Below are positions 1-62,789 of a DNA stretch of 62,789 nt, in pieces (the first letter of the stretch is position 1; every line of letters begins with the position of its first letter). The notes below the pieces were generated by a model, which did not search any database, had not been told where the DNA came from, and was given only the letters and a program-made list of their open reading frames with translations. Source of the DNA: Candidatus Gemmiger avistercoris (lineage in GTDB: Bacteria > Bacillota > Clostridia > Oscillospirales > Ruminococcaceae). The translations under genes and the position numbers were made by a program. The stretch covers positions 1 through 62,789 of the forward strand of contig DXBF01000062.1 in NCBI GenBank assembly GCA_019116705.1. Reading direction: 5' to 3'.

Positions 1-430
1 GGCTGGGGCGGCTGGGCTTGCCCGCGTCGCTGCCCCGGTACTCCTGCATTTCTTCCCGGGTCAGGTCGTCCACATAGGCTTTGCCCTCCCGGATCAGCTG
101 TTCGGCATATTCGTAGCACTTTTCAAAATAGTCGCTGCCGTAGAAAATGCCGCCGTTGGGGTCCGCGCCCAGCCAGTGCAGGTCCTGCAGGATGCTCTGC
201 ACATATTCGTCGTCCTCACGGGCGGGGTTGGTGTCGTCAAAGCGCAGATTGAACAGGCCGCCGTAGTGTTTGGCGATGGTGTAGTTGATGAAGATCGCCT
301 TGGCCGAACCGATATGCAGATAGCCGTTGGGTTCCGGCGGAAAACGGGTATGCACGGTGTCGACCTTGCCTTCGGCCAGGTCGGCGTCGATGATCTCCGT
401 CAAAAAGTTGGAAAATTTTTCTTCTGCCAT
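1..430 (-). CDS. glnS: Glutaminyl-tRNA synthetase, N-terminal part (cut by window edge)
   Basis: Charges tRNA-Gln with glutamine in the cytoplasm. The 143 visible codons begin [14 protein letters not shown] and carry the class I GlnRS/GluRS signature [19 protein letters not shown], followed by [16 protein letters not shown] and a DLHWLG stretch, all typical of the GlnRS Rossmann fold. The usual HIGH motif reads HIGS here; I believe this is common in clostridial GlnRS. The ATG at 430 follows a GGGGTG ribosome binding site. The 3' end, with the KMSKS loop and anticodon domains, lies outside the window. Transcribed from a promoter whose -35 box overlaps that of the divergent DUF1349 gene. Confidence 0.93.
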
Positions 431-461
431 AAATCGCACCCCAAATTTTTAGTGTTTTTTT

Positions 462-490
462 ATTGTATACTATTTCCCGGCGGTTGACAA
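462..490 (-). promoter_or_regulatory. Promoter of glnS
   Basis: On the minus strand TTGTCA (485-490), a 17-nt spacer and TACAAT (462-467) sit about 30 nt before the glnS start. The -35 hexamer overlaps the -35 hexamer of the opposite promoter by five bases. Confidence 0.7.
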
Positions 491-512
491 GGGCCAATGT
501 GTGGGGTAAAGT
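484..512 (+). promoter_or_regulatory. Promoter of the DUF1349 gene
   Basis: TTGACA (484-489), a 17-nt spacer and TAAAGT (507-512) on the plus strand. It is back to back with the glnS promoter and shares its -35 bases, so the two polymerases would compete for the same DNA. Confidence 0.65.
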
Positions 513-568
513 GAAATCATGCAGGCGGCTGCCTGCGCAGGACCGCAACAGCGAAAGGGGAACGCGCT

Positions 569-1177
569 ATGGATTGGAAGCAGTTTGTATGGACGAGGGA
601 GCCCTCCCGGTGGAAGGCGGAAGGGGGGACCCTGGCCATCACCACCGACCCGCACACGGACCTGTGGCAGCGGACGTACTACCATTTCCGCAACGACAGC
701 GCGCCGGTGTTCCAGATAGAGACGGAGGAGCGCTATTTCAGCTTTACCGTGCGGACGGATTTTTCCCAAAGCCATCACCGGTTCGACCAGTGCGGCGTGG
801 CGCTCTACCTGGACAGCGAGAACTGGCTCAAAGCCTCGGTGGAATATGAAAACGACCGCTACCAGCACCTGGGCAGCGTGGTGACCAACCATGGCTACTC
901 CGACTGGGCCACCACGGCCATTGACACGTCGGTCAAGACCATGTGGTACCGTCTGAGCCGCCGGGAGGACGACTACTGCATCGAGTGTTCCCGGGACGGG
1001 CAGGACTTTACCCAGATGCGCATTTGCCACCTGCTGGAGGGCGGCGGGCGCATCCGCTTCGGCGTCTATGCCTGTTCGCCGGAGGATTCCCGCTTCACCG
1101 CCTTGTTCAGCGATCTCCAGCTGGGTCCCTGCCAGTGGAAGGCCCACGACGGCCAGCAGCCGGACGCCGAAATATAA
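569..1177 (+). CDS. DUF1349 domain protein
   Basis: A 202-residue cytoplasmic protein of the DUF1349 (concanavalin A-like fold) family. Recognisable family segments are the LWQRTYYHFRNDSAP stretch near residue 33, the FDQCGVALYLDSENWLKASVEYEN segment in the middle, and GIRFGVYACSP-like text near the C-terminus. Members are thought to be small beta-sandwich proteins, possibly sugar-binding, with no established reaction. No signal peptide or membrane segment is visible. ATG 569 follows a GAAAGGGG site with about 8 nt spacing. It is a single-gene unit ending at the hairpin it shares with lepA. Confidence 0.8.
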   Translation: MDWKQFVWTREPSRWKAEGGTLAITTDPHTDLWQRTYYHFRNDSAPVFQIETEERYFSFTVRTDFSQSHHRFDQCGVALYLDSENWLKASVEYENDRYQHLGSVVTNHGYSDWATTAIDTSVKTMWYRLSRREDDYCIECSRDGQDFTQMRICHLLEGGGRIRFGVYACSPEDSRFTALFSDLQLGPCQWKAHDGQQPDAEI

Positions 1178-1193
1178 GCAAGGTAAGCAGCAA

Positions 1194-1230
1194 AAAAGCA
1201 GCAGGCCTTCGGGCCTGCTGCTTTTGGTTT
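1194..1230. terminator. Bidirectional intrinsic terminator between DUF1349 and lepA
   Basis: A perfect 14-bp stem with a TTCG tetraloop: AAAAGCAGCAGGCC (1194-1207) pairs with 1212-1225. T runs flank it on both strands, so it can end both converging transcripts. Confidence 0.9.
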
Positions 1231-1249
1231 GCGGGGCACAGAACGTGGA

Positions 1250-3057
<1,808 letters not shown>

Positions 3058-3058
<1 letters not shown>

Positions 3059-4245
3059 CAGGTTTCCTCCAAATTGTTGCAGATCTTGCAGATTTTTCCG
3101 TCTTGCAGGTAAACGCGGGGCACCCGCCGGGTGATGCCGCAGACGATCTCATAGGGAATGGTGCCCGCCTTGCGGGCAACGTCGGCGGCGGTGTCGCCGC
3201 CCCCCGGCCCAAAGACCGTCACTTCGTCGCCCATCGCCACGCCGGGAATATCGGTCACGTCCAGCAGCGTCTGGTCCATGCAGACGCGCCCCAGCACCGG
3301 CGCGGGGCGGCCGTTCACCAGCATACGCCCCTGCCCCTGGCTGCCCGAGAGCACCCGCGGGTACCCGTCGGCGTAGCCCACGCAGACGGTGGCCACCCGC
3401 ATGGGCTTTTGGGCGGTGAAGGTGCAGCCGTAACTCACGCTCTGGCCGGGCAGCAGGTCCTTCACAAAGGTCACCAGGCATTTCAGCGTCATGACCGGCC
3501 GCAGGGCGGGGAAGTGCAGTTCCTCGCTGGGGTCCAGGCCGTACAGGATGATCCCCGCGCGGGCCATGCCCAGGCGCCATTCGGGGCGGCGCATCTGGGC
3601 CGCCGAGTTGGCGCAGTGGACGACGCCGGTATCGTATCCGTCGGCCTGCAGGCGGTCCACCACTTTGCGGAACAGCGCATACTGGGCGTCGGTGTAGGCC
3701 ACGGCTTCGGGCTGCAGGCTGTCGGCCTCGGCAAAATGCTGGAAGATCCCGCAGATCTCCAGCCCCGGCAGGCGGTAGAGCGCTTCCAGTTCCCGTACCA
3801 CGGCGCGCCAGTCCTGCTGCGCCGGGAAGCCCAGGCGGCCCATGCCGGTGTCCACTTTAAGGTGGACCTTGACCCGCACGCCCGCCCGCTGCGCCGCCCG
3901 GGACAGGGCGGCGGCGTACTCGGTGGAAAAGCAGGTGGTGGCGATGTCCTCCCGCGCCAGCGCGGGGGCCTGGTCCGGGTCGGCGTACCCCAGGATCAGC
4001 ACCGGCACCGTGACGCCGTGGCGGCGCAGCCGTTTGGCTTCGCCCAGGCAGCTCACTGCAAAGGCGGCGGCCCCTTCCTGCTGCAGGACCCGGGCCACGA
4101 CGGCGTCGCCGTGGCCGTAAGCGTCCGCTTTGACCACGGCGCAGACCGGCCCGCCCACCGTCTGCCGGATAAAGGCGAAGTTTTGCCGCAGGGCGTCCAG
4201 GTCGATCTCCGCCCAGCAGTGCTTTTCCAAAATGCCGTCGCTCAT
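3058..4245 (-). CDS. alr: Alanine racemase
   Basis: PLP-dependent interconversion of L- and D-alanine for peptidoglycan synthesis, cytoplasmic. The 395-residue protein has the PLP-lysine motif [11 protein letters not shown] (Lys39, Tyr43) in the N-terminal barrel, [13 protein letters not shown] near residue 130, and the C-terminal beta domain with the catalytic-tyrosine region [10 protein letters not shown] and [13 protein letters not shown] place the start at ATG 4245, because the upstream in-frame GTG at 4254 would abut the AAGGAG site, while 4245 has 8 nt spacing and makes an ATGA overlap with the ttcA stop. Confidence 0.95.
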
Positions 4246-5000
4246 GGGGCCCACTCCTTCTTTCTGCCCGTGTGCAGGGGCCGCCAGCCGTCAATGCCGC
4301 TCTGCTGCAGGGCGTGCAGCGTCTTTTGGCGGAACGCCGGGTCCTTGCGGCTGGCCTCCCGCACGAACTGTTTGGTTTCCTCCCGCACGGTCACGCCGTC
4401 GGCGGGGCAGCGGCTCTTGATAACGGGCAGCCCGGCGCGCCGGACGGCCGAGGATACTTCGCTCTCAGTGGCCAGCAGCAGCGGGCGGATCATCGTCAGG
4501 TCCCGGCGGGACAGCCAGGTCACCGGCGAAAAACAGCCGATGCGCCCTTCCCGCCAGAGGTTCATATAAAAGGTCTCCACCGCGTCGTCCAGGTGGTGGC
4601 CCAGGGCCACCTTGTTGCAGCCGAGTTCCTGGGCCGCCGTGTGCAGGGTGCCGCGCCGCAGCTTGGCGCACAGCGCGCAGGGGTTGGACTCCCGCCGGTA
4701 ATCGAACACCACGGGGCCGATGTCGGTGCGGCGCACCTCATAGGGCACGTCCTCGGCGGCGAACAGGGCCTGCAGGGGGCCATAGTCGGTCTCCACCCCG
4801 CCGAAGCAGGGGTCCAGCGTCACCGCCTGCAGGGTGAAGGGCACGCCCAGGTAGGCGCGCAGCCGGGCCAGCGCCACCGTGAGGACTACACTGTCCTTCC
4901 CGCCGGAGACCCCCACCAGGATGCGGTCGCCGGGCGCGATCATTTCATAGTCCTGTACGGCTTTGCGCACCAGGCCGGTGATATGCTGCAAGGCGTCCAT
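4242..5000 (-). CDS. ttcA: TtcA-family tRNA 2-thiolation enzyme
   Basis: A 252-residue PP-loop ATP pyrophosphatase, probably forming 2-thiocytidine at tRNA position 32. The adenylation motif VGVSGGKDSVV spans residues 29-39. A CxxC pair (Cys108, Cys111, in NPCALCAKLRRG) and a later cysteine in SRCPADGV near residue 200 match the three ligands of the TtcA [4Fe-4S] cluster. GHHLDDAVETFYMN near 150 is also diagnostic. First gene of the ttcA-alr-lepA operon; ATG 5000 follows AAAGGAGG. Close relatives of unproven substrate exist in Firmicutes, so the exact modified base is inferred. Confidence 0.85.
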   Translation of the reverse strand: MDALQHITGLVRKAVQDYEMIAPGDRILVGVSGGKDSVVLTVALARLRAYLGVPFTLQAVTLDPCFGGVETDYGPLQALFAAEDVPYEVRRTDIGPVVFDYRRESNPCALCAKLRRGTLHTAAQELGCNKVALGHHLDDAVETFYMNLWREGRIGCFSPVTWLSRRDLTMIRPLLLATESEVSSAVRRAGLPVIKSRCPADGVTVREETKQFVREASRKDPAFRQKTLHALQQSGIDGWRPLHTGRKKEWAP

Positions 5001-5032
5001 GGCCGCCCTCCTTTTCTGAATGGTAACAGCTT

Positions 5033-5061
5033 ATTATAGCACGCCCGCCGCCGCGCGACAA
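5033..5061 (-). promoter_or_regulatory. Promoter of the ttcA-alr-lepA operon
   Basis: Minus-strand TTGTCG (5056-5061), 17-nt spacer, TATAAT (5033-5038), 33 nt before the ttcA start. Confidence 0.75.
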
Positions 5062-5100
5062 CTCGTTTTCTGCGGGGGCGGCAGGGCCGCCCGTGCACAC

Positions 5101-6390
5101 TCAGACCGGGGCGCCGGCGTCCCCCTCCTCGGCCCAGCGGCCGTCCAGCTGCTGCACTTTGCCGATCCGCAGTTTGGAATGGAAGAAGTGCTGCTCATGG
5201 TACAGGCTGAAATAGCTGGACAGCATGTAGGACACCGCGCACGCCAGCGCGAACAGCGGCAGGCACTGGCCGCCGAACACTTCCAACCCCAGGCAGATGG
5301 ACGCCAGCGGGCTGTTGGTGCATCCACAGAACAGCGCCACCATGCCCAGCGCGGCGCCCAGCGGCGCGGGCAGCCCCAGCAGCGGCGCCACGGCGCAGCC
5401 GAAGGTGGCCCCGGTGAAGAAAATGGGTACGATCTCGCCGCCCTTGTACCCGGCGCCCAGCGTCAGGGCGGTGAACAGGATCTTGAGGGCGAAGGCCCAG
5501 GGCAGGGCCTGTCCGGCAATGGCGGCGGCGATGACGGCGCTGCCGGCGCCGTTGTAGTCGGTGGTGCCCAGCAGCAGGGTCAGGGCTACGACCAGGACGC
5601 CGCCCACGGCAATGCGCAGATAGGGGTTGGGCAGATACCGTGCGTATAGCCGGGAGGCGGCATGCAGGGCGGCGCAGAACACGATGCTCAGCCCTGCCAG
5701 CAGCACGCCCAGCGCCAGCACCCGCAGCAGGGTGACCGGGTCCGCCGCAGCGGAAACATCCAGCGTAAAAGCCGTGGGGGCCAGGCCCATGCGGCCGCTG
5801 ATCCAGACCCCCAGCAGGGCCGAGACCAGGCACGGCAGCAGCGCCGCATACTGCATGGAGCCGACGTTGATGACCTCGATCACAAAAACGGTGGCGGCCA
5901 GCGGCGTGCCGAAGATGGCGGAAAACGCCCCCGCCATGCCGCACATGGTCAGCAGGCGGCAGCCCCGGGGGTCCAGCTTGAACAGACGGCCGAAGGGCCC
6001 CAGCACCGAGCCGCCCAGCAACAGGGCCGCGCCCTCCCGCCCGCTGGAGCCGCCCAGCAGATGGGTGACTACGGTGGAGAAGAAGATCAGCGGCGCCGCG
6101 CACAGCGGCAGCAGCCTGCGTTCCCGCACCGCGGCAAAGACCTGGTTGGTGGAACCGCCGCCGGGGTCGAAGTGCCGGTACAAAAAGACGATGGCCAGGC
6201 CGCCCAGCGGCAGCAGGAACAGCAGCCGGCCCTGCTCGCCGCGCAGGGCGTTGGCCCAGTTCAGCGCCAGGCCGAAGGCAGCCCCCAGCGGCCCGGTCAG
6301 GCACCCGGCCAGCACGGCCAGCGCCAGCCATTTGCCGCACACGCGCAGATACCGCAGCGCACTGCGGATGGTTCGTTTCGGATCGGTCAT
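5101..6390 (-). CDS. ClC-family chloride channel or H+/Cl- antiporter
   Basis: A 429-residue polytopic membrane protein with the ClC selectivity-filter motifs: GSSGREGAALLLGG near residue 115 (GxxGREG) and GAGYKGGEIVPIFFTGA near 305 (GxFxP region, with KGGEIVP here). It probably moves chloride or fluoride. The length suits a bare ClC membrane domain without CBS regulatory domains. I chose ATG 6390 because it follows AGGAGG at good spacing; the frame stays open upstream to 6471 but without a site. It is a single gene between its own promoter and the ttcA operon. Confidence 0.9.
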   Translation of the reverse strand: MTDPKRTIRSALRYLRVCGKWLALAVLAGCLTGPLGAAFGLALNWANALRGEQGRLLFLLPLGGLAIVFLYRHFDPGGGSTNQVFAAVRERRLLPLCAAPLIFFSTVVTHLLGGSSGREGAALLLGGSVLGPFGRLFKLDPRGCRLLTMCGMAGAFSAIFGTPLAATVFVIEVINVGSMQYAALLPCLVSALLGVWISGRMGLAPTAFTLDVSAAADPVTLLRVLALGVLLAGLSIVFCAALHAASRLYARYLPNPYLRIAVGGVLVVALTLLLGTTDYNGAGSAVIAAAIAGQALPWAFALKILFTALTLGAGYKGGEIVPIFFTGATFGCAVAPLLGLPAPLGAALGMVALFCGCTNSPLASICLGLEVFGGQCLPLFALACAVSYMLSSYFSLYHEQHFFHSKLRIGKVQQLDGRWAEEGDAGAPV

Positions 6391-6469
6391 ATCGCTTGTC
6401 CTCCTGGTTTGGTGCGGCGGATCTTCACCTGCACGGACGATGGGGACCGTCCGGCAGGCAGCTTCTGTC

Positions 6470-6498
6470 ATTATACTCTGCTGCGCCCCGGTTTTCCA
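6470..6498 (-). promoter_or_regulatory. Putative promoter of the ClC gene
   Basis: Minus-strand TGGAAA (6493-6498), 17-nt spacer, TATAAT (6470-6475). The -10 is perfect, the -35 matches at four of six positions. It lies 80 nt before the gene. Confidence 0.5.
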
Positions 6499-6587
6499 GC
6501 CGTTTTTTCATTTTGAAGCGAAGGTGGCGGATGCAACAAAAAATACCACATACCGTTCCGCAAAAATGCAGTAGATACGTGGTATTC

Positions 6588-6663
6588 TGGTGCGCCCGCA
6601 GGAACTCGAATCCTGGACCCTCTGATTAAAAGTCAGATGCTCTACCAACTGAGCTACGGGCAC
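6588..6663 (-). tRNA. tRNA-Lys (anticodon UUU), CCA encoded
   Basis: A complete cloverleaf on the minus strand. The acceptor stem GTGCCCG pairs with CGGGCGC, with discriminator A and an encoded CCA at 6588-6590. The D-arm AGCTCAGTTGGTAGAGC, the anticodon stem TCTGA/TCAGA around loop CTTTTAA (anticodon TTT) and the TTCGAGTC-type T-loop (GATTCGAGT) are all present. Confidence 0.97.
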
Positions 6664-6692
6664 ATACGGCGCTGCGTGTTTACAGCCTTAAT

Positions 6693-6721
6693 ATTATAAC
6701 AGCGGTTTTCCCGCTTGTCAA
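6693..6721 (-). promoter_or_regulatory. Perfect consensus promoter of tRNA-Lys
   Basis: Minus-strand TTGACA (6716-6721), exactly 17 nt, TATAAT (6693-6698): an exact match to the sigma-A consensus, about 30 nt before the tRNA. Confidence 0.9.
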
Positions 6722-6774
6722 TATGGTTTGGCAGAGAAATCTGAGAAAATCCGAAGCTTTCCGTCCGGCTGCCC

Positions 6775-6803
6775 TTGTCAAACGGCAGAGGGCGCGGTAT
6801 AAT
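6775..6803 (+). promoter_or_regulatory. Promoter of aspS
   Basis: TTGTCA (6775-6780), 17-nt spacer, TATAAT (6798-6803), giving a leader of about 65 nt. No T-box stem or specifier loop is recognisable in that leader. Confidence 0.8.
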
Positions 6804-6873
6804 TGACCCGGAACAAGAAAATGCGGCGACAAAACATTGCTGCATTGCTAAAATTGCAAAGGGGATTGGAAAT

Positions 6874-8661
6874 ATGGAAACTTTGGGCAACCTGCGCCGC
6901 ACCCGCTACTGCGGTGAGGTCACCCTGGCCGATGCCGGGCAGGAGATGACCGTCTGCGGCTCCATCGCCCGCGCGCGCGACAAAGGCGGCATCATTTTTG
7001 CCGACCTGCGCGACACCACCGGCCTGCTGCAGCTGGTATTCGATGAAGATACGCCGAAGGAGGTCTTCACGAAGGCGGAGACCCTCAAGAGCGAGTACGT
7101 GGTGATCTGCCGCGGCAAACTGCGGGAACGCGCCGCCAAGACCGACAAGATCGCCACCGGCGACGTGGAACTGTACGTCAGCGAACTGCGGGTGCTCAGC
7201 GAAGCCCAGACCCCGCCGTTCGAGATCCGCGACGGGATCAACGTCAACGACGACCTGCGCCTGCGCTATCGGTATCTGGACCTGCGCCGTCCTTCGATGC
7301 ACGAGCCCATCGTGCTGCGCAGCAAGATCATGCAGATCATCCGCAGCTATTTCTGCGACAATCATTTTACCGAGATTGAGACCCCGACCCTCATCAAGTC
7401 CACGCCGGAGGGCGCCCGTGACTACCTGGTGCCCAGCCGCGTGCAGCCGGGCCACTTCTATGCCCTGCCCCAGAGCCCGCAGCTCTACAAGCAGATCCTG
7501 ATGCTGTCCGGCTTCGACCGTTACTTCCAGATCGCCCGCTGCTACCGGGACGAGGACCTGCGCGCCGACCGCCAGCCGGAGTTCACCCAGGTGGACGAGG
7601 AGATGTCCTTCGTCACCCAGGACGATGTGATCACGATGAACGAGGGCCTGCTCAAGCGTCTGTGGAAAGAAGTGCTGGGCATCGACCTGGCCACGCCCTT
7701 CGTGCGCATGCCCTGGAACGAGGCCATGAGCCGCTTCGGCTCCGACAAGCCGGACACCCGTTTCGGGCTGGAGATCCAGGATGTCACCGAGGTGTTCGCC
7801 CATACGGAGTTCAAGCCCTTCGCCGTCGTGGTGGAGGCGGGCGGCAGCATCCGCGCCATCAACGCCAGGGGCCTGGCCGACAAGCTGACCCGCAAGAACA
7901 TCGACAAACTGGGCGAAGTCGCCAGGACCTACGGCGCCAAGGGCCTGGCTTACAGCCGCCTGACGGCCGAGGGCACCTCCTCCAGCTTTGAAAAGTTCCT
8001 GACCGAGGCGGAAAAGGCTGCCTTGTACGCGGCGCTGGGCGCCGAGACCGGCGACGTGCTGCTGCTGGTCAGCGACGCAAGCTGGGTCAAGGCCTGCACG
8101 GCGCTGGGCCAGGTGCGCCTGGACATCGCGCGCAAGCACGGGCTGATCGACCCCGGCAAGTTCAACTTCCTGTGGGTGGTGGACTTCCCGCTGTTCGAGT
8201 ACAGCGAGCAGGAAGGCCGCTGGATGGCCATGCACCACCCCTTCACGCTGCCCAAGGCCGAGGATCTGGACAAGATCGAAAGCGACCCCGGCGCCTGCCA
8301 TGCCGTGGCTTACGACATCGTGCTCAACGGCGTCGAACTGGGCGGCGGTTCCATGCGTATCAACGACCCGGAACTGCAGGACCGCATGTTCCGCGCCCTG
8401 GGTTTTACCGAGGAGAAGGCCCGCGCCAGCTTCGGCTTCCTGATGGACGCCTACAAGTACGGCGCGCCGCCGCATGGCGGCATGGCCTACGGCCTGGACC
8501 GCCTGGTGATGCTGATGCTGGGACGGGATTCCATCCGCGACGTGATCGCCTTCCCCAAGGTGCAGAATGCCGGCGAGCCCATGAGCGGCGCGCCCGACGT
8601 GGTGGACGAAAAGCAGCTGGCGGATCTTTCCATCGCGCTGACCCTGCCGGAAAAAGAATGA
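6874..8661 (+). CDS. aspS: Aspartyl-tRNA synthetase
   Basis: Charges tRNA-Asp. The 595-residue protein has the bacterial AspRS plan: N-terminal OB-fold anticodon domain (residues 1-110), class II motif 1 near FTEIETPTL, motif 2 in YFQIARCYRDEDLRADRQPE, a GAD insertion domain around residues 300-410, and motif 3 GLDRLVMLMLGRDSIRD near the end. ATG 6874 follows AAAGGGG; the frame stays open upstream past the promoter, so earlier ATGs are excluded. Monocistronic, closed by a strong hairpin. Confidence 0.97.
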   Translation: METLGNLRRTRYCGEVTLADAGQEMTVCGSIARARDKGGIIFADLRDTTGLLQLVFDEDTPKEVFTKAETLKSEYVVICRGKLRERAAKTDKIATGDVELYVSELRVLSEAQTPPFEIRDGINVNDDLRLRYRYLDLRRPSMHEPIVLRSKIMQIIRSYFCDNHFTEIETPTLIKSTPEGARDYLVPSRVQPGHFYALPQSPQLYKQILMLSGFDRYFQIARCYRDEDLRADRQPEFTQVDEEMSFVTQDDVITMNEGLLKRLWKEVLGIDLATPFVRMPWNEAMSRFGSDKPDTRFGLEIQDVTEVFAHTEFKPFAVVVEAGGSIRAINARGLADKLTRKNIDKLGEVARTYGAKGLAYSRLTAEGTSSSFEKFLTEAEKAALYAALGAETGDVLLLVSDASWVKACTALGQVRLDIARKHGLIDPGKFNFLWVVDFPLFEYSEQEGRWMAMHHPFTLPKAEDLDKIESDPGACHAVAYDIVLNGVELGGGSMRINDPELQDRMFRALGFTEEKARASFGFLMDAYKYGAPPHGGMAYGLDRLVMLMLGRDSIRDVIAFPKVQNAGEPMSGAPDVVDEKQLADLSIALTLPEKE

Positions 8662-8663
8662 TT

Positions 8664-8703
8664 GCAGCAACCCCCACGCAGGATTCGCGCGGGGGTTGCT
8701 TTG
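8664..8703 (+). terminator. Terminator after aspS
   Basis: GCAACCCCC (8667-8675) pairs with GGGGGTTGC (8691-8699), followed by a short T-rich run. Confidence 0.8.
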
Positions 8704-8730
8704 GATTTTGTAAGGGGGAGGGGGATCATA

Positions 8731-9591
8731 ATGAAAAGAACAGCCTTCAGCCTGATGACCGCGTTGTTGGCGGTCATGAATGAGAGTGAGCCGGGGGACC
8801 CATATTATGTTCTGGCGCAATATTTCCTGTACCATTTTGATCAACTGAAAGAACTGAACATCTATGATGTGGCGGATGCATGTTTTGTTTCCCGTTCCGG
8901 GATACGGCGCTTTTGTCAGTCGATCGGATTTGACAATTTTTCTGATATCAAGGCGGAAGCGGAAGAATGGAAACGCCAGTGCAACTACTTTATTGGATAT
9001 GGCGCGCGGCCGCAGTACAAGGACTACCTTTCGCAGCAGATCACAGAGATGATGGAGGAAATCAACCGTCTGATTACACCTACAGTGCTGAATAGATTGG
9101 CTGAACAGATCCATGCCAGCAGGAACGTGGTGCTGTTCACATCGGATTTTTCCGGTATGACAGCCCGCGGGTTTCAGCAATCGATGGTCGTGATGGGAAA
9201 GCTGGTACTCATTGTGACCGACGCCCAGAATATTCCTGGGTATTTACAGGATCTGACAGAACAGGATCTGCTGTTGACGGTCTCGGTGACGGGAAATTTT
9301 GCAACAGTCATGGAACCGTTGGTGCGCAAAACTGCGGCCTGCAAGGTGTTGATCACGGTCAATCACGACCGGTGTTTCTGGGCGATGTACGATCAGGTGA
9401 TCTATCTCAGCGAAAAAGACAATGCAAATGCAAGGACCGTGTACTCCCAGTATGGAACAAATTATTTTTTTGATATCCTGTACAGTTGCTATGTGCAGAA
9501 GTATCTGGATAATGGGCGGCAGCAGGGTCCGTTTTCGGAACCGTCCTTGTTGGAAAATACCAAAAACCGGGTGCAAAAACGGTTGGAATGA
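8731..9591 (+). CDS. MurR/RpiR-family transcriptional regulator (HTH + SIS)
   Basis: A 286-residue phosphosugar-sensing regulator. Residues 1-75 form the HTH_6 domain (NIYDVADACFVSRSGIRRFCQ is the recognition region). The C-terminal SIS domain (about 110-250) has ASRNVVLFTSDFSG and LLLTVSVTGNFATVMEPL, the latter covering the phosphosugar pocket. It lies 195 nt upstream of a GH1/PTS pair in the same direction and is most likely their regulator, responding to a beta-glucoside phosphate. ATG 8731 follows AGGGGGAGG. Base composition is clearly more AT-rich than the flanking synthetase genes. Confidence 0.88.
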   Translation: MKRTAFSLMTALLAVMNESEPGDPYYVLAQYFLYHFDQLKELNIYDVADACFVSRSGIRRFCQSIGFDNFSDIKAEAEEWKRQCNYFIGYGARPQYKDYLSQQITEMMEEINRLITPTVLNRLAEQIHASRNVVLFTSDFSGMTARGFQQSMVVMGKLVLIVTDAQNIPGYLQDLTEQDLLLTVSVTGNFATVMEPLVRKTAACKVLITVNHDRCFWAMYDQVIYLSEKDNANARTVYSQYGTNYFFDILYSCYVQKYLDNGRQQGPFSEPSLLENTKNRVQKRLE

Positions 9592-9647
9592 CGAAAACAC
9601 TGGTTGTATTGCTCAAAAGAACGGCTTGTTATTTGTAAAGGTGTACA

Positions 9648-9683
9648 AATGGGGTTCGCTATGCGAACCCCATTTTCCTTTTT
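9648..9683 (+). terminator. Terminator after the RpiR gene
   Basis: A 12-bp perfect stem, AATGGGGTTCGC (9648-9659) with 9663-9674, then TTCCTTTTT. No clear RAT-type antiterminator sequence was seen. The remaining 100 bases to the GH1 gene contain no convincing promoter. Confidence 0.85.
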
Positions 9684-9786
9684 GGGTATGCTATCATAAA
9701 ACCGTAATCAAAACAGCGTGCGCACGACAAAACGTACCGCTTGTGCGACGGCCGGGCGGGACACAAATAACAGGAGGATATGCAAC

Positions 9787-11259
9787 ATGTACTACAACCA
9801 TGATCCCCGTTTCCCGAAGGACTTTATGTGGGGCGCTTCCAGCGCGGCCTGGCAGGTGGAAGGCGCTGTAGCGGAAGGTGGGCGCACGCCGGCGATCATC
9901 GACTTGAACTCCAAAACGAAGAAGCCGTTTGCCGACAATTCCTACGCGGCAGATCACTATCACCATTTTAAAGAAGATGTGGCGTTGATGGCAGAGTGCG
10001 GTTTTTCCAGCTACCGCTTCTCACTCTCTTGGTCGCGTATCATCCCGAAGTCCGACGGCAAGGTGAACCCGGAAGGTATCGCGTTCTACAATGCTCTGAT
10101 TGATGAACTTGTGGCGCACAATATCACACCGATCGTTACATTGTACCACTACGATATGCCGGTGTGGGTCGATGAGGAACTGGGAGGATGGAAAAATCGT
10201 GCAATCATCGATGCTTTCGACCATTACTGCCGTGTCTGCTTTGAAAACTTTGGCGACCGGGTAAAATACTGGCTGGCGATCAATGAACAGAATATGCAGA
10301 TTTGCTATGGCCATTGGCTGGGGGTCAGCAAGGGCTGTAAAGATTGGTTCCGCGATCAGTGGAAGATCAATCACATCATGAATCTGTGCCATGCTAAGGC
10401 GGTCAACGCCTGCCATGAAATGGTTGAGGGAGGCAAGATCGGCCCGGTACCGGGATGTGTTCCCATCTACCCGGAGACCTGCCGCCCGGAAGATCAGATC
10501 GCAGCAATGAACGCGGAGGAATTCACTGAAAAGCTATGGATCGATACCGATGTGTATGGGGAATACAGCAACTTCATCAAACATTACTGGGCCGAAAACG
10601 ATATTGATCCGGACATCCGCCCCGGTGACGAAGAACTGATGAAGAGCGCAAAAATCGACTTTATTGCGGTCAACTGCTATCGCAGCAACGTAGGAAAGTA
10701 CGCACCCCACGATGCGAAGCAGCAGGATTATCTGCTGAATAAAAACGGTGTAAAGGGCCAGATCGTGTTCCCGGTGGAACCCGGCCGGTATGCGCTGACC
10801 CGCAATCCTTATGTGGAGTATAATGACTGGGATTGGGAGATCGATCCCGTCTGCCTGCGATATGAACTGCGGTATCTGTGGGACCACTATCATCTGCCGA
10901 TGATGATCACCGAAAACGGCTATGGGGCCCACGAGAGCAAGGATGCAGATGGAAAAGTACATGATCCTGAGCGCATCGAATATCTGCGCAACCATATCTA
11001 TCAACTGGGGCTGGCCATTGAGGATGGCTGCCAGGTCATTGCGTACAATCCTTGGTCCTTCACGGATCTACTGTCCACGGGCAACGGCATGGCCAAACGT
11101 TACGGGTTGGTCTATATCGACACCACGGACGAAGAACAGAATGCTGCTGCGAGCGTGGAAGAACTGTCGATGAAGCGAATTCCCAAAGACTCGTTCTATT
11201 GGTATTCCAAGCTGATCCGTTCTAACGGCAGGGATTGGGGAAAGGAGATGCTGAAATAA
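9787..11259 (+). CDS. 6-phospho-beta-glucosidase (glycoside hydrolase family 1)
   Basis: A 490-residue cytoplasmic GH1 enzyme, probably cleaving 6-phospho-beta-glucosides imported by the adjacent PTS. The N-terminal signature FPKDFMWGASSAAWQVEGA is at residues 9-27. The acid/base glutamate is Glu167 in INEQN (the family usually has NEP), and the nucleophile is Glu376 in ITENGYG. ATG 9787 follows AGGAGG. The stop overlaps the next start (TAATG), so both genes are coupled. The phospho-specificity is inferred from the PTS partner. Confidence 0.92.
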   Translation: MYYNHDPRFPKDFMWGASSAAWQVEGAVAEGGRTPAIIDLNSKTKKPFADNSYAADHYHHFKEDVALMAECGFSSYRFSLSWSRIIPKSDGKVNPEGIAFYNALIDELVAHNITPIVTLYHYDMPVWVDEELGGWKNRAIIDAFDHYCRVCFENFGDRVKYWLAINEQNMQICYGHWLGVSKGCKDWFRDQWKINHIMNLCHAKAVNACHEMVEGGKIGPVPGCVPIYPETCRPEDQIAAMNAEEFTEKLWIDTDVYGEYSNFIKHYWAENDIDPDIRPGDEELMKSAKIDFIAVNCYRSNVGKYAPHDAKQQDYLLNKNGVKGQIVFPVEPGRYALTRNPYVEYNDWDWEIDPVCLRYELRYLWDHYHLPMMITENGYGAHESKDADGKVHDPERIEYLRNHIYQLGLAIEDGCQVIAYNPWSFTDLLSTGNGMAKRYGLVYIDTTDEEQNAAASVEELSMKRIPKDSFYWYSKLIRSNGRDWGKEMLK

Positions 11260-12641
11260 TGGTTAAAAAGAATTACGGCGCCATGGCGAAGGGCATCGTG
11301 GAAAAAGCCGGTGGTGAAAGCAACATCGTAAGTGCGACCCACTGCATGACCCGTCTGCGGTTGGTACTGCGCGATCCGTCGCGGTTTGATACGGACGGTG
11401 TAAAGGCTGTGCCCGGCGTACTGAACGTGATTTTGCAGAACGGCGAATACCAGATCGTGATTGGGCAGGATGTACCGGACCTGTATGCGGAGATTCAAAA
11501 ATTTGAAGGGATCAAGGCGGGCGGAACTGTAGAAGATGCGGAAGCGGCAGCGGTTGATATGGCGCAGCACCATGGCAACGTGATGAATGCGATCCTGTCT
11601 TTTATCGGCGGTACCTTCAGCCCAGTGATCCCCGTTCTGGTGGCAGGCGGCCTGACAGGTGCGGTTTTGTCGCTGTTGACTACGGTATTCGGCGTTTCTG
11701 CCGAGTCGGGCACTTATACGGTCTTTTATGCGATCAACCAGGCGACTTTTTATTTCCTGCCTGTATTTATTGGTTATGCGGCCGCCAGCCGCCTGAAATC
11801 CAATGGATTCCTGGGTGCATTTCTGGGTGCCATCCTGTTGTATTCCACGATCAATGGTGCTGAAGGATTGGACTTCTTTGGCATCCCCATTCAGACGGTT
11901 ACCTATAACTCAACGGTATTCCCGGTCATTCTGGGCGTTCTGTTCATGAGTGTGGTATATAAATTCTTGCAAAAGTACATCCCAGTGTTCCTGAAGACGA
12001 TTTTTGTGCCGTTGATCACCATGTTGGTCACCGTGCCCGTTACGCTGATCGTTCTGGGGCCTATCGGCAATACGGCCGGTACATTACTGGCCAACGGTGT
12101 GTACGCTGTCTATCAGGCTGTGCCGCCACTTGCGGTCATGATCGTTGGTATCACCACGCCGTTGATGGTATTCTTTGGCATGAACAACGCCACGTATCCT
12201 GTCGTGTTCGCGTTGATGGCGGCAGTCAATTCTGATCCGTTGATCTGTACCGGCATGGCACCGGCCAATGTTGCTGTGGGTGGTGCCTGCCTGGCGGCTG
12301 CTCTGATGGCTAAATCTGTGGAAGAAAAATCTGTTGGTGTTTCTGCCGGGGTTACTGCCCTGTGCGGCATTACCGAACCGGGTGTTTACGGGGTGCTGTT
12401 CCCGAAAACCTATCCGTTGATCGGTGCCATGATCGGTGGTGGTATTGGCGGTCTGCTGGCGGGTCTGCTGGGAATGACCCAGTACGTTATCTCGACACCA
12501 GGTTTTATCAGCCTGCCTGCCTACATTGATCCCGCCGGTTCCAGTTACAACGTTATGGTTTCCATGGTTGTTATGGTGGTTGCTGTTGTGATCGGTTTTG
12601 TGACGACGCTGATTCTGGGTAAACGGTTTGAGAAAAAATAA
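11259..12641 (+). CDS. PTS beta-glucoside transporter, EIIBC
   Basis: A 460-residue inner-membrane sugar permease of the Glc/Bgl PTS class. The N-terminal IIB domain (1-85) has the phospho-cysteine motif ATHCMTRLRL (Cys29). The IIC domain (about 100-455) has roughly ten membrane segments, with GITEPGVYGVLFP near residue 375 as the conserved IIC sugar-binding loop. No IIA domain is fused; a IIA from elsewhere must supply phosphate. It is translationally coupled to the GH1 gene and ends the operon. Confidence 0.93.
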   Translation: MVKKNYGAMAKGIVEKAGGESNIVSATHCMTRLRLVLRDPSRFDTDGVKAVPGVLNVILQNGEYQIVIGQDVPDLYAEIQKFEGIKAGGTVEDAEAAAVDMAQHHGNVMNAILSFIGGTFSPVIPVLVAGGLTGAVLSLLTTVFGVSAESGTYTVFYAINQATFYFLPVFIGYAAASRLKSNGFLGAFLGAILLYSTINGAEGLDFFGIPIQTVTYNSTVFPVILGVLFMSVVYKFLQKYIPVFLKTIFVPLITMLVTVPVTLIVLGPIGNTAGTLLANGVYAVYQAVPPLAVMIVGITTPLMVFFGMNNATYPVVFALMAAVNSDPLICTGMAPANVAVGGACLAAALMAKSVEEKSVGVSAGVTALCGITEPGVYGVLFPKTYPLIGAMIGGGIGGLLAGLLGMTQYVISTPGFISLPAYIDPAGSSYNVMVSMVVMVVAVVIGFVTTLILGKRFEKK

Positions 12642-12658
12642 ATCAATTGTTTTCATAT

Positions 12659-12698
12659 AAAAGTGGAACCCCCGCATCATGCGGGGGTTCCGCTTTTA
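12659..12698. terminator. Bidirectional terminator, PTS / DUF4349
   Basis: Near-perfect 18-bp stem around CCCCCGCA-TCA-TGCGGGGG, with an A run on one side and a T run on the other; it serves both converging genes. Confidence 0.88.
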
Positions 12699-12702
12699 TA
12701 TT

Positions 12703-13695
12703 TCAATACTTGGGTTTGGGCGCTTCCTCCTTGCCGGAAGGTTCGTCCGGCAAGGCAGTGCCGGCGCCGGGGGCCGTGGGAGCGGTGGGGGAGGCGGGCG
12801 GCGCGCCCTTGCCGGGCTTTTGCGGTTTGGGCGGCTTCGGGTGGTTGGCACGGTGGCGGCGGGTCACCCGGCGGACCACAACGACCACCGCGGCAATGAG
12901 CAGAAGCAGCGGCCACAGGTAGACCAGCGTCAGGATCAATCCCTGCAGGAAGGCCACAAAGCCGCTCCAGCCGCCGGTGAAGGCGTCCCCCAGCCGTTCC
13001 ACGAAGGTGACGCCTGTGGGGGTCAGGGTGGCGACCTCCCGCAGGGTGACGTTCACGGTGGAGTAGGTGATCTGCCCGTCCAGGGCGCGCAGCTGCCGGG
13101 TGTAGCTTTCCAGTTCATACTGCACGTCGGAAAGCTGGCTCTCGATCTCCAGCAGATCGGCGGTGGTCTCGGCCTGGTCGGCCAGGGTGTTCAGCCGCTC
13201 CCGCTGGTCCTCCAGCGAGGCGATCCGCGCCTCCACGTCGATGTAGTTGGCGGTCACATCCTCGGCGCTCTCGTTCAGGCTCAGCACACGGCCGCTCTGC
13301 CCGGCCTGGTCCAGAAAGGCGCTGTAGTGCTCCACCGGGACCCGCACCGTGTAGTACAGCCGCCGGTCCTGGTCCTCGGCCGAACCGTCCATCTCGCTGT
13401 ATTCCAGCCAGGCGCCGTTGGCGTCCACCGCCGCCTGGAGCGCGTCCTGCGCGGTGTCGAAGTCGGTGGTCTCCATGGTCAGGTCGGCGTTATAGATCAG
13501 TTTCTGGGCGCTTTCGGTGGTGGAGGCGTCCTCGGGCAGCAGGGCGCTCTCGGCCCCGCCGGCTTCCAGGGAACCGGCGCTCATCATATCCTGGGTGGCG
13601 GCAGCGGAAGTGGCGTCGCCGTTGCCGGCGCCGCAGCCGGTGAGCAGGGCGGCGGCCAGCACGAAGGCCGCCAGGCGGGAAACACGCTTTTTCAT
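12703..13695 (-). CDS. DUF4349 lipoprotein with C-terminal membrane anchor
   Basis: A 330-residue envelope protein. MKKRVSRLAAFVLAAALLTGC is a lipoprotein signal with lipobox LLTGC. The DUF4349 domain (about 70-270) starts at LIYNADLTMETTDFDTAQDAL and includes a heptad-like coiled coil (VEARIASLEDQRERLNTLAD). A membrane segment follows near 265-290, then an RRVTRRHR stop and a Pro/Lys-rich cytoplasmic tail. Function unknown; family members are membrane-associated. ATG 13695 follows AAAGGAG. Confidence 0.85.
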   Translation of the reverse strand: MKKRVSRLAAFVLAAALLTGCGAGNGDATSAAATQDMMSAGSLEAGGAESALLPEDASTTESAQKLIYNADLTMETTDFDTAQDALQAAVDANGAWLEYSEMDGSAEDQDRRLYYTVRVPVEHYSAFLDQAGQSGRVLSLNESAEDVTANYIDVEARIASLEDQRERLNTLADQAETTADLLEIESQLSDVQYELESYTRQLRALDGQITYSTVNVTLREVATLTPTGVTFVERLGDAFTGGWSGFVAFLQGLILTLVYLWPLLLLIAAVVVVVRRVTRRHRANHPKPPKPQKPGKGAPPASPTAPTAPGAGTALPDEPSGKEEAPKPKY

Positions 13696-13846
13696 GGCAG
13701 GCTCCTTTCCGCATGCGGGCCGGCAAAGGGCCCGGATCAGAGGAATTTTTTTCATTATATCACATAAAAGCGGATCTGTGGGTTACAGCTTGCCTACAAA
13801 ATAAAAAAATGGGGCCCGGGCCTGCGGCGCAGCGCCCTGAAAATGC

Positions 13847-13882
13847 AAAACAGGCCGGCGGCACAGCCAACGGCCTGTTTTT
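13847..13882 (-). terminator. Terminator after hisS
   Basis: AAAACAGGCCG (13847-13857) pairs with CGGCCTGTTTT (13871-13881); on the minus strand the stem runs into TTTT. A second small hairpin with GGCGCTT/AAGCGCC arms lies at about 13887-13905. Confidence 0.75.
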
Positions 13883-13915
13883 TGCGGGCGCTTGCAGCAA
13901 AGCGCCTTTGCAGTT

Positions 13916-15163
13916 TTATTCGCCTTTCCGGCCCAGCAGTTTCAGGTCGTCGTTGTCGGCAAAAGCCACGGCGTCATACCCGGCGGCCTCCAGCGTGCCG
14001 AACTGCTTGCCCAGCTTTTTGGCCTGGGGCAGCACGGTCACGTCGTAGCGGCCGCGCAGCGTTTCCGCTTTCTGCAGCACGGCGGCAAAGTCGGCTTCCG
14101 GAAGGTAGAGCAGCGCCAGACGCTGTTTGGCCCCGGGGATCTGATGATCCTGCTCCAGCAGGATGCCGCAGACCCGTTCAAAGCCGATGGAAAAGCCCAC
14201 GGCCGGGACCTGCTGGCCGATGAATTTTCCCACCATGTTGTCGTAGCGGCCGCCGCCCGCCACCGCGCCGCTGAACTGCGGGCAGGTTACTTCAAACACC
14301 ATGCCGGTGTAGTAGCCCTGGCCGCGCACCAGGCTGGGGGCGTAGGCGACGCCGTAGCGTCCGGCGGCGATCTTCCCGCTGGTGGCGATCACGTACCGCA
14401 GATCGGCGGTGAGGGTTTCGTCGCCCACCTGGGCGGCCACGGCCTCCAGGCTGAAATCCCCGGCGCGCAGGAAACGGTCCAGCGCGTCCACGGCTTCGGG
14501 GGCGAAGCCCTTCTCTGCCAGTTCGGCCTTGACGCCGCCGGCGCCGATCTTGTCCAGCTTATCGAAGCTGACGCAGACGGAATCCAGGTCCCCGGCGGCG
14601 AACCCCATTTTCTGCAGCATGGCGCGCAGGATGCGGCGGTCGTTGACGTGGACCGTGAAGCCGGTGAACCCGATGGCCAGCAGGGCGCGGGCCGTCACGT
14701 CGATGAGCTCCACCTCGGCGTTGGGGCTGGAATCGCCCAGTATGTCGATGTCGCACTGCACGAACTCCCGCAGGCGGCCCTTCTGGGGGCGTTCGGCGCG
14801 GTAGACGCGGTCGGTCTGGATGACCTTGAAGGGGGTGGGCAGTTCATTGCGGTGGGCGGCGTAATAGCGTGAGAGCGGCAGCGTCAGGTCGTACCGCAGC
14901 CCCATGTCGGAAAGCTGCTTCTCGTCGCCGCTGGCCAGCGCTTTTTCCAGCTTGTCGCCGCGCTTGAGAACTTTGAAGATCAGGTTCAGGTTGTCGCCGC
15001 CGTCGCTTTTGTCCAGGTTCTCCATGTCCTCCAGGATGGGGGTGGAGATGCGCTGGAACCCGGCGGCGCGGTAGGTGGCCAGGATCTGGCCCTGGATATA
15101 GTCGCGCAGCGCCTGCTCCCGGGGCAGCAGGTCGCGCATGCCTTTCAACGGCTGGGTTTTCAT
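13916..15163 (-). CDS. hisS: Histidyl-tRNA synthetase
   Basis: Charges tRNA-His. The 415-residue class II enzyme has the N-terminal LKGMRDLLPREQALRDYI segment, motif 2 region DRVYRAERPQKGRLREFVQ, a HisA-type signature LVRGQGYYTGMVFEV, GGGRYDNMVGKF, and motif 3 GFSIGFERVCGIL; the C-terminal 90 residues are the anticodon domain. I set the start at ATG 15163, 9 nt after AAGGAG; an in-frame TTG at 15169 is too close to that site. Confidence 0.96.
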   Translation of the reverse strand: MKTQPLKGMRDLLPREQALRDYIQGQILATYRAAGFQRISTPILEDMENLDKSDGGDNLNLIFKVLKRGDKLEKALASGDEKQLSDMGLRYDLTLPLSRYYAAHRNELPTPFKVIQTDRVYRAERPQKGRLREFVQCDIDILGDSSPNAEVELIDVTARALLAIGFTGFTVHVNDRRILRAMLQKMGFAAGDLDSVCVSFDKLDKIGAGGVKAELAEKGFAPEAVDALDRFLRAGDFSLEAVAAQVGDETLTADLRYVIATSGKIAAGRYGVAYAPSLVRGQGYYTGMVFEVTCPQFSGAVAGGGRYDNMVGKFIGQQVPAVGFSIGFERVCGILLEQDHQIPGAKQRLALLYLPEADFAAVLQKAETLRGRYDVTVLPQAKKLGKQFGTLEAAGYDAVAFADNDDLKLLGRKGE

Positions 15164-15196
15164 CGGCAAGGACTCCTTATCTCAATACTGGTATCC

Positions 15197-15225
15197 ATGA
15201 TAAACGGCCCGCTGCATTTTGTCAA
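15197..15225 (-). promoter_or_regulatory. Promoter of hisS
   Basis: Minus-strand TTGACA (15220-15225), 17-nt spacer, TATCAT (15197-15202), 34 nt before hisS. Confidence 0.75.
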
Positions 15226-15265
15226 TGCAAAATGCCCATACTGGAAGGACGGGGAGGGGATCGGA

Positions 15266-16423
15266 ATGGAAAAACAGGACCGCGGCCCATACATTTTGGC
15301 GGCGGGGGCCGGCGTGCAGCTGCTCACCGGCATCCCGTCGGCCTGGGGCGTGTTCCAGCGCCCGGTTATGCAGGGGTACGGGCTGTCGCGCGGGCAGGCC
15401 ATGCTGGCCTTTGCGCTGCTGGTGGCGGCCTACGGGGTGGGGTGCGCGGCGGGCGGTCTGTTGCAGGACCGGCGGGGCCCGCGCCGCGCGGGGCTGTGGG
15501 GCACGGCCCTGCTGGCCGGCGCCTTCCTGGCGGCGGCTTTGGCGCCGCCGGGCAACGCGGTGCTGTTCCTGCTGGCGTACAGCCTGCCCGCGGGGCTGGG
15601 CAGCGCGTTTCTGGCCCCGGCAGTGCTGGCCTGCGCGCAGAAATGGTACCGGGACCGCAAGGGCTGGGCCACCGGCGTGACCGGGGTGGCCATGGGGCTT
15701 TCGGGGGCGTTTTTTACGCTGTTCGTCCGGGGCGTGGGCGGACGCTGGGGCATCCGCGCCTGTTTTGCGGCGCTGGGGCTGCTCATGCTGCTGGTCTGCG
15801 GCGGCGGGGCGGTTCTTTTGCAGGACCCGCCCGCCTCCAACCGGGCGGCGCCCCCGGCGCAGGGGCTGGACTGGCGGCAGATGCTGCGCACCCGGCAGTA
15901 CAAACTCTGCGTGGCGGCGGTGGCGCTCAGCGCGCCGCCGGTGCTGCTGTTCAGCCCCGAGATCCTGGCCATCGCCGCAGACCGCGGCCTGCCGGAACCG
16001 GCGGCGCCTTTCTGCGTGGTACTGGGGTCGGCGGCCAGCGCCGCAGGGCGGCTGCTGTGCCCGGCGGTCAGCGATACGTTCGGCCGCAAACCGGTGCTGT
16101 ACGCCGTCTATCTGGGTCTGGCCGCCGGGTCGGCGTGGTTTGCCTTTGCAGGCGGCTGGTGGGTGCTGGCTTCCTATGCGCTGCTGACGTTTTTCTATTC
16201 GGGCGGGGCGGCGGTGCAGCCTGCCTGGAATACCGACCTGTTCGGCCTGCGCCACGCAGGGGTCAACTATGGATTCCTGGCGCTGGGCATGAGCGGCGGC
16301 AGTTTGCTGAGCTACATCGGCAGCCAGGCGCTGCCCCTGGGGGCGCGGCACTGGCTGGCCGGGGGATGCGCCCTGGCGGGGCTTTTGTGTGCGGCACTTG
16401 TAAAACCTTTGCCGAAACCTTGA
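15266..16423 (+). CDS. MFS transporter, oxalate/formate antiporter-like
   Basis: A 385-residue twelve-segment major facilitator protein in the cell membrane. It has the OxlT-like opening GVQLLTGIPSAWGVFQRPV near residue 17, the loop 2-3 motif GGLLQDRRGPR, and the mirrored SDTFGRKPVLY in the second half. Substrate unknown; monocarboxylates are typical for this branch. ATG 15266 follows GGGGAGGGG. Divergent from hisS; no clear promoter of its own was found in the short gap. Confidence 0.82.
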   Translation: MEKQDRGPYILAAGAGVQLLTGIPSAWGVFQRPVMQGYGLSRGQAMLAFALLVAAYGVGCAAGGLLQDRRGPRRAGLWGTALLAGAFLAAALAPPGNAVLFLLAYSLPAGLGSAFLAPAVLACAQKWYRDRKGWATGVTGVAMGLSGAFFTLFVRGVGGRWGIRACFAALGLLMLLVCGGGAVLLQDPPASNRAAPPAQGLDWRQMLRTRQYKLCVAAVALSAPPVLLFSPEILAIAADRGLPEPAAPFCVVLGSAASAAGRLLCPAVSDTFGRKPVLYAVYLGLAAGSAWFAFAGGWWVLASYALLTFFYSGGAAVQPAWNTDLFGLRHAGVNYGFLALGMSGGSLLSYIGSQALPLGARHWLAGGCALAGLLCAALVKPLPKP

Positions 16424-16448
16424 AAAAACACTTTGGAACGTGTAAACT
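16420..16448 (+). promoter_or_regulatory. Putative promoter before the O-antigen-ligase-like gene
   Basis: TTGAAA (16420-16425), 17-nt spacer, TAAACT (16443-16448), in a locally AT-rich gap of 66 bases. Confidence 0.5.
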
Positions 16449-16489
16449 ATATAAGTTATTTTCTTTGTTCCGTATTTCAAGGAGGCTCC

Positions 16490-18154
16490 ATGCAGCAAAC
16501 GATCCAGTTGCGGCACATCGCTGCGCGCTCGGCTACCGCTTTTTTGCTGGCGGCGCTGTGCCTGTATCCTTTATATATCGACAAGTTCTCCAACCTGGGC
16601 GTGGTCAAGTTCACGGCGGTATGCACCCTGTTCTGGGCATTCTGTGCCTGGCTGGGGGCGCTGGCGCTCGTGGGCGCGCGCCCGGCTCCGGGCCGTCTGC
16701 GGGCGCGGGACCCCTCGCTCTGGGCACTGGGGGCCTTCGTACTTACGGGGCTGCTCTCCACCGTGCTGTCCCTGTCGCCGGTCGCCTCCCTGTGGGGGCT
16801 GGGCGGTTACTACGGCGGCTTCATGATGGTACTGTTCACGGCGGCCGGATACCTGGCCGTGCGGGCTTTTGCGCCGCAGGGGCTGCTCAACGGCCTGACC
16901 TTCTGCGTGGGGCTCACCACCATCGTGGTCACCGTGCTGTATGTGCTCAACATCTTCAACATCGACCTGATCGGCGCCTATGAGGATACCGCCGTCGTCG
17001 AGCGCGCCCAGTTCTTCTCCACACTGGGGCAGAAGAACTTCAACGCCGGGTTCATGGCCTTCGCGCTGCCGCTGGTCTTTTACGCCTTCCTGGTGGCCCG
17101 CGGGCCGCGCCACACGCTGTTCTACGGCGTTCCGGCCTTTTTCGGCGGGCTGGCGCTGGCGGTGGTGGACGCCGAGGGGCTGGCCCTGGGCATCGGCGCG
17201 GCGGTGCTGGTGCTGATGTGCCAGAAGATCTTCACCACCCGGACGGTGCGCCGCCTGGCGGTGCTGGGGGCGTTCTTCTTCTTCCATGCAGGCTGGATGC
17301 AGTACATGCGCGACCACGTCTACACCCAGGGCGGCACCCCCATGCTGGCGGCGCTGGGACGCGTGGCGGCCGCCGGTTTTGTGCTGTGCGCGGCGCTGTG
17401 GGCGCTGCTGCGCTTCGGCCTGGGCAGGCGGGAGATCCCGCTCTGGCGGATCGGGCGCGTGGTGGCGGCCGTGCTGGTCACGGCGGGGCTGCTGCTCTAT
17501 GCGCTGGCCAACTTCTGGCCGGGTTTCCCCAGCCTGGGGCGGCTGGACGACATCCTCATCATCAACGACGACTGGGGGACCAGCCGCGGCACGGCCTGGC
17601 GCATCACCTGGTGCACCTGGCTGGACCAGCCGCTGTGGCGCAAGTGGTTCGGCGTGGGCACCGGCATGATGCACACCGCCATGGTCGAGTGGGCGGGCAG
17701 CGGCCTCACCGCCCGCATGAAAACCTTCTATGCGGCCCATAATGAATACCTGGAACAGCTGCTGACCACCGGCGTCCTGGGGCTGGGGGCGTGGCTGTGG
17801 TTCATCGTCAGCCACCTGCGCCGGGCGGCCCGCAACTGGCTGCGCCCCGGCGTGGCGCCGGTCACGCTGGCGCTGGTCAGTTATCTGGCCCACGCGGTGG
17901 TTTCCATCCGCGTGTCCATGATCTTCCCCGAGATCATGCTGCTGTTTGCCTTGCTGCAGGTTTTCTGCCTGCCGCCGGAGGAGGAACCGCAGCCCGAAAA
18001 AGCGCCCCGTCACGCCAGGGCGCGCAAACGCCCCGCGGAACCGGCGCCCCAAAAGGACTTGCTGCGCCTGTGGGGGCCGCCTGCGCTGGCGGCCTGCCTG
18101 ATGATGGCAGGCTGCGGTGCGGCTTCCCATGTGATCTTCGGCTTCCTGTTTTAA
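16490..18154 (+). CDS. O-antigen ligase/polymerase (Wzy_C) family membrane protein
   Basis: A 554-residue polytopic protein with about 10-12 membrane segments. The large loop carries the family signature FGVGTGMMHTAMVEW...AAHNEYLEQLLTTGVLGL (about residues 390-430), as in O-antigen ligases and Wzy polymerases. A Lys/Arg/Pro-rich cytoplasmic insert (near 505-525) precedes the last membrane segment, which contains an MMAGCG sequence. It probably polymerises or transfers undecaprenyl-linked glycans outside the membrane. It may serve the glycan cluster 3 kb downstream. ATG 16490 follows AAGGAGG. Confidence 0.8.
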   Translation: MQQTIQLRHIAARSATAFLLAALCLYPLYIDKFSNLGVVKFTAVCTLFWAFCAWLGALALVGARPAPGRLRARDPSLWALGAFVLTGLLSTVLSLSPVASLWGLGGYYGGFMMVLFTAAGYLAVRAFAPQGLLNGLTFCVGLTTIVVTVLYVLNIFNIDLIGAYEDTAVVERAQFFSTLGQKNFNAGFMAFALPLVFYAFLVARGPRHTLFYGVPAFFGGLALAVVDAEGLALGIGAAVLVLMCQKIFTTRTVRRLAVLGAFFFFHAGWMQYMRDHVYTQGGTPMLAALGRVAAAGFVLCAALWALLRFGLGRREIPLWRIGRVVAAVLVTAGLLLYALANFWPGFPSLGRLDDILIINDDWGTSRGTAWRITWCTWLDQPLWRKWFGVGTGMMHTAMVEWAGSGLTARMKTFYAAHNEYLEQLLTTGVLGLGAWLWFIVSHLRRAARNWLRPGVAPVTLALVSYLAHAVVSIRVSMIFPEIMLLFALLQVFCLPPEEEPQPEKAPRHARARKRPAEPAPQKDLLRLWGPPALAACLMMAGCGAASHVIFGFLF

Positions 18155-18188
18155 AGGGGAAAAATGGAAGTTAGTTGACGCTAACGTA

Positions 18189-18217
18189 TTGCAAAAAGCC
18201 ATCTGACCCTTTATAAT
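18189..18217 (+). promoter_or_regulatory. Promoter of the NifU-like/GGGtGRT operon
   Basis: TTGCAA (18189-18194), 17-nt spacer, TATAAT (18212-18217), 47 nt before the first gene. Confidence 0.75.
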
Positions 18218-18263
18218 GAAGGTAGCTGTGAAAAGCCTAACAATATGCAAAGGAGAGAAAATT

Positions 18264-18968
18264 ATGATCGAATACTCCGCACAGGTCAAAAACATGTGCC
18301 CGATCACAAAAGGGCCCCATCACGGTCCCGCGCCCATCCCCGAAGAGGGCGAGTGGGTCAAGGCCTATAAAATTGAGGATATCAGCGGCTATACCCACGG
18401 TGTGGGCTGGTGCGCGCCTCAGCAGGGTACCTGCAAACTCAGCCTGAACATCAAGAACGGCGTCATCGAGGAAGCTCTGGTGGAGACCATCGGCTGCTCC
18501 GGCATGACCCATTCTGCCGCCATGGCGGGCGAGATCCTGCCCGGCAAGACCATCCTGGAGGCGCTGAACACCGACCTGGTGTGCGACGCCATCAACGTGG
18601 CCATGCGCGAACTGTTCCTGCAGATCGTCTACGGCCGCAGCCAGACCGCTTTCTCTGAGAACGGCCTGCCCGTGGGCGCCGGCCTGGACGACCTGGGCAA
18701 AGGCCTGCGCAGCATGACCGGCACCATTTTCTCCACCAAGGCCAAGGGCGTTCGTTACCTCGAACTGACCGAGGGCTACATCCTCAAGACCGCGCTGGAC
18801 AAGGACAACCAGGTCATCGGCTACCAGTTCGTCCGTCTGGGCAAGATGATGGAAGACATCCGCCACGGCGTTGACCCGAAGGAAGCCTACGAGAAGAACA
18901 TCGGCACCTACGGCCGCTTCTCTGCTGAGCAGGGCGCTGTCAAGTACATCGACCCGCGTGAAGAATAA
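18264..18968 (+). CDS. NifU-like iron-sulfur assembly scaffold protein (GGGtGRT partner)
   Basis: A 234-residue cytoplasmic protein related to the IscU/NifU_N fold. YTHGVGWCAPQQGTCKLSL near residue 43 and EALVETIGCSGMTHSAA near 75 supply the cysteines expected of a cluster scaffold. This is the scaffold-like protein that in clostridia is found directly before the GGGtGRT gene, as here (20-nt gap). Its client and the role of the pair are not established. ATG 18264 follows AAAGGAG. Confidence 0.82.
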   Translation: MIEYSAQVKNMCPITKGPHHGPAPIPEEGEWVKAYKIEDISGYTHGVGWCAPQQGTCKLSLNIKNGVIEEALVETIGCSGMTHSAAMAGEILPGKTILEALNTDLVCDAINVAMRELFLQIVYGRSQTAFSENGLPVGAGLDDLGKGLRSMTGTIFSTKAKGVRYLELTEGYILKTALDKDNQVIGYQFVRLGKMMEDIRHGVDPKEAYEKNIGTYGRFSAEQGAVKYIDPREE

Positions 18969-18988
18969 GAGAGGGAGGAACAAACACT

Positions 18989-19987
18989 ATGGCAACTTTT
19001 GAATCCCAGGAACGCCGTATGCCCAAGATCGAGGCCTGCCTGAAAGCCAACGGCCTCGAAAGCCTGGATGCCTGCAACGAAATGCTGCTGGCCAAGGGCA
19101 TCGACTGCGACAAGATCATCCGCGGCATTCAGCCCATCTGCTTTGACAACGCCGTCTGGGCCTACACCCTCGGCACTGCCATCGCCGTCAAGCGCGGCCT
19201 GAAGAGCGCCGCCGAGTGCGCCGCCGCCATCGGCGAAGGCCTGGAAGCCTTCACCGTCCCCGGCTCCGTTGCCGAGTAGCGCCAGGTCGGCCTGGGCCAC
19301 GGCAATCTGGGCGCCATGCTGCTGCATGAGGATACCCACTGCTTCGCCTTCCTGGCCGGCCACGAGTCCTTCGCCGCCGCCGAAGGCGCCATCGGCATCG
19401 CCCGCACCGCCAACAAGGTCCGCAAGGAACCCCTGCGCGTCATCCTGAACGGCCTGGGCAAAGACGCCGCCATGATCATCAGCCGCATCAACGGCTTTAC
19501 CTACGTGCAGACCGAGTACGACTTCAAGACCGGCGAGCTCAAGGTCGTCAACACCATCCCCTATTCTGAGGGCGAGCGCGCGGCCGTCAAGTGCTACGGC
19601 GCCAACGACGTGCTGGAAGGCGTTGCCATCATGAAGATGGAGGGCGTGGAAGTCTCCATCACCGGCAACTCCACCAACCCCACCCGCTTCCAGCACCTGG
19701 TCGCGGGCACCTACAAGAAGTGGGCCATCGAGAACGGCAAGAAGTACTTCTCCGTCGCGTCCGGCGGCGGCACGGGCCGTACCCTGCATCCCGACAACGT
19801 GGCGGCCGGCCCTGCTTCCTACGGCTTGACCGACTCCATGGGCCGTATGCACGGCGACGCCCAGTTCGCCGGTTCTTCCAGCGTGCCTGCGCACGTGGAG
19901 ATGATGGGCCTGATCGGCGCCGGCAACAACCCGATGGTCGGCATGACCGTCGCCTGCGCGGTGGCTGCTTCCCAGGCCAACGCCTGA
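18989..19987 (+). pseudogene. GGGtGRT family protein, interrupted by an in-frame TAG at codon 97
   Basis: The reading frame runs 332 positions from ATG 18989 to TGA 19985-19987 and is intact except for one TAG at 19277-19279. The N-terminal part (MATFESQERRMPKIEACLKA to GSVAE) and the C-terminal part (RQVGLGHGNLGAML onward, with SGGGTGRTLHPDN near codon 255) lie in the same frame, with matching codon use and no frameshift. The family is named for that glycine-rich motif; its function is unknown but it travels with the NifU-like scaffold. No ribosome binding site precedes the internal ATG at 19316. It may be a real nonsense mutation, a base error, or a read-through/recoded codon. Confidence 0.85.
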
Positions 19988-20012
19988 TCCCCTTTGCAAA
20001 CTGTATAAACTG

Positions 20013-20048
20013 CACCGCCGCCCGGTTTTCGCCGGGCGGCGGTTTTTT
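20013..20048 (+). terminator. Terminator after the GGGtGRT gene
   Basis: A GC-rich hairpin of CCGCCGCCCGG and its complement around a TTTT-containing loop, followed by TTTTTT. Confidence 0.88.
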
Positions 20049-20075
20049 GTACCTGACGGGGGCCTGCTGGCGGCG

Positions 20076-20124
20076 GCGCCTTTCCAGGCCGGCGCTTCTG
20101 CTTTTCCCTTGCAGGGAAAGGCGC
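20076..20124. repeat. Inverted repeat of unknown role
   Basis: GCGCCTTTCC (20076-20085) pairs perfectly with GGAAAGGCGC (20115-20124); a smaller TTTCCC/GGGAAA hairpin is nested inside. It lies between the terminator and the WYL promoter. Confidence 0.5.
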
Positions 20125-20159
20125 GGGAAGGATAATATTTGTAAACTCTGGCGCGACAC

Positions 20160-20188
20160 TTGCTGAACCGGCTTGCAGGGTGTATAAT
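20160..20188 (+). promoter_or_regulatory. Promoter of the WYL regulator
   Basis: TTGCTG (20160-20165), 17-nt spacer, TATAAT (20183-20188), 36 nt before the gene. Confidence 0.72.
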
Positions 20189-20224
20189 AGGACTACATAT
20201 GGTGATTCAGGAGGAAACTGTATC

Positions 20225-21220
20225 ATGCCGCGCAAAGAAGGTCAAAAACAGAAACTGTTGGTCCTTTTGGAAATCTTGATCCGTGAAACGGATGAAAAAC
20301 ACCCGCTGAGCGTGCCGCAGCTGGTGGAAAAACTGAACGAACGGGGCATCGAGGCGGAGCGCAAGAGCGTGTACGGCGACCTGAACACGCTGAACAATCT
20401 GCCCGGCACCCCCTTCGAGATCGTACAGCTCCGGGGCCGGGGCGGCGGTTATTATATGACCGAAACGCTGTTTGAACTCGCGGAACTCAAACTGCTGGTA
20501 GACGCCGTTTACGCCAGCAAGTTTATCACGGCGCGCAAATCCAAGACGCTGATCGACAAGCTGGGGCAGTTCACCTCCCGTTACCGGCAGGCGGAACTGG
20601 ACCGCAAGGTGCTGGTCAGCGGCCGGATCAAGAGCACCGACGAAAAGATCCTCTACACCGTGGACGCGCTGCACGCAGCCATCACGGCGGGGCAGCAGGT
20701 GCAGTTCAAGTACTGCGACTGGAACCTGCAGAAAAAGATGGCGCCCCGCCACGGCGGCCGGATCTATCAGGTCAGCCCCTGGGTGCTGGTGTGGGAAAAC
20801 GGCAATTATTATCTTATCGCTTACACCGAGGGACGCCTCAAGCATTACCGCGTGGACAAGATGCAGGGGGTGCGCCAGCTGCCCGACACCGTGCGGGAAG
20901 GCGCGGAGGAATACGCGGCCTTCGACGTGAACACCTATATGCAGCAGATGTTCGGCATGTTCAACGGCCCGCTGAAAAAAGTGACGCTTCAATGCGAAAA
21001 CCGCTTTGCAGGAGCCATGATCGACCGCTTCGGCACCGGGCCGATCCTCAGCCCCTGCGGCGACGGCGAACATTTTACCATCACGGTGCCGATCCAGGTC
21101 AGCCCGCAGTTTTTCGGCTGGGTGGCCGGGTTCGGGCCGGGCGTGGCGGTGGCCGGGCCGCCGGAAGTGCGCGCCGAGATGAAACGGACTTTGGACTCCC
21201 TGCAGGATCTGTACCGCTGA
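20225..21220 (+). CDS. WYL-domain transcriptional regulator
   Basis: A 331-residue DNA-binding regulator. The first 70 residues form a winged helix (LSVPQLVEKLNERGIEAERKSVYGDLNTL). The WYL domain (about 145-235) contains VSPWVLVWENGNYYLIAYTEG, and a C-terminal WCX-like extension follows. The WYL pocket is thought to bind a ligand or nucleic acid; the target is unknown. ATG 20225 follows AGGAGG. It precedes the glycan cluster by 112 nt in the same direction and could regulate it, but nothing in the sequence proves this. Confidence 0.88.
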   Translation: MPRKEGQKQKLLVLLEILIRETDEKHPLSVPQLVEKLNERGIEAERKSVYGDLNTLNNLPGTPFEIVQLRGRGGGYYMTETLFELAELKLLVDAVYASKFITARKSKTLIDKLGQFTSRYRQAELDRKVLVSGRIKSTDEKILYTVDALHAAITAGQQVQFKYCDWNLQKKMAPRHGGRIYQVSPWVLVWENGNYYLIAYTEGRLKHYRVDKMQGVRQLPDTVREGAEEYAAFDVNTYMQQMFGMFNGPLKKVTLQCENRFAGAMIDRFGTGPILSPCGDGEHFTITVPIQVSPQFFGWVAGFGPGVAVAGPPEVRAEMKRTLDSLQDLYR

Positions 21221-21249
21221 TTGCAAATCCCGGCAGAATATGGTATGGT
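21221..21249 (+). promoter_or_regulatory. Weak candidate promoter of the glycan cluster
   Basis: TTGCAA (21221-21226), 17-nt spacer, TATGGT (21244-21249). The -10 is poor; read-through from the WYL gene is also possible. Confidence 0.35.
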
Positions 21250-21332
21250 TATACGATAGCCCTTGGACCTTCTAAATAAAGGGCGGGCCGCGCCGGAGCG
21301 CGGCGGCAAGACGACGAAGGAGGGCACCGTCG

Positions 21333-22745
21333 GTGCTGGAAAAAAACCAACGCTACAAAAGCATAGTCAGCGCGCTGTTGGACGCGGCGCTGCTGTTTGC
21401 CGCGTTTTTGCTGGCCAACTACCTGCGTTTCAACTATGTCCGCTTCTTTGAACCGGGCGGCGCGGGCCCCGCGCTGGATGTAGCCCGCGACCCGCGCAAC
21501 ATGGCGGCCGGGGCGGTCACGTCGCTGCTGCTGGTGCTCGGCTACTGGGTGGCCGGCATCTACAGCAACTCCCGGCTGCGCGGCCTGTCGGAACGGTGCA
21601 CCCGCATCGCCGTTATCAACGGCGGCGGCATCCTGGTGTTTGTTTTTATCCTTTACCTCATGCACCTGGACGATTATTCCCGCGTGGTGCTGGGGCTGTT
21701 CTACGGCCTGGGCACGGCGGCTGTGGTGACCAAGCGGCTGATCCGCCGCTGGTACGACCGGGCGCGCCGCCGCAGGGGGCTGGGGCTGCGCCATATCCTG
21801 CTGGTGGGCGGCGGCAAGTCGGCGGCGCTGTATCTGCGCGCGCTGGAGCACAACCCCTACTACGGTTTTGTGGTGGACGGCTACCTGGCCCCCATGGAGG
21901 AACCGGGTCTCGGCGTGCCGTATCTGGGGGATTACGCCCGGCTGGATACCTGCCTGGAGAGCCCGGCCATCGACGAGGTGGTGGTGGCGCTGGAAGCGGA
22001 GGAGATCTCGCTGCTGCCGCGCACCTTTGCCGCCTGCGACAAGCACGGCACCCGCATCACCATGGTGCCTTTTTACAGCGATTATCTGCCCGCCCGGCCC
22101 ACCATCGACGTGCTGGACGAGTGCAAGCTCATCAACGTGCGGCAGACCCCCTTCGACAACCTGCTCAACGCGGCGCTCAAACGCACGCTGGACATCGTGG
22201 GCAGCCTGATCCTCATCGTGCTCACCAGCCCCGTCATGCTGGCTACGGCCATCGGGGTCAAGCTATCCAGCCCGGGGCCGGTGATCTTCAAGCAGGAGCG
22301 CATCGGCCTGAACAAGCGCCCCTTTATGATGTACAAGTTCCGCTCCATGCGGGTCAACGCCAAAGAGGAAACGGGCTGGTCCACCGAGCGCGACCCCCGC
22401 AAAACGCGGTTCGGCAGCCTGATCCGCAAGTTCAGCCTGGACGAACTGCCCCAGTTCTTCAACGTGCTCAAAGGGGATATGTCGCTGGTGGGGCCGCGGC
22501 CGGAGGTGCCTTACCACGTGGAACACTTTAAAGAAGAGATCCCCCGCTACCTGGTGCGCCAGCAGGTGCGCCCGGGCTGCACGGGCTGGGCGCAGATCCA
22601 CGGCCTGCGCGGGGACACCGACATCGCGGAGCGCATCCGCTACGACATCTGGTATATTGAAAACTGGACGGTGGCGCTGGACATCAAGATCATTTTCCGC
22701 ACCGTATTCGGCGGCAAGATGATCAACAACGAAAAACTGCAGTAA
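21333..22745 (+). CDS. Polyprenyl-phosphate hexose-1-phosphate transferase (WbaP/WcaJ-like)
   Basis: Starts lipid-linked glycan synthesis by moving a sugar phosphate from a UDP-sugar to undecaprenyl phosphate. The 470-residue protein has four N-terminal membrane helices, a CoA-binding-like domain (LRHILLVGGGKSAALYLRALE), then the bacterial sugar transferase domain: KRTLDIVGSLILIVLTSPVM, GPVIFKQERIGLNKRPFMMYKFRSM-type text and DELPQFFNVLKGDMSLVGPR (about residues 275-400). It starts at GTG 21333, 10 nt after AAGGAGG. First gene of the eight-gene glycan cluster. Confidence 0.93.
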   Translation: MLEKNQRYKSIVSALLDAALLFAAFLLANYLRFNYVRFFEPGGAGPALDVARDPRNMAAGAVTSLLLVLGYWVAGIYSNSRLRGLSERCTRIAVINGGGILVFVFILYLMHLDDYSRVVLGLFYGLGTAAVVTKRLIRRWYDRARRRRGLGLRHILLVGGGKSAALYLRALEHNPYYGFVVDGYLAPMEEPGLGVPYLGDYARLDTCLESPAIDEVVVALEAEEISLLPRTFAACDKHGTRITMVPFYSDYLPARPTIDVLDECKLINVRQTPFDNLLNAALKRTLDIVGSLILIVLTSPVMLATAIGVKLSSPGPVIFKQERIGLNKRPFMMYKFRSMRVNAKEETGWSTERDPRKTRFGSLIRKFSLDELPQFFNVLKGDMSLVGPRPEVPYHVEHFKEEIPRYLVRQQVRPGCTGWAQIHGLRGDTDIAERIRYDIWYIENWTVALDIKIIFRTVFGGKMINNEKLQ

Positions 22746-22769
22746 GGTACGGAAGAGCGGGTGAGAACC

Positions 22770-23924
22770 ATGAACAAGAAAGAACCGAAGATCGCCATCG
22801 TGCATGACTGGCTGGTGGGCTATGGCGGAGGGGACCGTGTGGTGGACTGCATGCACCACGTGTTCCCCCAGGCGGTGATCTATACGCTGGTCTACGATGA
22901 AAAGCGGATGCCCGCCTGGTTCAAGGACTATGATATCCGCACCACCTGGGTGCAGAAACTGCCCTTCGCCACAAAGCTGTATAAAAATCTGCTGCCGCTG
23001 ATGCCCGGCGCCTTTGAAGCGCTGGACCTGTCGGAGTACGACCTGGTGCTGTCCTCCTCGTCCTCCTGTTCCAAGGGGGTCATCACGCGGCCCGACGCGG
23101 TGCACATCTGCTACTGCCATACGCCCATCCGCTATGTATGGGATTTTTACTATACCTACCGCAGCAACGCCAACTGGCTGGTGCGCGCCATTATGCCGCA
23201 CCAGATCCACAAGATGCGCGTCTGGGACAAGTGCGCCGCCGACCGGGTGGACTATTTTATCGCCAATTCCCATTACATCGCCCAGCGCATCAAAAAATAC
23301 TACCGCCGCGACAGCGACGTGATCTACCCCTGCTGCCATATCAACGAAGCGCCCTTCGTCAAAAAGGAGGATTTCTACCTTGTTGTGGGGCGGCTGACCT
23401 GGTACAAGCGCATCGACCTGGCGGTGGCCGCCTGCACAAAGCTGGGCAAGCGGCTGGTCGTCATCGGCGGCGGGGGAGAGGAGCGCAGCCTGCGCGCCAT
23501 CGCCGGGCCCACGGTAGAGTTCAAGGGCGGCGGCCTGACCGATGAGGAGGTGCGCGGCTATTACCTGCGCGCCAAGGCTTTCCTGTTCCCCGGCGAGGAG
23601 GATTTCGGCATCACGCCGGTGGAGGCCCAGTCTGCCGGTACGCCGGTGCTGGCCTACGGACGCGGGGGCGCCTGCGAGACGGTCCTGCCCGGACGGACCG
23701 GCTACTGGTTCGAGGAACAGACGGTGGACTGCCTGGCCGGCTGCATCGAAACATTCGAACGCGAGGGCGTCGCCTGCACCCCGGAGGAGATCCGGGAACA
23801 CAGCCGTTCTTTCAGTGAGGAGCGGTTTGAAACAGAACTCCGCGCCTACTGCGAGCGCCGCATGGCGGACTGGCAGCAGGAATTGCGGGACTGCTCCCAC
23901 TGGGAGAAGGAGGAAGAGGATTGA
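22770..23924 (+). CDS. Glycosyltransferase family 4
   Basis: A 384-residue GT-B glycosyltransferase, cytoplasmic or membrane-peripheral, adding a sugar to the lipid-linked glycan. AIVHDWLVGYGGGDRVVD opens the N-terminal Rossmann domain. The C-terminal domain has YLVVGRLTWYKRIDLAVAAC and the nucleotide-sugar site FLFPGEEDFGITPVEAQSAG with EDFGITPVE in place of the usual E-x7-E. The start is uncertain: ATG 22770 or the upstream in-frame GTG 22761; both have a mediocre GGAAGAG/GGTGAG site. It overlaps the next gene by 4 nt. Confidence 0.9.
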   Translation: MNKKEPKIAIVHDWLVGYGGGDRVVDCMHHVFPQAVIYTLVYDEKRMPAWFKDYDIRTTWVQKLPFATKLYKNLLPLMPGAFEALDLSEYDLVLSSSSSCSKGVITRPDAVHICYCHTPIRYVWDFYYTYRSNANWLVRAIMPHQIHKMRVWDKCAADRVDYFIANSHYIAQRIKKYYRRDSDVIYPCCHINEAPFVKKEDFYLVVGRLTWYKRIDLAVAACTKLGKRLVVIGGGGEERSLRAIAGPTVEFKGGGLTDEEVRGYYLRAKAFLFPGEEDFGITPVEAQSAGTPVLAYGRGGACETVLPGRTGYWFEEQTVDCLAGCIETFEREGVACTPEEIREHSRSFSEERFETELRAYCERRMADWQQELRDCSHWEKEEED

Positions 23925-24973
23925 ACCCTATCGTCATCAACGGCACGGTGCTGTGCGACCCCATCACGGGCATCCCGCGCTATGTCTATGAAACCGTCGT
24001 GCGCCTGGACGCGCTGCTGGAAGGCACCGGCCTGGACGTGCGTATCGCCTACCGGGACGACGGGCGGCCCATCCATCTGCCGGAACTGAAGAACATCCGG
24101 CTGGTTCCGCTCAAGGCCGTCAAGTATTTTTACAACATGGCGGTGCTGCCCGCCTACCTGCGCCGCAGCCATGCCTTTTTCGTGGGGCTGGCCAGCGATA
24201 TGCTCATGACCCGGCGCAGTGTGGTGGTGCTGCACGACATCCGCCCGCTGGTCATGGATACCGACCGGGCGTTTTTCCGTTTCAAATTCTGGGTGCACTG
24301 CCTGTCCACCAAGTGGTTCGCGCGCCAGGTATTCACCGTCAGTGAGGACCAGCGGCGGCTCATCAGCCGCAAACTGGGCATCCCGATGGATAAGATCGGC
24401 GTCACCTACAACGGCTGGGAGCACATGCGCAGCGTCACCCCGGACGAGGGCATTTTTGAGAAGCTGCCGGGGGTGACCCGCGGGGAATATTTCTATGCCC
24501 TGGGCAGTCTGGCCAAGCACAAAAACTTCAAATGGATCCGGGAAGTGGCGCGCCGCAACCCCGACAAGGTGTTCGTGGTGGCGGGCGGCAAGGACCTGCG
24601 CGCCTTTGGCGACGACGCGGAAGCGCGCGATACCAGCAATGTATTTTACCCCGGCTACGTCACCGACGGCGAGAACGCCGCCCTGATGAAGCACTGCAAG
24701 CTGTTTTTGCACCCGGCGGTCTTTGAGGGATTCGGCATCCCGCCGCTGGAGGCGCTGTCTCTGGGCGCGCCCATCGCGCTGGCCCGGGCCAGCTGCCTGC
24801 CGGAACTGTACGGCGACACGGCCCGCTACTTTGACCCGGAGGATTACGAGGTGGACCTGGACGCCCTGGCCGCCCAGCCGGTAGCGCCGCCCGACAAGGT
24901 GTTGGAAAAGTACAGCTGGGACAAAACGGCGGCTTTCTGGCTGGAACAGATCCGAAACTATGCCGCCCTGTGA
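23921..24973 (+). CDS. Glycosyltransferase family 4, second copy
   Basis: A 350-residue GT4-type enzyme. The C-terminal half has YFYALGSLAKHKNFKWIREV and LFLHPAVFEGFGIPPLEALSLG, the donor-binding E-x7-E region. The N-terminal half (ITGIPRYVYETVVRL) resembles the mannosyltransferase/rhamnosyltransferase branch. It starts at TTG 23921, placed 7 nt after AAGGAGG and overlapping the stop of the previous gene. Donor and acceptor are unknown. Confidence 0.88.
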   Translation: MNPIVINGTVLCDPITGIPRYVYETVVRLDALLEGTGLDVRIAYRDDGRPIHLPELKNIRLVPLKAVKYFYNMAVLPAYLRRSHAFFVGLASDMLMTRRSVVVLHDIRPLVMDTDRAFFRFKFWVHCLSTKWFARQVFTVSEDQRRLISRKLGIPMDKIGVTYNGWEHMRSVTPDEGIFEKLPGVTRGEYFYALGSLAKHKNFKWIREVARRNPDKVFVVAGGKDLRAFGDDAEARDTSNVFYPGYVTDGENAALMKHCKLFLHPAVFEGFGIPPLEALSLGAPIALARASCLPELYGDTARYFDPEDYEVDLDALAAQPVAPPDKVLEKYSWDKTAAFWLEQIRNYAAL

Positions 24974-25001
24974 CCGTTGAAACTGTAAAAGGGGGATCTG
25001 T

Positions 25002-26273
25002 ATGGAAAAAGTGCGTCTTAAAGGCGTGGCCCGCGGGGTCCTTTGGATGATCCTGTGGGCGGTTATCGGATACCTGCTGCTGGTACTGGCGTACTGTCTG
25101 CCGGTGGACCGCATGCAGAAGCATCTGGAAAGCAGCCTTGATGCATTTCAAGACGGTCCTACTACATTACTGAAAGATGATACCGCCATGTGGATCGACT
25201 ACCTTACGGATTCCATGATCCTGGCGGAAGCGGTTTATGATGGGGAAGAATCCGCGTGGAATCAGGCGGCGGCAGTTTACAGCAACAACACCCCGGCGGA
25301 CGGGGAAGGAAGCTGGACCTACAGGAAAATGCAGGCCGCTCTGGAAAAAGACCAATCCGGTCCAGGTTATCCCAGATACTGGCATGGCAACCTGGTATAC
25401 CTTAAACCACTGCTGTTCGTATTTGATTATAAAGACATCCTTACTTTGAACATGTTGCTGCAGCTGGCGCTTATGTTTTGGATCGTCAGCCTACTCGGAA
25501 AACAAAATGGGGGAGATGGACTGTTGTTGCCGATGGCGGTCGCGTTTGGTATGCTGACCCCGCCGGCGATGGTGCTTTGTCTCCAATACATGCCCTGTTT
25601 TTATGTGATGGCGGCAGCCTGCATCGTTTTGCTCCGCTGGCCGGAAGTGACGGACCGCCACCCGGCGCTGTTCTTCCTTACCGTAGGCATGGCCACCAGC
25701 TATTTTGACTTCCTGACTTTCCCGCTGGTCACCTTGGGCGTTCCGCTGGTTCTGTACTTGCTGAAACACGATTTTCCTTGCCGGAAGGGGCTGTGCGCCA
25801 CGGTTTATACCAGCATCTGCTGGGGAACAGGCTATCTTGGATTCTGGGCCATGAAATGGCTGATCGGGTCGTTTGTTCTGCAGGAAAACCTGTTTGCAGA
25901 TGCGCTCAACAGTTTCCTCCTTCGTTCCTCCCACGAAACGGAGGGCCAGACCATTGGCTATCTGGACGCCCTGGAGCAGAACCTGGGCGTGTACTATGAT
26001 CTTCGTATTTGGAAAGTCCTGTTTGCACTGGCAGCAGCCGTGCTGCTCCTGCGGGTGCTCTGGATGTTCCATAAGAAGATCTCCATCAAACCCAGGCTCA
26101 ACGTGATCGTTCCGCTGTTGCTGGTGGCATGTATGCCTTTTGCGTGGTATTTCGTCACGGTGAACCATTCTTACATCCATTATGGGTATACCCATAAAGA
26201 ACTGATGATCTCGGGATTGGCTCTGACTGCCGTTGTGGCGGTCCTGTTCCGCAAACAGGAGCAGGAAACATAA
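25002..26273 (+). CDS. Polytopic membrane protein of unknown function
   Basis: A 423-residue protein with an N-terminal membrane helix (RGVLWMILWAVIGYLLLVLAYC cut at about residues 11-32), an extracytoplasmic loop of about 110 residues, and then roughly eight more helices. I recognise no named family; the layout resembles GT-C-type or glycan-associated membrane proteins. It lies inside the glycan cluster, 28 nt after a glycosyltransferase. Its codon use is visibly less GC-biased than its neighbours, which suggests later acquisition. ATG 25002 follows GGGGGAT. Confidence 0.75.
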   Translation: MEKVRLKGVARGVLWMILWAVIGYLLLVLAYCLPVDRMQKHLESSLDAFQDGPTTLLKDDTAMWIDYLTDSMILAEAVYDGEESAWNQAAAVYSNNTPADGEGSWTYRKMQAALEKDQSGPGYPRYWHGNLVYLKPLLFVFDYKDILTLNMLLQLALMFWIVSLLGKQNGGDGLLLPMAVAFGMLTPPAMVLCLQYMPCFYVMAAACIVLLRWPEVTDRHPALFFLTVGMATSYFDFLTFPLVTLGVPLVLYLLKHDFPCRKGLCATVYTSICWGTGYLGFWAMKWLIGSFVLQENLFADALNSFLLRSSHETEGQTIGYLDALEQNLGVYYDLRIWKVLFALAAAVLLLRVLWMFHKKISIKPRLNVIVPLLLVACMPFAWYFVTVNHSYIHYGYTHKELMISGLALTAVVAVLFRKQEQET

Positions 26274-26301
26274 AATACAAGTCAAAGACAGGATACGTAA
26301 G

Positions 26302-28701
26302 ATGATTTTTCTGGCTGTACTTTTCACTTTATGTCTGGCGCTGGCGTTCGGCCTGGCTCCGGCCCGACTGTCGCGGCGCGCTGTGTGCCGCCGGGACGCG
26401 GCATGGGCCGCCGTCTTGTGGCTGGGGACCTGGGCGTTCAGTCTCTGCGCCTACCACCGGCCGGGGCTCACCGTGGGGTTCGACGTCTTCCGCCTGCTGG
26501 TGGTGACGGCGTTCTGCCTGTGGGCGGGGGCCTGCACCGCGGGCCTGCGCCTGTGGGGAAAACGGGGCGCGCGCTTCGTGCTGCCGCTGCTGCTCGCGGC
26601 TGCCGCGGGCACGGAACTTTTTATCTGTAATGTGACGTATTTCAACACCCACAGCTACGAGCCGTTCCAGCTGATGGACTATCTGGACGCCAATGTGAAT
26701 GCGGGGCGGGAGAATGGCCGTTATATGCTGGACGAGGATCACAAGTATCTGCGTTTCCTGAACATCGACCGGCCCATCTACAATCTGCATCTGGACAACC
26801 TGACCAACCTGGACACCGACCTGCTGCACGAGGACAGCACCTTTACTTTTTCGGTAGACTTGACCGACGAGGCCAATGCCGCGTTGAGCCGTTTTGGCAG
26901 TTGGGAGGTGGCGATCCGGGCGGACCGTACCCACACGATCAGCCTGGATCTGACCGGCGACGCCGGTACCCTGACCCTGCAGGCGAGCGGCTACAGCAGC
27001 GGCTATGCGCAGTACCCGGTGAATTTCTCCATCACAGGGATCACAGCCAACACGCCGCGGCCGCTGCAGATCTCCCTGCTGCGGCTGGCGGCGCTCTGGC
27101 TGGCGTTCAGCGCCGTCTATCTGCTGCGGCCCCGCAGCGGGCTGTGGCAGCGGCGCTGGCTGGCGGGCAACCTCTGCGACCGCGCCGCTGCGCTGGTGCT
27201 GGGGGGGATCCTGGCCGCTTTCGTGGTGGTGGTGCCGTTCTGGCAGCCGGGCAACACCGGTCTGGCGACGGAGCATTACAATACCGCCTACTGGGACGGG
27301 GAAAGCACCGTCAGTTTTGTGTACCAGCAATATGGCGCGCTGGCCCACAGCCTGCTCAACGGCCGCCTGGATCTGGAGGAAGACCCGCCGCCGGAACTGG
27401 CGGCCATGGAAAACCCCTACGACGCTACCGCCCGGGACGCGCTCAACATCCAGGGCGGCCGCTGGGATCATGCCTACTACAACGGGCGCTACTATGTCTA
27501 TTTCGGCATCGTGCCCTGCCTTTTGTTCCAGCTTCCCTTCGAGGCCATCACCGGGATCCAGAACCTGTCCTATGCGCCCTGCATGGTGATCCTGGGGCTC
27601 GTATTCCTGCTCAGTTGTTTCGGGATCATGGGCCAGGTCGTTCGCCGCTGGTTCCCTTCGGCGCCCACGGCGGCCTATCTGCTATCGGTGGCGGCGCTGA
27701 TGCTGGGCAGCCAGCTCTATGTGCTGCTGGAGCGCCCCTACATCTATGAGTACGCGCTGGTCTGCGGCGCCGCGCTGCTGCTGCTGGGGCTGTGGCTCTG
27801 GCTTTCGGCTGCCGCCACGCCGGTGGAGCACAGCGGTGTGCTGACGGCCAGGCTGGCCTTTGGCAGCCTGTGCGTGGCGCTGGTAGCGGGCTGCCGTCCG
27901 CAGATGGAACTGTTTGCCCTTCTGGCGCTGCCCATCTTCTGGAACCGCTACATCACCCGGGGGCGGCTGCGCACCCGCGCCGCTGTGCGGGAGGGGATCG
28001 CTTTCCTGCTGCCGGTGGTGCTGGTAGCCGCCGGACTGATGTGGTACAACTATGCCCGTTTCGGTTCCCCCTTTGATTTCGGCGCAAACTATAATATCAC
28101 CGGCAACGATATGACCAGCCGCGGTTTCAACGTGGTGCGCCTGGGTCCGGCTGTCTTTACCAGCTCGCTGGAACCGGTCCACCTGAAGGGCGTGTTCCCC
28201 TATATATTTGAAACGAACCTGCATACCAATGCGATCATCCGCACCATCAGCGAAAAGTTCACCGGCGGCATGCTGGCGGCCACACCCTTCACCTGGGCGC
28301 TGCTGCTGCCCGCTCTGCCCCGGGCGCGGCGCTGCCTGCACCGCAGCCGTTCGGCGGCGGCCGTGGTGTACGGTTCGCTGGCGGCCATGCTGGTGATCAC
28401 GGTGGTGGACTGCCAGATGGCGGGGGTATTGTACCGCTACCTGATGGACTACAGCCCGGTGCTGCTGCTGGGGGCGGCGTTCTGCTGGCTGCTGGCCGAC
28501 CATGTGCTGGCCCGGCGGGCTGCCTGCGAGGAGCCGCTGGCTGTCACACTGCAGCCGGTGCTGCGCACGGTGATGGCGGGTACGCTGGCCTGGAGCGCCG
28601 CATACCGCTTTCTGACGCTGTTTGCGATGGAACCCTGGCTGCAGGGCATGAACCCGTCGCTGTATTATACTGTGAACCGTCTGGTCCAGTTCTGGATGTG
28701 A
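26302..28701 (+). CDS. Large polytopic membrane protein, GT-C-like
   Basis: A 799-residue membrane protein with four N-terminal helices, an extracytoplasmic beta-rich segment of about 150 residues (around DEDHKYLRFLNIDRPIYNLH), and about ten further helices. No family motif that I can name with certainty. Its position between glycosyltransferases suggests a lipid-linked sugar transferase or a glycan processing or export factor. ATG 26302 is chosen because hydrophobic sequence starts there (MIFLAVLFTLCLALAFG); its ribosome binding site is weak (AGGATA), so an upstream start cannot be excluded. Confidence 0.7.
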   Translation: MIFLAVLFTLCLALAFGLAPARLSRRAVCRRDAAWAAVLWLGTWAFSLCAYHRPGLTVGFDVFRLLVVTAFCLWAGACTAGLRLWGKRGARFVLPLLLAAAAGTELFICNVTYFNTHSYEPFQLMDYLDANVNAGRENGRYMLDEDHKYLRFLNIDRPIYNLHLDNLTNLDTDLLHEDSTFTFSVDLTDEANAALSRFGSWEVAIRADRTHTISLDLTGDAGTLTLQASGYSSGYAQYPVNFSITGITANTPRPLQISLLRLAALWLAFSAVYLLRPRSGLWQRRWLAGNLCDRAAALVLGGILAAFVVVVPFWQPGNTGLATEHYNTAYWDGESTVSFVYQQYGALAHSLLNGRLDLEEDPPPELAAMENPYDATARDALNIQGGRWDHAYYNGRYYVYFGIVPCLLFQLPFEAITGIQNLSYAPCMVILGLVFLLSCFGIMGQVVRRWFPSAPTAAYLLSVAALMLGSQLYVLLERPYIYEYALVCGAALLLLGLWLWLSAAATPVEHSGVLTARLAFGSLCVALVAGCRPQMELFALLALPIFWNRYITRGRLRTRAAVREGIAFLLPVVLVAAGLMWYNYARFGSPFDFGANYNITGNDMTSRGFNVVRLGPAVFTSSLEPVHLKGVFPYIFETNLHTNAIIRTISEKFTGGMLAATPFTWALLLPALPRARRCLHRSRSAAAVVYGSLAAMLVITVVDCQMAGVLYRYLMDYSPVLLLGAAFCWLLADHVLARRAACEEPLAVTLQPVLRTVMAGTLAWSAAYRFLTLFAMEPWLQGMNPSLYYTVNRLVQFWM

Positions 28702-28726
28702 CGGTGGAAAGGGAAGGTTTTCGTTT

Positions 28727-29665
28727 ATGGACAAAATTGCCGTTCTGATCCCTTGCTACAACGAAGCCAAAACGGTGGAGAAGGTCGTGACGGACTTCCG
28801 GCGTGTGCTGCCGGAGGCCACGATCTATGTGTATAACAACAACTCGAGCGACGGTACGGCGGAACTGGCCGCCCGGGCCGGGGCTGTCGTGCGCCATGAA
28901 TATCAGCAGGGCAAGGGGAACGTAATGCGCCGCATGTTCCGTGAGGTCGACGCCGAGGCCTATATACTGGTGGACGGCGACGACACCTACCCCGCCGAGG
29001 CTGCGCCGGAAATGGTGCGGGCCGTGCGGGAGCGTCAGGCCGACATGGTGGTGGGCGACCGTCTTTCCAGCACCTACTATACCCAGAACAAGCGCCCTTT
29101 CCACAACTTTGGCAACGATCTGGTACGCTTCTGCACCAACCACCTGTTCGGCGGGAAAATCAAAGACATCATGACCGGCTACCGCGCGTTCAGTTATCGG
29201 TTCGTCAAGACCTACCCGGTGCTCTCCCGCGGGTTTGAGATCGAGACCGAGATGACGATCCACGCGCTGCAGCGCAATATGCAGGTGGACAATGTGGTCA
29301 TCGAGTACCGTGACCGCCCCGAAGGGTCGGAGAGCAAGCTCAACACCTACTCCGACGGCTTCAAGGTGCTGGGGACGATCCTGCGTTTGTTCAAAAATTA
29401 CCGCCCGTTCGCCTTTTTTGGCTGTATCGCTGCGGTGCTGGCCGTGCTGGGCGCCGGTTTTATGCTGCCGGTGATCAATGAGTATTTCCATACCGGGCTG
29501 GTGCCGCGTTTCCCCACGCTGATCGCCTGCGGTTTTGTACTGGTGGCGGCGCTGATGCTGTTCGTGGCCGGTGTGATCCTCTCCAGCCTGCTGGCCAAGG
29601 ATGCGCGGGACTTTGAGTTCCAGCTCCAGACCGTGCAGCACTGGCAGAGCACGGCGGAGCAATGA
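28727..29665 (+). CDS. Glycosyltransferase family 2, dolichyl-phosphate-mannose-synthase-like
   Basis: A 312-residue GT-A enzyme. IAVLIPCYNEAKTVEKVV and YNNNSSDGTAELA are the nucleotide-binding segments, and VDGDDTYPAE carries the metal-binding DxD-type motif near residue 85. Two C-terminal membrane helices (about 230-290) anchor it. It probably makes a polyprenyl-phosphate sugar used as donor by the GT-C-type membrane proteins beside it. ATG 28727 follows GGGAAGG with a long spacing. It overlaps the next gene by 4 nt (ATGA). Confidence 0.9.
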   Translation: MDKIAVLIPCYNEAKTVEKVVTDFRRVLPEATIYVYNNNSSDGTAELAARAGAVVRHEYQQGKGNVMRRMFREVDAEAYILVDGDDTYPAEAAPEMVRAVRERQADMVVGDRLSSTYYTQNKRPFHNFGNDLVRFCTNHLFGGKIKDIMTGYRAFSYRFVKTYPVLSRGFEIETEMTIHALQRNMQVDNVVIEYRDRPEGSESKLNTYSDGFKVLGTILRLFKNYRPFAFFGCIAAVLAVLGAGFMLPVINEYFHTGLVPRFPTLIACGFVLVAALMLFVAGVILSSLLAKDARDFEFQLQTVQHWQSTAEQ

Positions 29666-31980
29666 GCACGGCGGCCCGGGTCCGCAGCTGGGCCCAGAAG
29701 CATGCGCGTTTCAGCGTCCTGCTCTTGCTGGAAGGTGTGTTCCTGCTGTTTCTGCTCGTGACGGCTTTCCGCCCGCTGGCACAGATCACGGTGCCGCTGG
29801 AAGGGACCGGCCGTGTGGCGGCGCAACTGCAGATCCCTGTGGAGGGGGAAGTCCCGGCGGGGGGATACCGCATCACGGTGCAGTATGCCTGCGACGCGCC
29901 GCAGGACACGGAGCGCTCCGCCCCGCAGACGGTGGGGACGCTGCTGTTCACTTCCGCCGGGAACCCGGCGGCGGTGCGAAGCGACGCGATCACCCTGACG
30001 GACGTGCACAGCACGGTCACAGCGCGCCTGTGGGTAGCGACGGGCAATACCGTTGGCGACCTGCTTATGACGGCGGCGCCGGAGGAGGGATACACGCTGA
30101 CGCTGCAGAGCGTGACGCTGGAGGAACAGCCGGTCTGGCGTGTGACGTCGCTGTCCGGCTGGCTGGCGCTGCTGGCAGCGGCAGATCTGGCGCTGTGGCT
30201 GCTGTTCGCCGGAGGGGCGCCGCGCCGTCCCCGCTGCGGCTGGGGCGTGGCGCTGCTGCTCATAGGCGGCATTGCGCTGGCCAGCCTGCCCTACTGTGCG
30301 GATTTCCTCTATAGCGGGCATGACCTCAAATTCCACACCTATCGGATCTGGGCGGCGGCACAGTCCCTGGCAGACGGCCAGTTTCCGGTGCGCATAGCGT
30401 CGGCCGGGTACAACGGGTACGGTTCGGCCGCGCCGCTGTACTACTGCGACCTGTTCCTGTATCTGCCTGCGCTGCTGTACAACGCGTTTGTGCCGCTGCA
30501 GGTCTGTTACCAGATCTATGCGGTGCTGGTCAACGCGGCGACCATGCTGCTGGCCTACTACAGCTTTGCCCGCATGGGGCGGAACCGCCTGTACGGCGCG
30601 GCGGCGGCCTTTGCGTATACCCTCTGCGCCTACCGCCTGACCAACCTGCTGCTGCGGGCCTCGGTGGGGGAGTACACGGCCATGGCTTTCCTGCCGCTGG
30701 TAGTGCTGGGGGCCTGGGCCATCGCGGGGGAGGAACGCCCGGCGGCCCGGGACTGGCTGCCGCTGGCCATCGGCATGGCAGGCATCGTGCAGAGCCACCT
30801 GCTCACCACCGAACTGGCCGCGCTGTTCCTGGCGCTGTTCTGGCTTTGGCATCTGCCGCGCATGCTGCGCCCGGGCCGCCTGCTGGCGGCTCTCAAGGCA
30901 GTGGCGGTGGCGGCGGGGCTCTCGGCCTGGTTTTTGCTGCCCTGCCTGGACACCATGCAGAACGAATACAACATGATGAGCGATATCCACTCCTCGCCGA
31001 TCCAGTCCACGGGGGCCTACCTGATCCAGATCCTGGGCCTTTTCGGGGCGCCGTCGGGCGGCTCCGGGCCGGGGACGGCCGGCGATATGCCGCTCACTTT
31101 GGGGCTGGCGGGTACCCTGGTGCTGGTGCTGGCGGTCTGGTGCTGCCTGCGGCGGGGCTGCTGGCAGCAGGACGCAACGGCGGCGCGCCGCGCCCGCTGG
31201 CTGGGCGAGGGGCTGGCCTTCTGCCTGCTGGCGGTCTGGCTGTCCAGCACCCTGTTCCCCTGGGACTGGCTGGGCGCCCATCTGCCTCAAAAGCTGGTGG
31301 ATATCCTGCTCAAACCGCAGTTCAGCTGGCGTTACCTGGCGGTCGCTTCGGCGCTGCTGGGCGCGCTGGCCGTGTGGGGGCTGGGGCTGGTGCACAGCTG
31401 GAAGCCCCGTCTGGCGCAGGGGGCCGCGCTGGCACTGGCGGCGGCCACGCTGCTGTATGCGGGTGCGTTCTACCGGGATTACGCCTATGAGCATGGGACC
31501 ATCACCATGATCGGTACCGGGACGGCCGCGGACTTCCCCTATGAGAGTATGGGCTATGAGTACCTGCCCGCCGGGACGGACCTGGCGATCTTCTGCCAGA
31601 CGGAGGCTGCGGCACAGGACCCGTCGGTGACGGCAGTCTGGCAGGGCGGGGGCGCGCTGCTGTGCGAAAACCCCACCGGCGACAGCACGGTGGTGGACCT
31701 GCCGCTGCTGGCCTACCGTCATTATACGGCGCGGGACGCCGCCACAGGCGAACGGCTGCCGCTGGAAAAGAACGAACAAAACTGCCTGCGGGTCACGGTG
31801 CCCGCCGGGTACAGCGGCACGGTGCAGGTGACATTCACGCCGCCGGTGCTCTGGCGGGGGGCGGAAACGGTAACGCTGCTGACCTTGCTGCTGTTGGCCG
31901 CCTGGGCGCTGCGCACAGGGCGGCGCCGCCCGCAGAGGAAACATTCCACACAGGAGGGACCCGTATGTACGACTATCTGA
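29662..31980 (+). CDS. Membrane protein of the 6-pyruvoyl-tetrahydropterin-synthase-related/YfhO-like type
   Basis: A 772-residue protein. One N-terminal helix is followed by an extracytoplasmic beta domain (about 45-165), then about a dozen helices. The first loop motif GHDLKFHTYRIWAAAQSLAD plus GQFPVR matches the family annotated as 6-pyruvoyl-tetrahydropterin synthase-related membrane proteins, which is GT-C-like in layout despite the name. A C-terminal extracytoplasmic domain (630-740) ends in one last helix. Probably a glycosyltransferase using polyprenyl-phosphate sugars, but no activity is proven. It overlaps glf by 16 nt. Confidence 0.75.
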   Translation: MSTAARVRSWAQKHARFSVLLLLEGVFLLFLLVTAFRPLAQITVPLEGTGRVAAQLQIPVEGEVPAGGYRITVQYACDAPQDTERSAPQTVGTLLFTSAGNPAAVRSDAITLTDVHSTVTARLWVATGNTVGDLLMTAAPEEGYTLTLQSVTLEEQPVWRVTSLSGWLALLAAADLALWLLFAGGAPRRPRCGWGVALLLIGGIALASLPYCADFLYSGHDLKFHTYRIWAAAQSLADGQFPVRIASAGYNGYGSAAPLYYCDLFLYLPALLYNAFVPLQVCYQIYAVLVNAATMLLAYYSFARMGRNRLYGAAAAFAYTLCAYRLTNLLLRASVGEYTAMAFLPLVVLGAWAIAGEERPAARDWLPLAIGMAGIVQSHLLTTELAALFLALFWLWHLPRMLRPGRLLAALKAVAVAAGLSAWFLLPCLDTMQNEYNMMSDIHSSPIQSTGAYLIQILGLFGAPSGGSGPGTAGDMPLTLGLAGTLVLVLAVWCCLRRGCWQQDATAARRARWLGEGLAFCLLAVWLSSTLFPWDWLGAHLPQKLVDILLKPQFSWRYLAVASALLGALAVWGLGLVHSWKPRLAQGAALALAAATLLYAGAFYRDYAYEHGTITMIGTGTAADFPYESMGYEYLPAGTDLAIFCQTEAAAQDPSVTAVWQGGGALLCENPTGDSTVVDLPLLAYRHYTARDAATGERLPLEKNEQNCLRVTVPAGYSGTVQVTFTPPVLWRGAETVTLLTLLLLAAWALRTGRRRPQRKHSTQEGPVCTTI

Positions 31981-33071
31981 TCGTAGGCGCCGGGCTGTTC
32001 GGCGCTGTATTTGCCCATGAGGCCGCGGCGGCGGGCAAGCGCTGCCTGGTGATCGACAAGCGCGGCCACATCGCGGGCAATATCTACACCGAGAAAGTCG
32101 AGGGCATCGACGTGCACCGTTACGGCGCGCATATTTTCCACACCAACAACAAGAAGGTGTGGGACTATGTGAACCGCTTTGCGGTGTTCAACCGCTATAC
32201 CAACGCCCCCGTGGCCAACTACAAGGGGGAACTGTACAACCTGCCCTTCAACATGAACACGTTCAACAAAATGTGGGGCGTGGTCACCCCCGCCCAGGCC
32301 CAGGCCAAGATCGAAGAACAGCGGGCCGCCTGCTATACCGAACACCCGAAAAACCTGGAAGAGCAGGCCATCAACCTGGTGGGCACCGACATCTACGAAA
32401 AGCTCATCAAGGGCTATACCGAAAAGCAGTGGGGCCGCCCCTGCACGGCGCTGCCCGCCTTCATCATCAAGCGCCTGCCGGTGCGCCTGACCTTCGACAA
32501 CAACTATTTCAACGCCTTGTATCAGGGCATCCCCAACGAGGGTTATACCGCGCTGGTGGCCAACATGCTGGAGGGCGTCGAAGTGCGGTTGAATGTCGAT
32601 TACCTGGCCGAGCGGGAAGCGCTGAGTGCTCTGGCCCGCAAGGTGGTCTATACCGGGCCCATCGACGCGTATTTCGGCTACCGTCTTGGCGCGCTGCAGT
32701 ACCGCAGCGTCCGCTTCGAGACCGAAACGCTGGATATGCCCAACTACCAGGGCAACGCCGTCATCAACTATACCGACGCCGAAACGCCCTACACCCGCAT
32801 CATCGAGCACAAGCATTTCGTTTTTGGCTCCACCGAACCGGGTACCAAAACCGTCATCAGCCGGGAATATTCCGCTGAGTGGAAGCCCGGCGACGAACCT
32901 TACTACCCGGTCAACGATGAGGAAAACGGCGCGCTGTACGCCCGCTACAGGGAACTGGCGGACGCCCTGCCCAACGTGCTGTTCGGCGGCCGTCTGGGCG
33001 AGTATAAATACTATGATATGGACCGTGTCATCGAAGCGGCGCTGGAGCGTGTGCGCGCCGAACTGGCCTGA
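31965..33071 (+). CDS. glf: UDP-galactopyranose mutase
   Basis: Converts UDP-galactopyranose to UDP-galactofuranose with FAD, in the cytoplasm. The 368-residue protein opens with the dinucleotide fold MYDYLIVGAGLFGAVFAHEA, then NIYTEKVEGIDVHRYGAHIFH, GYTEKQWGRPCTALP and IEHKHFVFGSTEPGTKT, all classic Glf segments. ATG 31965 follows CAGGAGG inside the tail of the previous gene. Its presence implies that the surface glycan contains galactofuranose. A dedicated Galf transferase is not obvious in the cluster. Confidence 0.96.
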   Translation: MYDYLIVGAGLFGAVFAHEAAAAGKRCLVIDKRGHIAGNIYTEKVEGIDVHRYGAHIFHTNNKKVWDYVNRFAVFNRYTNAPVANYKGELYNLPFNMNTFNKMWGVVTPAQAQAKIEEQRAACYTEHPKNLEEQAINLVGTDIYEKLIKGYTEKQWGRPCTALPAFIIKRLPVRLTFDNNYFNALYQGIPNEGYTALVANMLEGVEVRLNVDYLAEREALSALARKVVYTGPIDAYFGYRLGALQYRSVRFETETLDMPNYQGNAVINYTDAETPYTRIIEHKHFVFGSTEPGTKTVISREYSAEWKPGDEPYYPVNDEENGALYARYRELADALPNVLFGGRLGEYKYYDMDRVIEAALERVRAELA

Positions 33072-33092
33072 CGTCAAAAAATACCGCAGTGC

Positions 33093-33120
33093 TGCCGCAG
33101 GGCGGACCTGCGGCATTTTT
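33093..33120 (+). terminator. Terminator at the end of the glycan cluster
   Basis: TGCCGCAGG pairs with CCTGCGGCA (33107-33115) around a short loop, followed by TTTTT. Confidence 0.85.
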
Positions 33121-33144
33121 GTGAAGGGGGACAGGAGCTCCGCC

Positions 33145-33173
33145 TTGCTTTTTAAGCCCCGATGGGCTATAAT
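33145..33173 (+). promoter_or_regulatory. Promoter of the rpe operon
   Basis: TTGCTT (33145-33150), 17-nt spacer, TATAAT (33168-33173), 63 nt before rpe. Confidence 0.72.
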
Positions 33174-33236
33174 AATTTCGTATATCGCGGCGCGGCCCGG
33201 CTGCGCCCGGAATGTGGGAAAGTAAAGGGAAAGAAT

Positions 33237-33893
33237 ATGACCAAGATTGCCGCATCGATCCTTTCTGCGGATTTTGCCGATTTGAAGCAGGACTGCCTCC
33301 GCCTTCTGCGGGAAGGGGTGGACCTGCTGCACTTTGACGTGATGGACGGGCACTTTGTGCCCAACATCAGCTACGGCGCGCCGGTGCTCGAAAGCCTGCA
33401 CGCCGCCCTGCCCGACGCCTTCTATGACGTGCACCTGATGATCAGCGACCCGGCCCGCTACGCCCCGGACTTTGCCAGGGCAGGCGCCGGGCTTATCACC
33501 TTCCACCTCGAAGCAGTGCCCGGCGCCGTGCCCCGGGTGATCGAAACCATCCGGGAGGCGGGCTGCCGGGTGGGGCTCAGCATCCGTCCGGGCACCCCGG
33601 TGGAGGCGGTGTTCCCCTACCTGGAAGCGCTGGACCTGGTGCTGGTCATGAGTGTGGAACCGGGTTTCGGCGGCCAGGCGTTCATGCCCGAGGCCGTCCA
33701 GCGTCTGGCGGCGCTGGACGCGGAGCGCCGCCGCCGGAATTACCGTACCCTGCTGGAAGTGGACGGGGGGATCAATGCCCAGACCGGCCCGCTGTGCGCA
33801 CAGGCCGGCGCCGACTGGCTGGTGGCGGGCAGCGCGCTGTTCCGTGCGCCGGACCCCGCGCCGGTGATCCGGCTGCTGCACGGCGAGGCCTGA
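33237..33893 (+). CDS. rpe: Ribulose-phosphate 3-epimerase
   Basis: Interconverts ribulose 5-phosphate and xylulose 5-phosphate in the pentose phosphate pathway. The 218-residue TIM barrel has KIAASILSADFADL (residues 3-16), LLHFDVMDGHFVPNISYG (catalytic Asp and metal-binding His), YDVHLMI and VDGGINAQTGPLCAQAG near the end. ATG 33237 follows AAAGGGA. First gene of a run that continues into three Rnf-like genes, DUF1015 and rlmA. Confidence 0.96.
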   Translation: MTKIAASILSADFADLKQDCLRLLREGVDLLHFDVMDGHFVPNISYGAPVLESLHAALPDAFYDVHLMISDPARYAPDFARAGAGLITFHLEAVPGAVPRVIETIREAGCRVGLSIRPGTPVEAVFPYLEALDLVLVMSVEPGFGGQAFMPEAVQRLAALDAERRRRNYRTLLEVDGGINAQTGPLCAQAGADWLVAGSALFRAPDPAPVIRLLHGEA

Positions 33894-33917
33894 ATCAGAT
33901 AAAGGAGAAGCGATCCC

Positions 33918-34937
33918 ATGCCCAACCCAAAAAGAATTGATCGCAGTGAAAACTATGAATATTACAAAGACCTGCTGCTGTGCGTGATCCCGCTGGCCGG
34001 GATGGCCTGGTACTACTATGGCCCGCGGCCGCTCCTGCTGCTGGCGGTGGGGCTGCTCACGGCTTACCTGTGCGACTGTGCGCTGGCGCCGCTGCACGGG
34101 GCCGGGTATCATTCCCATGAACCGTCCAGTGAGTGCTTTGCCGCCCTGATCGTCCTGATGATGCCCGCCACCGTCCCTTATGCGGTGGTGGCGGCGGCGG
34201 TCGTTGTCGCCGTGCTGGCCAAGGAAGCCTTCGGGGGCGAAGGGCATTACCCCTTCCACCCGGCGGCCGTCGGCATGGTGGTGGCGGGGATCTCCTGGCC
34301 GGACAGCGTCTACCGCTATCCCACGCCGGGAAATGTGCTGCCGCTGTTCGGGGAACAGGATCTGGTCCTTTCGCCCGGCATGAATTCCATCCTGCGGGCT
34401 GGCGGCCTGCCCAGCGACAGCACGATGAACCTGCTGACCGGCAACGCGGCAGGCGGCCTGGGCACCAGCGCCGCGCTGGTGATCATGGCCTGCGGGCTGT
34501 TCCTGCTGGTGCGCGGGCATATCAAACCGGCCGTGCTGATCCCGTTTTTTGTGCTCAGCATCGGCCTGCCCTGGCTGCTGCCGCAGCTGAACGAACTGCC
34601 GGCGTTCAGCTGGCCGTGGGAGTTCGTGCGCCAGCGTATCTATCTGGAAAAGTATGTGATCCTTTCGGGCACGCTGCTGTTCGGCGGCCTGTTCCTGGTC
34701 TGTGAGCCGGTCACGATGCCCAACCGCACCAGCAGCCGCCTTGTGTATGGCGTGGCGCTGGGGGTGGCGACCTATGCGTTCCGTCTGGTCAGCCCCTATG
34801 AAAGCCCGGTCTGCTTTGCGCTCCTGATCGTGGGCGCGATCCCCGAATGGCTGGACCTGATCAGCCACCGCACCGAGCGTATCCGCTTTATGAGGAAGGA
34901 GGAACGGCGCCTTGCCCAGTCTGCCAAACAGGAATGA
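33918..34937 (+). CDS. RnfD/NqrB-like membrane subunit, FMN site not recognisable
   Basis: A 339-residue polytopic protein. The C-terminal half matches RnfD well: EKYVILSGTLLFGGLFLVCE plus PVTMPNRTSSRLVYG corresponds to the LLSGATMLGAFFILTDPVT region of RsxD as I recall it. In Rnf, RnfD carries FMN on a threonine in an SGATPL/QATPL motif; the matching stretch here (LRAGGLPSDSTMNLLTG, about residues 157-173) lacks it. So it is Rnf-like in fold but may not bind covalent flavin. It follows rpe by 24 nt, with a GGAG-type site, and overlaps the RnfE-like gene by 26 nt. Confidence 0.78.
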   Translation: MPNPKRIDRSENYEYYKDLLLCVIPLAGMAWYYYGPRPLLLLAVGLLTAYLCDCALAPLHGAGYHSHEPSSECFAALIVLMMPATVPYAVVAAAVVVAVLAKEAFGGEGHYPFHPAAVGMVVAGISWPDSVYRYPTPGNVLPLFGEQDLVLSPGMNSILRAGGLPSDSTMNLLTGNAAGGLGTSAALVIMACGLFLLVRGHIKPAVLIPFFVLSIGLPWLLPQLNELPAFSWPWEFVRQRIYLEKYVILSGTLLFGGLFLVCEPVTMPNRTSSRLVYGVALGVATYAFRLVSPYESPVCFALLIVGAIPEWLDLISHRTERIRFMRKEERRLAQSAKQE

Positions 34938-36159
34938 CCGCAAAAAGCGGGACCGTTCCGAAACCCTGATCATACCCCATATCACCAAAGAAATGCTGGA
35001 AAAGGCGCGCTCGATGGCGGAGCAGGGAGCTTCCCGCGCCGAGATCGAACAGGCGATCCTGGAAATGCAGGCGGCCAAAAAGCCGTCTGCCCAGGCAGTG
35101 CAGCCGTCCGCGCCGGACCCCCGCCGCATCGTTCCCACCAGCCGCCCGCGCCTGACCGATGCGGAGCGGGCCGCCATGCGGGAACAGATGCTGCAGGAAC
35201 AGACCCGCCAGCAGGAAGAACAGCGGGAGGAAGCGACGCGCTCCTTCCCGCGGCCTTCCCGTCCGGCGCCCCGGCCGCGTCCGGCTGTGCGCGCGGTGGA
35301 AAAGGAAGAACCGCAGGCGGCAGTACCCGCAGCGGAAGCGCCCGCACGGCCTGCGCCCCGGGATGTGCCGCCGGTACGCTCCGTGCCGCAGGCGGCCCCG
35401 GCGCCCGCGCGTCCGGCGGAGAAAAAGCGCGCGCCGGAAGCCCCTGCCGCCCCGGCCCCTGCCGCCCCGGCGGCGCCCTCCCGGCACCGCGCCGGACTTT
35501 TGCAGAGCCGGGCGCAGGCGGAGGCGGAACTGAAGGAGAAGATCCGCAGCGACCATATCTGGCTTTCCAACCCGGTCCTGGTACGCGGGCTGGGCCTGGC
35601 GCCCATCGTGGGGGCCGCACTGGACGGCCAGCACGCCGGCATCCTGTGTCTGGCCAGCCTGCTGCTGATCACGCTGACCCGCGTGCTGGCGGTAGCGGTG
35701 TGCCATATCAGCCGCAACCGCTTCCGCACGCTGATCTACTGCTACTGCGCGGCGCTGCTGTACATCCCGGTCTATGTTTTGCTGTATAACCTGTTTGGCA
35801 GCGACCTCAACGTGCTGGGTATCTATCTGCCGATCCTGGTGGTGGAACCCGTGGTCATCAAGCGCATGGAATTCACCGAACTGGAACCGCTGCGCGACGC
35901 GCTGCGCCATGGCTTCAACAACAGCCTGGGCATGTGCGCGGCGCTGCTGATCGTAGGCTGCCTGCGGGAACTCCTCGCATCCGGCACGGTGTTCGGCCAT
36001 ACGGTGCTGCACACGGCGCTGCTCCCGCTGGCGGCCCAGCCCGCGGGCGGTTTCGTCCTGGCGGGCGTGCTTGCGGCCGTATGGTGTGCGGCCGCCAATG
36101 CCTACACGGAATATAAACAGGAGGAGGTGCGCCGTCTGTATGCCGGCCGTAAACATTGA
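34912..36159 (+). CDS. RnfE-like membrane subunit with a long Ala/Pro-rich N-terminal extension
   Basis: A 415-residue protein in two parts. Residues 1-205 are soluble: a charged helical start (ITKEMLEKARSMAEQGASRA), then a low-complexity Ala/Pro/Glu/Arg stretch. Residues 210-400 are an RnfE-type membrane domain: NPVLVRGLGLAPIVGAA, LGIYLPILVVEPVVIKRMEF and GCLRELLASGTVFG. RnfE normally has cluster cysteines in GLCPL and TNC; here they are Ala230 and Pro313. The start is TTG 34912, 9 nt after AAGGAGG. It overlaps its neighbours by 26 and 20 nt, so the three membrane genes are tightly coupled. Confidence 0.8.
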   Translation: MPSLPNRNDRKKRDRSETLIIPHITKEMLEKARSMAEQGASRAEIEQAILEMQAAKKPSAQAVQPSAPDPRRIVPTSRPRLTDAERAAMREQMLQEQTRQQEEQREEATRSFPRPSRPAPRPRPAVRAVEKEEPQAAVPAAEAPARPAPRDVPPVRSVPQAAPAPARPAEKKRAPEAPAAPAPAAPAAPSRHRAGLLQSRAQAEAELKEKIRSDHIWLSNPVLVRGLGLAPIVGAALDGQHAGILCLASLLLITLTRVLAVAVCHISRNRFRTLIYCYCAALLYIPVYVLLYNLFGSDLNVLGIYLPILVVEPVVIKRMEFTELEPLRDALRHGFNNSLGMCAALLIVGCLRELLASGTVFGHTVLHTALLPLAAQPAGGFVLAGVLAAVWCAAANAYTEYKQEEVRRLYAGRKH

Positions 36160-36790
36160 TGGTTCGCTGCTGCGCGGCGTGCTGGAATTCCTCAGTTACA
36201 TGACCCTGGCCGTCTTTGCCGAAAATGTCATCCTGGCCCGGGCGCTGGGGGTCACCCGCCTGCTGAAGCTGGTGCCCGACCACAAAGCGCAGGTCTGGGA
36301 CTACAGCCTGCCGTTTTTGCTCATCATGGCCCTGTCCGCCCCGCTGGGCTGGGCGGCCCACAACCTGTTTTTCCCCTGGCTGCGGGGGCATCTGCCGGCC
36401 GGTTTGCCGGTGGCGTCCCTGCGCCCGGTGGTGTATCTGACCTGTGCGTTTTTGGCGGCGGGGGCCTCCTGGCTTCTGCTGGGGCTGCTGCCGCGCCGCC
36501 AGCGTCAGGCGTGCCGCGCCCAGACGACGCTGGCGGGCAGCAGTACGGCTGTGCTGGGCACGCTGCTGATCTGCACCAACCAGAACTATACGCTGCCCCA
36601 GAGCATCGCTTTTGGGCTGGGCAGCGGGATCGGATATGTGTTTATCATTTTCATCGTGCGGGAAGGCCGCCGCCGTCTGCGCAGCAAGGATGTCCCCGCG
36701 ATCTTCCAGGGGCTGCCCAGCTCCCTGATCTATGTCGGGATCCTGTCGCTGGCGATCTACGGCCTGGTCGGCCATGCCGTCGTCCTGTAA
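36140..36790 (+). CDS. RnfA-like membrane subunit lacking the cluster cysteines
   Basis: A 216-residue protein with six predicted helices. LAVFAENVILARALGVTRLL matches the RnfA segment VLVNNFVLVKFLGLCPF. AGSSTAVLGTLLICTN, PQSIAFGLGSGIGYVFI and DVPAIFQGLPSSLIYVGILS match the second half without gaps. The two cysteines that hold the RnfA side of the intramembrane [2Fe-2S] cluster are Thr39 and Thr136 here. A cysteine in LLICTN lies about eight residues from the second site. ATG 36140 follows GGAGGAGGTG. Confidence 0.78.
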   Translation: MPAVNIDGSLLRGVLEFLSYMTLAVFAENVILARALGVTRLLKLVPDHKAQVWDYSLPFLLIMALSAPLGWAAHNLFFPWLRGHLPAGLPVASLRPVVYLTCAFLAAGASWLLLGLLPRRQRQACRAQTTLAGSSTAVLGTLLICTNQNYTLPQSIAFGLGSGIGYVFIIFIVREGRRRLRSKDVPAIFQGLPSSLIYVGILSLAIYGLVGHAVVL

Positions 36791-36802
36791 GGAGGCATTT
36801 GG

Positions 36803-38089
36803 ATGGCACTTTCCTGTTTTGTCCCGGCGGATATTCTGCTGCCCGCGGCCGGTACGCCGCTGGACCCCTGGGCCTGCATCGCAGTGGATCAGTTTACCTC
36901 CCAGCCGGATTACTGGCAGCGCGCGGAGGCTCTGGCGCAGGGGAAACCCAGCACGCTGCATATCGTGCTGCCGGAAGCCTACCTCGGCACGCCCGGGGAG
37001 GAAGAACGGCTGCGGACCATCCGCAGCACGATGGAGCGGTACCGGGCCGGCGTCCTCACGCGGAAGATCCACGGCTATGTATATGTGGAGCGCACCCAGC
37101 TGGACGGCAGCATCCGCCAGGGGCTGGTGGGCGCGGTGGACCTGGAAGCCTACGAGTATACGCCGGGCAGCCGCTCCGCCATACGTCCCAGTGAGAGCAC
37201 AGTGGTGGAACGTATCCCGCCGCGGCTCAAAGTGCGCCGCGGCGCGCTGCTGGAGACCCCCCATGTGATGATGCTGGCGGATGACGCCGCCCGGACGCTG
37301 ATCGAGCCGGTGGGGGCCTGCAAAGAGGAGCTGCCGCTGCTGTATGACGGGGAACTGATGCTGGGCGGCGGGCACCTGCGCGGCTGGGCCGTGGAGGAAC
37401 CGCAGCGGATCGCGGCCATCGACGCGGCGCTGGCGGCGCTGGCCGACCCGGACGCCTTTGCCCGCCGCTGGCCCGCTGCAGCAGGGCAGACGCCCATGGT
37501 GTTGGCGGTGGGGGACGGCAACCACAGCCTGGCCACCGCCAAAGCCTACTGGGAGGAACTGAAACCGGGCCTGACGGAAGAGCAGCGGGCGGTCCACCCG
37601 GCGCGCTGGTGCCTGGCCGAAGTGTGCAATGTACACAGCCCTGCCATCGAGATCGAACCCATCCATCGGGTGGTGTTCGGCGTGACGGCACAGGAACTCT
37701 ACCGGGACCTGGATCGCTGGGATCGCGGCAATCCGCCCCGGCCCCGGGCGCCGGTCCAGCGCTTCCGTCTGGCGGACCGGCAGGGGGAACGGGAAGTGCA
37801 GTGGCAGAACCCCGTTGCGCCGTTGACGGTGGGCAGCGTGGAGGCGTTCCTGGCTTCCTGGCTGCCCGCACATCCCGGAGCCCATGTGGATTATATCCAT
37901 GGCGCATCTGCGGCGCTGGCGCTGGCTGCGCGGCCGGGGGCGCCGGCTGTGGCGATCCTGCTGCCGGATCTGGCCAAATCGGACCTGTTCCGCGGTGTGG
38001 TGTTGGGCGGCGTACTGCCGCGCAAGACCTTCAGTATGGGCCATGCGGAGGAAAAACGCTATTACAATGAATGCCGGGTCATCGGCTGA
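36803..38089 (+). CDS. DUF1015 family protein
   Basis: A 428-residue cytoplasmic protein of the DUF1015 family. It has the opening FVPADILLPAA...WACIAVDQFTSQPDYW, VVERIPPRLKVRRGALLETP near residue 135, and VLAVGDGNHSLATAKAYW near residue 235. The last corresponds to the family's DGHHR-like motif, seen also in ParB/SerK-type nucleotide hydrolases or kinases. No reaction is established for this branch. It follows the RnfA-like gene by 12 nt with TAAGGAGG, in one operon. The C-terminus (GHAEEKRYYNECR) is conserved-looking and polar. Confidence 0.85.
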   Translation: MALSCFVPADILLPAAGTPLDPWACIAVDQFTSQPDYWQRAEALAQGKPSTLHIVLPEAYLGTPGEEERLRTIRSTMERYRAGVLTRKIHGYVYVERTQLDGSIRQGLVGAVDLEAYEYTPGSRSAIRPSESTVVERIPPRLKVRRGALLETPHVMMLADDAARTLIEPVGACKEELPLLYDGELMLGGGHLRGWAVEEPQRIAAIDAALAALADPDAFARRWPAAAGQTPMVLAVGDGNHSLATAKAYWEELKPGLTEEQRAVHPARWCLAEVCNVHSPAIEIEPIHRVVFGVTAQELYRDLDRWDRGNPPRPRAPVQRFRLADRQGEREVQWQNPVAPLTVGSVEAFLASWLPAHPGAHVDYIHGASAALALAARPGAPAVAILLPDLAKSDLFRGVVLGGVLPRKTFSMGHAEEKRYYNECRVIG

Positions 38090-38105
38090 GAGATACAGGT
38101 GAAGT

Positions 38106-38594
38106 ATGGAAAAGAACGAACAAAGCAGTTCTTCGGCTCCGCGCCGGCGGCGTCGCCGCCGCGGTTCCGGGAAGGGGAGCGCCCAGGCGGCTGCCCAGCA
38201 GGCCCAGCGCGAACCCAGGGAAGCAACGGAAAAAAATACCGCGAAAGAGGGAAAGAAAGCCCCCCGCAGCGCAGCGCCGAATCAGGAAGACGGGCGCAGC
38301 CGCCATCGCGGTCAGTCGAAAAAGCCGGAAGGGCAGGGCAGTGCCCGTGGCGGGAACGCCCCCGCGCGGGAACCCCGGCAGCCCCACGCACCGGCGCCGC
38401 GGCGCACGGCCCGCGGACGCCATGCGGCGGAGGACGACCCCGGGCTGGTGCTCATCACCCGCCGCCCGCCCAAACAGAAATTTGCCAACTTTGAGGAATA
38501 TCTGGCCGCCCACGGCGGCATGACGGCGCCGCTTCCGGAGGAAGAAGGCTCCGGCGCTGTGCCTGCCGTGCCGGTGGCCGGCGGGGATGCATGA
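38106..38594 (+). CDS. Arg/Ala/Pro-rich basic protein of unknown function
   Basis: A 162-residue, strongly basic and probably disordered protein. It begins with a run of seven arginines (APRRRRRRRGSGKG, residues 11-24) and continues with Arg/Gln/Ala/Pro-rich sequence. Only the C-terminal segment DPGLVLITRRPPKQKFANFEEY (about 112-133) looks ordered and conserved. Such tails often bind nucleic acid or ribosomes; this is inference. It sits between DUF1015 and rlmA, overlapping rlmA by 4 nt, so it may relate to rRNA work. ATG 38106 follows CAGGTGA. Confidence 0.75.
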   Translation: MEKNEQSSSSAPRRRRRRRGSGKGSAQAAAQQAQREPREATEKNTAKEGKKAPRSAAPNQEDGRSRHRGQSKKPEGQGSARGGNAPAREPRQPHAPAPRRTARGRHAAEDDPGLVLITRRPPKQKFANFEEYLAAHGGMTAPLPEEEGSGAVPAVPVAGGDA

Positions 38595-39406
38595 CCCCGG
38601 AAGGCGTCCGGGCACTGCGCTGCCCGGTATGCGGTGGGCCGCTGGAACAGAAAGACCGCGCGCTGCGCTGCCCGAAACGGCACAGCTTTGATCTGGCGCG
38701 GGAAGGCTATGTGAACCTGCTGGCCATCCAGCGCAGGCACACGCGGGAACCGGGGGACAGCAGGGAAATGGTGCGCGCGCGCCGGGCGTTTCTGGCCTCG
38801 GGCGCTTATGCGCCGCTGATGCAGGCGCTGGCGGATGTCTGCGCGCAGCTGCCCCACAGGCAGGTCGTGGATGCGGGCTGCGGCGAGGGCAGTTACGACC
38901 GCTTTCTCTGCGACGCTCTGCCCGGCGTGCAGATCGTGGGGTTCGACCTTTCCAGGGAGGCCGTGCGGCTGGCGGCCAAACTGGTGCCGGAAGCGGCCTT
39001 CTGCGTCGGCGGCAGTTTCAGCGCCCCCGTGCGCGACGGCTGGGCCGATTTGGTGCTCAATATCTTTTCGCCCTTTGCCGGGGCGGAATTCCGGCGGATG
39101 CTGCGCCCCGGCGGGCGGCTGGTCTATGCGGTCCCCACGGCCCGCCATCTGTTCGGCATGAAAGAGGTCCTCTACGCCGCGCCCTATGAAAACGAGGTCA
39201 GGAACGTCGCCTACGAGGGGTTCGAGCTGGAAGAGGAACGCGAATCGTCCGCTGTGCTGACGCTGCGCGGGGAACGTGTGCAGCAGCTGTTTGCCATGAC
39301 GCCCTATTACTGGAACACCCCGGCGGAAGGGGCGGCCCGTCTGGCGGCCTGTACGGAACTGACTACGGAGATCGGCTTCCGCTACCTGGTCTACCGCAGA
39401 ATATGA
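38591..39406 (+). CDS. rlmA: 23S rRNA (guanine-N1)-methyltransferase, RlmA family
   Basis: A 271-residue SAM-dependent enzyme methylating a guanine in 23S rRNA helix 35 (G745 or G748 type). The N-terminal zinc finger is CPVCGGPL with CPKRHSFDLAREGYVNLL (four zinc ligands: three Cys, one His, residues 11-32). The Rossmann domain has VVDAGCGEGSYDRFL near residue 92 and LNIFSPFAGAEF RmlR-type text at the catalytic face. It closes the rpe operon and overlaps the upstream gene by 4 nt. Which guanine is modified cannot be told from sequence alone. Confidence 0.9.
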   Translation: MTPEGVRALRCPVCGGPLEQKDRALRCPKRHSFDLAREGYVNLLAIQRRHTREPGDSREMVRARRAFLASGAYAPLMQALADVCAQLPHRQVVDAGCGEGSYDRFLCDALPGVQIVGFDLSREAVRLAAKLVPEAAFCVGGSFSAPVRDGWADLVLNIFSPFAGAEFRRMLRPGGRLVYAVPTARHLFGMKEVLYAAPYENEVRNVAYEGFELEEERESSAVLTLRGERVQQLFAMTPYYWNTPAEGAARLAACTELTTEIGFRYLVYRRI

Positions 39407-39410
39407 AACA

Positions 39411-39446
39411 GCAAAGGCCCGCTGCCATATGGCAGCGGGCCTTTGC
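39411..39446. terminator. Bidirectional terminator after rlmA
   Basis: A 16-bp perfect stem, GCAAAGGCCCGCTGCC and its complement, around ATAT; TTTT follows a few bases downstream on the plus strand. The converging small gene ends just beyond it. Confidence 0.82.
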
Positions 39447-39451
39447 GCGTT

Positions 39452-39757
39452 TTATAAATCGTCGGCGTCCTGGGTGGGGGTCTCGTACGTTTCCTGAGCA
39501 GGAACGCCGGTCCAGCTGCCCAGCGGGTCCTGACGGCTGGCGGTGCCCGCCCCGGGCTGTTCCTGCGGCCCGCTGGGAACGTCCTGCACAGTGTCCGGCC
39601 GGTATTCCGGCCCACGCAGGGCGTTTTGCGTTCCCAGCCTGCGGGCGTTCTCACCGGGGTCCTGGCGGAACGCGGCGTCGGTGATTTCCCCCAGATCGGT
39701 CCAGAAGTCTTCGCGTTCGTCCTCCGCACCGCGGGGACCGAATGGTTCGTGCAACAT
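39452..39757 (-). CDS. Small acidic hypothetical protein
   Basis: A 101-residue, soluble, acidic protein (EDEREDFWTDLGEITDAAF near the N-terminus, TPTQDADDL at the end) without recognised domain. It is judged real because ATG 39757 has a strong AAAGGAGG site, the frame ends at a terminator shared with rlmA, and it diverges from its neighbour with its own upstream region. Function unknown. Confidence 0.6.
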   Translation of the reverse strand: MLHEPFGPRGAEDEREDFWTDLGEITDAAFRQDPGENARRLGTQNALRGPEYRPDTVQDVPSGPQEQPGAGTASRQDPLGSWTGVPAQETYETPTQDADDL

Positions 39758-39837
39758 AACAGTTCTCCTCCTTTGGTATACCGGCGGGCCGGACGGCCCA
39801 CACTATACCTAGATTCTGACACGGAGAGGTGCTGTTT

Positions 39838-40713
39838 ATGCGTTCACGGGGCGCTGTTTTTTGGTATAGTCTGGGGTTGACGCTGCTGTTGCTGCTGCCG
39901 ATGATCGGCCTGACCTGGTTCTTTGTGCGCCAGCGGCAGCAGCAGAACGAACTGCGGCAGGCGGCGGCCGAACGCGGCGGGCTGGCTGTCGAACAGGGGG
40001 CACAGGACAGTTGGCGGGCTCTGCTGGTGGTACAGCAGGAAGAACCCGGGTTCGTTCTGGTGCGGGTGGACGGCCCCGTGCAGACGGTGACCCTCTGTGC
40101 CCTGCCGGGGGAACTGCAGGTGCAGGCGCCCGCCGGGACGACCACTCTAGCGGACTGCACGCTTTCTGCCGGGCCGGGGCGGGCGGCCCAGCTGCTGCAG
40201 CAGACCCTCGCCACCGGGGAGACGGCCCGGAGCACGCTGTATTACCTGGCGGCCACGCCGGACTGCTGGGCCGATTGCGTGGGGTCTGAGATCACGGCCC
40301 GCCTGGATACGGCAGCCCTGCTTACGAAGGAGGAGCGGGAGCAGATTGGCTACGGGGAGGATTCCGTGGCGGAGGTCAGCGCGGGGGAAGCGCCGGAGCT
40401 GATCGCCCGCCTGCAAAGCTGCCAGGAGACGCCCGGCCGGCGGGCGGATATGCGCGCGGCAGTATGGGAAGCGTTTGCCCGCCAGAATACCAGCCTGCTG
40501 GCCGGGATGCCCCAGGCCTGGCGGGAGCACAGCGCCCGCACGCTGACCGACCTGATGGCGACGGATCTGGCGGGATGGGAGGCCACGCTGAACTATATCT
40601 CCGGGCAGCCCGGCCTGAAGGTGGAATACTGTACCGCCGGGACCCGGGCTGCGGGCGGGGAAGTGGTACTGAACGAGGAAGGCGTCCGCACGGTGAAGGA
40701 ACTGCTGCAATAA
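39838..40713 (+). CDS. Membrane-anchored protein, possibly a degenerate LCP (LytR-CpsA-Psr) domain
   Basis: A 291-residue protein with one N-terminal membrane helix (residues 9-31) and an extracytoplasmic domain. GFVLVRVDGPVQTVTLCALPGE, followed by TTLADCTLSAGPGRAAQLLQ, mirrors the LCP order of a value strand, an IPRDT-type motif, and an NAAYAYGG-type helix. The catalytic arginines of true LCP enzymes (IPRD) are absent (LPGEL here). It could be an inactive LCP paralogue or an unrelated fold. ATG 39838 has 9-nt spacing to GGAGAG; the in-frame GTG 39829 abuts the site. Confidence 0.6.
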   Translation: MRSRGAVFWYSLGLTLLLLLPMIGLTWFFVRQRQQQNELRQAAAERGGLAVEQGAQDSWRALLVVQQEEPGFVLVRVDGPVQTVTLCALPGELQVQAPAGTTTLADCTLSAGPGRAAQLLQQTLATGETARSTLYYLAATPDCWADCVGSEITARLDTAALLTKEEREQIGYGEDSVAEVSAGEAPELIARLQSCQETPGRRADMRAAVWEAFARQNTSLLAGMPQAWREHSARTLTDLMATDLAGWEATLNYISGQPGLKVEYCTAGTRAAGGEVVLNEEGVRTVKELLQ

Positions 40714-40718
40714 AAAAA

Positions 40719-40752
40719 GCCGCCCGCCGGTTTGTCCGGGCGGGCGGCTGCT
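40719..40752. terminator. Bidirectional terminator between the LCP-like gene and the ABC transporter
   Basis: GCCGCCCGCCGG pairs with CCGGGCGGGCGGC around a TTTGT loop, with an A run on one side. Confidence 0.75.
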
Positions 40753-40765
40753 GCCGCGGCAGCGG

Positions 40766-41506
40766 TCATTGCTGGCGGAAGCGGGCAAGGAACTCCACGG
40801 TGCGCGGGTTCTGCGGGTGCTCAAAAATATCGGTGGGGGTGCCTTCCTCTGCGATCACGCCGTCGGCCATGTAGACCACACGGCTGGAAACATCCCGGGC
40901 AAAGGCCATCTCATGGGTAACGACGATCATCGTCAGGCCGTCGGCGGCCAGCTGCCGCATGACGGCCAGCACCTCGCCCACCATCTGCGGGTCCAGGGCC
41001 GAGGTCGGCTCGTCAAACAGCAGCACTTCCGGCTGCATCGAAAGCGCGCGCGCAATGGCTACGCGCTGTTTCTGCCCGCCCGAGAGCTGCCGCGGCTTGG
41101 CGTGGATGTAGGGGGCCATGCCCACTTTTTCCAGGTTTTCCAGCGCGGTGCGGCGGGCGGTATCCTTGTCCTGACCGAGCACATAGCGCAGGCCGGCGGT
41201 GCAGTTTTCCAGCACCGTCATGTTGTTGAACAAATTGAAACTCTGGAACACCATGCCCACCTTGGCGCGGTAGGCGCAGGGGTCGAAGCCCTTGGCGGTG
41301 ATCTCCTGCCCGTGGAACAGCACGGCGCCGTTGGTGGGGGTCTCCAGCAGGTTGATGCAGCGCAGCAAGGTGGACTTGCCGCTGCCCGAAGCGCCGATCA
41401 CACAGGTAACGTCGCCGGAGTCCACCGTGAAATCCACGTCGCGCAGCACCACGTGGGTGCCGAAACTCTTGGACAGGTGCCGTACTTCGATGATATGCTC
41501 AGACAT
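40766..41506 (-). CDS. Polar amino acid ABC transporter, ATPase subunit (GlnQ/HisP-like)
   Basis: A 246-residue ATP-binding subunit energising amino acid uptake. Walker [15 protein letters not shown] is near residue 38, the Q-loop [17 protein letters not shown] follows, then the signature [16 protein letters not shown], Walker [12 protein letters not shown] and the H-loop VVTHEMAFA. This is the classical PAAT family. It overlaps the permease gene by 8 nt and is last in the three-gene operon. Confidence 0.95.
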
Positions 41507-42320
41507 GGGCGGCGCCCCCCTTCATATCCAGATTCTGGGACTCGTAGTTGGGGTCCGGGGCATTGTACATGCCGCTGGTGTAGGCCAGCGTGTCGGTGGT
41601 GTTCAGGTCGTAGTTCTGGGGGCCGTCCAGCGCCTTCTCCCACAGGCGCAGCAGGTAGCTGGCCAGCAGCGTCATCGTCAGGTAGATCACCATCACGATG
41701 CTGGCGCTTTCAAAGTAAGTGTACAGCGCGCCCACCACGCTCTTGTGGACGAAGAACAGGTCGGTGATGGAGATGACCGACAGCACCGAGGTATCCTTGA
41801 TGTTGATGATGAAATTGTTGCCGATCTGCGGGATGATGTTGCGCAGGGCCTGGGGCAGGATCACATGCACCATGGTCTGCCAGTGGTTCATGCCGATGGC
41901 CATGGCGCCTTCGGTCTGGCCGGGGTCGATGGAAACGATGCCGCCGCGCACGGTCTCGGCCATGTAGGCGCCGGTGTTGATGGAAACGATCAGGAACCCG
42001 GCGGCCCACATATCCAGCTTGACGCCGAACTGCATCAGGCCGTAGTAGATGAACACCGCCTGCACGATCATGGGGGTGCCGCGGAACAGTTCCACATAGC
42101 AGCGCAGCACGCCGTGCAGCAGGTGCAGCAGGCCGCGCTTCCAGGCGGGGTCACGCTGTTTGTCGACGGGGATGGTCTGCATGGCGCCCACGGCAAAGCC
42201 GATCAGGCAGCCAAAAAAGGTGCCGACCAGCGCCAGCAGCAGCGTGGTGCCGGCGCCGCGCAGGTAAGAAAAGCCGTACTGCTGCAATATGTTGGCGCAG
42301 TTTTCAAAAAAGTTTTGCAT
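41499..42320 (-). CDS. Polar amino acid ABC transporter, permease
   Basis: A 273-residue HisM/GlnP-type permease with about five membrane helices. [20 protein letters not shown] opens the domain, and the EAA loop [20 protein letters not shown] plus ALRNIIP is near residue 155. The C-terminal 45 residues after [10 protein letters not shown] are polar and unusual, ending MKGGAAHV. It works with the ATPase downstream and the binding lipoprotein upstream. ATG 42320 follows AAAGGAG. Confidence 0.95.
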
Positions 42321-42362
42321 GGGGGAACTCCTTTACTGATCCAGCCCGGGGCGGCATGCCAT

Positions 42363-42395
42363 TGCCCCAGGCGGGCGCAAAGGCCGTCTGGGGCA
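42363..42395 (-). promoter_or_regulatory. Intergenic hairpin between binding-protein and permease genes
   Basis: TGCCCCAG and CTGGGGCA form a perfect 8-bp stem in the 83-nt gap, with no T run after it. Such hairpins commonly stabilise the upstream mRNA and keep binding protein in excess. Confidence 0.45.
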
Positions 42396-42403
42396 GGGGG
42401 TGC

Positions 42404-43264
42404 TTATTTACTCAGCGGCTGCACGCTGATGGCTTCGTCCATCATTGCGTTGTAGTCGTCGGTGGTCATGGTGGCCAGCACCTCGTTGATGGCCTCCTGC
42501 AGCGCGGTGTTGCCTTTTTTCATCGAGATGCCGATGTTGATCTCTTCCTCGCTGACCTGGAAGTCATTCTCGCCGCCGCCAAAGTCCAGCGCCACAAGGT
42601 CGGGGTAGGCGGCCACGGCGGCCTGGGCGGTGGGGCGGTCGGTCACAACGACGTCGCACGCGCCACTGTCCAGCGCCACCAGCATGGCGGGCGCAGTTTC
42701 CTGCGCGGGCAGGATGTCAGCCTCGGGGATCTGCGGCAGGCAGATGTCATACCAGATGGTGCCCAGCTGGCTGGTGCAGACCGCGCCGCTCAGGTCAGCG
42801 ACGCTCTGCGCGTTGGCGTAGGGGCCGTCCTTCTTGACCAGCGTGATGATGGAAGCGTAGTAGTACGGGTCAGAAAAATCGACCTGCGCCGCACGTTCGC
42901 TGGTGATGGACTGGCCGGCGATGACGCAGTCGACGTCGCCGGTCATCACGGCGGGGATCAGGCTGTCCCAGTCCAGCTTGACGATCTGGACCTCCTGGCC
43001 CAGCGCCTCGGCGATCTTCTTGGCCATCATCACGTCGTAGCCATAGGCGTAGTCGCTGGAATCCCGGATCTGCACGGCGCCGTTGGCATCATCGCTCTGG
43101 GTCCAGTTGTAAGGGGCGTAGGCACACTCCATGGCTACGGTCAGCGTGGCGGGATCGCCGTCGCCGTCCGGCACATCGGAAGCCCCGGTGCTGGAACCGC
43201 AGGCGGCCAGGCTCAGCGCCAGCGCGGCAGCCAGGCTCAGGCTTGCTGCTTTTTTCAACTTCAT
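42404..43264 (-). CDS. Polar amino acid ABC transporter, substrate-binding lipoprotein
   Basis: A 286-residue extracytoplasmic receptor. The signal MKLKKAASLSLAAALALSLAAC ends in lipobox LAAC, so it is anchored by lipid. The SBP family 3 fold is shown by YAYGYDVMMAKKIAEALGQE, VDCVIAGQSITSERAAQVDF and the hinge-region text that follows. The ligand is an amino acid, not determined. ATG 43264 follows AAAGGAGG. The gene lies behind a leader with a terminator-like hairpin, so it may be attenuated. Confidence 0.94.
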   Translation of the reverse strand: MKLKKAASLSLAAALALSLAACGSSTGASDVPDGDGDPATLTVAMECAYAPYNWTQSDDANGAVQIRDSSDYAYGYDVMMAKKIAEALGQEVQIVKLDWDSLIPAVMTGDVDCVIAGQSITSERAAQVDFSDPYYYASIITLVKKDGPYANAQSVADLSGAVCTSQLGTIWYDICLPQIPEADILPAQETAPAMLVALDSGACDVVVTDRPTAQAAVAAYPDLVALDFGGGENDFQVSEEEINIGISMKKGNTALQEAINEVLATMTTDDYNAMMDEAISVQPLSK

Positions 43265-43303
43265 GGTAAATTCCTCCTTTGGGCCATTCCCTCCATGGCC
43301 ATC

Positions 43304-43335
43304 AAAAACCCCGGTATCCTTGCGGAATACCGGGG
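43304..43335 (-). terminator. Terminator-type hairpin in the leader of the ABC operon
   Basis: On the minus strand an arm starting CCCCGGTATTCC (43335 downwards) pairs with GGATACCGGGG (43319-43309) around GCAA, followed by TTTTT. It lies after the promoter and before the binding-protein gene, so it can act as an attenuator as well as the cstA terminator. Confidence 0.75.
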
Positions 43336-43341
43336 CCTGTT

Positions 43342-43392
43342 TCAATCCCGGCGGCAATACGGTACGGCCTGTGGCCCCGCCGTTGCAGCCAT
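43342..43392 (-). other. Possible leader peptide frame, 16 codons
   Basis: MAATAGPQAVPYCRRD with ATG at 43392 and TGA at 43342. The ATG falls about where transcription should start, so it would be leaderless. No ribosome binding site. Speculative. Confidence 0.25.
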
Positions 43393-43398
43393 ACAGGT

Positions 43399-43427
43399 AT
43401 TGTACGCGAACAGACTTACTTTGTCAA
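43399..43427 (-). promoter_or_regulatory. Promoter of the amino acid ABC operon
   Basis: Minus-strand TTGACA (43422-43427), 17-nt spacer, TACAAT (43399-43404), giving a leader of about 130 nt. Confidence 0.82.
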
Positions 43428-43457
43428 GCGTTTGTGTACTGTTTGCAAGGCAAATTT

Positions 43458-45155
43458 TCAGCGTGCAGCGGCCTTTTCGCTGTCTTTCTGGGCAGCCAGG
43501 TAGGCGCGCAGCGAGTTGACCACGATGGTCAGGCCCAGAGCGATGAGCAGCACCGCGATGATGAGCTGCAGCCCCTCCACCCAGAAGGTGGCGCTGCCGG
43601 CCATGTAGGCCTGCACCATGGCGATGAGCCGCTGCACCAGCGCCGTGAAGGTGACGCAGAGCATGATGATCAGCGGCGGGAACAGCATCTTGTTGCTGCG
43701 CCCGGTGACCTTCAAAAAGACGCAGAGCGTGGCCAGCACCAGCGCGCTGAGCAGCTGGTTGGCGGAACCGAACAGCGGCCAGATGTTGGAGTAGCCGATC
43801 TTGGCCAGGATGAAGCCGTAGACCAGCGTGATGATGGTGGACACATAGGTGTTGCACAGGAACTTGCGCCAGGGGGCGGCGTGCTCCATATCGTCCACGC
43901 TGAACAGCTCCTGCCAGCTCATGCGGCCGATGCGGGAGACGGCGTCCAGACTGGTCAGCGCCAGGGCGGAGACGCACATGGTCATGAAGCACTGGGCTAC
44001 ATAGACCGGCACGCCGAACATCTCAAAGAAACCGGCCACGCCGGAGGAGAAGATCTGGAAGGGGGTGCCGGCCGCAGGGGTGCCGTCGGCCGCAGCAGCC
44101 GCACCGGCCACGCAGAGGGCCAGCACGGCCAGCAGGCTCTCGGTGACCATGGCGCCGTACCCCACCTTGAGCATGTCCTTCTCATTCTCGATGGTCTTGG
44201 AGGACGTGCCCGAGGATACCAGGCTGTGGAAGCCGGACACCGCGCCGCAGGCCACCGTGACGAAGAGGATGGGGAACAGGTCGCCCAGGCTGTCGCTGTG
44301 GAACCCGGTGTAGACCGGCAGGTTCATGGTGGGATGGGCCACCAGGATGCCCACTACCGCGCCGAGGATCATACCGGCGAACATAAACGTGGTCATGGCG
44401 TCCCGGGGCTGCTTGAGCAGCCACATGGGCAGCACAGCGGTGAAGAAGATGTAGACGAAGGTGATGTACAGCCAGGCCTCTTTGCCCAGGATCAGCGGCG
44501 CGGTCATGCCCAGCGCCAGCGAGACGACGGTGCAGACCAGGGCCACGGCGGCTTCCTTCCAGCCTTTGAAGTGGCACTTGCGCTGCAGCAGGCCGAACAC
44601 GATGGCAAAGGCGATGAAGAACAGCGAGATGCTGCCCGCCGCGCCGTTGGTCTGGGCCACGGCGGCCAGTGCGCCGTCGGTGTCATAGGCATTGAAGGTA
44701 CCGGCTACCATGTCGGCGAAAGCCGCCACCACCAGGCCGCAGAACAGCCAGCTGAAAACGAGGAACAGTTTGCGGCCGGTCTTGCCGATGTACTTCTCGA
44801 TCAGCAGGCCCATGGATTTGCCGTCATTCTTCACGCTGGCGTACAGGGCGCCGAAGTCGGTCACCGCGCCGAAGAAGATGCCGCCCAGCAGGATCCACAG
44901 CAGCACCGGCAGCCAGCCGAAGGCGGCGGCCTGGATGGCGCCGGTCACAGGGCCCGCGCCCGCGATCGAAGAAAACTGGTGGCTGAACACCGTCCAGCCG
45001 TTGGTAGGTACGTAGTCTTTGCCGTCCTCCAGCCGCACAGCAGGAGTTTTGGCGTTGGGGTCGATGCCCCACTTTTTGGCGATCCAGCGGCCATACCCGG
45101 CGTACGCACAAACCAGGCAGACCGCTGCGATCAGAACGATCACAAGCGTATTCAT
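43458..45155 (-). CDS. cstA: CstA-family pyruvate/peptide transporter
   Basis: A 565-residue carbon-starvation protein with about 16 membrane segments. Family marks are the opening CAYAGYGRWIAKKWGIDPNA, PTNGWTVFSHQFSSIAGAGP near residue 50, FGAVTDFGALYASVKNDGKS near 96, and SGFHSLVSSGTSSKTIENE near 310. Characterised relatives import pyruvate by proton symport, and some affect peptide uptake. Single gene with its own promoter; ATG 45155 follows AAAGAGGGAG. Confidence 0.93.
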   Translation of the reverse strand: MNTLVIVLIAAVCLVCAYAGYGRWIAKKWGIDPNAKTPAVRLEDGKDYVPTNGWTVFSHQFSSIAGAGPVTGAIQAAAFGWLPVLLWILLGGIFFGAVTDFGALYASVKNDGKSMGLLIEKYIGKTGRKLFLVFSWLFCGLVVAAFADMVAGTFNAYDTDGALAAVAQTNGAAGSISLFFIAFAIVFGLLQRKCHFKGWKEAAVALVCTVVSLALGMTAPLILGKEAWLYITFVYIFFTAVLPMWLLKQPRDAMTTFMFAGMILGAVVGILVAHPTMNLPVYTGFHSDSLGDLFPILFVTVACGAVSGFHSLVSSGTSSKTIENEKDMLKVGYGAMVTESLLAVLALCVAGAAAAADGTPAAGTPFQIFSSGVAGFFEMFGVPVYVAQCFMTMCVSALALTSLDAVSRIGRMSWQELFSVDDMEHAAPWRKFLCNTYVSTIITLVYGFILAKIGYSNIWPLFGSANQLLSALVLATLCVFLKVTGRSNKMLFPPLIIMLCVTFTALVQRLIAMVQAYMAGSATFWVEGLQLIIAVLLIALGLTIVVNSLRAYLAAQKDSEKAAAR

Positions 45156-45206
45156 GATTGTTTCTCCCTCTTTCCTTATATAGTATTACAATCGCTTGCC
45201 TTCTTA

Positions 45207-45235
45207 CTTTAACGCGCACGGGCGCCGTCTGTCAA
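45207..45235 (-). promoter_or_regulatory. Putative promoter of cstA
   Basis: Minus-strand TTGACA (45230-45235), 17-nt spacer, TTAAAG (45207-45212). The -35 is perfect, the -10 weak. Confidence 0.5.
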
Positions 45236-45299
45236 TAAACTGTTAATAATTTGGTAGAGTAACAAATATTTATGCAGAAAAGTAGAAAAAATATAGGAT

Positions 45300-45451
45300 G
45301 TTTTGCATAAAAATCCAGGGTTGAGAAGGGCGGGGGGAACGGTTAGTATAAAGAAAAACGGCGTTCCCGCAGGGCGTTTTGCATAAAAATCCAAGGTTGA
45401 CAAGGGCGGGGGGAACGGTTAGTATAAAGAAAAACGGCGTTCCCGCAAGGG
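45300..45451 (+). repeat. Two tandem 76-bp direct repeats, each carrying a promoter
   Basis: Copy 1 (45300-45375) and copy 2 (45376-45451) differ at only a few positions. Each contains GTTTTGCATAAAAATCCA, a TTGASA hexamer, TAGTAT 17 nt later, and GGGAACG...CGTTCCC inverted arms around the -10. Copy 2 has a consensus TTGACA (-35), copy 1 TTGAGA. They lie directly before the GH13 gene, so they give it duplicated promoters or operators. Confidence 0.85.
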
Positions 45452-45473
45452 GCGCCGGGCAGGAGGCACGGCA

Positions 45474-47042
45474 ATGAAACAGTGGCTGAAAGACGCGGTA
45501 TTTTACGAAGTCTATCCGCAGAGTTTCTGCGATTCCAACGGCGACGGCATCGGGGATCTGCCCGGCATCACGTCCAGGCTGGATTATATCCGGGATCTGG
45601 GCTGCAACGCCCTGTGGATCAACCCCTGCTTCGACTCGCCGTTCAAGGACGCGGGCTATGATGTGCGGGACTACAAAAAGGTGGCGCCGCGCTACGGCAC
45701 CAACGAGGACCTGGCCGCGTTGTTCCGCGCGGCCCATGCCCGCAACATGCACGTGCTGCTGGACCTGGTGCCCGGCCATACCAGCGAGGAGCACCCCTGG
45801 TTCCGGGCCAGCTGCCGGGCCGAGGAAAACGAGTATTCCGGGCGGTATATCTGGACCGACAATTGCTTCGCGGGCGGCGACGGCATGCCGTTCATCGGCG
45901 GGGAAGCGCCGCGCAACGGCACCTATATCCTGAACTTCTTCAAATGCCAGCCCGCGCTGAACTATGGCTACGGCAAGATCCACGAGCGCTGGCAGAAACC
46001 CGCCGGCGACCCGGACTGCCGCGCTACGGTGGAGGCCATCAAGGACGTGATGCGCTTCTGGCTGGCCATGGGCTGCGACGGGTTCCGGGTGGATATGGCG
46101 TTCAGCCTGGTCAAGAACGACACCCGCCGCAAAAAGCATACTTGTGCGATCTGGCGGGAAATGGCGGATATGCTCCATGCCGAATACCCGGAAGCCGTGC
46201 TCATCAGCGAATGGAACGAACCGCGCATCACGCTGAAAAACGGCTTTGACATGGACTTTATGCTGCAGAACGGCGGCAACGGCTACGACTGGCTCCTGCG
46301 CGCCTACGACGGCGCGGCAGACGGGGAGCCCCGCAACACCGGCCGGGCTTACTTCAACCGGGATTCCGGCACCGGCATCGACAAATTTCTCGAGGACTGG
46401 CTGCCCAGTTACAAGGCCACCCGCAAAGACGGGCTTTACTGCCTGATCACCTGCAACCACGACACCATCCGTCCGGCGGCAAACCTGACGGCGGACGAAC
46501 TGAAACTGGCCTACGCCATGCTGTTCACGATGCCGGGCGCGCCGTTCCTGTATTACGGCGACGAGATCGGCATGCGCTACCGGAAGCTGCCCACCAAGGA
46601 GGGCGGTTACTACCGCACGGGCTCCCGCACGCCCATGCAGTGGGCCCCGGGGGAAAACCTGGGCTTTTCGGACGCGGCGCCTGAGGCGCTCTACCTGCCG
46701 GTGGACCCGTCGCCCGATGCGCCCACGGTGGCCGCCCAGCAGGCGGACCCGGGCAGCCTGTGGCATACGGTGCAGAATTTGCTGGCGTTCCGCCATGCGC
46801 ACCGGGACCTGGATGCCGACGCGCCCTTCAAGGTGCTGTTTGCCCCCAAGGCCCAGGGGAATTTCCGCCCCTTTGCCTGGCGGCGGGGGAGCCTTGTCTG
46901 TGCTGTCAACCCGGCGGGGGCGCAGGCGGAACTGCCCCTCAAGCTGGAGGACGGCGTCCGTCCGCTCTTCGTCATCGGCATGGCTGATGTGCGCGGCGGC
47001 AAGCTGGTGCTGGGCGCACAGAGTTTTGCCATTCTGGCATAA
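45474..47042 (+). CDS. Alpha-glucosidase/glycosidase of GH13
   Basis: A 522-residue cytoplasmic alpha-glycosidase. The opening AVFYEVYPQSFCDSNGDGIGD is typical of oligo-1,6-glucosidase/sucrose hydrolase-type GH13 enzymes. Catalytic residues are Asp207 (GFRVDMAF), Glu246 (ISEWNEP) and Asp330 (CNHDTIRP, where most relatives have NHD). LYYGDEIGMR and SRTPMQW follow. The C-terminal beta domain begins near 430. The exact sugar is not evident. ATG 45474 follows GCAGGAGG; transcription is likely from the duplicated promoters upstream. Confidence 0.92.
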   Translation: MKQWLKDAVFYEVYPQSFCDSNGDGIGDLPGITSRLDYIRDLGCNALWINPCFDSPFKDAGYDVRDYKKVAPRYGTNEDLAALFRAAHARNMHVLLDLVPGHTSEEHPWFRASCRAEENEYSGRYIWTDNCFAGGDGMPFIGGEAPRNGTYILNFFKCQPALNYGYGKIHERWQKPAGDPDCRATVEAIKDVMRFWLAMGCDGFRVDMAFSLVKNDTRRKKHTCAIWREMADMLHAEYPEAVLISEWNEPRITLKNGFDMDFMLQNGGNGYDWLLRAYDGAADGEPRNTGRAYFNRDSGTGIDKFLEDWLPSYKATRKDGLYCLITCNHDTIRPAANLTADELKLAYAMLFTMPGAPFLYYGDEIGMRYRKLPTKEGGYYRTGSRTPMQWAPGENLGFSDAAPEALYLPVDPSPDAPTVAAQQADPGSLWHTVQNLLAFRHAHRDLDADAPFKVLFAPKAQGNFRPFAWRRGSLVCAVNPAGAQAELPLKLEDGVRPLFVIGMADVRGGKLVLGAQSFAILA

Positions 47043-47059
47043 AATTTTACGTGGAAACG

Positions 47060-47094
47060 GCAGCGCCCCCGGCCTTTTGGCCGGGGGCGCTGGG
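47060..47094. terminator. Bidirectional terminator GH13 / nitroreductase
   Basis: CAGCGCCCCCGGCC and its complement form a 14-bp perfect stem around TTTT; T richness after it is slight. Confidence 0.7.
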
Positions 47095-47096
47095 CA

Positions 47097-47672
47097 TCAC
47101 AGTGTTTTCAGCAGCACTTCCTCCAGGGAACGCTTGGGTACGCAGTAGTCGCGGTTTTCATCCAGGTAATAGGTCACGTCGCCGTCCCGGACCGGCACCA
47201 GATGGCTCTGGTGGGCCGGGTAGCCCAGCGCCACCATATACCGCAGCACCACGCCTGCGGGCGGTTCCAGCAGCGCAGTCAGCGCCGGCCGGTCGATGGA
47301 CCCCATGATGCAGCTGCCGACCCCGTGCGCCCAGGCGTCGGCCGTCAGGCTGCCCAGCGCCAGACCCACGTCCACATCGCTGCAGCCGGGAAGGCGTTCA
47401 TCCTGCAGTACGGCGATGAAGGCGGTGGGCTCCTCCCCCGGGCGGGGGCGGCCCTGTTCCGGCGGCAGCGCCGCCGCCCAGTGGACCAGCGGCTGGATCT
47501 TGGCCACCGTCTCGGGGGTTTGGACGATGATATATTTCACCGTCTGGCGGTTGGTGCCGCAGCTTGCAATGCGGGCGGCGTCCACGGCCTCGGCCAGCAG
47601 TCCGGCGGGCACCGGGCGGGGTTCAAACCGGCGGTAGGTGCGCCGTGTGCGCAGGAATTCCAGCATCTCCAT
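47097..47672 (-). CDS. Nitroreductase family flavoprotein
   Basis: A 191-residue FMN-dependent oxidoreductase. FLRTRRTYRRFEPRPVPAGLL (residues 6-26) holds the FMN phosphate arginines, and DVGLALGSLTADAWAHGVGSC plus GYPAHQ are the usual central and late segments. The natural substrate is unknown. ATG 47672 follows AAAGGACGTG. It converges with the GH13 gene. Confidence 0.9.
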   Translation of the reverse strand: MEMLEFLRTRRTYRRFEPRPVPAGLLAEAVDAARIASCGTNRQTVKYIIVQTPETVAKIQPLVHWAAALPPEQGRPRPGEEPTAFIAVLQDERLPGCSDVDVGLALGSLTADAWAHGVGSCIMGSIDRPALTALLEPPAGVVLRYMVALGYPAHQSHLVPVRDGDVTYYLDENRDYCVPKRSLEEVLLKTL

Positions 47673-47722
47673 GGCAGGTCACGTCCTTTTTCATATTTTT
47701 CCTCATTATAACAGGTTCCGGG

Positions 47723-48412
47723 TCATTTATCAACGACGGTGGCGGTGCGTCCGATGCCTGCGGCCGAGGCGGCCAGTTTGCGCCAGCTCGCACAGCCGCA
47801 GACGCCGTCCGCCGTCAGCGAGACCGCCCGCTGCCAGGCTTTCAGGGCCGATATGGTGTTGGAACCGCAGATGCCGTCCAGCGCCCCGCTGGAATACCCC
47901 AGCGCGTTCAGCGCGTCCTGCAGGATCAGCACATAGGTGCTGCGGCTGCCCCGGCGGATGGTGGGGTACCCGGCGGTGGTGTTGGGGCAGGCGGGGGTGC
48001 CGTAGCGGCGGTCGAAATGGACCCAGGTGGGCGTCATGGAAAGCGGTTCCACATAGCCCCAGGCGCCGGTAGCGGTGGCCGTGGCATGGATCTGTTTCCG
48101 CGCGGCGCTGCCGGAACCCTGCCCGACGTCAAAGGCCACGCCGGCATAGTGCTGGCTGGTGGTGCCGTGGCCGCCTTCCCAGATGCGTTTGAACGCATAC
48201 CCCACGGGGATACCGCGCCCATAGCGGCGGCGGGTGAGGTTCCAGGCTTCCATGGCCGCCACCGTGGTCCACAGTACGTTGGCGCGGCTGGACCCCCGGA
48301 ATTCACCTACCGTCAGCGTATTGCCGTAGCTGTAGGGCATCGGCTCATTTTCGCCGCGGTCGTAAGTGTAAAACCTGTTGGTGTAAGCGTCGTAGATCAG
48401 CAGTTTTGCCAT
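47723..48412 (-). CDS. Peptidoglycan-binding M15-type peptidase-like protein
   Basis: A 229-residue protein. Residues 30-140 have a D-Ala-D-Ala peptidase-like (M15) pattern: TSQHYAGVAFDVG gives the His and Asp zinc ligands and TWVHFD the last His. Residues 150-220 form one peptidoglycan-binding repeat (IRRGSRSTYVLILQDALNALG...GALDGICGSNTISALKAW). No signal peptide is visible, as in its neighbour, so release may be by lysis, a spore coat route or an unusual export. It starts 3 nt after the large SpoIID-like gene in one operon. Confidence 0.82.
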   Translation of the reverse strand: MAKLLIYDAYTNRFYTYDRGENEPMPYSYGNTLTVGEFRGSSRANVLWTTVAAMEAWNLTRRRYGRGIPVGYAFKRIWEGGHGTTSQHYAGVAFDVGQGSGSAARKQIHATATATGAWGYVEPLSMTPTWVHFDRRYGTPACPNTTAGYPTIRRGSRSTYVLILQDALNALGYSSGALDGICGSNTISALKAWQRAVSLTADGVCGCASWRKLAASAAGIGRTATVVDK

Positions 48413-48415
48413 GCG

Positions 48416-51055
48416 TCATCCCTCCTCACAGGTCCGGCAAAGGGGCTGCGCCTCCTGCTGCAGACTTTCCCAGGTGGCGGCGTCCACGGTGCCCAAAGTG
48501 GGCAGGTCGTGGGCAAGCTGGTAGTTGGCCAGCGCATCCTGGGTCGCCTGGCCCAGCGTGCCGTCCTCCGGCACAAAGAGAAAGTCCTGATCCGCCGAGG
48601 CAGCGGCATTCAGGCTGCGCTGCAGCAGCCATACGGCGGGACCGGCGCTGCCCAGACTCAGGCCGGAAGGCGGCCAGATGCCCGCAGGTTCCGGCGCGGC
48701 GGCAGCCGGGTTCACCGCGGCCAGCCGCTGCGCTTCCTCCCGGAACACCTCCCAGTCTGCCGTGGCCACGGCGCCGGTCTGCGGCAGGCCGAAATACTGT
48801 TGGGCGCTGCGGACGGCGTTCTCCAGCACGGCGGTAAAATCAGCCGACGGCACAGTGGGCTGCAGGAAGTTGATCTCCGGCAGCCATTGGGCCAAAAAGA
48901 GCAACAGCTGGCTGAGCCGCAGCACGGCGATCCCCCGGTCGCCCCGGCGCAGCGTCTGCGAAGGCAGCGGCGGTGTGGCGACCCGCACAACGGGGCCGCT
49001 GTTTTGCAGCTGCTGGGCAGCGGTGTACAGGCTGTCCCAGGTAAGGCGTCCCACCACGCCGTCTGCCGCCAGTCCGGCGTGGCTTTGCCAGGCGCGCACG
49101 GCGCGGGCGGTCGCCGCCCCGAAAATGCCGTCCACCGTGACCGTGGGCACATCGCTGTAGTAAGCAGCCAGACGGTGCAGGTAATACTGGACGGCGCGCA
49201 CGGGGGCGCCGCGACTGCCCTCCCGCACGGTGCGGACGAACTGGCCGGGAACGACGTCCGGGTCTACGATCCCGTTGGTGACGGCCAGCGCGACTTCATG
49301 GAGTTTGTTCCAGGTGGCACGCCCCACCACGCCGTCCGCCGTCAGGCCGAACAGGCTCTGGAAGGCGGTGACGGCCCGTTCGGTGGCGGCGCCGAAACTG
49401 CCGTCCACGCTGACGGCGGCCAGCGCGCTGTAATTACCGGCGGCCAGCTGCAGCCAGAACTGCACCAACCGTACTTCCATACCGGCCGCGCCCCGGCGCA
49501 GCGGCGCCCCGGGCCAGGCGGTGCCGCCCAGGTCGCTCTGAATATCCAGCCAGGCGGCATACAGCCGGGTCCATGTGGCCTGACCGACCGCGCCGTCCAC
49601 CGTCAGGCCCTGGTCCTGTTGGAACTGCCGTACGGCTCGTTCGGTGGCGGCGCCGAAAACACCGTCCACCGCCAGGGCGGGCAGCGCACTGTCGAACTGC
49701 GCCAAACCCGAAAGCCAGAACTGCACCTGTTCTACATGCACGCCGGTATCGCCGCGCCGCAGAACGACGCCGGGCCAGCTGCCGGTGCTCTGTTCGCCGG
49801 AGGCCGTCTCGCCTTCGCTGGTCAACTCGGCCAGGTCCTTGACCGAGACGTAGATATAGCTGATTTTGTACCAGGTCGCCTTGCCGACCAGCCCGTCTGC
49901 GGTCAGGCTGAACTGCTTTTGGAAATTCTTCACGCACTGTTCGGTGGCGGCGTCAAAGGCGCCGGTAACGTCCGGCTTGCCGAAGGCCGGGTAGTCTTTG
50001 CCGATACGGGAAAGCTGCCGCTGGATCGTGCGCACGGCCGCCCCGGTATCGCCCCGGCGCAGGGTCACGCCGGGCCAGCTCACCGGGATGGCGGCAATGT
50101 TGCTGCTGCTCACCAGTTGTACGCGGTCGCCATAGTAGTACCGCAGGATCTGCAGGGCGTTCATGCCCTCGTTGGCGCGGTCCACGGTGCCCCACTGCTT
50201 CATGCCGGGGCAGTCCACCAGTTTGCCGTCGCAGTACTCGGTAAAATAGGGCTCCACATTGCCGGAACGGCGCACATAGGTGTTGAACAGTTCGGCGGTG
50301 AGCCGTTCCATCACCGCGAACACCGTGCGCCCCTCCACGTAGGCCTGGTCATACCCCGGGGAACCTGTGATGTGGAAGGCGTAGCCCCGGCTGGGGTACC
50401 ACTCGGTCCAGATGCGGTTGAGGGCCAGACTGATCTGCGCGAGGATGTTGGCGCGCAGCGCTTCCTCGGGCCAGGTGGGGTAGACCTCGCTGGAAGCTAC
50501 GTTGGCGATATAATCCTGGAAGGGAACGGTCACGTTGCGCACATTGGCCGAAGGTTTCCCCAGGTGGATGGTGATCTTTTCGGGGATCACCACCTCATTG
50601 AGCACAAAGGGGACGGCTGTTTGCTGCGGCGGCGTGCCGCTGCCGCCGTCCCCTGCGTACAGCGCGTGGGGCGGGATCTGTGTGTACACGGCGCTGTCCA
50701 GGCCGTCGCGGGGGGCTGCGCCTTCCGCGGCAGGTCCCACGGGCAGAAAGGCCAGCCGGGCCACCGTCTGCTGCCCGGCAAAAACCTGTATGCCGTCCAG
50801 CACCTGGGCCTGCCAGCCGTCCGCCCGGGCGGTCAGCCGGTACACCGCGTACGGGCGTACACTGTCATTGCTCTCTTCCAGGCTGTAACGGGCATCCGGG
50901 GCGGGCAGATCCGGCACCTCCGCCGCACCGCTGGGGCCGGTGCAGGTCCGGGCCAGAACCGACCCGGTCTCATCCAGCACTTCCAGCCGCACGCCGGGCA
51001 GCGGCGCCGCCTGCCCGGCCAGGGAAGCATAGATCACCAATGTTCCGTTTGACAT
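48416..51055 (-). CDS. SpoIID-like protein with six peptidoglycan-binding repeats
   Basis: An 879-residue cell wall protein. Residues 1-105 look like a prealbumin-type beta domain (LPGVRLEVLDETGSVLART). Residues 170-310 resemble the SpoIID/LytB region (VPFQDYIANVASSEVYPTWP, EALRANILAQ), known in lytic transglycosylases. Then come six PG_binding_1 repeats from about 330: four clear (each ending in VDGxFGAATERAV and VGxATW) and two degenerate. There is no signal peptide. ATG 51055 follows AGGAGGTG. It is co-transcribed with the M15-type gene, so the two probably act together on the wall. Confidence 0.85.
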   Translation of the reverse strand: MSNGTLVIYASLAGQAAPLPGVRLEVLDETGSVLARTCTGPSGAAEVPDLPAPDARYSLEESNDSVRPYAVYRLTARADGWQAQVLDGIQVFAGQQTVARLAFLPVGPAAEGAAPRDGLDSAVYTQIPPHALYAGDGGSGTPPQQTAVPFVLNEVVIPEKITIHLGKPSANVRNVTVPFQDYIANVASSEVYPTWPEEALRANILAQISLALNRIWTEWYPSRGYAFHITGSPGYDQAYVEGRTVFAVMERLTAELFNTYVRRSGNVEPYFTEYCDGKLVDCPGMKQWGTVDRANEGMNALQILRYYYGDRVQLVSSSNIAAIPVSWPGVTLRRGDTGAAVRTIQRQLSRIGKDYPAFGKPDVTGAFDAATEQCVKNFQKQFSLTADGLVGKATWYKISYIYVSVKDLAELTSEGETASGEQSTGSWPGVVLRRGDTGVHVEQVQFWLSGLAQFDSALPALAVDGVFGAATERAVRQFQQDQGLTVDGAVGQATWTRLYAAWLDIQSDLGGTAWPGAPLRRGAAGMEVRLVQFWLQLAAGNYSALAAVSVDGSFGAATERAVTAFQSLFGLTADGVVGRATWNKLHEVALAVTNGIVDPDVVPGQFVRTVREGSRGAPVRAVQYYLHRLAAYYSDVPTVTVDGIFGAATARAVRAWQSHAGLAADGVVGRLTWDSLYTAAQQLQNSGPVVRVATPPLPSQTLRRGDRGIAVLRLSQLLLFLAQWLPEINFLQPTVPSADFTAVLENAVRSAQQYFGLPQTGAVATADWEVFREEAQRLAAVNPAAAAPEPAGIWPPSGLSLGSAGPAVWLLQRSLNAAASADQDFLFVPEDGTLGQATQDALANYQLAHDLPTLGTVDAATWESLQQEAQPLCRTCEEG

Positions 51056-51107
51056 ACAAACACCTCCTGCCCACAGGCTATGCGCCCCGGGGAAAGGAGG
51101 TGCCCAA

Positions 51108-51143
51108 ACAAAAAGAGCCGGCGGCGTCTGCCGTCGGCTCTTT
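51108..51143 (-). terminator. Terminator after fba
   Basis: AAAGAGCCG pairs with CGGCTCTTT around a GC-rich partly paired loop; on the minus strand TTTTT follows. Confidence 0.85.
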
Positions 51144-51162
51144 GCTGTTGGGATCGTGCGGA

Positions 51163-52026
51163 TCAGGCTTTGTTGGCGGAACCGAAAAGTTCGATCTTCT
51201 CGCGCACAGTGGCCTTGATGGCTTCGGCGCCGGGGGCCAGCAGCTTGCGCGGGTCAAAACCCTTGCCCTGCAGGTCCTTGCCGGCTTCGATATACTTGCG
51301 GGTGGCGTCCGCAAAGCTCAGCTGGCACTCGGTGTTGACGTTGATCTTGGAAACGCCCAGGCTGATGGCTTTCTTGATCATATCCTCCGGGATGCCCGTG
51401 CCGCCGTGCAGCACCAGCGGGATGTTGTTGGTGGAAGCGTGGATCTTGTCCAGCGCGTCAAAGTCCAGGCCCTTCCAGTTGGCGGGGTACTTGCCGTGGA
51501 TGTTGCCGATGCCCGCGGCCAGGAAGTCGATGCCCAGGCCGGCGATCTTGGCGCACTGAGCGGGGTCGGCGATCTCGCCCATGCCGACAACGCCGTCCTC
51601 CTCGCCGCCGATGGAACCGACCTCGGCCTCGATGGACAGGCCGTGGTCATGGGCCAGCGCGACCAGTTCGGTGGTTTTGGCCACATTCTCGTCGATGTCG
51701 TAGTGGCTGCCGTCGAACATGATGGAGGTGAAGCCGGCGGCGACGCAGGCCTTGGCGCCCTCGTAGGTGCCGTGGTCCAGGTGCAGGGCCACGGGCACCG
51801 TGATGCCCAGGCTCTCGTCCATGGCCTTGACCATGGCGGCCACGGTCTTGAACCCGGTCATATATTTGCCGGCGCCCTCGGAAACGCCCAGGATGACGGG
51901 GGAGTTGAGTTCCTGCGCGGTCAGCAGGATGCTCTTGGTCCACTCCAGATTATTGATGTTGAACTGGCCCACGGCATAATGGCCGTCGCGTGCTTTCAGC
52001 AGCATATTGGTAGCATTTACCAGCAT
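51163..52026 (-). CDS. fba: Class II fructose-bisphosphate aldolase
   Basis: Zinc-dependent cleavage of fructose 1,6-bisphosphate in glycolysis. The 287-residue barrel has VALHLDHGTYEGAKACVAAG (catalytic Asp, zinc His), FDGSHYDIDENV, EAEVGSIGGEEDGV (zinc Glu) and VLHGGTGIPEDMIKKAI (zinc His and phosphate loop). ATG 52026 lies 8 nt after GGAGG; the in-frame GTG at 52041 is inside that site and is rejected. Tagatose-bisphosphate aldolase activity cannot be excluded by sequence. Confidence 0.95.
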   Translation of the reverse strand: MLVNATNMLLKARDGHYAVGQFNINNLEWTKSILLTAQELNSPVILGVSEGAGKYMTGFKTVAAMVKAMDESLGITVPVALHLDHGTYEGAKACVAAGFTSIMFDGSHYDIDENVAKTTELVALAHDHGLSIEAEVGSIGGEEDGVVGMGEIADPAQCAKIAGLGIDFLAAGIGNIHGKYPANWKGLDFDALDKIHASTNNIPLVLHGGTGIPEDMIKKAISLGVSKINVNTECQLSFADATRKYIEAGKDLQGKGFDPRKLLAPGAEAIKATVREKIELFGSANKA

Positions 52027-52090
52027 ATCACATACCTCCACTTGTTTTGTTCACAAAGGGCACACCGACCCCCGATGTGCCGTTGACTTC

Positions 52091-52119
52091 ATTATACCCT
52101 GACTTTGTCAAAAAAGCAA
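52091..52119 (-). promoter_or_regulatory. Promoter of fba
   Basis: Minus-strand TTGCTT (52114-52119), 17-nt spacer, TATAAT (52091-52096), 65 nt before fba. Confidence 0.68.
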
Positions 52120-52240
52120 CAGCATTTTTCGGTGAAGGGGATGTACTTTTCGTTCATAAAAGGGGGATGGGGGCAAGAAAAGAAAAAATTGGTAAAATTG
52201 TGGTAAAAAGCGGCGTTATCCGGGGAACGTTTAGGCGCCT

Positions 52241-52254
52241 GTGTCAATTGACAC
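52241..52254. promoter_or_regulatory. 14-bp perfect palindrome
   Basis: GTGTCAATTGACAC, an exact palindrome in the intergenic region just before the DnaA-box-like cluster. It may be a dimeric regulator site; the owner is unknown. Confidence 0.5.
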
Positions 52255-52261
52255 GCGGCGG

Positions 52262-52392
52262 TTATCCATCCTGTTATGGGGAAAACTTTTCCACATTCTG
52301 TGCAAAACCCGGGTGCCATCCGGTGGAAAAGGGGATGGCCATGCGCTTTTTCCACACTTTCCACAGAGTTTTCAACACGGGGAAAGTGGAAA
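52262..52392. other. Cluster of DnaA-box-like 9-mers in the fba-rlmB intergenic region
   Basis: Two exact TTTTCCACA boxes (52287-52295, 52348-52356), one CTTTCCACA (52357-52365), one TTTTCAACA (52369-52377), and weaker copies TTATCCATC (52262) and, on the minus strand, TTTTCCACC (52322-52330), TTTTCCCCA (about 52277-52285) and ATTTCCACT (about 52384). An AT-rich patch (52171-52215) lies beside it. The rest of the 600-base gap holds only the two promoters and the palindrome. No dnaA or dnaN gene is nearby. Confidence 0.55.
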
Positions 52393-52502
52393 TGCTCTAC
52401 AAACTGTATAACGGCCCGCCTGCGGCAGAAGCGCATGGTCCTTTGCACTTTTGGCGCACAGGGCCGGGGCGGAGGCCTGCGGGATAAAAATGGCAAAAAA
52501 AG

Positions 52503-52532
52503 ATGACAAACCTGCGCAGACTGTGCTATACT
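52503..52532 (+). promoter_or_regulatory. Promoter of the rlmB operon
   Basis: ATGACA (52503-52508), 18-nt spacer, TATACT (52527-52532), about 100 nt before rlmB. Confidence 0.55.
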
Positions 52533-52634
52533 GTAATCTGTATAAGTAACAGTTGCAGCCGGACGCCTGCGGGGAACCGGCTTTTCGGAACATAAACAGG
52601 AACAGGGGCCGCAGCGCCCCCACAGGAGGATAAG

Positions 52635-53420
52635 ATGGACAAGGCGGCAGGTCACGCACAGGCAGAACAGCGCCCCGACACGCTGGTCTGGGGCAAAAAC
52701 CCGGTAACAGAGCTTCTGAAAAGCGGCGAGGCGGTGGATACGGTCTATCTGGCCGATACCCTGCCCCCGGCGGTGGCGGGGTATTACACTGCCCTGGCCA
52801 AGCAGGGGGGCGCAGTAGCCAAACGGGTGCCCGCGCATAAGCTGCAAAAGATGTGCGGCACCGCCGACCACCAGGGCGTCGCGGCCCGCGCGGCGGAAGT
52901 GCGCTATGCTTCGCTGCAGGACCTGTTTGCCGTGGCGGCAGCCCGGCAGGAAGCGCCGTTCCTGGTGCTCTGCGACGGGGTGGAGGACCCCCACAACCTG
53001 GGGGCGATCATCCGTTCGGCTTACCTGTGCGGGGCGCACGGCGTCGTGATCCCCAAGCGCGGCGGCGTGGGCGTCACCGGCACGGTGATGAAAGCCAGCG
53101 CCGGGGCGGCGGCCCGTTTGCCGGTGGCCCGGGTGACCAATCTGGCGCAGGCCATCCGCGAGATCAAGGAACACAACATCTTCGTCTACTGTGCAGACCT
53201 GGGCGGCGCGCCGCTGGCGCGCACCGACCTGTCCGGCCCGGTGGCGCTGGTGCTGGGCAGCGAGGGCGGCGGCCCCGGCGCGCTGACGCGCAAGCTGTGC
53301 GACGCCGCCGTTACGCTGGAAATGGCGCCCGGGCAGGCGACCGGCGTGGACAGTTACAACGTCAGCGTGGCGGCGGGCATCCTGTGTTATGATGTGCTGC
53401 GCCGCCGCAGCGGAAAGTGA
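52635..53420 (+). CDS. rlmB: 23S rRNA (guanosine-2'-O-)-methyltransferase, TrmH/SpoU family
   Basis: A 261-residue SPOUT methyltransferase, probably modifying G2251-type guanosine of 23S rRNA. The N-terminal L30e-like substrate domain begins at LVWGKNPVTELLKSG. The knot domain has VEDPHNLGAIIRSAY (motif 1), ALVLGSEGGGPG (motif 2) and DSYNVSVAAGIL (motif 3, SLNVSVA in most relatives). ATG 52635 follows CAGGAGG. The pseudo-ATPase gene follows after 33 nt. Confidence 0.92.
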   Translation: MDKAAGHAQAEQRPDTLVWGKNPVTELLKSGEAVDTVYLADTLPPAVAGYYTALAKQGGAVAKRVPAHKLQKMCGTADHQGVAARAAEVRYASLQDLFAVAAARQEAPFLVLCDGVEDPHNLGAIIRSAYLCGAHGVVIPKRGGVGVTGTVMKASAGAAARLPVARVTNLAQAIREIKEHNIFVYCADLGGAPLARTDLSGPVALVLGSEGGGPGALTRKLCDAAVTLEMAPGQATGVDSYNVSVAAGILCYDVLRRRSGK

Positions 53421-53453
53421 ATCGAACCTTTACTGTAAAGGGAGCAAGCAAAC

Positions 53454-56400
53454 ATGCCAAGCAAACGTACCAATGATTCTGTGGACCGCATCCTGCAGGA
53501 ACTCAATCAGCAGCAGACAGCGGCCGGCGTGCAGGATACCGTGACCGACCATCAGGTGGACGAGATCCTGCGCAGCGTGGGGATCTCCACAGCCCCGCTG
53601 CACGGCACCCCGGAGCAGGATCACCGTATCGCCTTTGCGGGGCTGGAGGACCCGGACGACGGTTGGACGGCGCCGCAGGCTCCGGTCCGTCCAGCGCCGC
53701 AGGCGTCCGCGCCCGCAGCGCGTCCCCGGACGGCCGGACGGCAGGAAAGCCCGCAGGCGGCGCGTCCGGCGCCCGCAGCCCCGGAGGCGCGGGCGGCGGA
53801 AGAGGCGGCGGAGGATACCGGCACGCTGGGCGATACCACCCGCACCGGCATTATCAAGGGGTTTCTGCTCAAGATGGCTCCGGGAGCCGACGCGGCCGAC
53901 ACCCAGGCGCTGAACCAGGGCAAGAACCAGTTCCAGAAATTTTTCCGGGATTCGGTGGCCGTGGTGCCGGACGAGGACGGGAAGATCCGCGATCCTTCGC
54001 GCAAAAAGCGCGGGCTCTTCGGGCTGAAATCGGCGGAAGATACTGACGAATTCGTCCCCATCAACGTTTCACTGGGCGGCGGGCAGCAGGCGCCGCAGGA
54101 GCCGGAGCAAGCCCCGGCCGAGGAATATTTCCCGGACCGGGAGGCAGAGCGGGAAATGGCGCCGTCTGCCCAGCGCGCGGCCAAAAAGCACGGTTTCCTG
54201 GGCGGACTGTTCGGCGGGCGGGATACGACCGAGGAGATCGTGATCCCCGAACCCCGCCAGGAGGAGCCGCGCCCGGTCTACCACAAGGAACAGCAGGCGG
54301 CACAGCCTGCGGAAGATACGGTCGAGCACGTCTGGCACAGCAAATATACGCGCCGCGCGCCCTCACAGCCCGCTGATCCCGGGAGCGCCGCCGTGGAGGA
54401 TACACACTCCCTGCCCCGCCCGCTGGGGGCGACGGGGACCATCTACCGCAAAAAGCGGGATACCGTTGAATTTACGCCCGGGCAGAAAGTGCGCACGGCG
54501 CCGCCTGCGCAGGCGATGCCGGACCCCCCGGCCGGAGAGCCTGTAGGGGAGCCGGTCAGCCTGCCGGAGCGTCCGGCGGTCCATTCGGGCTTTACGATGC
54601 AGCTGGGCGCGGCGGACGCGGCGCCCCTGGACAGTACGCAGGATTTTATGGCGGCCTACAATGCGGTGCGTCCGGCCCGCCCGCCCGCCCGGGAAGCGGA
54701 AAAACCGGCCCCCGGGCCGGCTGCCCCGGAGGCACGGCAGGAGAAAAGCGAGCCGGCCGCGGCCGGCCGCGACCCCAACGCCGATACGCGGGTGGTGGGG
54801 CTGCCGCCGCAGCAAAGCCTGCTTTCGCACCGGGAACCCGACGAGGTGGATCACCTGGTGGATACGCTGACGGGGCGGATCCGTCTGACGCCGGTGGAAC
54901 CGGCGCACAGCGGGTTTACCCAGGAGTTGAGCGGGGCTGCGCAGACGGCCTCCGGGCATACCGGCTTCACGCAGGACCTGGGCGTTGCGGCGGAGCCCCC
55001 GGCGCACAGCGGGTTTACCCAGGATCTGGGCGGCGGCGCGCCTTCGGAGACCGGCTTTACGCAGAATCTTGCGCAGGGCGCCCCGGAGGAGCCCGGTACG
55101 GCGTCCTTTGTCAAAGACATCGCCCAGGCCATCAACGCGGGCCGGGCTTCCGGGGAGGACCGCTTTGAGACGGCGGCGGCCCGGCTGACCCAGTCGCTGG
55201 AGGACGAGGCGGAAGAACAGACAGATCACCGGCGCGGACGGTTCCAGGTGGGCGGCCTGCGTCTGGGCGGGCGCGCGGCGGATGAGGGAAAGAACGCCGC
55301 GCAGCGTCCCTTTGCTGCGGCGGAATTCCCGTCGGCGCGCCGCCATGACTATGAGCGGGCGGAGGATGCCCCTGCGGTGCGCCGGGATGTCAGCCGCCAG
55401 GTCCTGTATGAGACGACGGCGGTTTTCGTCACGGGGGCCATCGCGCTGGTTTTGCTGGCGCTGGGCCTGATGGCGGCGTCGCTGCCGGTCCTGCCGGGGC
55501 CGCTGGCGGACCCGAACGTTTACCCGGCGGTGGCCCTGGTCCTGCTGCTGGCGGCAGGCGGCGTGTGCTGGCGCACCTTCCTCTCCGGCATGGTGGGGCT
55601 GGTGGGCCGTCCGACGCCGGACAGCCTCGCGGTGCTGCCGCTGCTGGGCGCGGCCATCCAGTGTATCGTCCTGCTGGCCGCACAGAATTATACCGGGGAT
55701 GTTACGCTGCTGGCCGGCCCGGCGGTGCTGGTGCTTTGCCTGAATACCGCCGGTAAGCGAATGAACGCGCGCACGGTGGAAAATAACTTCCGTCTGGTCA
55801 GCGCCAAGGTGGATCACTCGGTAGCCTACCGCCTCAAGGACGCCGGCGCGCTGCGGGCCGTTACCAGCGGCCTGAGCCAGAACCGCCCGTATGTGCTGGT
55901 CAACCGGCCCACGCAGATCCTGCGGGGGTTCCTGACGAACAGCGCCGCTTCCGGCACCAGCGACAAAAACCAGCAGCAGTTTGCATGGCTGGCCGGCGCC
56001 TGTGCGCTGGCGGCCATGCTGATCACGCTGATCCGCACCAGGGACAGCGCAGCCGCCACCATGGTGCTGGCAAGCGTGCTCTGTCTCGGCGCGCCGCTGG
56101 CGGGCACCCTGCTCTCGGCGCTGCCTGCGCGCATGATGCAGCGCAGCGCCGCCCAGGTGGGGGCGGTCATCCCCGGCTGGCGGGACATCCGGCAGCTGGG
56201 CCGCATCAACGTCATCCAGGTGACCGCCCGGGATCTGTTCCCCAGCGGCTGCGTGAGCCTGTCCGGCATCAAGCCGGTCAATCCCAAGCATATCGACCTG
56301 GCCATCGTCTATGCGGCTTCGGTCCTGGCGGATGCCGGGCCCACGCTGCGGGAGGTGTTCCTGGGCATGCTGGGGGGCAACAAGAACCTGCTGGCTGAAG

Positions 56401-57053
56401 TGGAGGACCGGGAGACGGTCTACGGCAAAGGCTACGTGGGCTGGATCAAAAAGCGCCGGGTGCTGGTGGGCAATCGCGCTCTGATGCAGGATTACGGTGT
56501 GAAACTGCCCAGCCTGGAGTATGAGCAGCATCATACGGTGAACCAGCGCCGGGTGATCTATCTGGCGGTTTCGGGCAAATTGTTCGCCATGTTCCAGGTG
56601 GCGTACCAGCGCGACCCCGATACGGCGGCCGTGCTGGACGGGCTGTGCCGCACGGGCATGTCCTTGGTGGTGGACGGCGATGATTTCAACTGCGACGTGG
56701 CGCTGCTGGAAACGGCTTACAGCCTGCCTTCGGGTTCCGTCAAGGTGCTCAATGAGCAGGAACGCAAAGCGCTGGACCCGGCCATCGCCTGGCTGCCGGA
56801 AAGCGAAGGCAACATGCTGCATCTGGGCAGCTTTGCCAGCTTTGTGGGCGGGCTGGAAGCGGCGGCCGGCGCGGCGGAAGGGGAGCATAAGGCTTCCCTG
56901 CTGGTGTCGGCTTCGGCGCTGTTCGGCTGCGTGCTGGGCCTGCTGCTCGCCATCACCGGGGGCCTGACGGCGCTGCCGCTGGCAGCCCTGGTGCTGTACC
57001 AGGCGGCCTGGTGCGTGCTGGCGCTGATCTTCCCGCTGATCCAGCAGTATTGA
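53454..57053 (+). CDS. P-type ATPase-like pseudoenzyme with a long disordered N-terminal region
   Basis: A 1199-residue protein. Residues 1-640 are polar and low in order, with Ala/Pro/Glu-rich stretches and five HSGFTQDLG-like repeats (about 377, 483, 501, 516, 532). Residues 645-1199 keep the P1B-ATPase order: helix pairs, VLCLGAPLAGTLLSALPA where CPCALGLATP should be, INVIQVTARDLFPSG where DKTGTLT should be, GKGYVGWIKKRRVLVGNRAL matching the nucleotide-domain strand, VVDGDDFNCDVA for TGDN, and two last helices. All catalytic motifs are lost while the fold pattern remains. It may regulate transport or sense ligand. ATG 53454 follows AAAGGGAG. Confidence 0.72.
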   Translation: MPSKRTNDSVDRILQELNQQQTAAGVQDTVTDHQVDEILRSVGISTAPLHGTPEQDHRIAFAGLEDPDDGWTAPQAPVRPAPQASAPAARPRTAGRQESPQAARPAPAAPEARAAEEAAEDTGTLGDTTRTGIIKGFLLKMAPGADAADTQALNQGKNQFQKFFRDSVAVVPDEDGKIRDPSRKKRGLFGLKSAEDTDEFVPINVSLGGGQQAPQEPEQAPAEEYFPDREAEREMAPSAQRAAKKHGFLGGLFGGRDTTEEIVIPEPRQEEPRPVYHKEQQAAQPAEDTVEHVWHSKYTRRAPSQPADPGSAAVEDTHSLPRPLGATGTIYRKKRDTVEFTPGQKVRTAPPAQAMPDPPAGEPVGEPVSLPERPAVHSGFTMQLGAADAAPLDSTQDFMAAYNAVRPARPPAREAEKPAPGPAAPEARQEKSEPAAAGRDPNADTRVVGLPPQQSLLSHREPDEVDHLVDTLTGRIRLTPVEPAHSGFTQELSGAAQTASGHTGFTQDLGVAAEPPAHSGFTQDLGGGAPSETGFTQNLAQGAPEEPGTASFVKDIAQAINAGRASGEDRFETAAARLTQSLEDEAEEQTDHRRGRFQVGGLRLGGRAADEGKNAAQRPFAAAEFPSARRHDYERAEDAPAVRRDVSRQVLYETTAVFVTGAIALVLLALGLMAASLPVLPGPLADPNVYPAVALVLLLAAGGVCWRTFLSGMVGLVGRPTPDSLAVLPLLGAAIQCIVLLAAQNYTGDVTLLAGPAVLVLCLNTAGKRMNARTVENNFRLVSAKVDHSVAYRLKDAGALRAVTSGLSQNRPYVLVNRPTQILRGFLTNSAASGTSDKNQQQFAWLAGACALAAMLITLIRTRDSAAATMVLASVLCLGAPLAGTLLSALPARMMQRSAAQVGAVIPGWRDIRQLGRINVIQVTARDLFPSGCVSLSGIKPVNPKHIDLAIVYAASVLADAGPTLREVFLGMLGGNKNLLAEVEDRETVYGKGYVGWIKKRRVLVGNRALMQDYGVKLPSLEYEQHHTVNQRRVIYLAVSGKLFAMFQVAYQRDPDTAAVLDGLCRTGMSLVVDGDDFNCDVALLETAYSLPSGSVKVLNEQERKALDPAIAWLPESEGNMLHLGSFASFVGGLEAAAGAAEGEHKASLLVSASALFGCVLGLLLAITGGLTALPLAALVLYQAAWCVLALIFPLIQQY

Positions 57054-57127
57054 TCGCAACGGCGGGACTGCCTGCGGCAGTTCTGCGCATAAGCCGGGAA
57101 CTCCCGGCAGGGAAAGGGGCTTGTTTC

Positions 57128-57523
57128 GTGTACCGTGCCCGGGAAAAACAAATGTCGATCTACGACTATCTGCCGCCCTACCATGGGGAACTCAGCGGCC
57201 GGAACCGTTGGGTCCAGCTGGCGGCGGCCATCGACTGGGACCACTTTGAGAAGTCCTACAGCACGCTGTTCGCGCCCGGCGGCAAAGCTGCCATCCCGGC
57301 GCGCATCGCGCTGGGGTGCCGCGTGATCCAGATGCATTACCGCGCGTCGGACCGGGAGGTCGTCGCGCTGGTACGGGAAAGCCCCTATCTGCAATATTTC
57401 CTGGGGATGGAAACGTTCAGCGACCAGCTCCCGTTTTCGGCGCGCACGGTGGCTCGTTTCCGGGAACGCATCCCCGACCGGGCGGTGCGCCCGGCCGTCC
57501 GGCTGCTGCGCAGTTTCCGCTGA
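57128..57523 (+). pseudogene. Transposase fragment, InsH/IS5-IS1182 N-terminal (DUF772) domain
   Basis: A 131-residue frame from GTG 57128 (MYRAREKQMSIYDYLPP). It matches the N-terminal domain of IS5/IS1182-type transposases: IDWDHFEKSYSTLFAPGGKAA, IALGCRVIQMHYRASDREVV, YLQYFLGMETFSDQLPFSAR. The DDE catalytic part is missing; the frame stops after LLRSFR. No terminal inverted repeats were recognised. Either an IS remnant or a kept stand-alone DNA-binding domain. GAAAGGGG precedes the GTG. Confidence 0.75.
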
Positions 57524-57584
57524 GCAGGCGGCCCGGAAGGGACGGGGCAAGTATATAAAATAGAGAATAGTTAGAGAGGTTTGA

Positions 57585-58451
57585 ATGGAAATTTTTCTCC
57601 ACGCATTGTCCCACGCCTGGGGCGACAGCGTCAAAATGGTGCCGTTTTTGTACCTTGCCTACCTGCTGATCGAGTGGCTGGAGCGCCACCACGGCGCGCG
57701 CATCGAACAGGCGCTGGCAGGGGGCGGCCGCTGGGGCTTTGTGCCCGGCGCGGTGCTGGGCTGCGTGCCCCAGTGCGGGTTCAGCGCGGTGGCGGCCAAC
57801 CTGTACGCCAGCCGGGTCATCACCCCCGGTACGGTGCTGGCGGTCTTTATCGCCACCAGCGATGAGGCGATCCCCCTGATGGCCGCCGAACCCTCCCAAT
57901 GGCTGAGCCTGGCAGGGCTGATCGTCTGCAAGACGCTGTTCGGCATGGTGGGCGGTGCGCTGCTGGATGTGCCCCTGCGCCGGGTGCTGCCCGCCTCCCT
58001 TTACGGCGGGTATGCGGGCCATGCCGATGAAGTGGACTGCCACGAGGAACATGAGGAACACAGCGGCATCTGGCTGGCGGCCCTGCGCCATACGGTGGAG
58101 ATCTTCCTGTTCATTCTGCTGTTCAGCCTGCTGATCGGGCTGGCCTTTGAATGGATCGGGGAGGACACCATCACCGCCGCCCTGGCGGGCATGGGCGTCC
58201 TGCAGCCCATGCTGACGGCGCTGGTGGGCCTTGTGCCCAACTGCGCGACCAGCGTACTGCTGGCCCAGCTGTATATGGAAGGGGCGATCTCCTTCGGCAG
58301 CCTGTTCGCAGGCCTGACCGCAGGGGCCGGCGTGGGGCTGGCGGTGCTGTGGCGCGTCAACCCCAGCTGGAAACAGAACCTGTTCATGACGGGACTTTTG
58401 TGGGCCTTGGGCGCAGCAGCCGGCATGCTGCTGCAGATTGCGGGTTTCTGA
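57585..58451 (+). CDS. Putative manganese/heavy-metal exporter (ArsP_2-like membrane protein)
   Basis: A 288-residue polytopic protein of the putative 10-TM heavy-metal exporter type, often annotated as a putative manganese transporter. GCVPQCGFSAVAANLYA near residue 60 and GLVPNCATSVLLAQLYMEGA near 215 are the paired PxCxxS/A-type motifs of the family, and a His/Glu-rich loop (DCHEEHEEHSG) lies between the halves. Substrate is inferred. ATG 57585 follows GAGAGG. A riboswitch-controlled ATPase in the same metal field lies 4 kb downstream. Confidence 0.82.
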   Translation: MEIFLHALSHAWGDSVKMVPFLYLAYLLIEWLERHHGARIEQALAGGGRWGFVPGAVLGCVPQCGFSAVAANLYASRVITPGTVLAVFIATSDEAIPLMAAEPSQWLSLAGLIVCKTLFGMVGGALLDVPLRRVLPASLYGGYAGHADEVDCHEEHEEHSGIWLAALRHTVEIFLFILLFSLLIGLAFEWIGEDTITAALAGMGVLQPMLTALVGLVPNCATSVLLAQLYMEGAISFGSLFAGLTAGAGVGLAVLWRVNPSWKQNLFMTGLLWALGAAAGMLLQIAGF

Positions 58452-58501
58452 CGGCAACCGGCAGCCCTGCAGGGCTGCTCAGAATACAGGAGGTAATAAC
58501 T

Positions 58502-59383
58502 ATGCGCTATACCATTGAAAACGAGATCCTGCGCCTGACGGTGGAGAGCCTGGGCGCAGAGACGGTCAGTGTCATCCACAAGCCCACCGGGGCCGAGATG
58601 CTCTGGAACGGCGACCCGGCAGTCTGGCCGCGTCAGGCGCCGATCCTCTTCCCTTACACGGGTAAGCTGACCGGCGGCAAGATGATCGCCAAAGGTGTGG
58701 AATACCAGGGCGCCCAGCACGGCTTTGCCCGGGACGTGGAGCACACGCTGACCCGCCAGACCGCCGATACGCTGGAATTTGAACTCCACGCCAATGCCGA
58801 AACGCTGCCCAAGTGGCCCTACGCCTTCGTCCTGCGCTCTACCTACGTGCTGGAAGGCGAGACCGTACACCACACGCTGACCGTCGAGAACCCGGTGGAG
58901 GAGCAGCTGCGCTTCGGCATCGGTTTCCACCCCGGCTTCACAGTGCCGTTCGACGACCGCCACACCACCGAGGACTATGAGATCCGCTTCGACGGCATCG
59001 AGTCCCCGCTGTGCGTCAGCGCCCGTCCCAACGGCCTGCTCAGCGGTGAGAGCTACTATCTGGCCCGCAATGTGGAGGCTATCCCGCTGACCGACACCCT
59101 GTTCGACAACGACAGCCACTGCATGGTCAATCTGCGCACCAGGCACGTTTCCCTGGTGGAGAAGGATACCGGCCGCAGCGTGATCTGCAACGTGGAGGGC
59201 TACCCCTACGTGCTGATCTGGTCGATGCCCACCAAGCCGATGCACTTCCTCTGCATCGAGCCCTGGCACAGCCTGCCGGGCGAGGAAAACGGCCCGCTGG
59301 AATGGGAGCAGCGCCCCTGTGCCGCTTCGCTGAAACAGGGCGAAAGCTGGTCCACCACGATGTCCACGACCTTTGTGCGCTGA
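58502..59383 (+). CDS. Aldose 1-epimerase family protein
   Basis: A 293-residue cytoplasmic galactose mutarotase-like protein (beta-supersandwich). ETVSVIHKPTGAEMLWNGDP opens the domain, GIGFHPGFTVPFD near residue 140 holds the expected catalytic His, and CIEPWHSLPG near the end has the conserved Glu. It probably acts on an aldohexose or a hexose phosphate anomer. ATG 58502 follows CAGGAGG. It precedes the DUF6311 gene by 12 nt in one operon. Confidence 0.9.
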   Translation: MRYTIENEILRLTVESLGAETVSVIHKPTGAEMLWNGDPAVWPRQAPILFPYTGKLTGGKMIAKGVEYQGAQHGFARDVEHTLTRQTADTLEFELHANAETLPKWPYAFVLRSTYVLEGETVHHTLTVENPVEEQLRFGIGFHPGFTVPFDDRHTTEDYEIRFDGIESPLCVSARPNGLLSGESYYLARNVEAIPLTDTLFDNDSHCMVNLRTRHVSLVEKDTGRSVICNVEGYPYVLIWSMPTKPMHFLCIEPWHSLPGEENGPLEWEQRPCAASLKQGESWSTTMSTTFVR

Positions 59384-59395
59384 GGGGCCCGATCC

Positions 59396-61426
59396 ATGCG
59401 TTCCATCGCTGCCTTGGCAAAAAAATATCGCTGGCCGCTGACCGGCGCGCTGTTGGGCGCGCTGGTCTTTGTGGTGTTGTACGGCGTCCGGGTGCTGGAC
59501 CCCGCCTGCGTGGACTGGGTCCTCAACGATCCCAGCCCCGACCCTTCCCAGCATTACCTGGGGTGGGTCTTTTACCGCCGCAGCGCGGTACGGCTGCCCT
59601 ATATCGGCGCCAACTACAGCGCGGTCTACCCGTTCCGCACGAGCATCGTGTTTACGGATTCCATCCCGCTGCTGGCGGTGCTGGGCAAGCTGCTCAGCCC
59701 GCTGCTGCCGGCCCGCTTCCAGTATTTCGGCTGGTGGGGGCTGCTGTGCTATGCCCTGCAGGGCGGTCTGGCCCAGGCCATCCTGGCCCGGCTGGGCGGC
59801 GTGCGCTCCGGGCAGCGGGCCCGCTGCTGGGCCACCGTGGCCGGGGCGGGCGTGCTGGTATTCTTCCCGGCGCTGACGGTCCGCATGTTCGCCCACACGG
59901 CGCTGGCGGCCAACTGGCTGGTCCTGCTGGCGCTCTGGCTGCTGCTCCGAAGCGACGCGCTGCTGCCTTCCACGGGTCGGGCCTGTCTGGCCTGGGGAAT
60001 GATGGGCCTGCTCTGCGCCGGGGTCCATCTGTACTATCTGCCCATGGTGGGCATCGTGCTGGTGGGATACGCGCTGCGCCGGGGCCTGCAGAAACGCGGC
60101 GCAGCCGCCGTGGCTGCGCCTGTGCTGGCCTACTGCGGGGCGGCGCTGGCTGAACTGGTGCTGCTGGGGGCGTTTGCCGCCAACTTTGCGGGGTACTCCA
60201 ACGGATACCTGAACGGCGCGGACCTGGCCAATCTGTTCGTGCCGGGGCTGAACGCCAGTTGGGAACAGGATGTGTATATCGGCCTGGGCGGCGTGCTGGC
60301 CTGTGTGCTGGCGGCGGCTGCGGTCCTGCTGGCCTGCGTGCGCGGGCAGGCGGGCTGCCTGGCGGCGTTTCTGCGCCGTCACCGCGTCTGGACGGCCGTG
60401 CTGGGCGCGGTGCTGCTGCTGGATGCGGCGGCGGCCATGGGCAACACGGTCACACTGGGCGGCCATACGCTGTGCACCGTCAACATCCCGCAGATCCTGA
60501 TGGATGTGTGGGCCATGTTCTCCTCCTGCGCGCGCCTGGCATGGCTGGACGGTATGCTGCTGATCCTGCTGGCCTGCGGGCTGCTGCTGCGCCTGTGGGG
60601 CGGCCGGGCCGCCGCGGCGCTGCTGGCGGCCTGCACGCTGGCGCAGGTTTACGGCATGCGGGAAGAACTGGGCAACCGCTATACGAAATACCATGCCGCC
60701 GCGACCTACGCCGGATCCACGGCCCTGCAGGACCCCGCCTGGGAGGAACTGGCGGCCAGCGGGCGGTTCCGGCATCTGGCCTTCGCCAGTTTCGACTTTG
60801 AGCATGAGGAATTCTGGGACCTGGCGGCTTTTGCTGCGGACCACGGCTGGACCTCCAACAGCTTCTATATGGGGCACATGGACGGCAACCTGGCGGCGGT
60901 GACGCTGGCCGGGGAGATGAACGGGCTTTCCGCAGATACGCTGTATGTCTTTGTGGATGAGGATGAGCTGGCCCGGGACAACTTTGCCCTGCATTACTAC
61001 CGGTTCGACGGCATCCTGGTGGGCAGTGTGGAACCGTTGCCTTACGCGGAGGAACCCGCCCCGGCGGCGGATGCCCGCGCCATGGACCTGACGCTGAGCA
61101 GCGTGACCAACGGCAGCCTTACAGGGGAGGGCATAACGCTGGAGAGCGGCGGCGAGATGCTGACCGGCGCCTGGATGCTGTTCCCCGGCACCTACCAAGT
61201 GACGCTGACGGGCAGCGGGTTCGACCACAGCTATATCTACGCACGGCACGGACTCATCAACCAGGAGACGTATAAGCTGGAGGTTGCATTCACGGACATC
61301 GCGCCGGAACAGATGGTCTTCACCTTTACCACCGGCGCCCCGCTGTATTACTGGCGCACCGCTGTGCATACGCTGGACGACACGCCCGTCACGGTGAGCG
61401 GGATCACGGTGGAAAAAAGCGCGTGA
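59396..61426 (+). CDS. DUF6311-type polytopic membrane protein, GT-C-like
   Basis: A 676-residue membrane protein. One helix (residues 14-32), then QHYLGWVFYRRSAVRLPYIG and RTSIVFTDSIPLLAVLGKLL, the recognised opening of DUF6311 proteins, which have a GT-C glycosyltransferase layout. About ten more helices follow to residue 410. The C-terminal 240 residues form an extracytoplasmic domain with MDGNLAAVTLAGEM. Probably a cell-surface glycosyltransferase acting on lipid-linked sugars; acceptor unknown. Confidence 0.78.
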   Translation: MRSIAALAKKYRWPLTGALLGALVFVVLYGVRVLDPACVDWVLNDPSPDPSQHYLGWVFYRRSAVRLPYIGANYSAVYPFRTSIVFTDSIPLLAVLGKLLSPLLPARFQYFGWWGLLCYALQGGLAQAILARLGGVRSGQRARCWATVAGAGVLVFFPALTVRMFAHTALAANWLVLLALWLLLRSDALLPSTGRACLAWGMMGLLCAGVHLYYLPMVGIVLVGYALRRGLQKRGAAAVAAPVLAYCGAALAELVLLGAFAANFAGYSNGYLNGADLANLFVPGLNASWEQDVYIGLGGVLACVLAAAAVLLACVRGQAGCLAAFLRRHRVWTAVLGAVLLLDAAAAMGNTVTLGGHTLCTVNIPQILMDVWAMFSSCARLAWLDGMLLILLACGLLLRLWGGRAAAALLAACTLAQVYGMREELGNRYTKYHAAATYAGSTALQDPAWEELAASGRFRHLAFASFDFEHEEFWDLAAFAADHGWTSNSFYMGHMDGNLAAVTLAGEMNGLSADTLYVFVDEDELARDNFALHYYRFDGILVGSVEPLPYAEEPAPAADARAMDLTLSSVTNGSLTGEGITLESGGEMLTGAWMLFPGTYQVTLTGSGFDHSYIYARHGLINQETYKLEVAFTDIAPEQMVFTFTTGAPLYYWRTAVHTLDDTPVTVSGITVEKSA

Positions 61427-61443
61427 AGCCAAGCTGGTTATGC

Positions 61444-61472
61444 TTGACTAACTGCTGCTGCCCGCCTATAAT
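61444..61472 (+). promoter_or_regulatory. Promoter of the riboswitch-controlled P-type ATPase
   Basis: TTGACT (61444-61449), 17-nt spacer, TATAAT (61467-61472), just before the aptamer. Confidence 0.85.
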
Positions 61473-61483
61473 TAAGATTACCA

Positions 61484-61604
61484 TGGGGGAGTAATTCCAC
61501 ACCTTACTGGTGCGCGGCGTGTTCGTCATACCCGGCTTTGCGGCCCGGACCGCCTGTTCGAGAATGAGACTCATGCACAGGGGCCCTGTGCATGGGCCTT
61601 TTTT
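61484..61604 (+). promoter_or_regulatory. yybP-ykoY (Mn2+) riboswitch with terminator
   Basis: The aptamer starts GGGGGAGTA (61485-61493) and ends GAGACTCATGC, the conserved marks of yybP-ykoY RNA, with GGCCCGGACCGCCTG between. The expression platform CATGCACAGGG/CCCTGTGCATG (61572-61594) is followed by GGCCTTTTTT. Manganese binding should prevent the terminator and switch on the ATPase behind it. The class is confident by motif; ligand response is established for the class, not shown here. Confidence 0.85.
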
Positions 61605-61641
61605 ATCGCAAGGGAAACTTTTCGGAAAGGAACGACTGCCA

Positions 61642-62789
61642 ATGAAACAAGAGTACACCCAGTCTGCCGGTGAACTTCTGCAGCAGCTGGACGTCACCGC
61701 ACAGGGCCTGAGCGGGGCCCAGGCTGCGGAACGCCTGCAGAAGTACGGCCCCAACCGCTTGAAGGAGGCACCCAAACCGACGCTTTTGCAGCGGTTCATC
61801 GAACAGCTGAAAGACCCGATGCTGATCATCCTGATGGTGGCGGCTGCGGTCTCGGCGGTGACCAACTACTTCTCGGGCGAAGGCTTCGCCGAAGTGTTCA
61901 TCATCCTGATCGTGGTGCTGCTCAACGCTATCCTGGGCGTCTACCAGGAGAGCAAGGCCGAAGCGGCCATTGAAGCCCTGCAGACGATGACTGCCGCCAC
62001 CAGCAAGGTGCTGCGCGACGGCAAACAGGTGCTGCTGCATTCCGACGAGCTGGTGCCCGGTGACGTGGTGGTGCTGGAAGCCGGCGATGCAGTGCCCGCC
62101 GACGGCCGCCTGCTGGAGAGCGCCAGCCTGCAGATCGAGGAAGCGGCCCTGACCGGCGAGAGCGTGCCGGTGCATAAGATCATCGAAGCGCTGGACCTGG
62201 ACGGCAAGAAGGATGTGCCCCTGGGCGACCGCAAAAACATGTGTTATATGGGCTCCACGGTGGTCTATGGCCGCGGCAAGGCGCTGATCACCCGCACCGG
62301 CATGGATACCGAGATGGGCAAGATCGCGGGCGCGCTGGCCGCTACCGAGGAGGAGCAGACCCCGCTGCAGAAAAAGCTGGACCAGCTGGGCCAGACCCTG
62401 TCCAAGCTGGTGCTGGGCATCTGCGTGTTCATTTTTGTGTTCAACCTGATCTCCGCCGGGCGGTTTGATCTGGATACCGTGCTGTCCACCTTCATGGTGG
62501 CTGTCTCCCTGGCTGTGGCCGCCATCCCCGAGGGTCTGGCGACCGTGGTCACGGTGGTGCTTTCCATCGGCGTGACCAATATGTCCAAGCGCAATGCGGT
62601 CATCCGCAAACTGACCGCCGTCGAAACGCTGGGCTGCGCCCAGGTCATCTGCTCGGACAAGACCGGCACCCTGACCCAGAACAAGATGACCGTGGTGGAC
62701 CACACCGGCAGCGACGAAACACTGCTGGCCACCGCCATGGCGCTGTGCAGCGACGCCCACCTGAACGACAAGGGCGAGGCCGAGGGCGA
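61642..62789 (+). CDS. Calcium/manganese-type P-type ATPase, N-terminal part (cut by window edge)
   Basis: Exports Ca2+ or Mn2+ with ATP. The 382 visible codons contain the cation-ATPase N domain (TAQGLSGAQAAERLQKYGPNRL), the actuator motif ALTGESVPV near residue 173, M4 with AVAAIPEGLATVV and the phosphorylation site SDKTGTLTQNKMT (Asp339). The nucleotide domain and last helices are outside the window. ATG 61642 follows GGAAAGGA. The Mn2+ riboswitch upstream suggests manganese export. Its intact DKTGT contrasts with the degenerate relative at 53454. Confidence 0.95.
   Translation, partial: MKQEYTQSAGELLQQLDVTAQGLSGAQAAERLQKYGPNRLKEAPKPTLLQRFIEQLKDPMLIILMVAAAVSAVTNYFSGEGFAEVFIILIVVLLNAILGVYQESKAEAAIEALQTMTAATSKVLRDGKQVLLHSDELVPGDVVVLEAGDAVPADGRLLESASLQIEEAALTGESVPVHKIIEALDLDGKKDVPLGDRKNMCYMGSTVVYGRGKALITRTGMDTEMGKIAGALAATEEEQTPLQKKLDQLGQTLSKLVLGICVFIFVFNLISAGRFDLDTVLSTFMVAVSLAVAAIPEGLATVVTVVLSIGVTNMSKRNAVIRKLTAVETLGCAQVICSDKTGTLTQNKMTVVDHTGSDETLLATAMALCSDAHLNDKGEAEG

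Follow-up and report, generated by a model that had tools for sequence, protein, structure and literature searches.

An Rnf-derived D-E-A membrane trio of Gemmiger stripped of recognized redox-cofactor sites: a possible electron-free conduit for ions or solutes

The window analyzed here, i.e., the whole 62,789-nucleotide stretch of DNA from Candidatus Gemmiger avistercoris, harbors three overlapping genes on a single strand (+, 33918-36790), which encode membrane proteins referred to as D', E' and A'. These genes and their immediate surroundings are:

33237..33893, + strand: rpe, ribulose-phosphate 3-epimerase, directly upstream of the trio (PF00834, 1e-66)
33918..34937, + strand: D', RnfD/NqrB-like membrane protein, 339 aa (PF03116, 8e-44)
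34912..36159, + strand: E', RnfE/NqrD-like membrane protein, 415 aa, TTG start (PF02508, 8e-25, residues 213-387)
34912..35526, + strand: N-terminal extension of E', about 205 aa, Pro/Ala/Arg/Glu-rich (from translation and composition)
36140..36790, + strand: A', RnfA/NqrE-like membrane protein, 216 aa from the ATG at 36140 (PF02508, 7.5e-15)
36803..38089, + strand: DUF1015 gene, downstream of the trio (PF06245, 2e-54)

An earlier, sequence-only reading had aligned the three products with RnfD, RnfE and RnfA, and this homology was borne out by profile searches. The Pfam scores of D', E' and A' each exceed the curated cut-off, the conserved core of E' (about residues 205-415) matches RnfE (7zc6_E, 8e-33), A' matches RnfA (9eri_A, 4e-33), and the AlphaFold model of D' (pLDDT 87.8) has RnfD as its top match in the PDB (8ahx_D, TM 0.77); the model of A' has a pLDDT of 76. 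The NCBIfam profiles rnfD (1.7e-29), rnfE (7e-16) and rnfA (1.3e-16) also match the trio, all far below their cut-offs. The E reading frame spans 293-465 aa in Gemmiger loci and mostly about 205-280 aa in other loci.

RnfB, RnfC and RnfG are missing from the operon, as the same reading had stated: none of the three genes lies beside the trio, which is flanked by rpe and the DUF1015 gene. An rpe homologue is found upstream of the trio in all 20 family and order loci compared. A search for a separate, complete rnfCDGEAB operon located one with all sites on another contig of the same genome (L074), and this operon includes RnfB, RnfC and RnfG; an rnfC search of the genome gave a single match above the cut-off, which belongs to the normal operon, together with one of 22 bits elsewhere.

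The trio belongs to a clade of degenerate Rnf homologues that is found in the Gemmiger family and in other families of the same order. In a tree with a chosen root and long degenerate branches, from which locus L214 and seven loci found later were left out, 35/35 degenerate rows fall on one side of a single branch (UFBoot/SH-aLRT 100/100), and a quick tree places 41/41 degenerate rows likewise. A profile search of 293 genomes of the class showed a score gap between 328 and 254 bits; because degenerate members found later score down to 233-308 bits, this gap is no proof of absence outside the order. D' is present in 32/34 congeners, and D', E' and A' occur together in 28 of the 31 Gemmiger loci opened, while the remaining three end at contig edges. 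Selection on the trio is mostly purifying, with dN/dS values of 0.13-0.30 against four closer relatives and of 0.37, 0.39 and 0.74 (the last for A') against the more distant L066; on these values pseudogene decay was rejected.

Deeper members of the clade keep an RnfC-like protein, C', in which all eight 4Fe-4S cysteines (two sites) are present in 16/16 aligned sequences; 13/16 have lost the GG of the GGAGFPT loop together with the Cys of the AECEPY loop. A C' identified by profile at locus L196 stands outside the adjacency count owing to a distance rule. A C gene is found upstream of the trio in none of the 31 opened Gemmiger loci, and none of the 75 degenerate loci outside Gemmiger has rnfG between D and E or rnfB after A. 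In genomes without C', the RnfC profile finds the full-length RnfC of normal complexes as well as partial matches of 172 bits (G047) and 76 bits (G046), so that a relocation of C' in such genomes is improbable but conceivable. On the 35-row tree the absence of C' takes a minimum of one change, i.e., C' was apparently lost once within the clade; the acid at position 107 (see below) takes two and the riboflavin-ligand pair four.

A hydrolase-like gene, DUF4015, comes after A' in 62/75 degenerate loci outside Gemmiger, or in 58/71 when distinct D sequences are counted (in 4/75 loci D is identical to that of another locus). In L036, L037 and L039 a DUF1015 homologue follows it. The gene is also located behind 6/27 normal rnf operons, and Pfam confirmed 5/6 of these, all except the cut-off fragment L208. 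It is absent from the window genome and from all 14 Gemmiger genomes tested, which rules it out as an essential partner. A literature search on DUF4015 yielded a single paper, PMC12700454, a passage of which names it solely as a fusion partner, without a function.

In the Rnf of A. woodii, the [2Fe-2S] cluster is held by RnfA Cys25 and Cys113 together with RnfE Cys25 and Cys108, riboflavin is bound by RnfD N123 and D249, and RnfA/E is reported to form a sodium channel that is gated by the reduced cluster and has an R67-E115 pair at its entry (PMC11889175). With residues numbered as in this complex, the window proteins were aligned with 43 canonical RnfE and 24 canonical RnfA sequences, and degenerate homologues were deduplicated before residues were counted (92 E, 89 A). 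The positions of interest are as follows (+ strand throughout); closely related Gemmiger rows inflate the conservation percentages.

34257..34259, + strand: D' His114, at riboflavin ligand N123 (Gemmiger H 32/32; canonical N 43/43)
34491..34493, + strand: D' Cys192, a cysteine that the degenerate clade has acquired (present in 88% of 96 degenerate D and in 0% of 43 canonical D)
34704..34706, + strand: D' Glu263, at riboflavin ligand D249 (Gemmiger E 32/32; canonical D 43/43)
35599..35601, + strand: E' Ala230, at RnfE Cys25 (Cys in 0/92 degenerate, 43/43 canonical)
35725..35727, + strand: E' Arg272, kept equivalent of R67 in the Na+ ion pair (R in 92% of 92 degenerate, 91% of 43 canonical)
35845..35847, + strand: E' Glu312, gained acid adjoining the lost cluster ligand, at the N107 position (canonical N 43/43)
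35848..35850, + strand: E' Pro313, at RnfE Cys108 (Cys in 0/92 degenerate, 42/43 canonical)
35869..35871, + strand: E' Glu320, equivalent of E115 in the Na+ ion pair, kept in Gemmiger (29/29)
36254..36256, + strand: A' Thr39, at RnfA Cys25 (Cys in 0/89 degenerate, 24/24 canonical)
36545..36547, + strand: A' Thr136, at RnfA Cys113 (Cys in 34/89 degenerate, 24/24 canonical)

The alignment thus places at the four cluster positions exactly the residues that had been named from the sequence alone. Since none of the 92 degenerate E counted has Cys at either position, compared with 43/43 and 42/43 of the canonical proteins, the ligand loss is not a matter of chance. Misalignment that hides cysteines is ruled out by the canonical RnfE (43) and RnfA (24) in the same alignments, and a loss limited to the window genome is ruled out by the related genomes that share it. 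The question whether all orthologues lack the four cysteines has a divided answer: RnfE Cys108 is gone from all 92 E and RnfA Cys25 from all 89 A counted, but RnfA Cys113 persists in 34/89, and RnfE Cys25, absent from the 92 sequences counted, is kept in one of seven degenerate loci found later (quick add-on alignment).

The flavin sites show a similar picture. The FMN-threonine motif of RnfD, reported missing by the earlier reading, is indeed missing: Gly154 occupies its column in the window protein, and no flavinylation motif was found in D'. The motif was found in 0/100 degenerate D by a search that is insensitive, as it detects only 25/44 canonical D; among 96 degenerate D the column, in a loop that is gappy in the alignment, holds Thr in 4 and Ser in 29. 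The riboflavin position 123 is N in 16/16 members that keep C' and H in 37/48 non-Gemmiger members that lost it, and position 249 is D in 15/16 of the C'-keeping members. As judged from these substitutions, His114 and Glu263 would not be able to bind riboflavin. The claim that every electron carrier has been lost consequently holds for the window but not for the clade, of which the deeper members keep C' with two 4Fe-4S motifs as well as the riboflavin ligands.

The residues of the sodium path are partly kept. Outside Gemmiger, the equivalent of E115 is found in 29/47 of the members that lost C' and in 4/16 of those that keep it. RnfA E88, which belongs to the ion network as its third residue, is lost and replaced by Trp in 28/28 Gemmiger sequences, and the position of RnfA T110, at which a Gly mutant of A. 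woodii showed no growth (PMC11889175), is Gly133 in the window A'. At position 107, next to the lost cluster ligand, E or D is found in 29/29 Gemmiger sequences, in 39/47 other members without C' and in 1/16 members with C', i.e., the acid is present in 68/76 C'-less rows and missing in 8/76; the later degenerate loci keep N (7/7, quick add-on alignment). Some residues are conserved in the degenerate clade only (D' Cys192, Asp53 and Glu295; His212 of A'), which points to a new constraint. A second gained cysteine in D', Cys299, is likewise semi-conserved (84% of degenerate D), and the two cysteines may leave room for a cofactor or a disulfide. Alignments of D', A' and E' (20-23 rows) contain no invariant His or Cys. 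The proposal that the fold was kept while the cofactor sites disappeared is thus supported, and the trio is a paralogue of a complete Rnf, conserved across species and mostly under purifying selection.

The reading that we favor, tentatively and at a little under an even chance, is that D'-E'-A' represents the core of a duplicated Rnf, stepwise stripped of its redox parts and kept as a redox-uncoupled conduit, probably for the electron-free movement of ions or of a solute. The ancestor would have been an rnfCDGEAB operon, probably followed by a DUF4015 gene. In a first step RnfB, RnfG, the [2Fe-2S] ligands of A and E and the FMN threonine of RnfD would have disappeared and the FMN/NADH loops of RnfC decayed, only partly so in the deepest branch, while the two [4Fe-4S] sites of RnfC' and the riboflavin ligands of RnfD' were retained. 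RnfC' would have disappeared in a second step. In a third, confined to the branch to which Gemmiger, Faecalibacterium, Fournierella and Anaerofilum belong, changes in the riboflavin ligands would have been joined by a carboxylate (Glu312 in the window) beside the empty cluster-ligand position; in Rnf, Na+ is attracted to this place by the negative charge that the cluster has when reduced. Gemmiger would additionally have lost DUF4015 and acquired the long N-terminal extension of E'. The A'/E' pair, which keeps the Arg272-Glu320 ion pair, would still provide the Na+ path of Rnf, with a site that is charged permanently rather than by an electron, and cations would follow the membrane gradient or drive a solute through D'. 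Related genera harbor what would be intermediates of such a conversion: C'DEA that has the riboflavin and 4Fe-4S sites, DEA, and DEA with the carboxylate. The more specific claim, that within one order of gut bacteria an Rnf core became an electron-free cation conduit in which a fixed carboxylate takes the place of the reduced cluster's charge and of which intermediates are still living, is one that we regard as possible though doubtful.

Comparison with known systems delimits this proposal. Rnf (ferredoxin:NAD+ oxidoreductase, RnfABCDGE) shares with the trio homologous D, E and A subunits in the same order and, in part, the Na+ ion-pair residues, but it has B, C and G, the four [2Fe-2S] ligands, the FMN threonine and the riboflavin ligands, all of which the Gemmiger trio lacks. 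Na+-NQR, of which NqrB, NqrD and NqrE are homologous to the trio, has been traced to an rnf duplication with loss of rnfB (PMC4014512) and holds a 2Fe-2S cluster in NqrDE, FMN and riboflavin (PMC12052999); that lineage gained NqrF, whereas the trio lineage lost cofactor sites and no gained redox subunit is seen. Two-subunit NQR/RNF-like redox systems are also partial Rnf complexes with a D-like subunit devoid of the FMN threonine, which is fused to an NAD-binding part and has a flavinylated G-like partner (PMC8238504, PMC10979944); D', in contrast, has no PF00175 fusion, and PF03116 is its sole match above the cut-off.

Among the alternatives, the one that survives best, unlikely as we consider it, is that D' is the active solute channel or transporter (ammonium- or urea-like, or for a sugar-derived compound linked to DUF4015) and that A' and E' are structural partners. 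RnfD/NqrB has been called a relative of the ammonium/urea transporter family (PMC12174285), the urea, Rh and Amt proteins are the next predicted fold matches of D' after Rnf/Nqr (E 0.06-0.13), and the frequent DUF4015 neighbor outside Gemmiger could fit this role. These fold matches are weak, however (E 0.06 and above), the Pfam and PDB sequence matches of D' are to Rnf/Nqr only, A' and E' accompany it and are also kept by selection, and Gemmiger keeps the trio although DUF4015 is absent.

Somewhat less probable is that the trio serves the normal Rnf as an accessory, assembly platform or regulator that swaps for its membrane subunits. Such a role would suit a paralogue of Rnf, and RnfC above the cut-off was found in 17/17 trio genomes tested. 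In genus g33 of family f7, however, each of four genomes out of four, all 90-98% complete, contains just one PF02508 pair, and RnfB does not score above the cut-off in any of them; the two opened contain the degenerate C'DEA with DUF4015 (L205, L206), the other two being judged by score, and the degenerate complex can therefore stand without a normal Rnf.

A trio that is still redox-active, as a sensor or redox-gated channel with an unrecognized cofactor or, in deeper members, with the 4Fe-4S sites of C' and riboflavin, appears a shade more improbable again. The C'-keepers, with two 4Fe-4S motifs (16/16), N123 (16/16) and D249 (15/16), and the conserved Cys192 and Cys299 of D' speak for it; in Gemmiger C' and both riboflavin ligands are gone, and the alignments offer no invariant His or Cys. 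That the trio is a functionless, decaying remnant, as the stepwise loss of subunits and sites and the dN/dS of A' against L066 might suggest, is highly improbable in view of its retention across Gemmiger, the low dN/dS against closer relatives and the newly conserved residues. An ordinary second Rnf redox pump, as homology and the figure legend discussed below would have it, is the least credible reading, since the cluster, FMN and riboflavin sites are absent, RnfB, RnfC and RnfG do not adjoin, and mutating the equivalent sites of the A. woodii Rnf abolished growth and activity (PMC11889175).

In F. duncaniae A2-165, from a related genus, the same three genes (rnfDEA, CG447_09840-830) are presented in a figure legend as a putative second, energy-conserving rnf operon (PMC10781979). 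In three Faecalibacterium records (L166, L170, L189) a DUF4015 gene follows the trio and all four cysteines are lacking, and the evidence from such alignments argues against rnfDEA as a second Rnf of Faecalibacterium. The operon is already in print, and no mention of its missing cofactor sites was found in the open-access literature, which suggests that the loss of these sites is a new observation.

Rnf genes are commonly read as an energy-conserving pump wherever they are found, and the degenerate trio should not count as a second one. With a conduit of the kind favored here, the lineage would form a natural series on which to examine through which part of Rnf Na+ moves and what share the cluster charge has in coupling, and the cofactor-free A/E pair would offer a direct route to measurements of flux. 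If rnfDEA carries no electrons, energy models of the butyrate-producing gut anaerobes Gemmiger and Faecalibacterium would need correcting.

The degenerate Rnf-like module of the window is encoded by the following genes:

33918-36790, + strand: the D'-E'-A' trio, three overlapping genes, homologues of RnfD, RnfE and RnfA
within 33918-36790, + strand: D', RnfD homologue, 339 residues
within 33918-36790, + strand: E', RnfE homologue, 415 residues, start codon TTG; its Glu312 (RnfE position 107) adjoins the lost ligand Cys108
within 33918-36790, + strand: A', RnfA homologue, 216 residues

The nearest named loci are for the most part Gemmiger records (NCBI family Oscillospiraceae), which places the window in that genus. 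The three proteins match the curated Rnf subfamily models with scores far under the cut-off, and sequence searches against solved structures returned Rnf and Nqr chains only (E up to 0.01). For D', the AlphaFold model (pLDDT 87.8) matched RnfD (8ahx_D) with a TM-score of 0.77; the A' model is of lower certainty (pLDDT 76), with RnfA and NqrE as best matches (first E 0.0012). Urea and Rh/ammonium transporters were weak structural matches of the D' model, and D' is possibly a solute channel. In Gemmiger, E' carries a Pro/Ala-rich extension of ~205 residues (window 34912-35526), in which a stretch close to the beginning is conserved (ETLIIPHITKEMLEKAR...); a Pfam scan of this extension gave no match above cut-off.

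Redox sites are numbered as in A. woodii Rnf, with ligands as identified in PMC11889175, and were counted in deduplicated alignments where "canonical" is defined by the presence of RnfE Cys25. The sequence-only reading, i.e., that the trio lacks every redox cofactor site, is borne out for the window: the cluster-ligand positions are occupied by Thr39 and Thr136 in A' and by Ala230 and Pro313 in E', exactly as had been claimed, and the RnfD FMN column holds Gly154 of D'. Among orthologues, loss of the RnfE pair is general, with Cys25 in 43/43 canonical (by definition) and 0/92 degenerate proteins, and Cys108 in 42/43 vs 0/92; grouping loci by operon instead gave, for each of the two cysteines, 9/9 canonical and 0/89 degenerate. 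RnfA Cys25 is found in 24/24 canonical vs 0/89 degenerate proteins, whereas Cys113 (24/24 canonical) persists in 34/89. Of 43 canonical proteins, 42 have Thr in the FMN column and one has Ser; of 96 degenerate ones, in which this loop is gappy, four have Thr there and 29 have Ser (an earlier alignment had no Thr among 93 degenerate D). The flavinylation motif matched 0/100 degenerate D, but it also misses 19/44 canonical D. Seven degenerate loci added after the main alignments agree with this pattern, with two exceptions: RnfE Cys25 is present in L231, and the FMN column of L230 holds Thr. Absence in all orthologues thus holds for the RnfE pair and RnfA Cys25 in the main alignments and for the flavinylation motif, but not for RnfA Cys113, for RnfE Cys25 in L231 or for the FMN-column residue.

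In trees built from concatenated D-E-A protein sequences, with the root chosen on a canonical row, all degenerate rows fall on the same side of one fully supported branch (41/41 in the first tree; 35/35 in the second, UFBoot/SH-aLRT 100/100, from which L214 and the seven later loci were left out). Normal Rnf is widespread, from which we infer that the degenerate state is derived. The second tree requires one change for the absence of C', the RnfC-like protein of deeper relatives, two for the acid at RnfE position 107 and four for the altered riboflavin pair. Position 107 is N in 43/43 canonical proteins and an acid (E or D) in 68/76 C'-less rows vs 1/16 C'-keeping rows; because it is N in 7/7 of the later loci, the acid is mainly a property of one sub-branch.

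The riboflavin ligands RnfD N123 and D249 are invariant in canonical proteins (43/43 each) and nearly so in degenerate loci with an RnfC-like gene (N 16/16, D 15/16). In the other 48 non-Gemmiger degenerate loci, the first position is H in 37, N in 10 and S in 1, and the second E in 26, D in 20, A in 1 and R in 1; Gemmiger has H and E throughout (32/32 each). C' adjoins D' on its upstream side and matches the rnfC model under the cut-off. All eight 4Fe-4S cysteines are present in 16/16 aligned C', while 13/16 have lost both the GGAGFPT-loop GG and the AECEPY-loop Cys; the C' of L205, L206 and L212 retain the AECEPY-loop Cys, and L205 and L206 also one of the two GGAGFPT glycines. Because of the 4Fe-4S and riboflavin ligands of these deeper members, loss of every redox cofactor is true of the window but not of the whole clade. 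At L042:2026-4386, C' totals 786 residues, with a long low-complexity C-terminal extension.

A separate, complete rnfCDGEAB operon, which the sequence-only reading proposed to look for, is found with every cofactor site on another contig of the window's genome (L074), which makes the trio a paralogue. D' occurs in 32/34 other Gemmiger genomes, the two misses being genomes 68% and 71% complete, and in 20/26 genomes from outside the genus but within the family, with degenerate D and E in 20/20 opened loci. Degenerate operons were also seen in opened loci from further families of the order (coded f5, f7, f15, f23 and f24). In a check of 11 genomes for PF02508 and RnfB, seven had RnfB above cut-off together with four PF02508 proteins, forming one normal and one degenerate pair, and four, of genus g33 (family f7), had one PF02508 pair each, with no RnfB reaching the cut-off. 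The two g33 loci opened (L205 and L206) are degenerate C'DEA with DUF4015. The trio is possibly a platform for Rnf; the g33 genomes show that the degenerate complex is not always accompanied by normal Rnf.

The 20 listed loci of the family and order each have an upstream gene homologous to rpe of the window; at L043:9160, L047:7898 and L049:9010, a MecA-like gene on the opposite strand separates rpe from the degenerate operon, and Pfam scans of the L047 and L049 genes gave PF05389. Among 75 non-Gemmiger degenerate loci, C' adjoins D' upstream in 16 (additionally in L196, by profile only), and none (0/75) showed rnfG between D and E or rnfB behind A. A DUF4015 hydrolase-like gene, whose product has a basic, membrane-like N terminus, lies 3' of A' in 62/75 (58/71 when only distinct D are counted); of the 13 lacking it, three stop at a contig edge, and a Pfam scan found DUF4015 in three of three such genes. 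It is absent from the Gemmiger trio (0/31 opened loci), and PF13200 occurs neither in 14 Gemmiger genomes of 93% completeness or more (0/14) nor in that of the window (83% complete). Six of 27 normal loci (25 with distinct D) likewise have a DUF4015-like gene behind rnfB, and Pfam confirmed five, the L208 gene being a cut-off fragment:

L201:11014-12459, DUF4015 gene directly 3' of normal rnfB
L204:1158-2567, the same
L215:277-1512, the same
L217:2680-3687, the same
L221:2275-3498, the same

This arrangement suggests that Rnf is tied to the hydrolase-like protein, and the association is therefore probably older than the loss of redox sites.

Other Rnf-like operons were encountered. Three loci (L087:5048-7862, L088:5806-8620, L093:1695-4116) contain a third Rnf-like operon, encoding RnfC, RnfD and RnfG only, with FMN-Thr and RnfC loop residues present and no E, A or B found in the stretches covered (L093 is a short contig). 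From outside the order, L224:3872-8322 (the L113 DNA) carries rnfC-D-G-E-A, with RnfD FMN Thr and riboflavin ligands present, three of the four [2Fe-2S] cysteines gone and no rnfB found, possibly an independent loss of the membrane cluster. L225:3387-8850 (the L114 locus) is a complete rnfCDGEAB with Gly at RnfE Cys108 and RnfA Cys25, and hence just 2/4 cluster ligands. L209:5622-8423 contains rnfC, rnfD and an rnfB-like gene, with no E, A or G detected.

A figure legend of PMC10781979 assigns Faecalibacterium duncaniae two putative rnf operons, rnfCDGEAB and rnfDEA; a description of the cofactor sites missing from rnfDEA was not found in the open-access literature. All four cysteines are absent from Faecalibacterium records L166, L170 and L189. 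Also known already are partial Rnf systems whose D-like subunit lacks the FMN threonine (PMC8238504, PMC10979944); unlike the trio, these retain an NAD-binding domain and a flavinylated partner.

Estimates of dN/dS for D, the E core and A were 0.13-0.30 against four Gemmiger relatives; for L066, which is more distant, the respective values were 0.37, 0.39 and 0.74. Among the residues shared by 80% or more of degenerate proteins but by no more than 12% of canonical ones are D' Cys192, Cys299, Asp53 and Glu295 and A' His212, a sign of new constraint; a new cofactor is possible.

PMC11889175 reports that A. woodii RnfA/E forms a sodium channel in which the membrane cluster, once reduced, draws Na+, and gives the RnfE R67-E115 pair a role in Na+ entry. 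This pair is retained in the window as Arg272 and Glu320, and in 29/29 Gemmiger. Counted against conduction of cations are the changes at RnfA E88 and T110 in the window and the frequent absence of E115 from deeper members. In the window, a permanent carboxylate site would stand in place of the cluster. Judged from sequence, we consider the trio a putative electron-free cation conduit or cation-coupled transporter.
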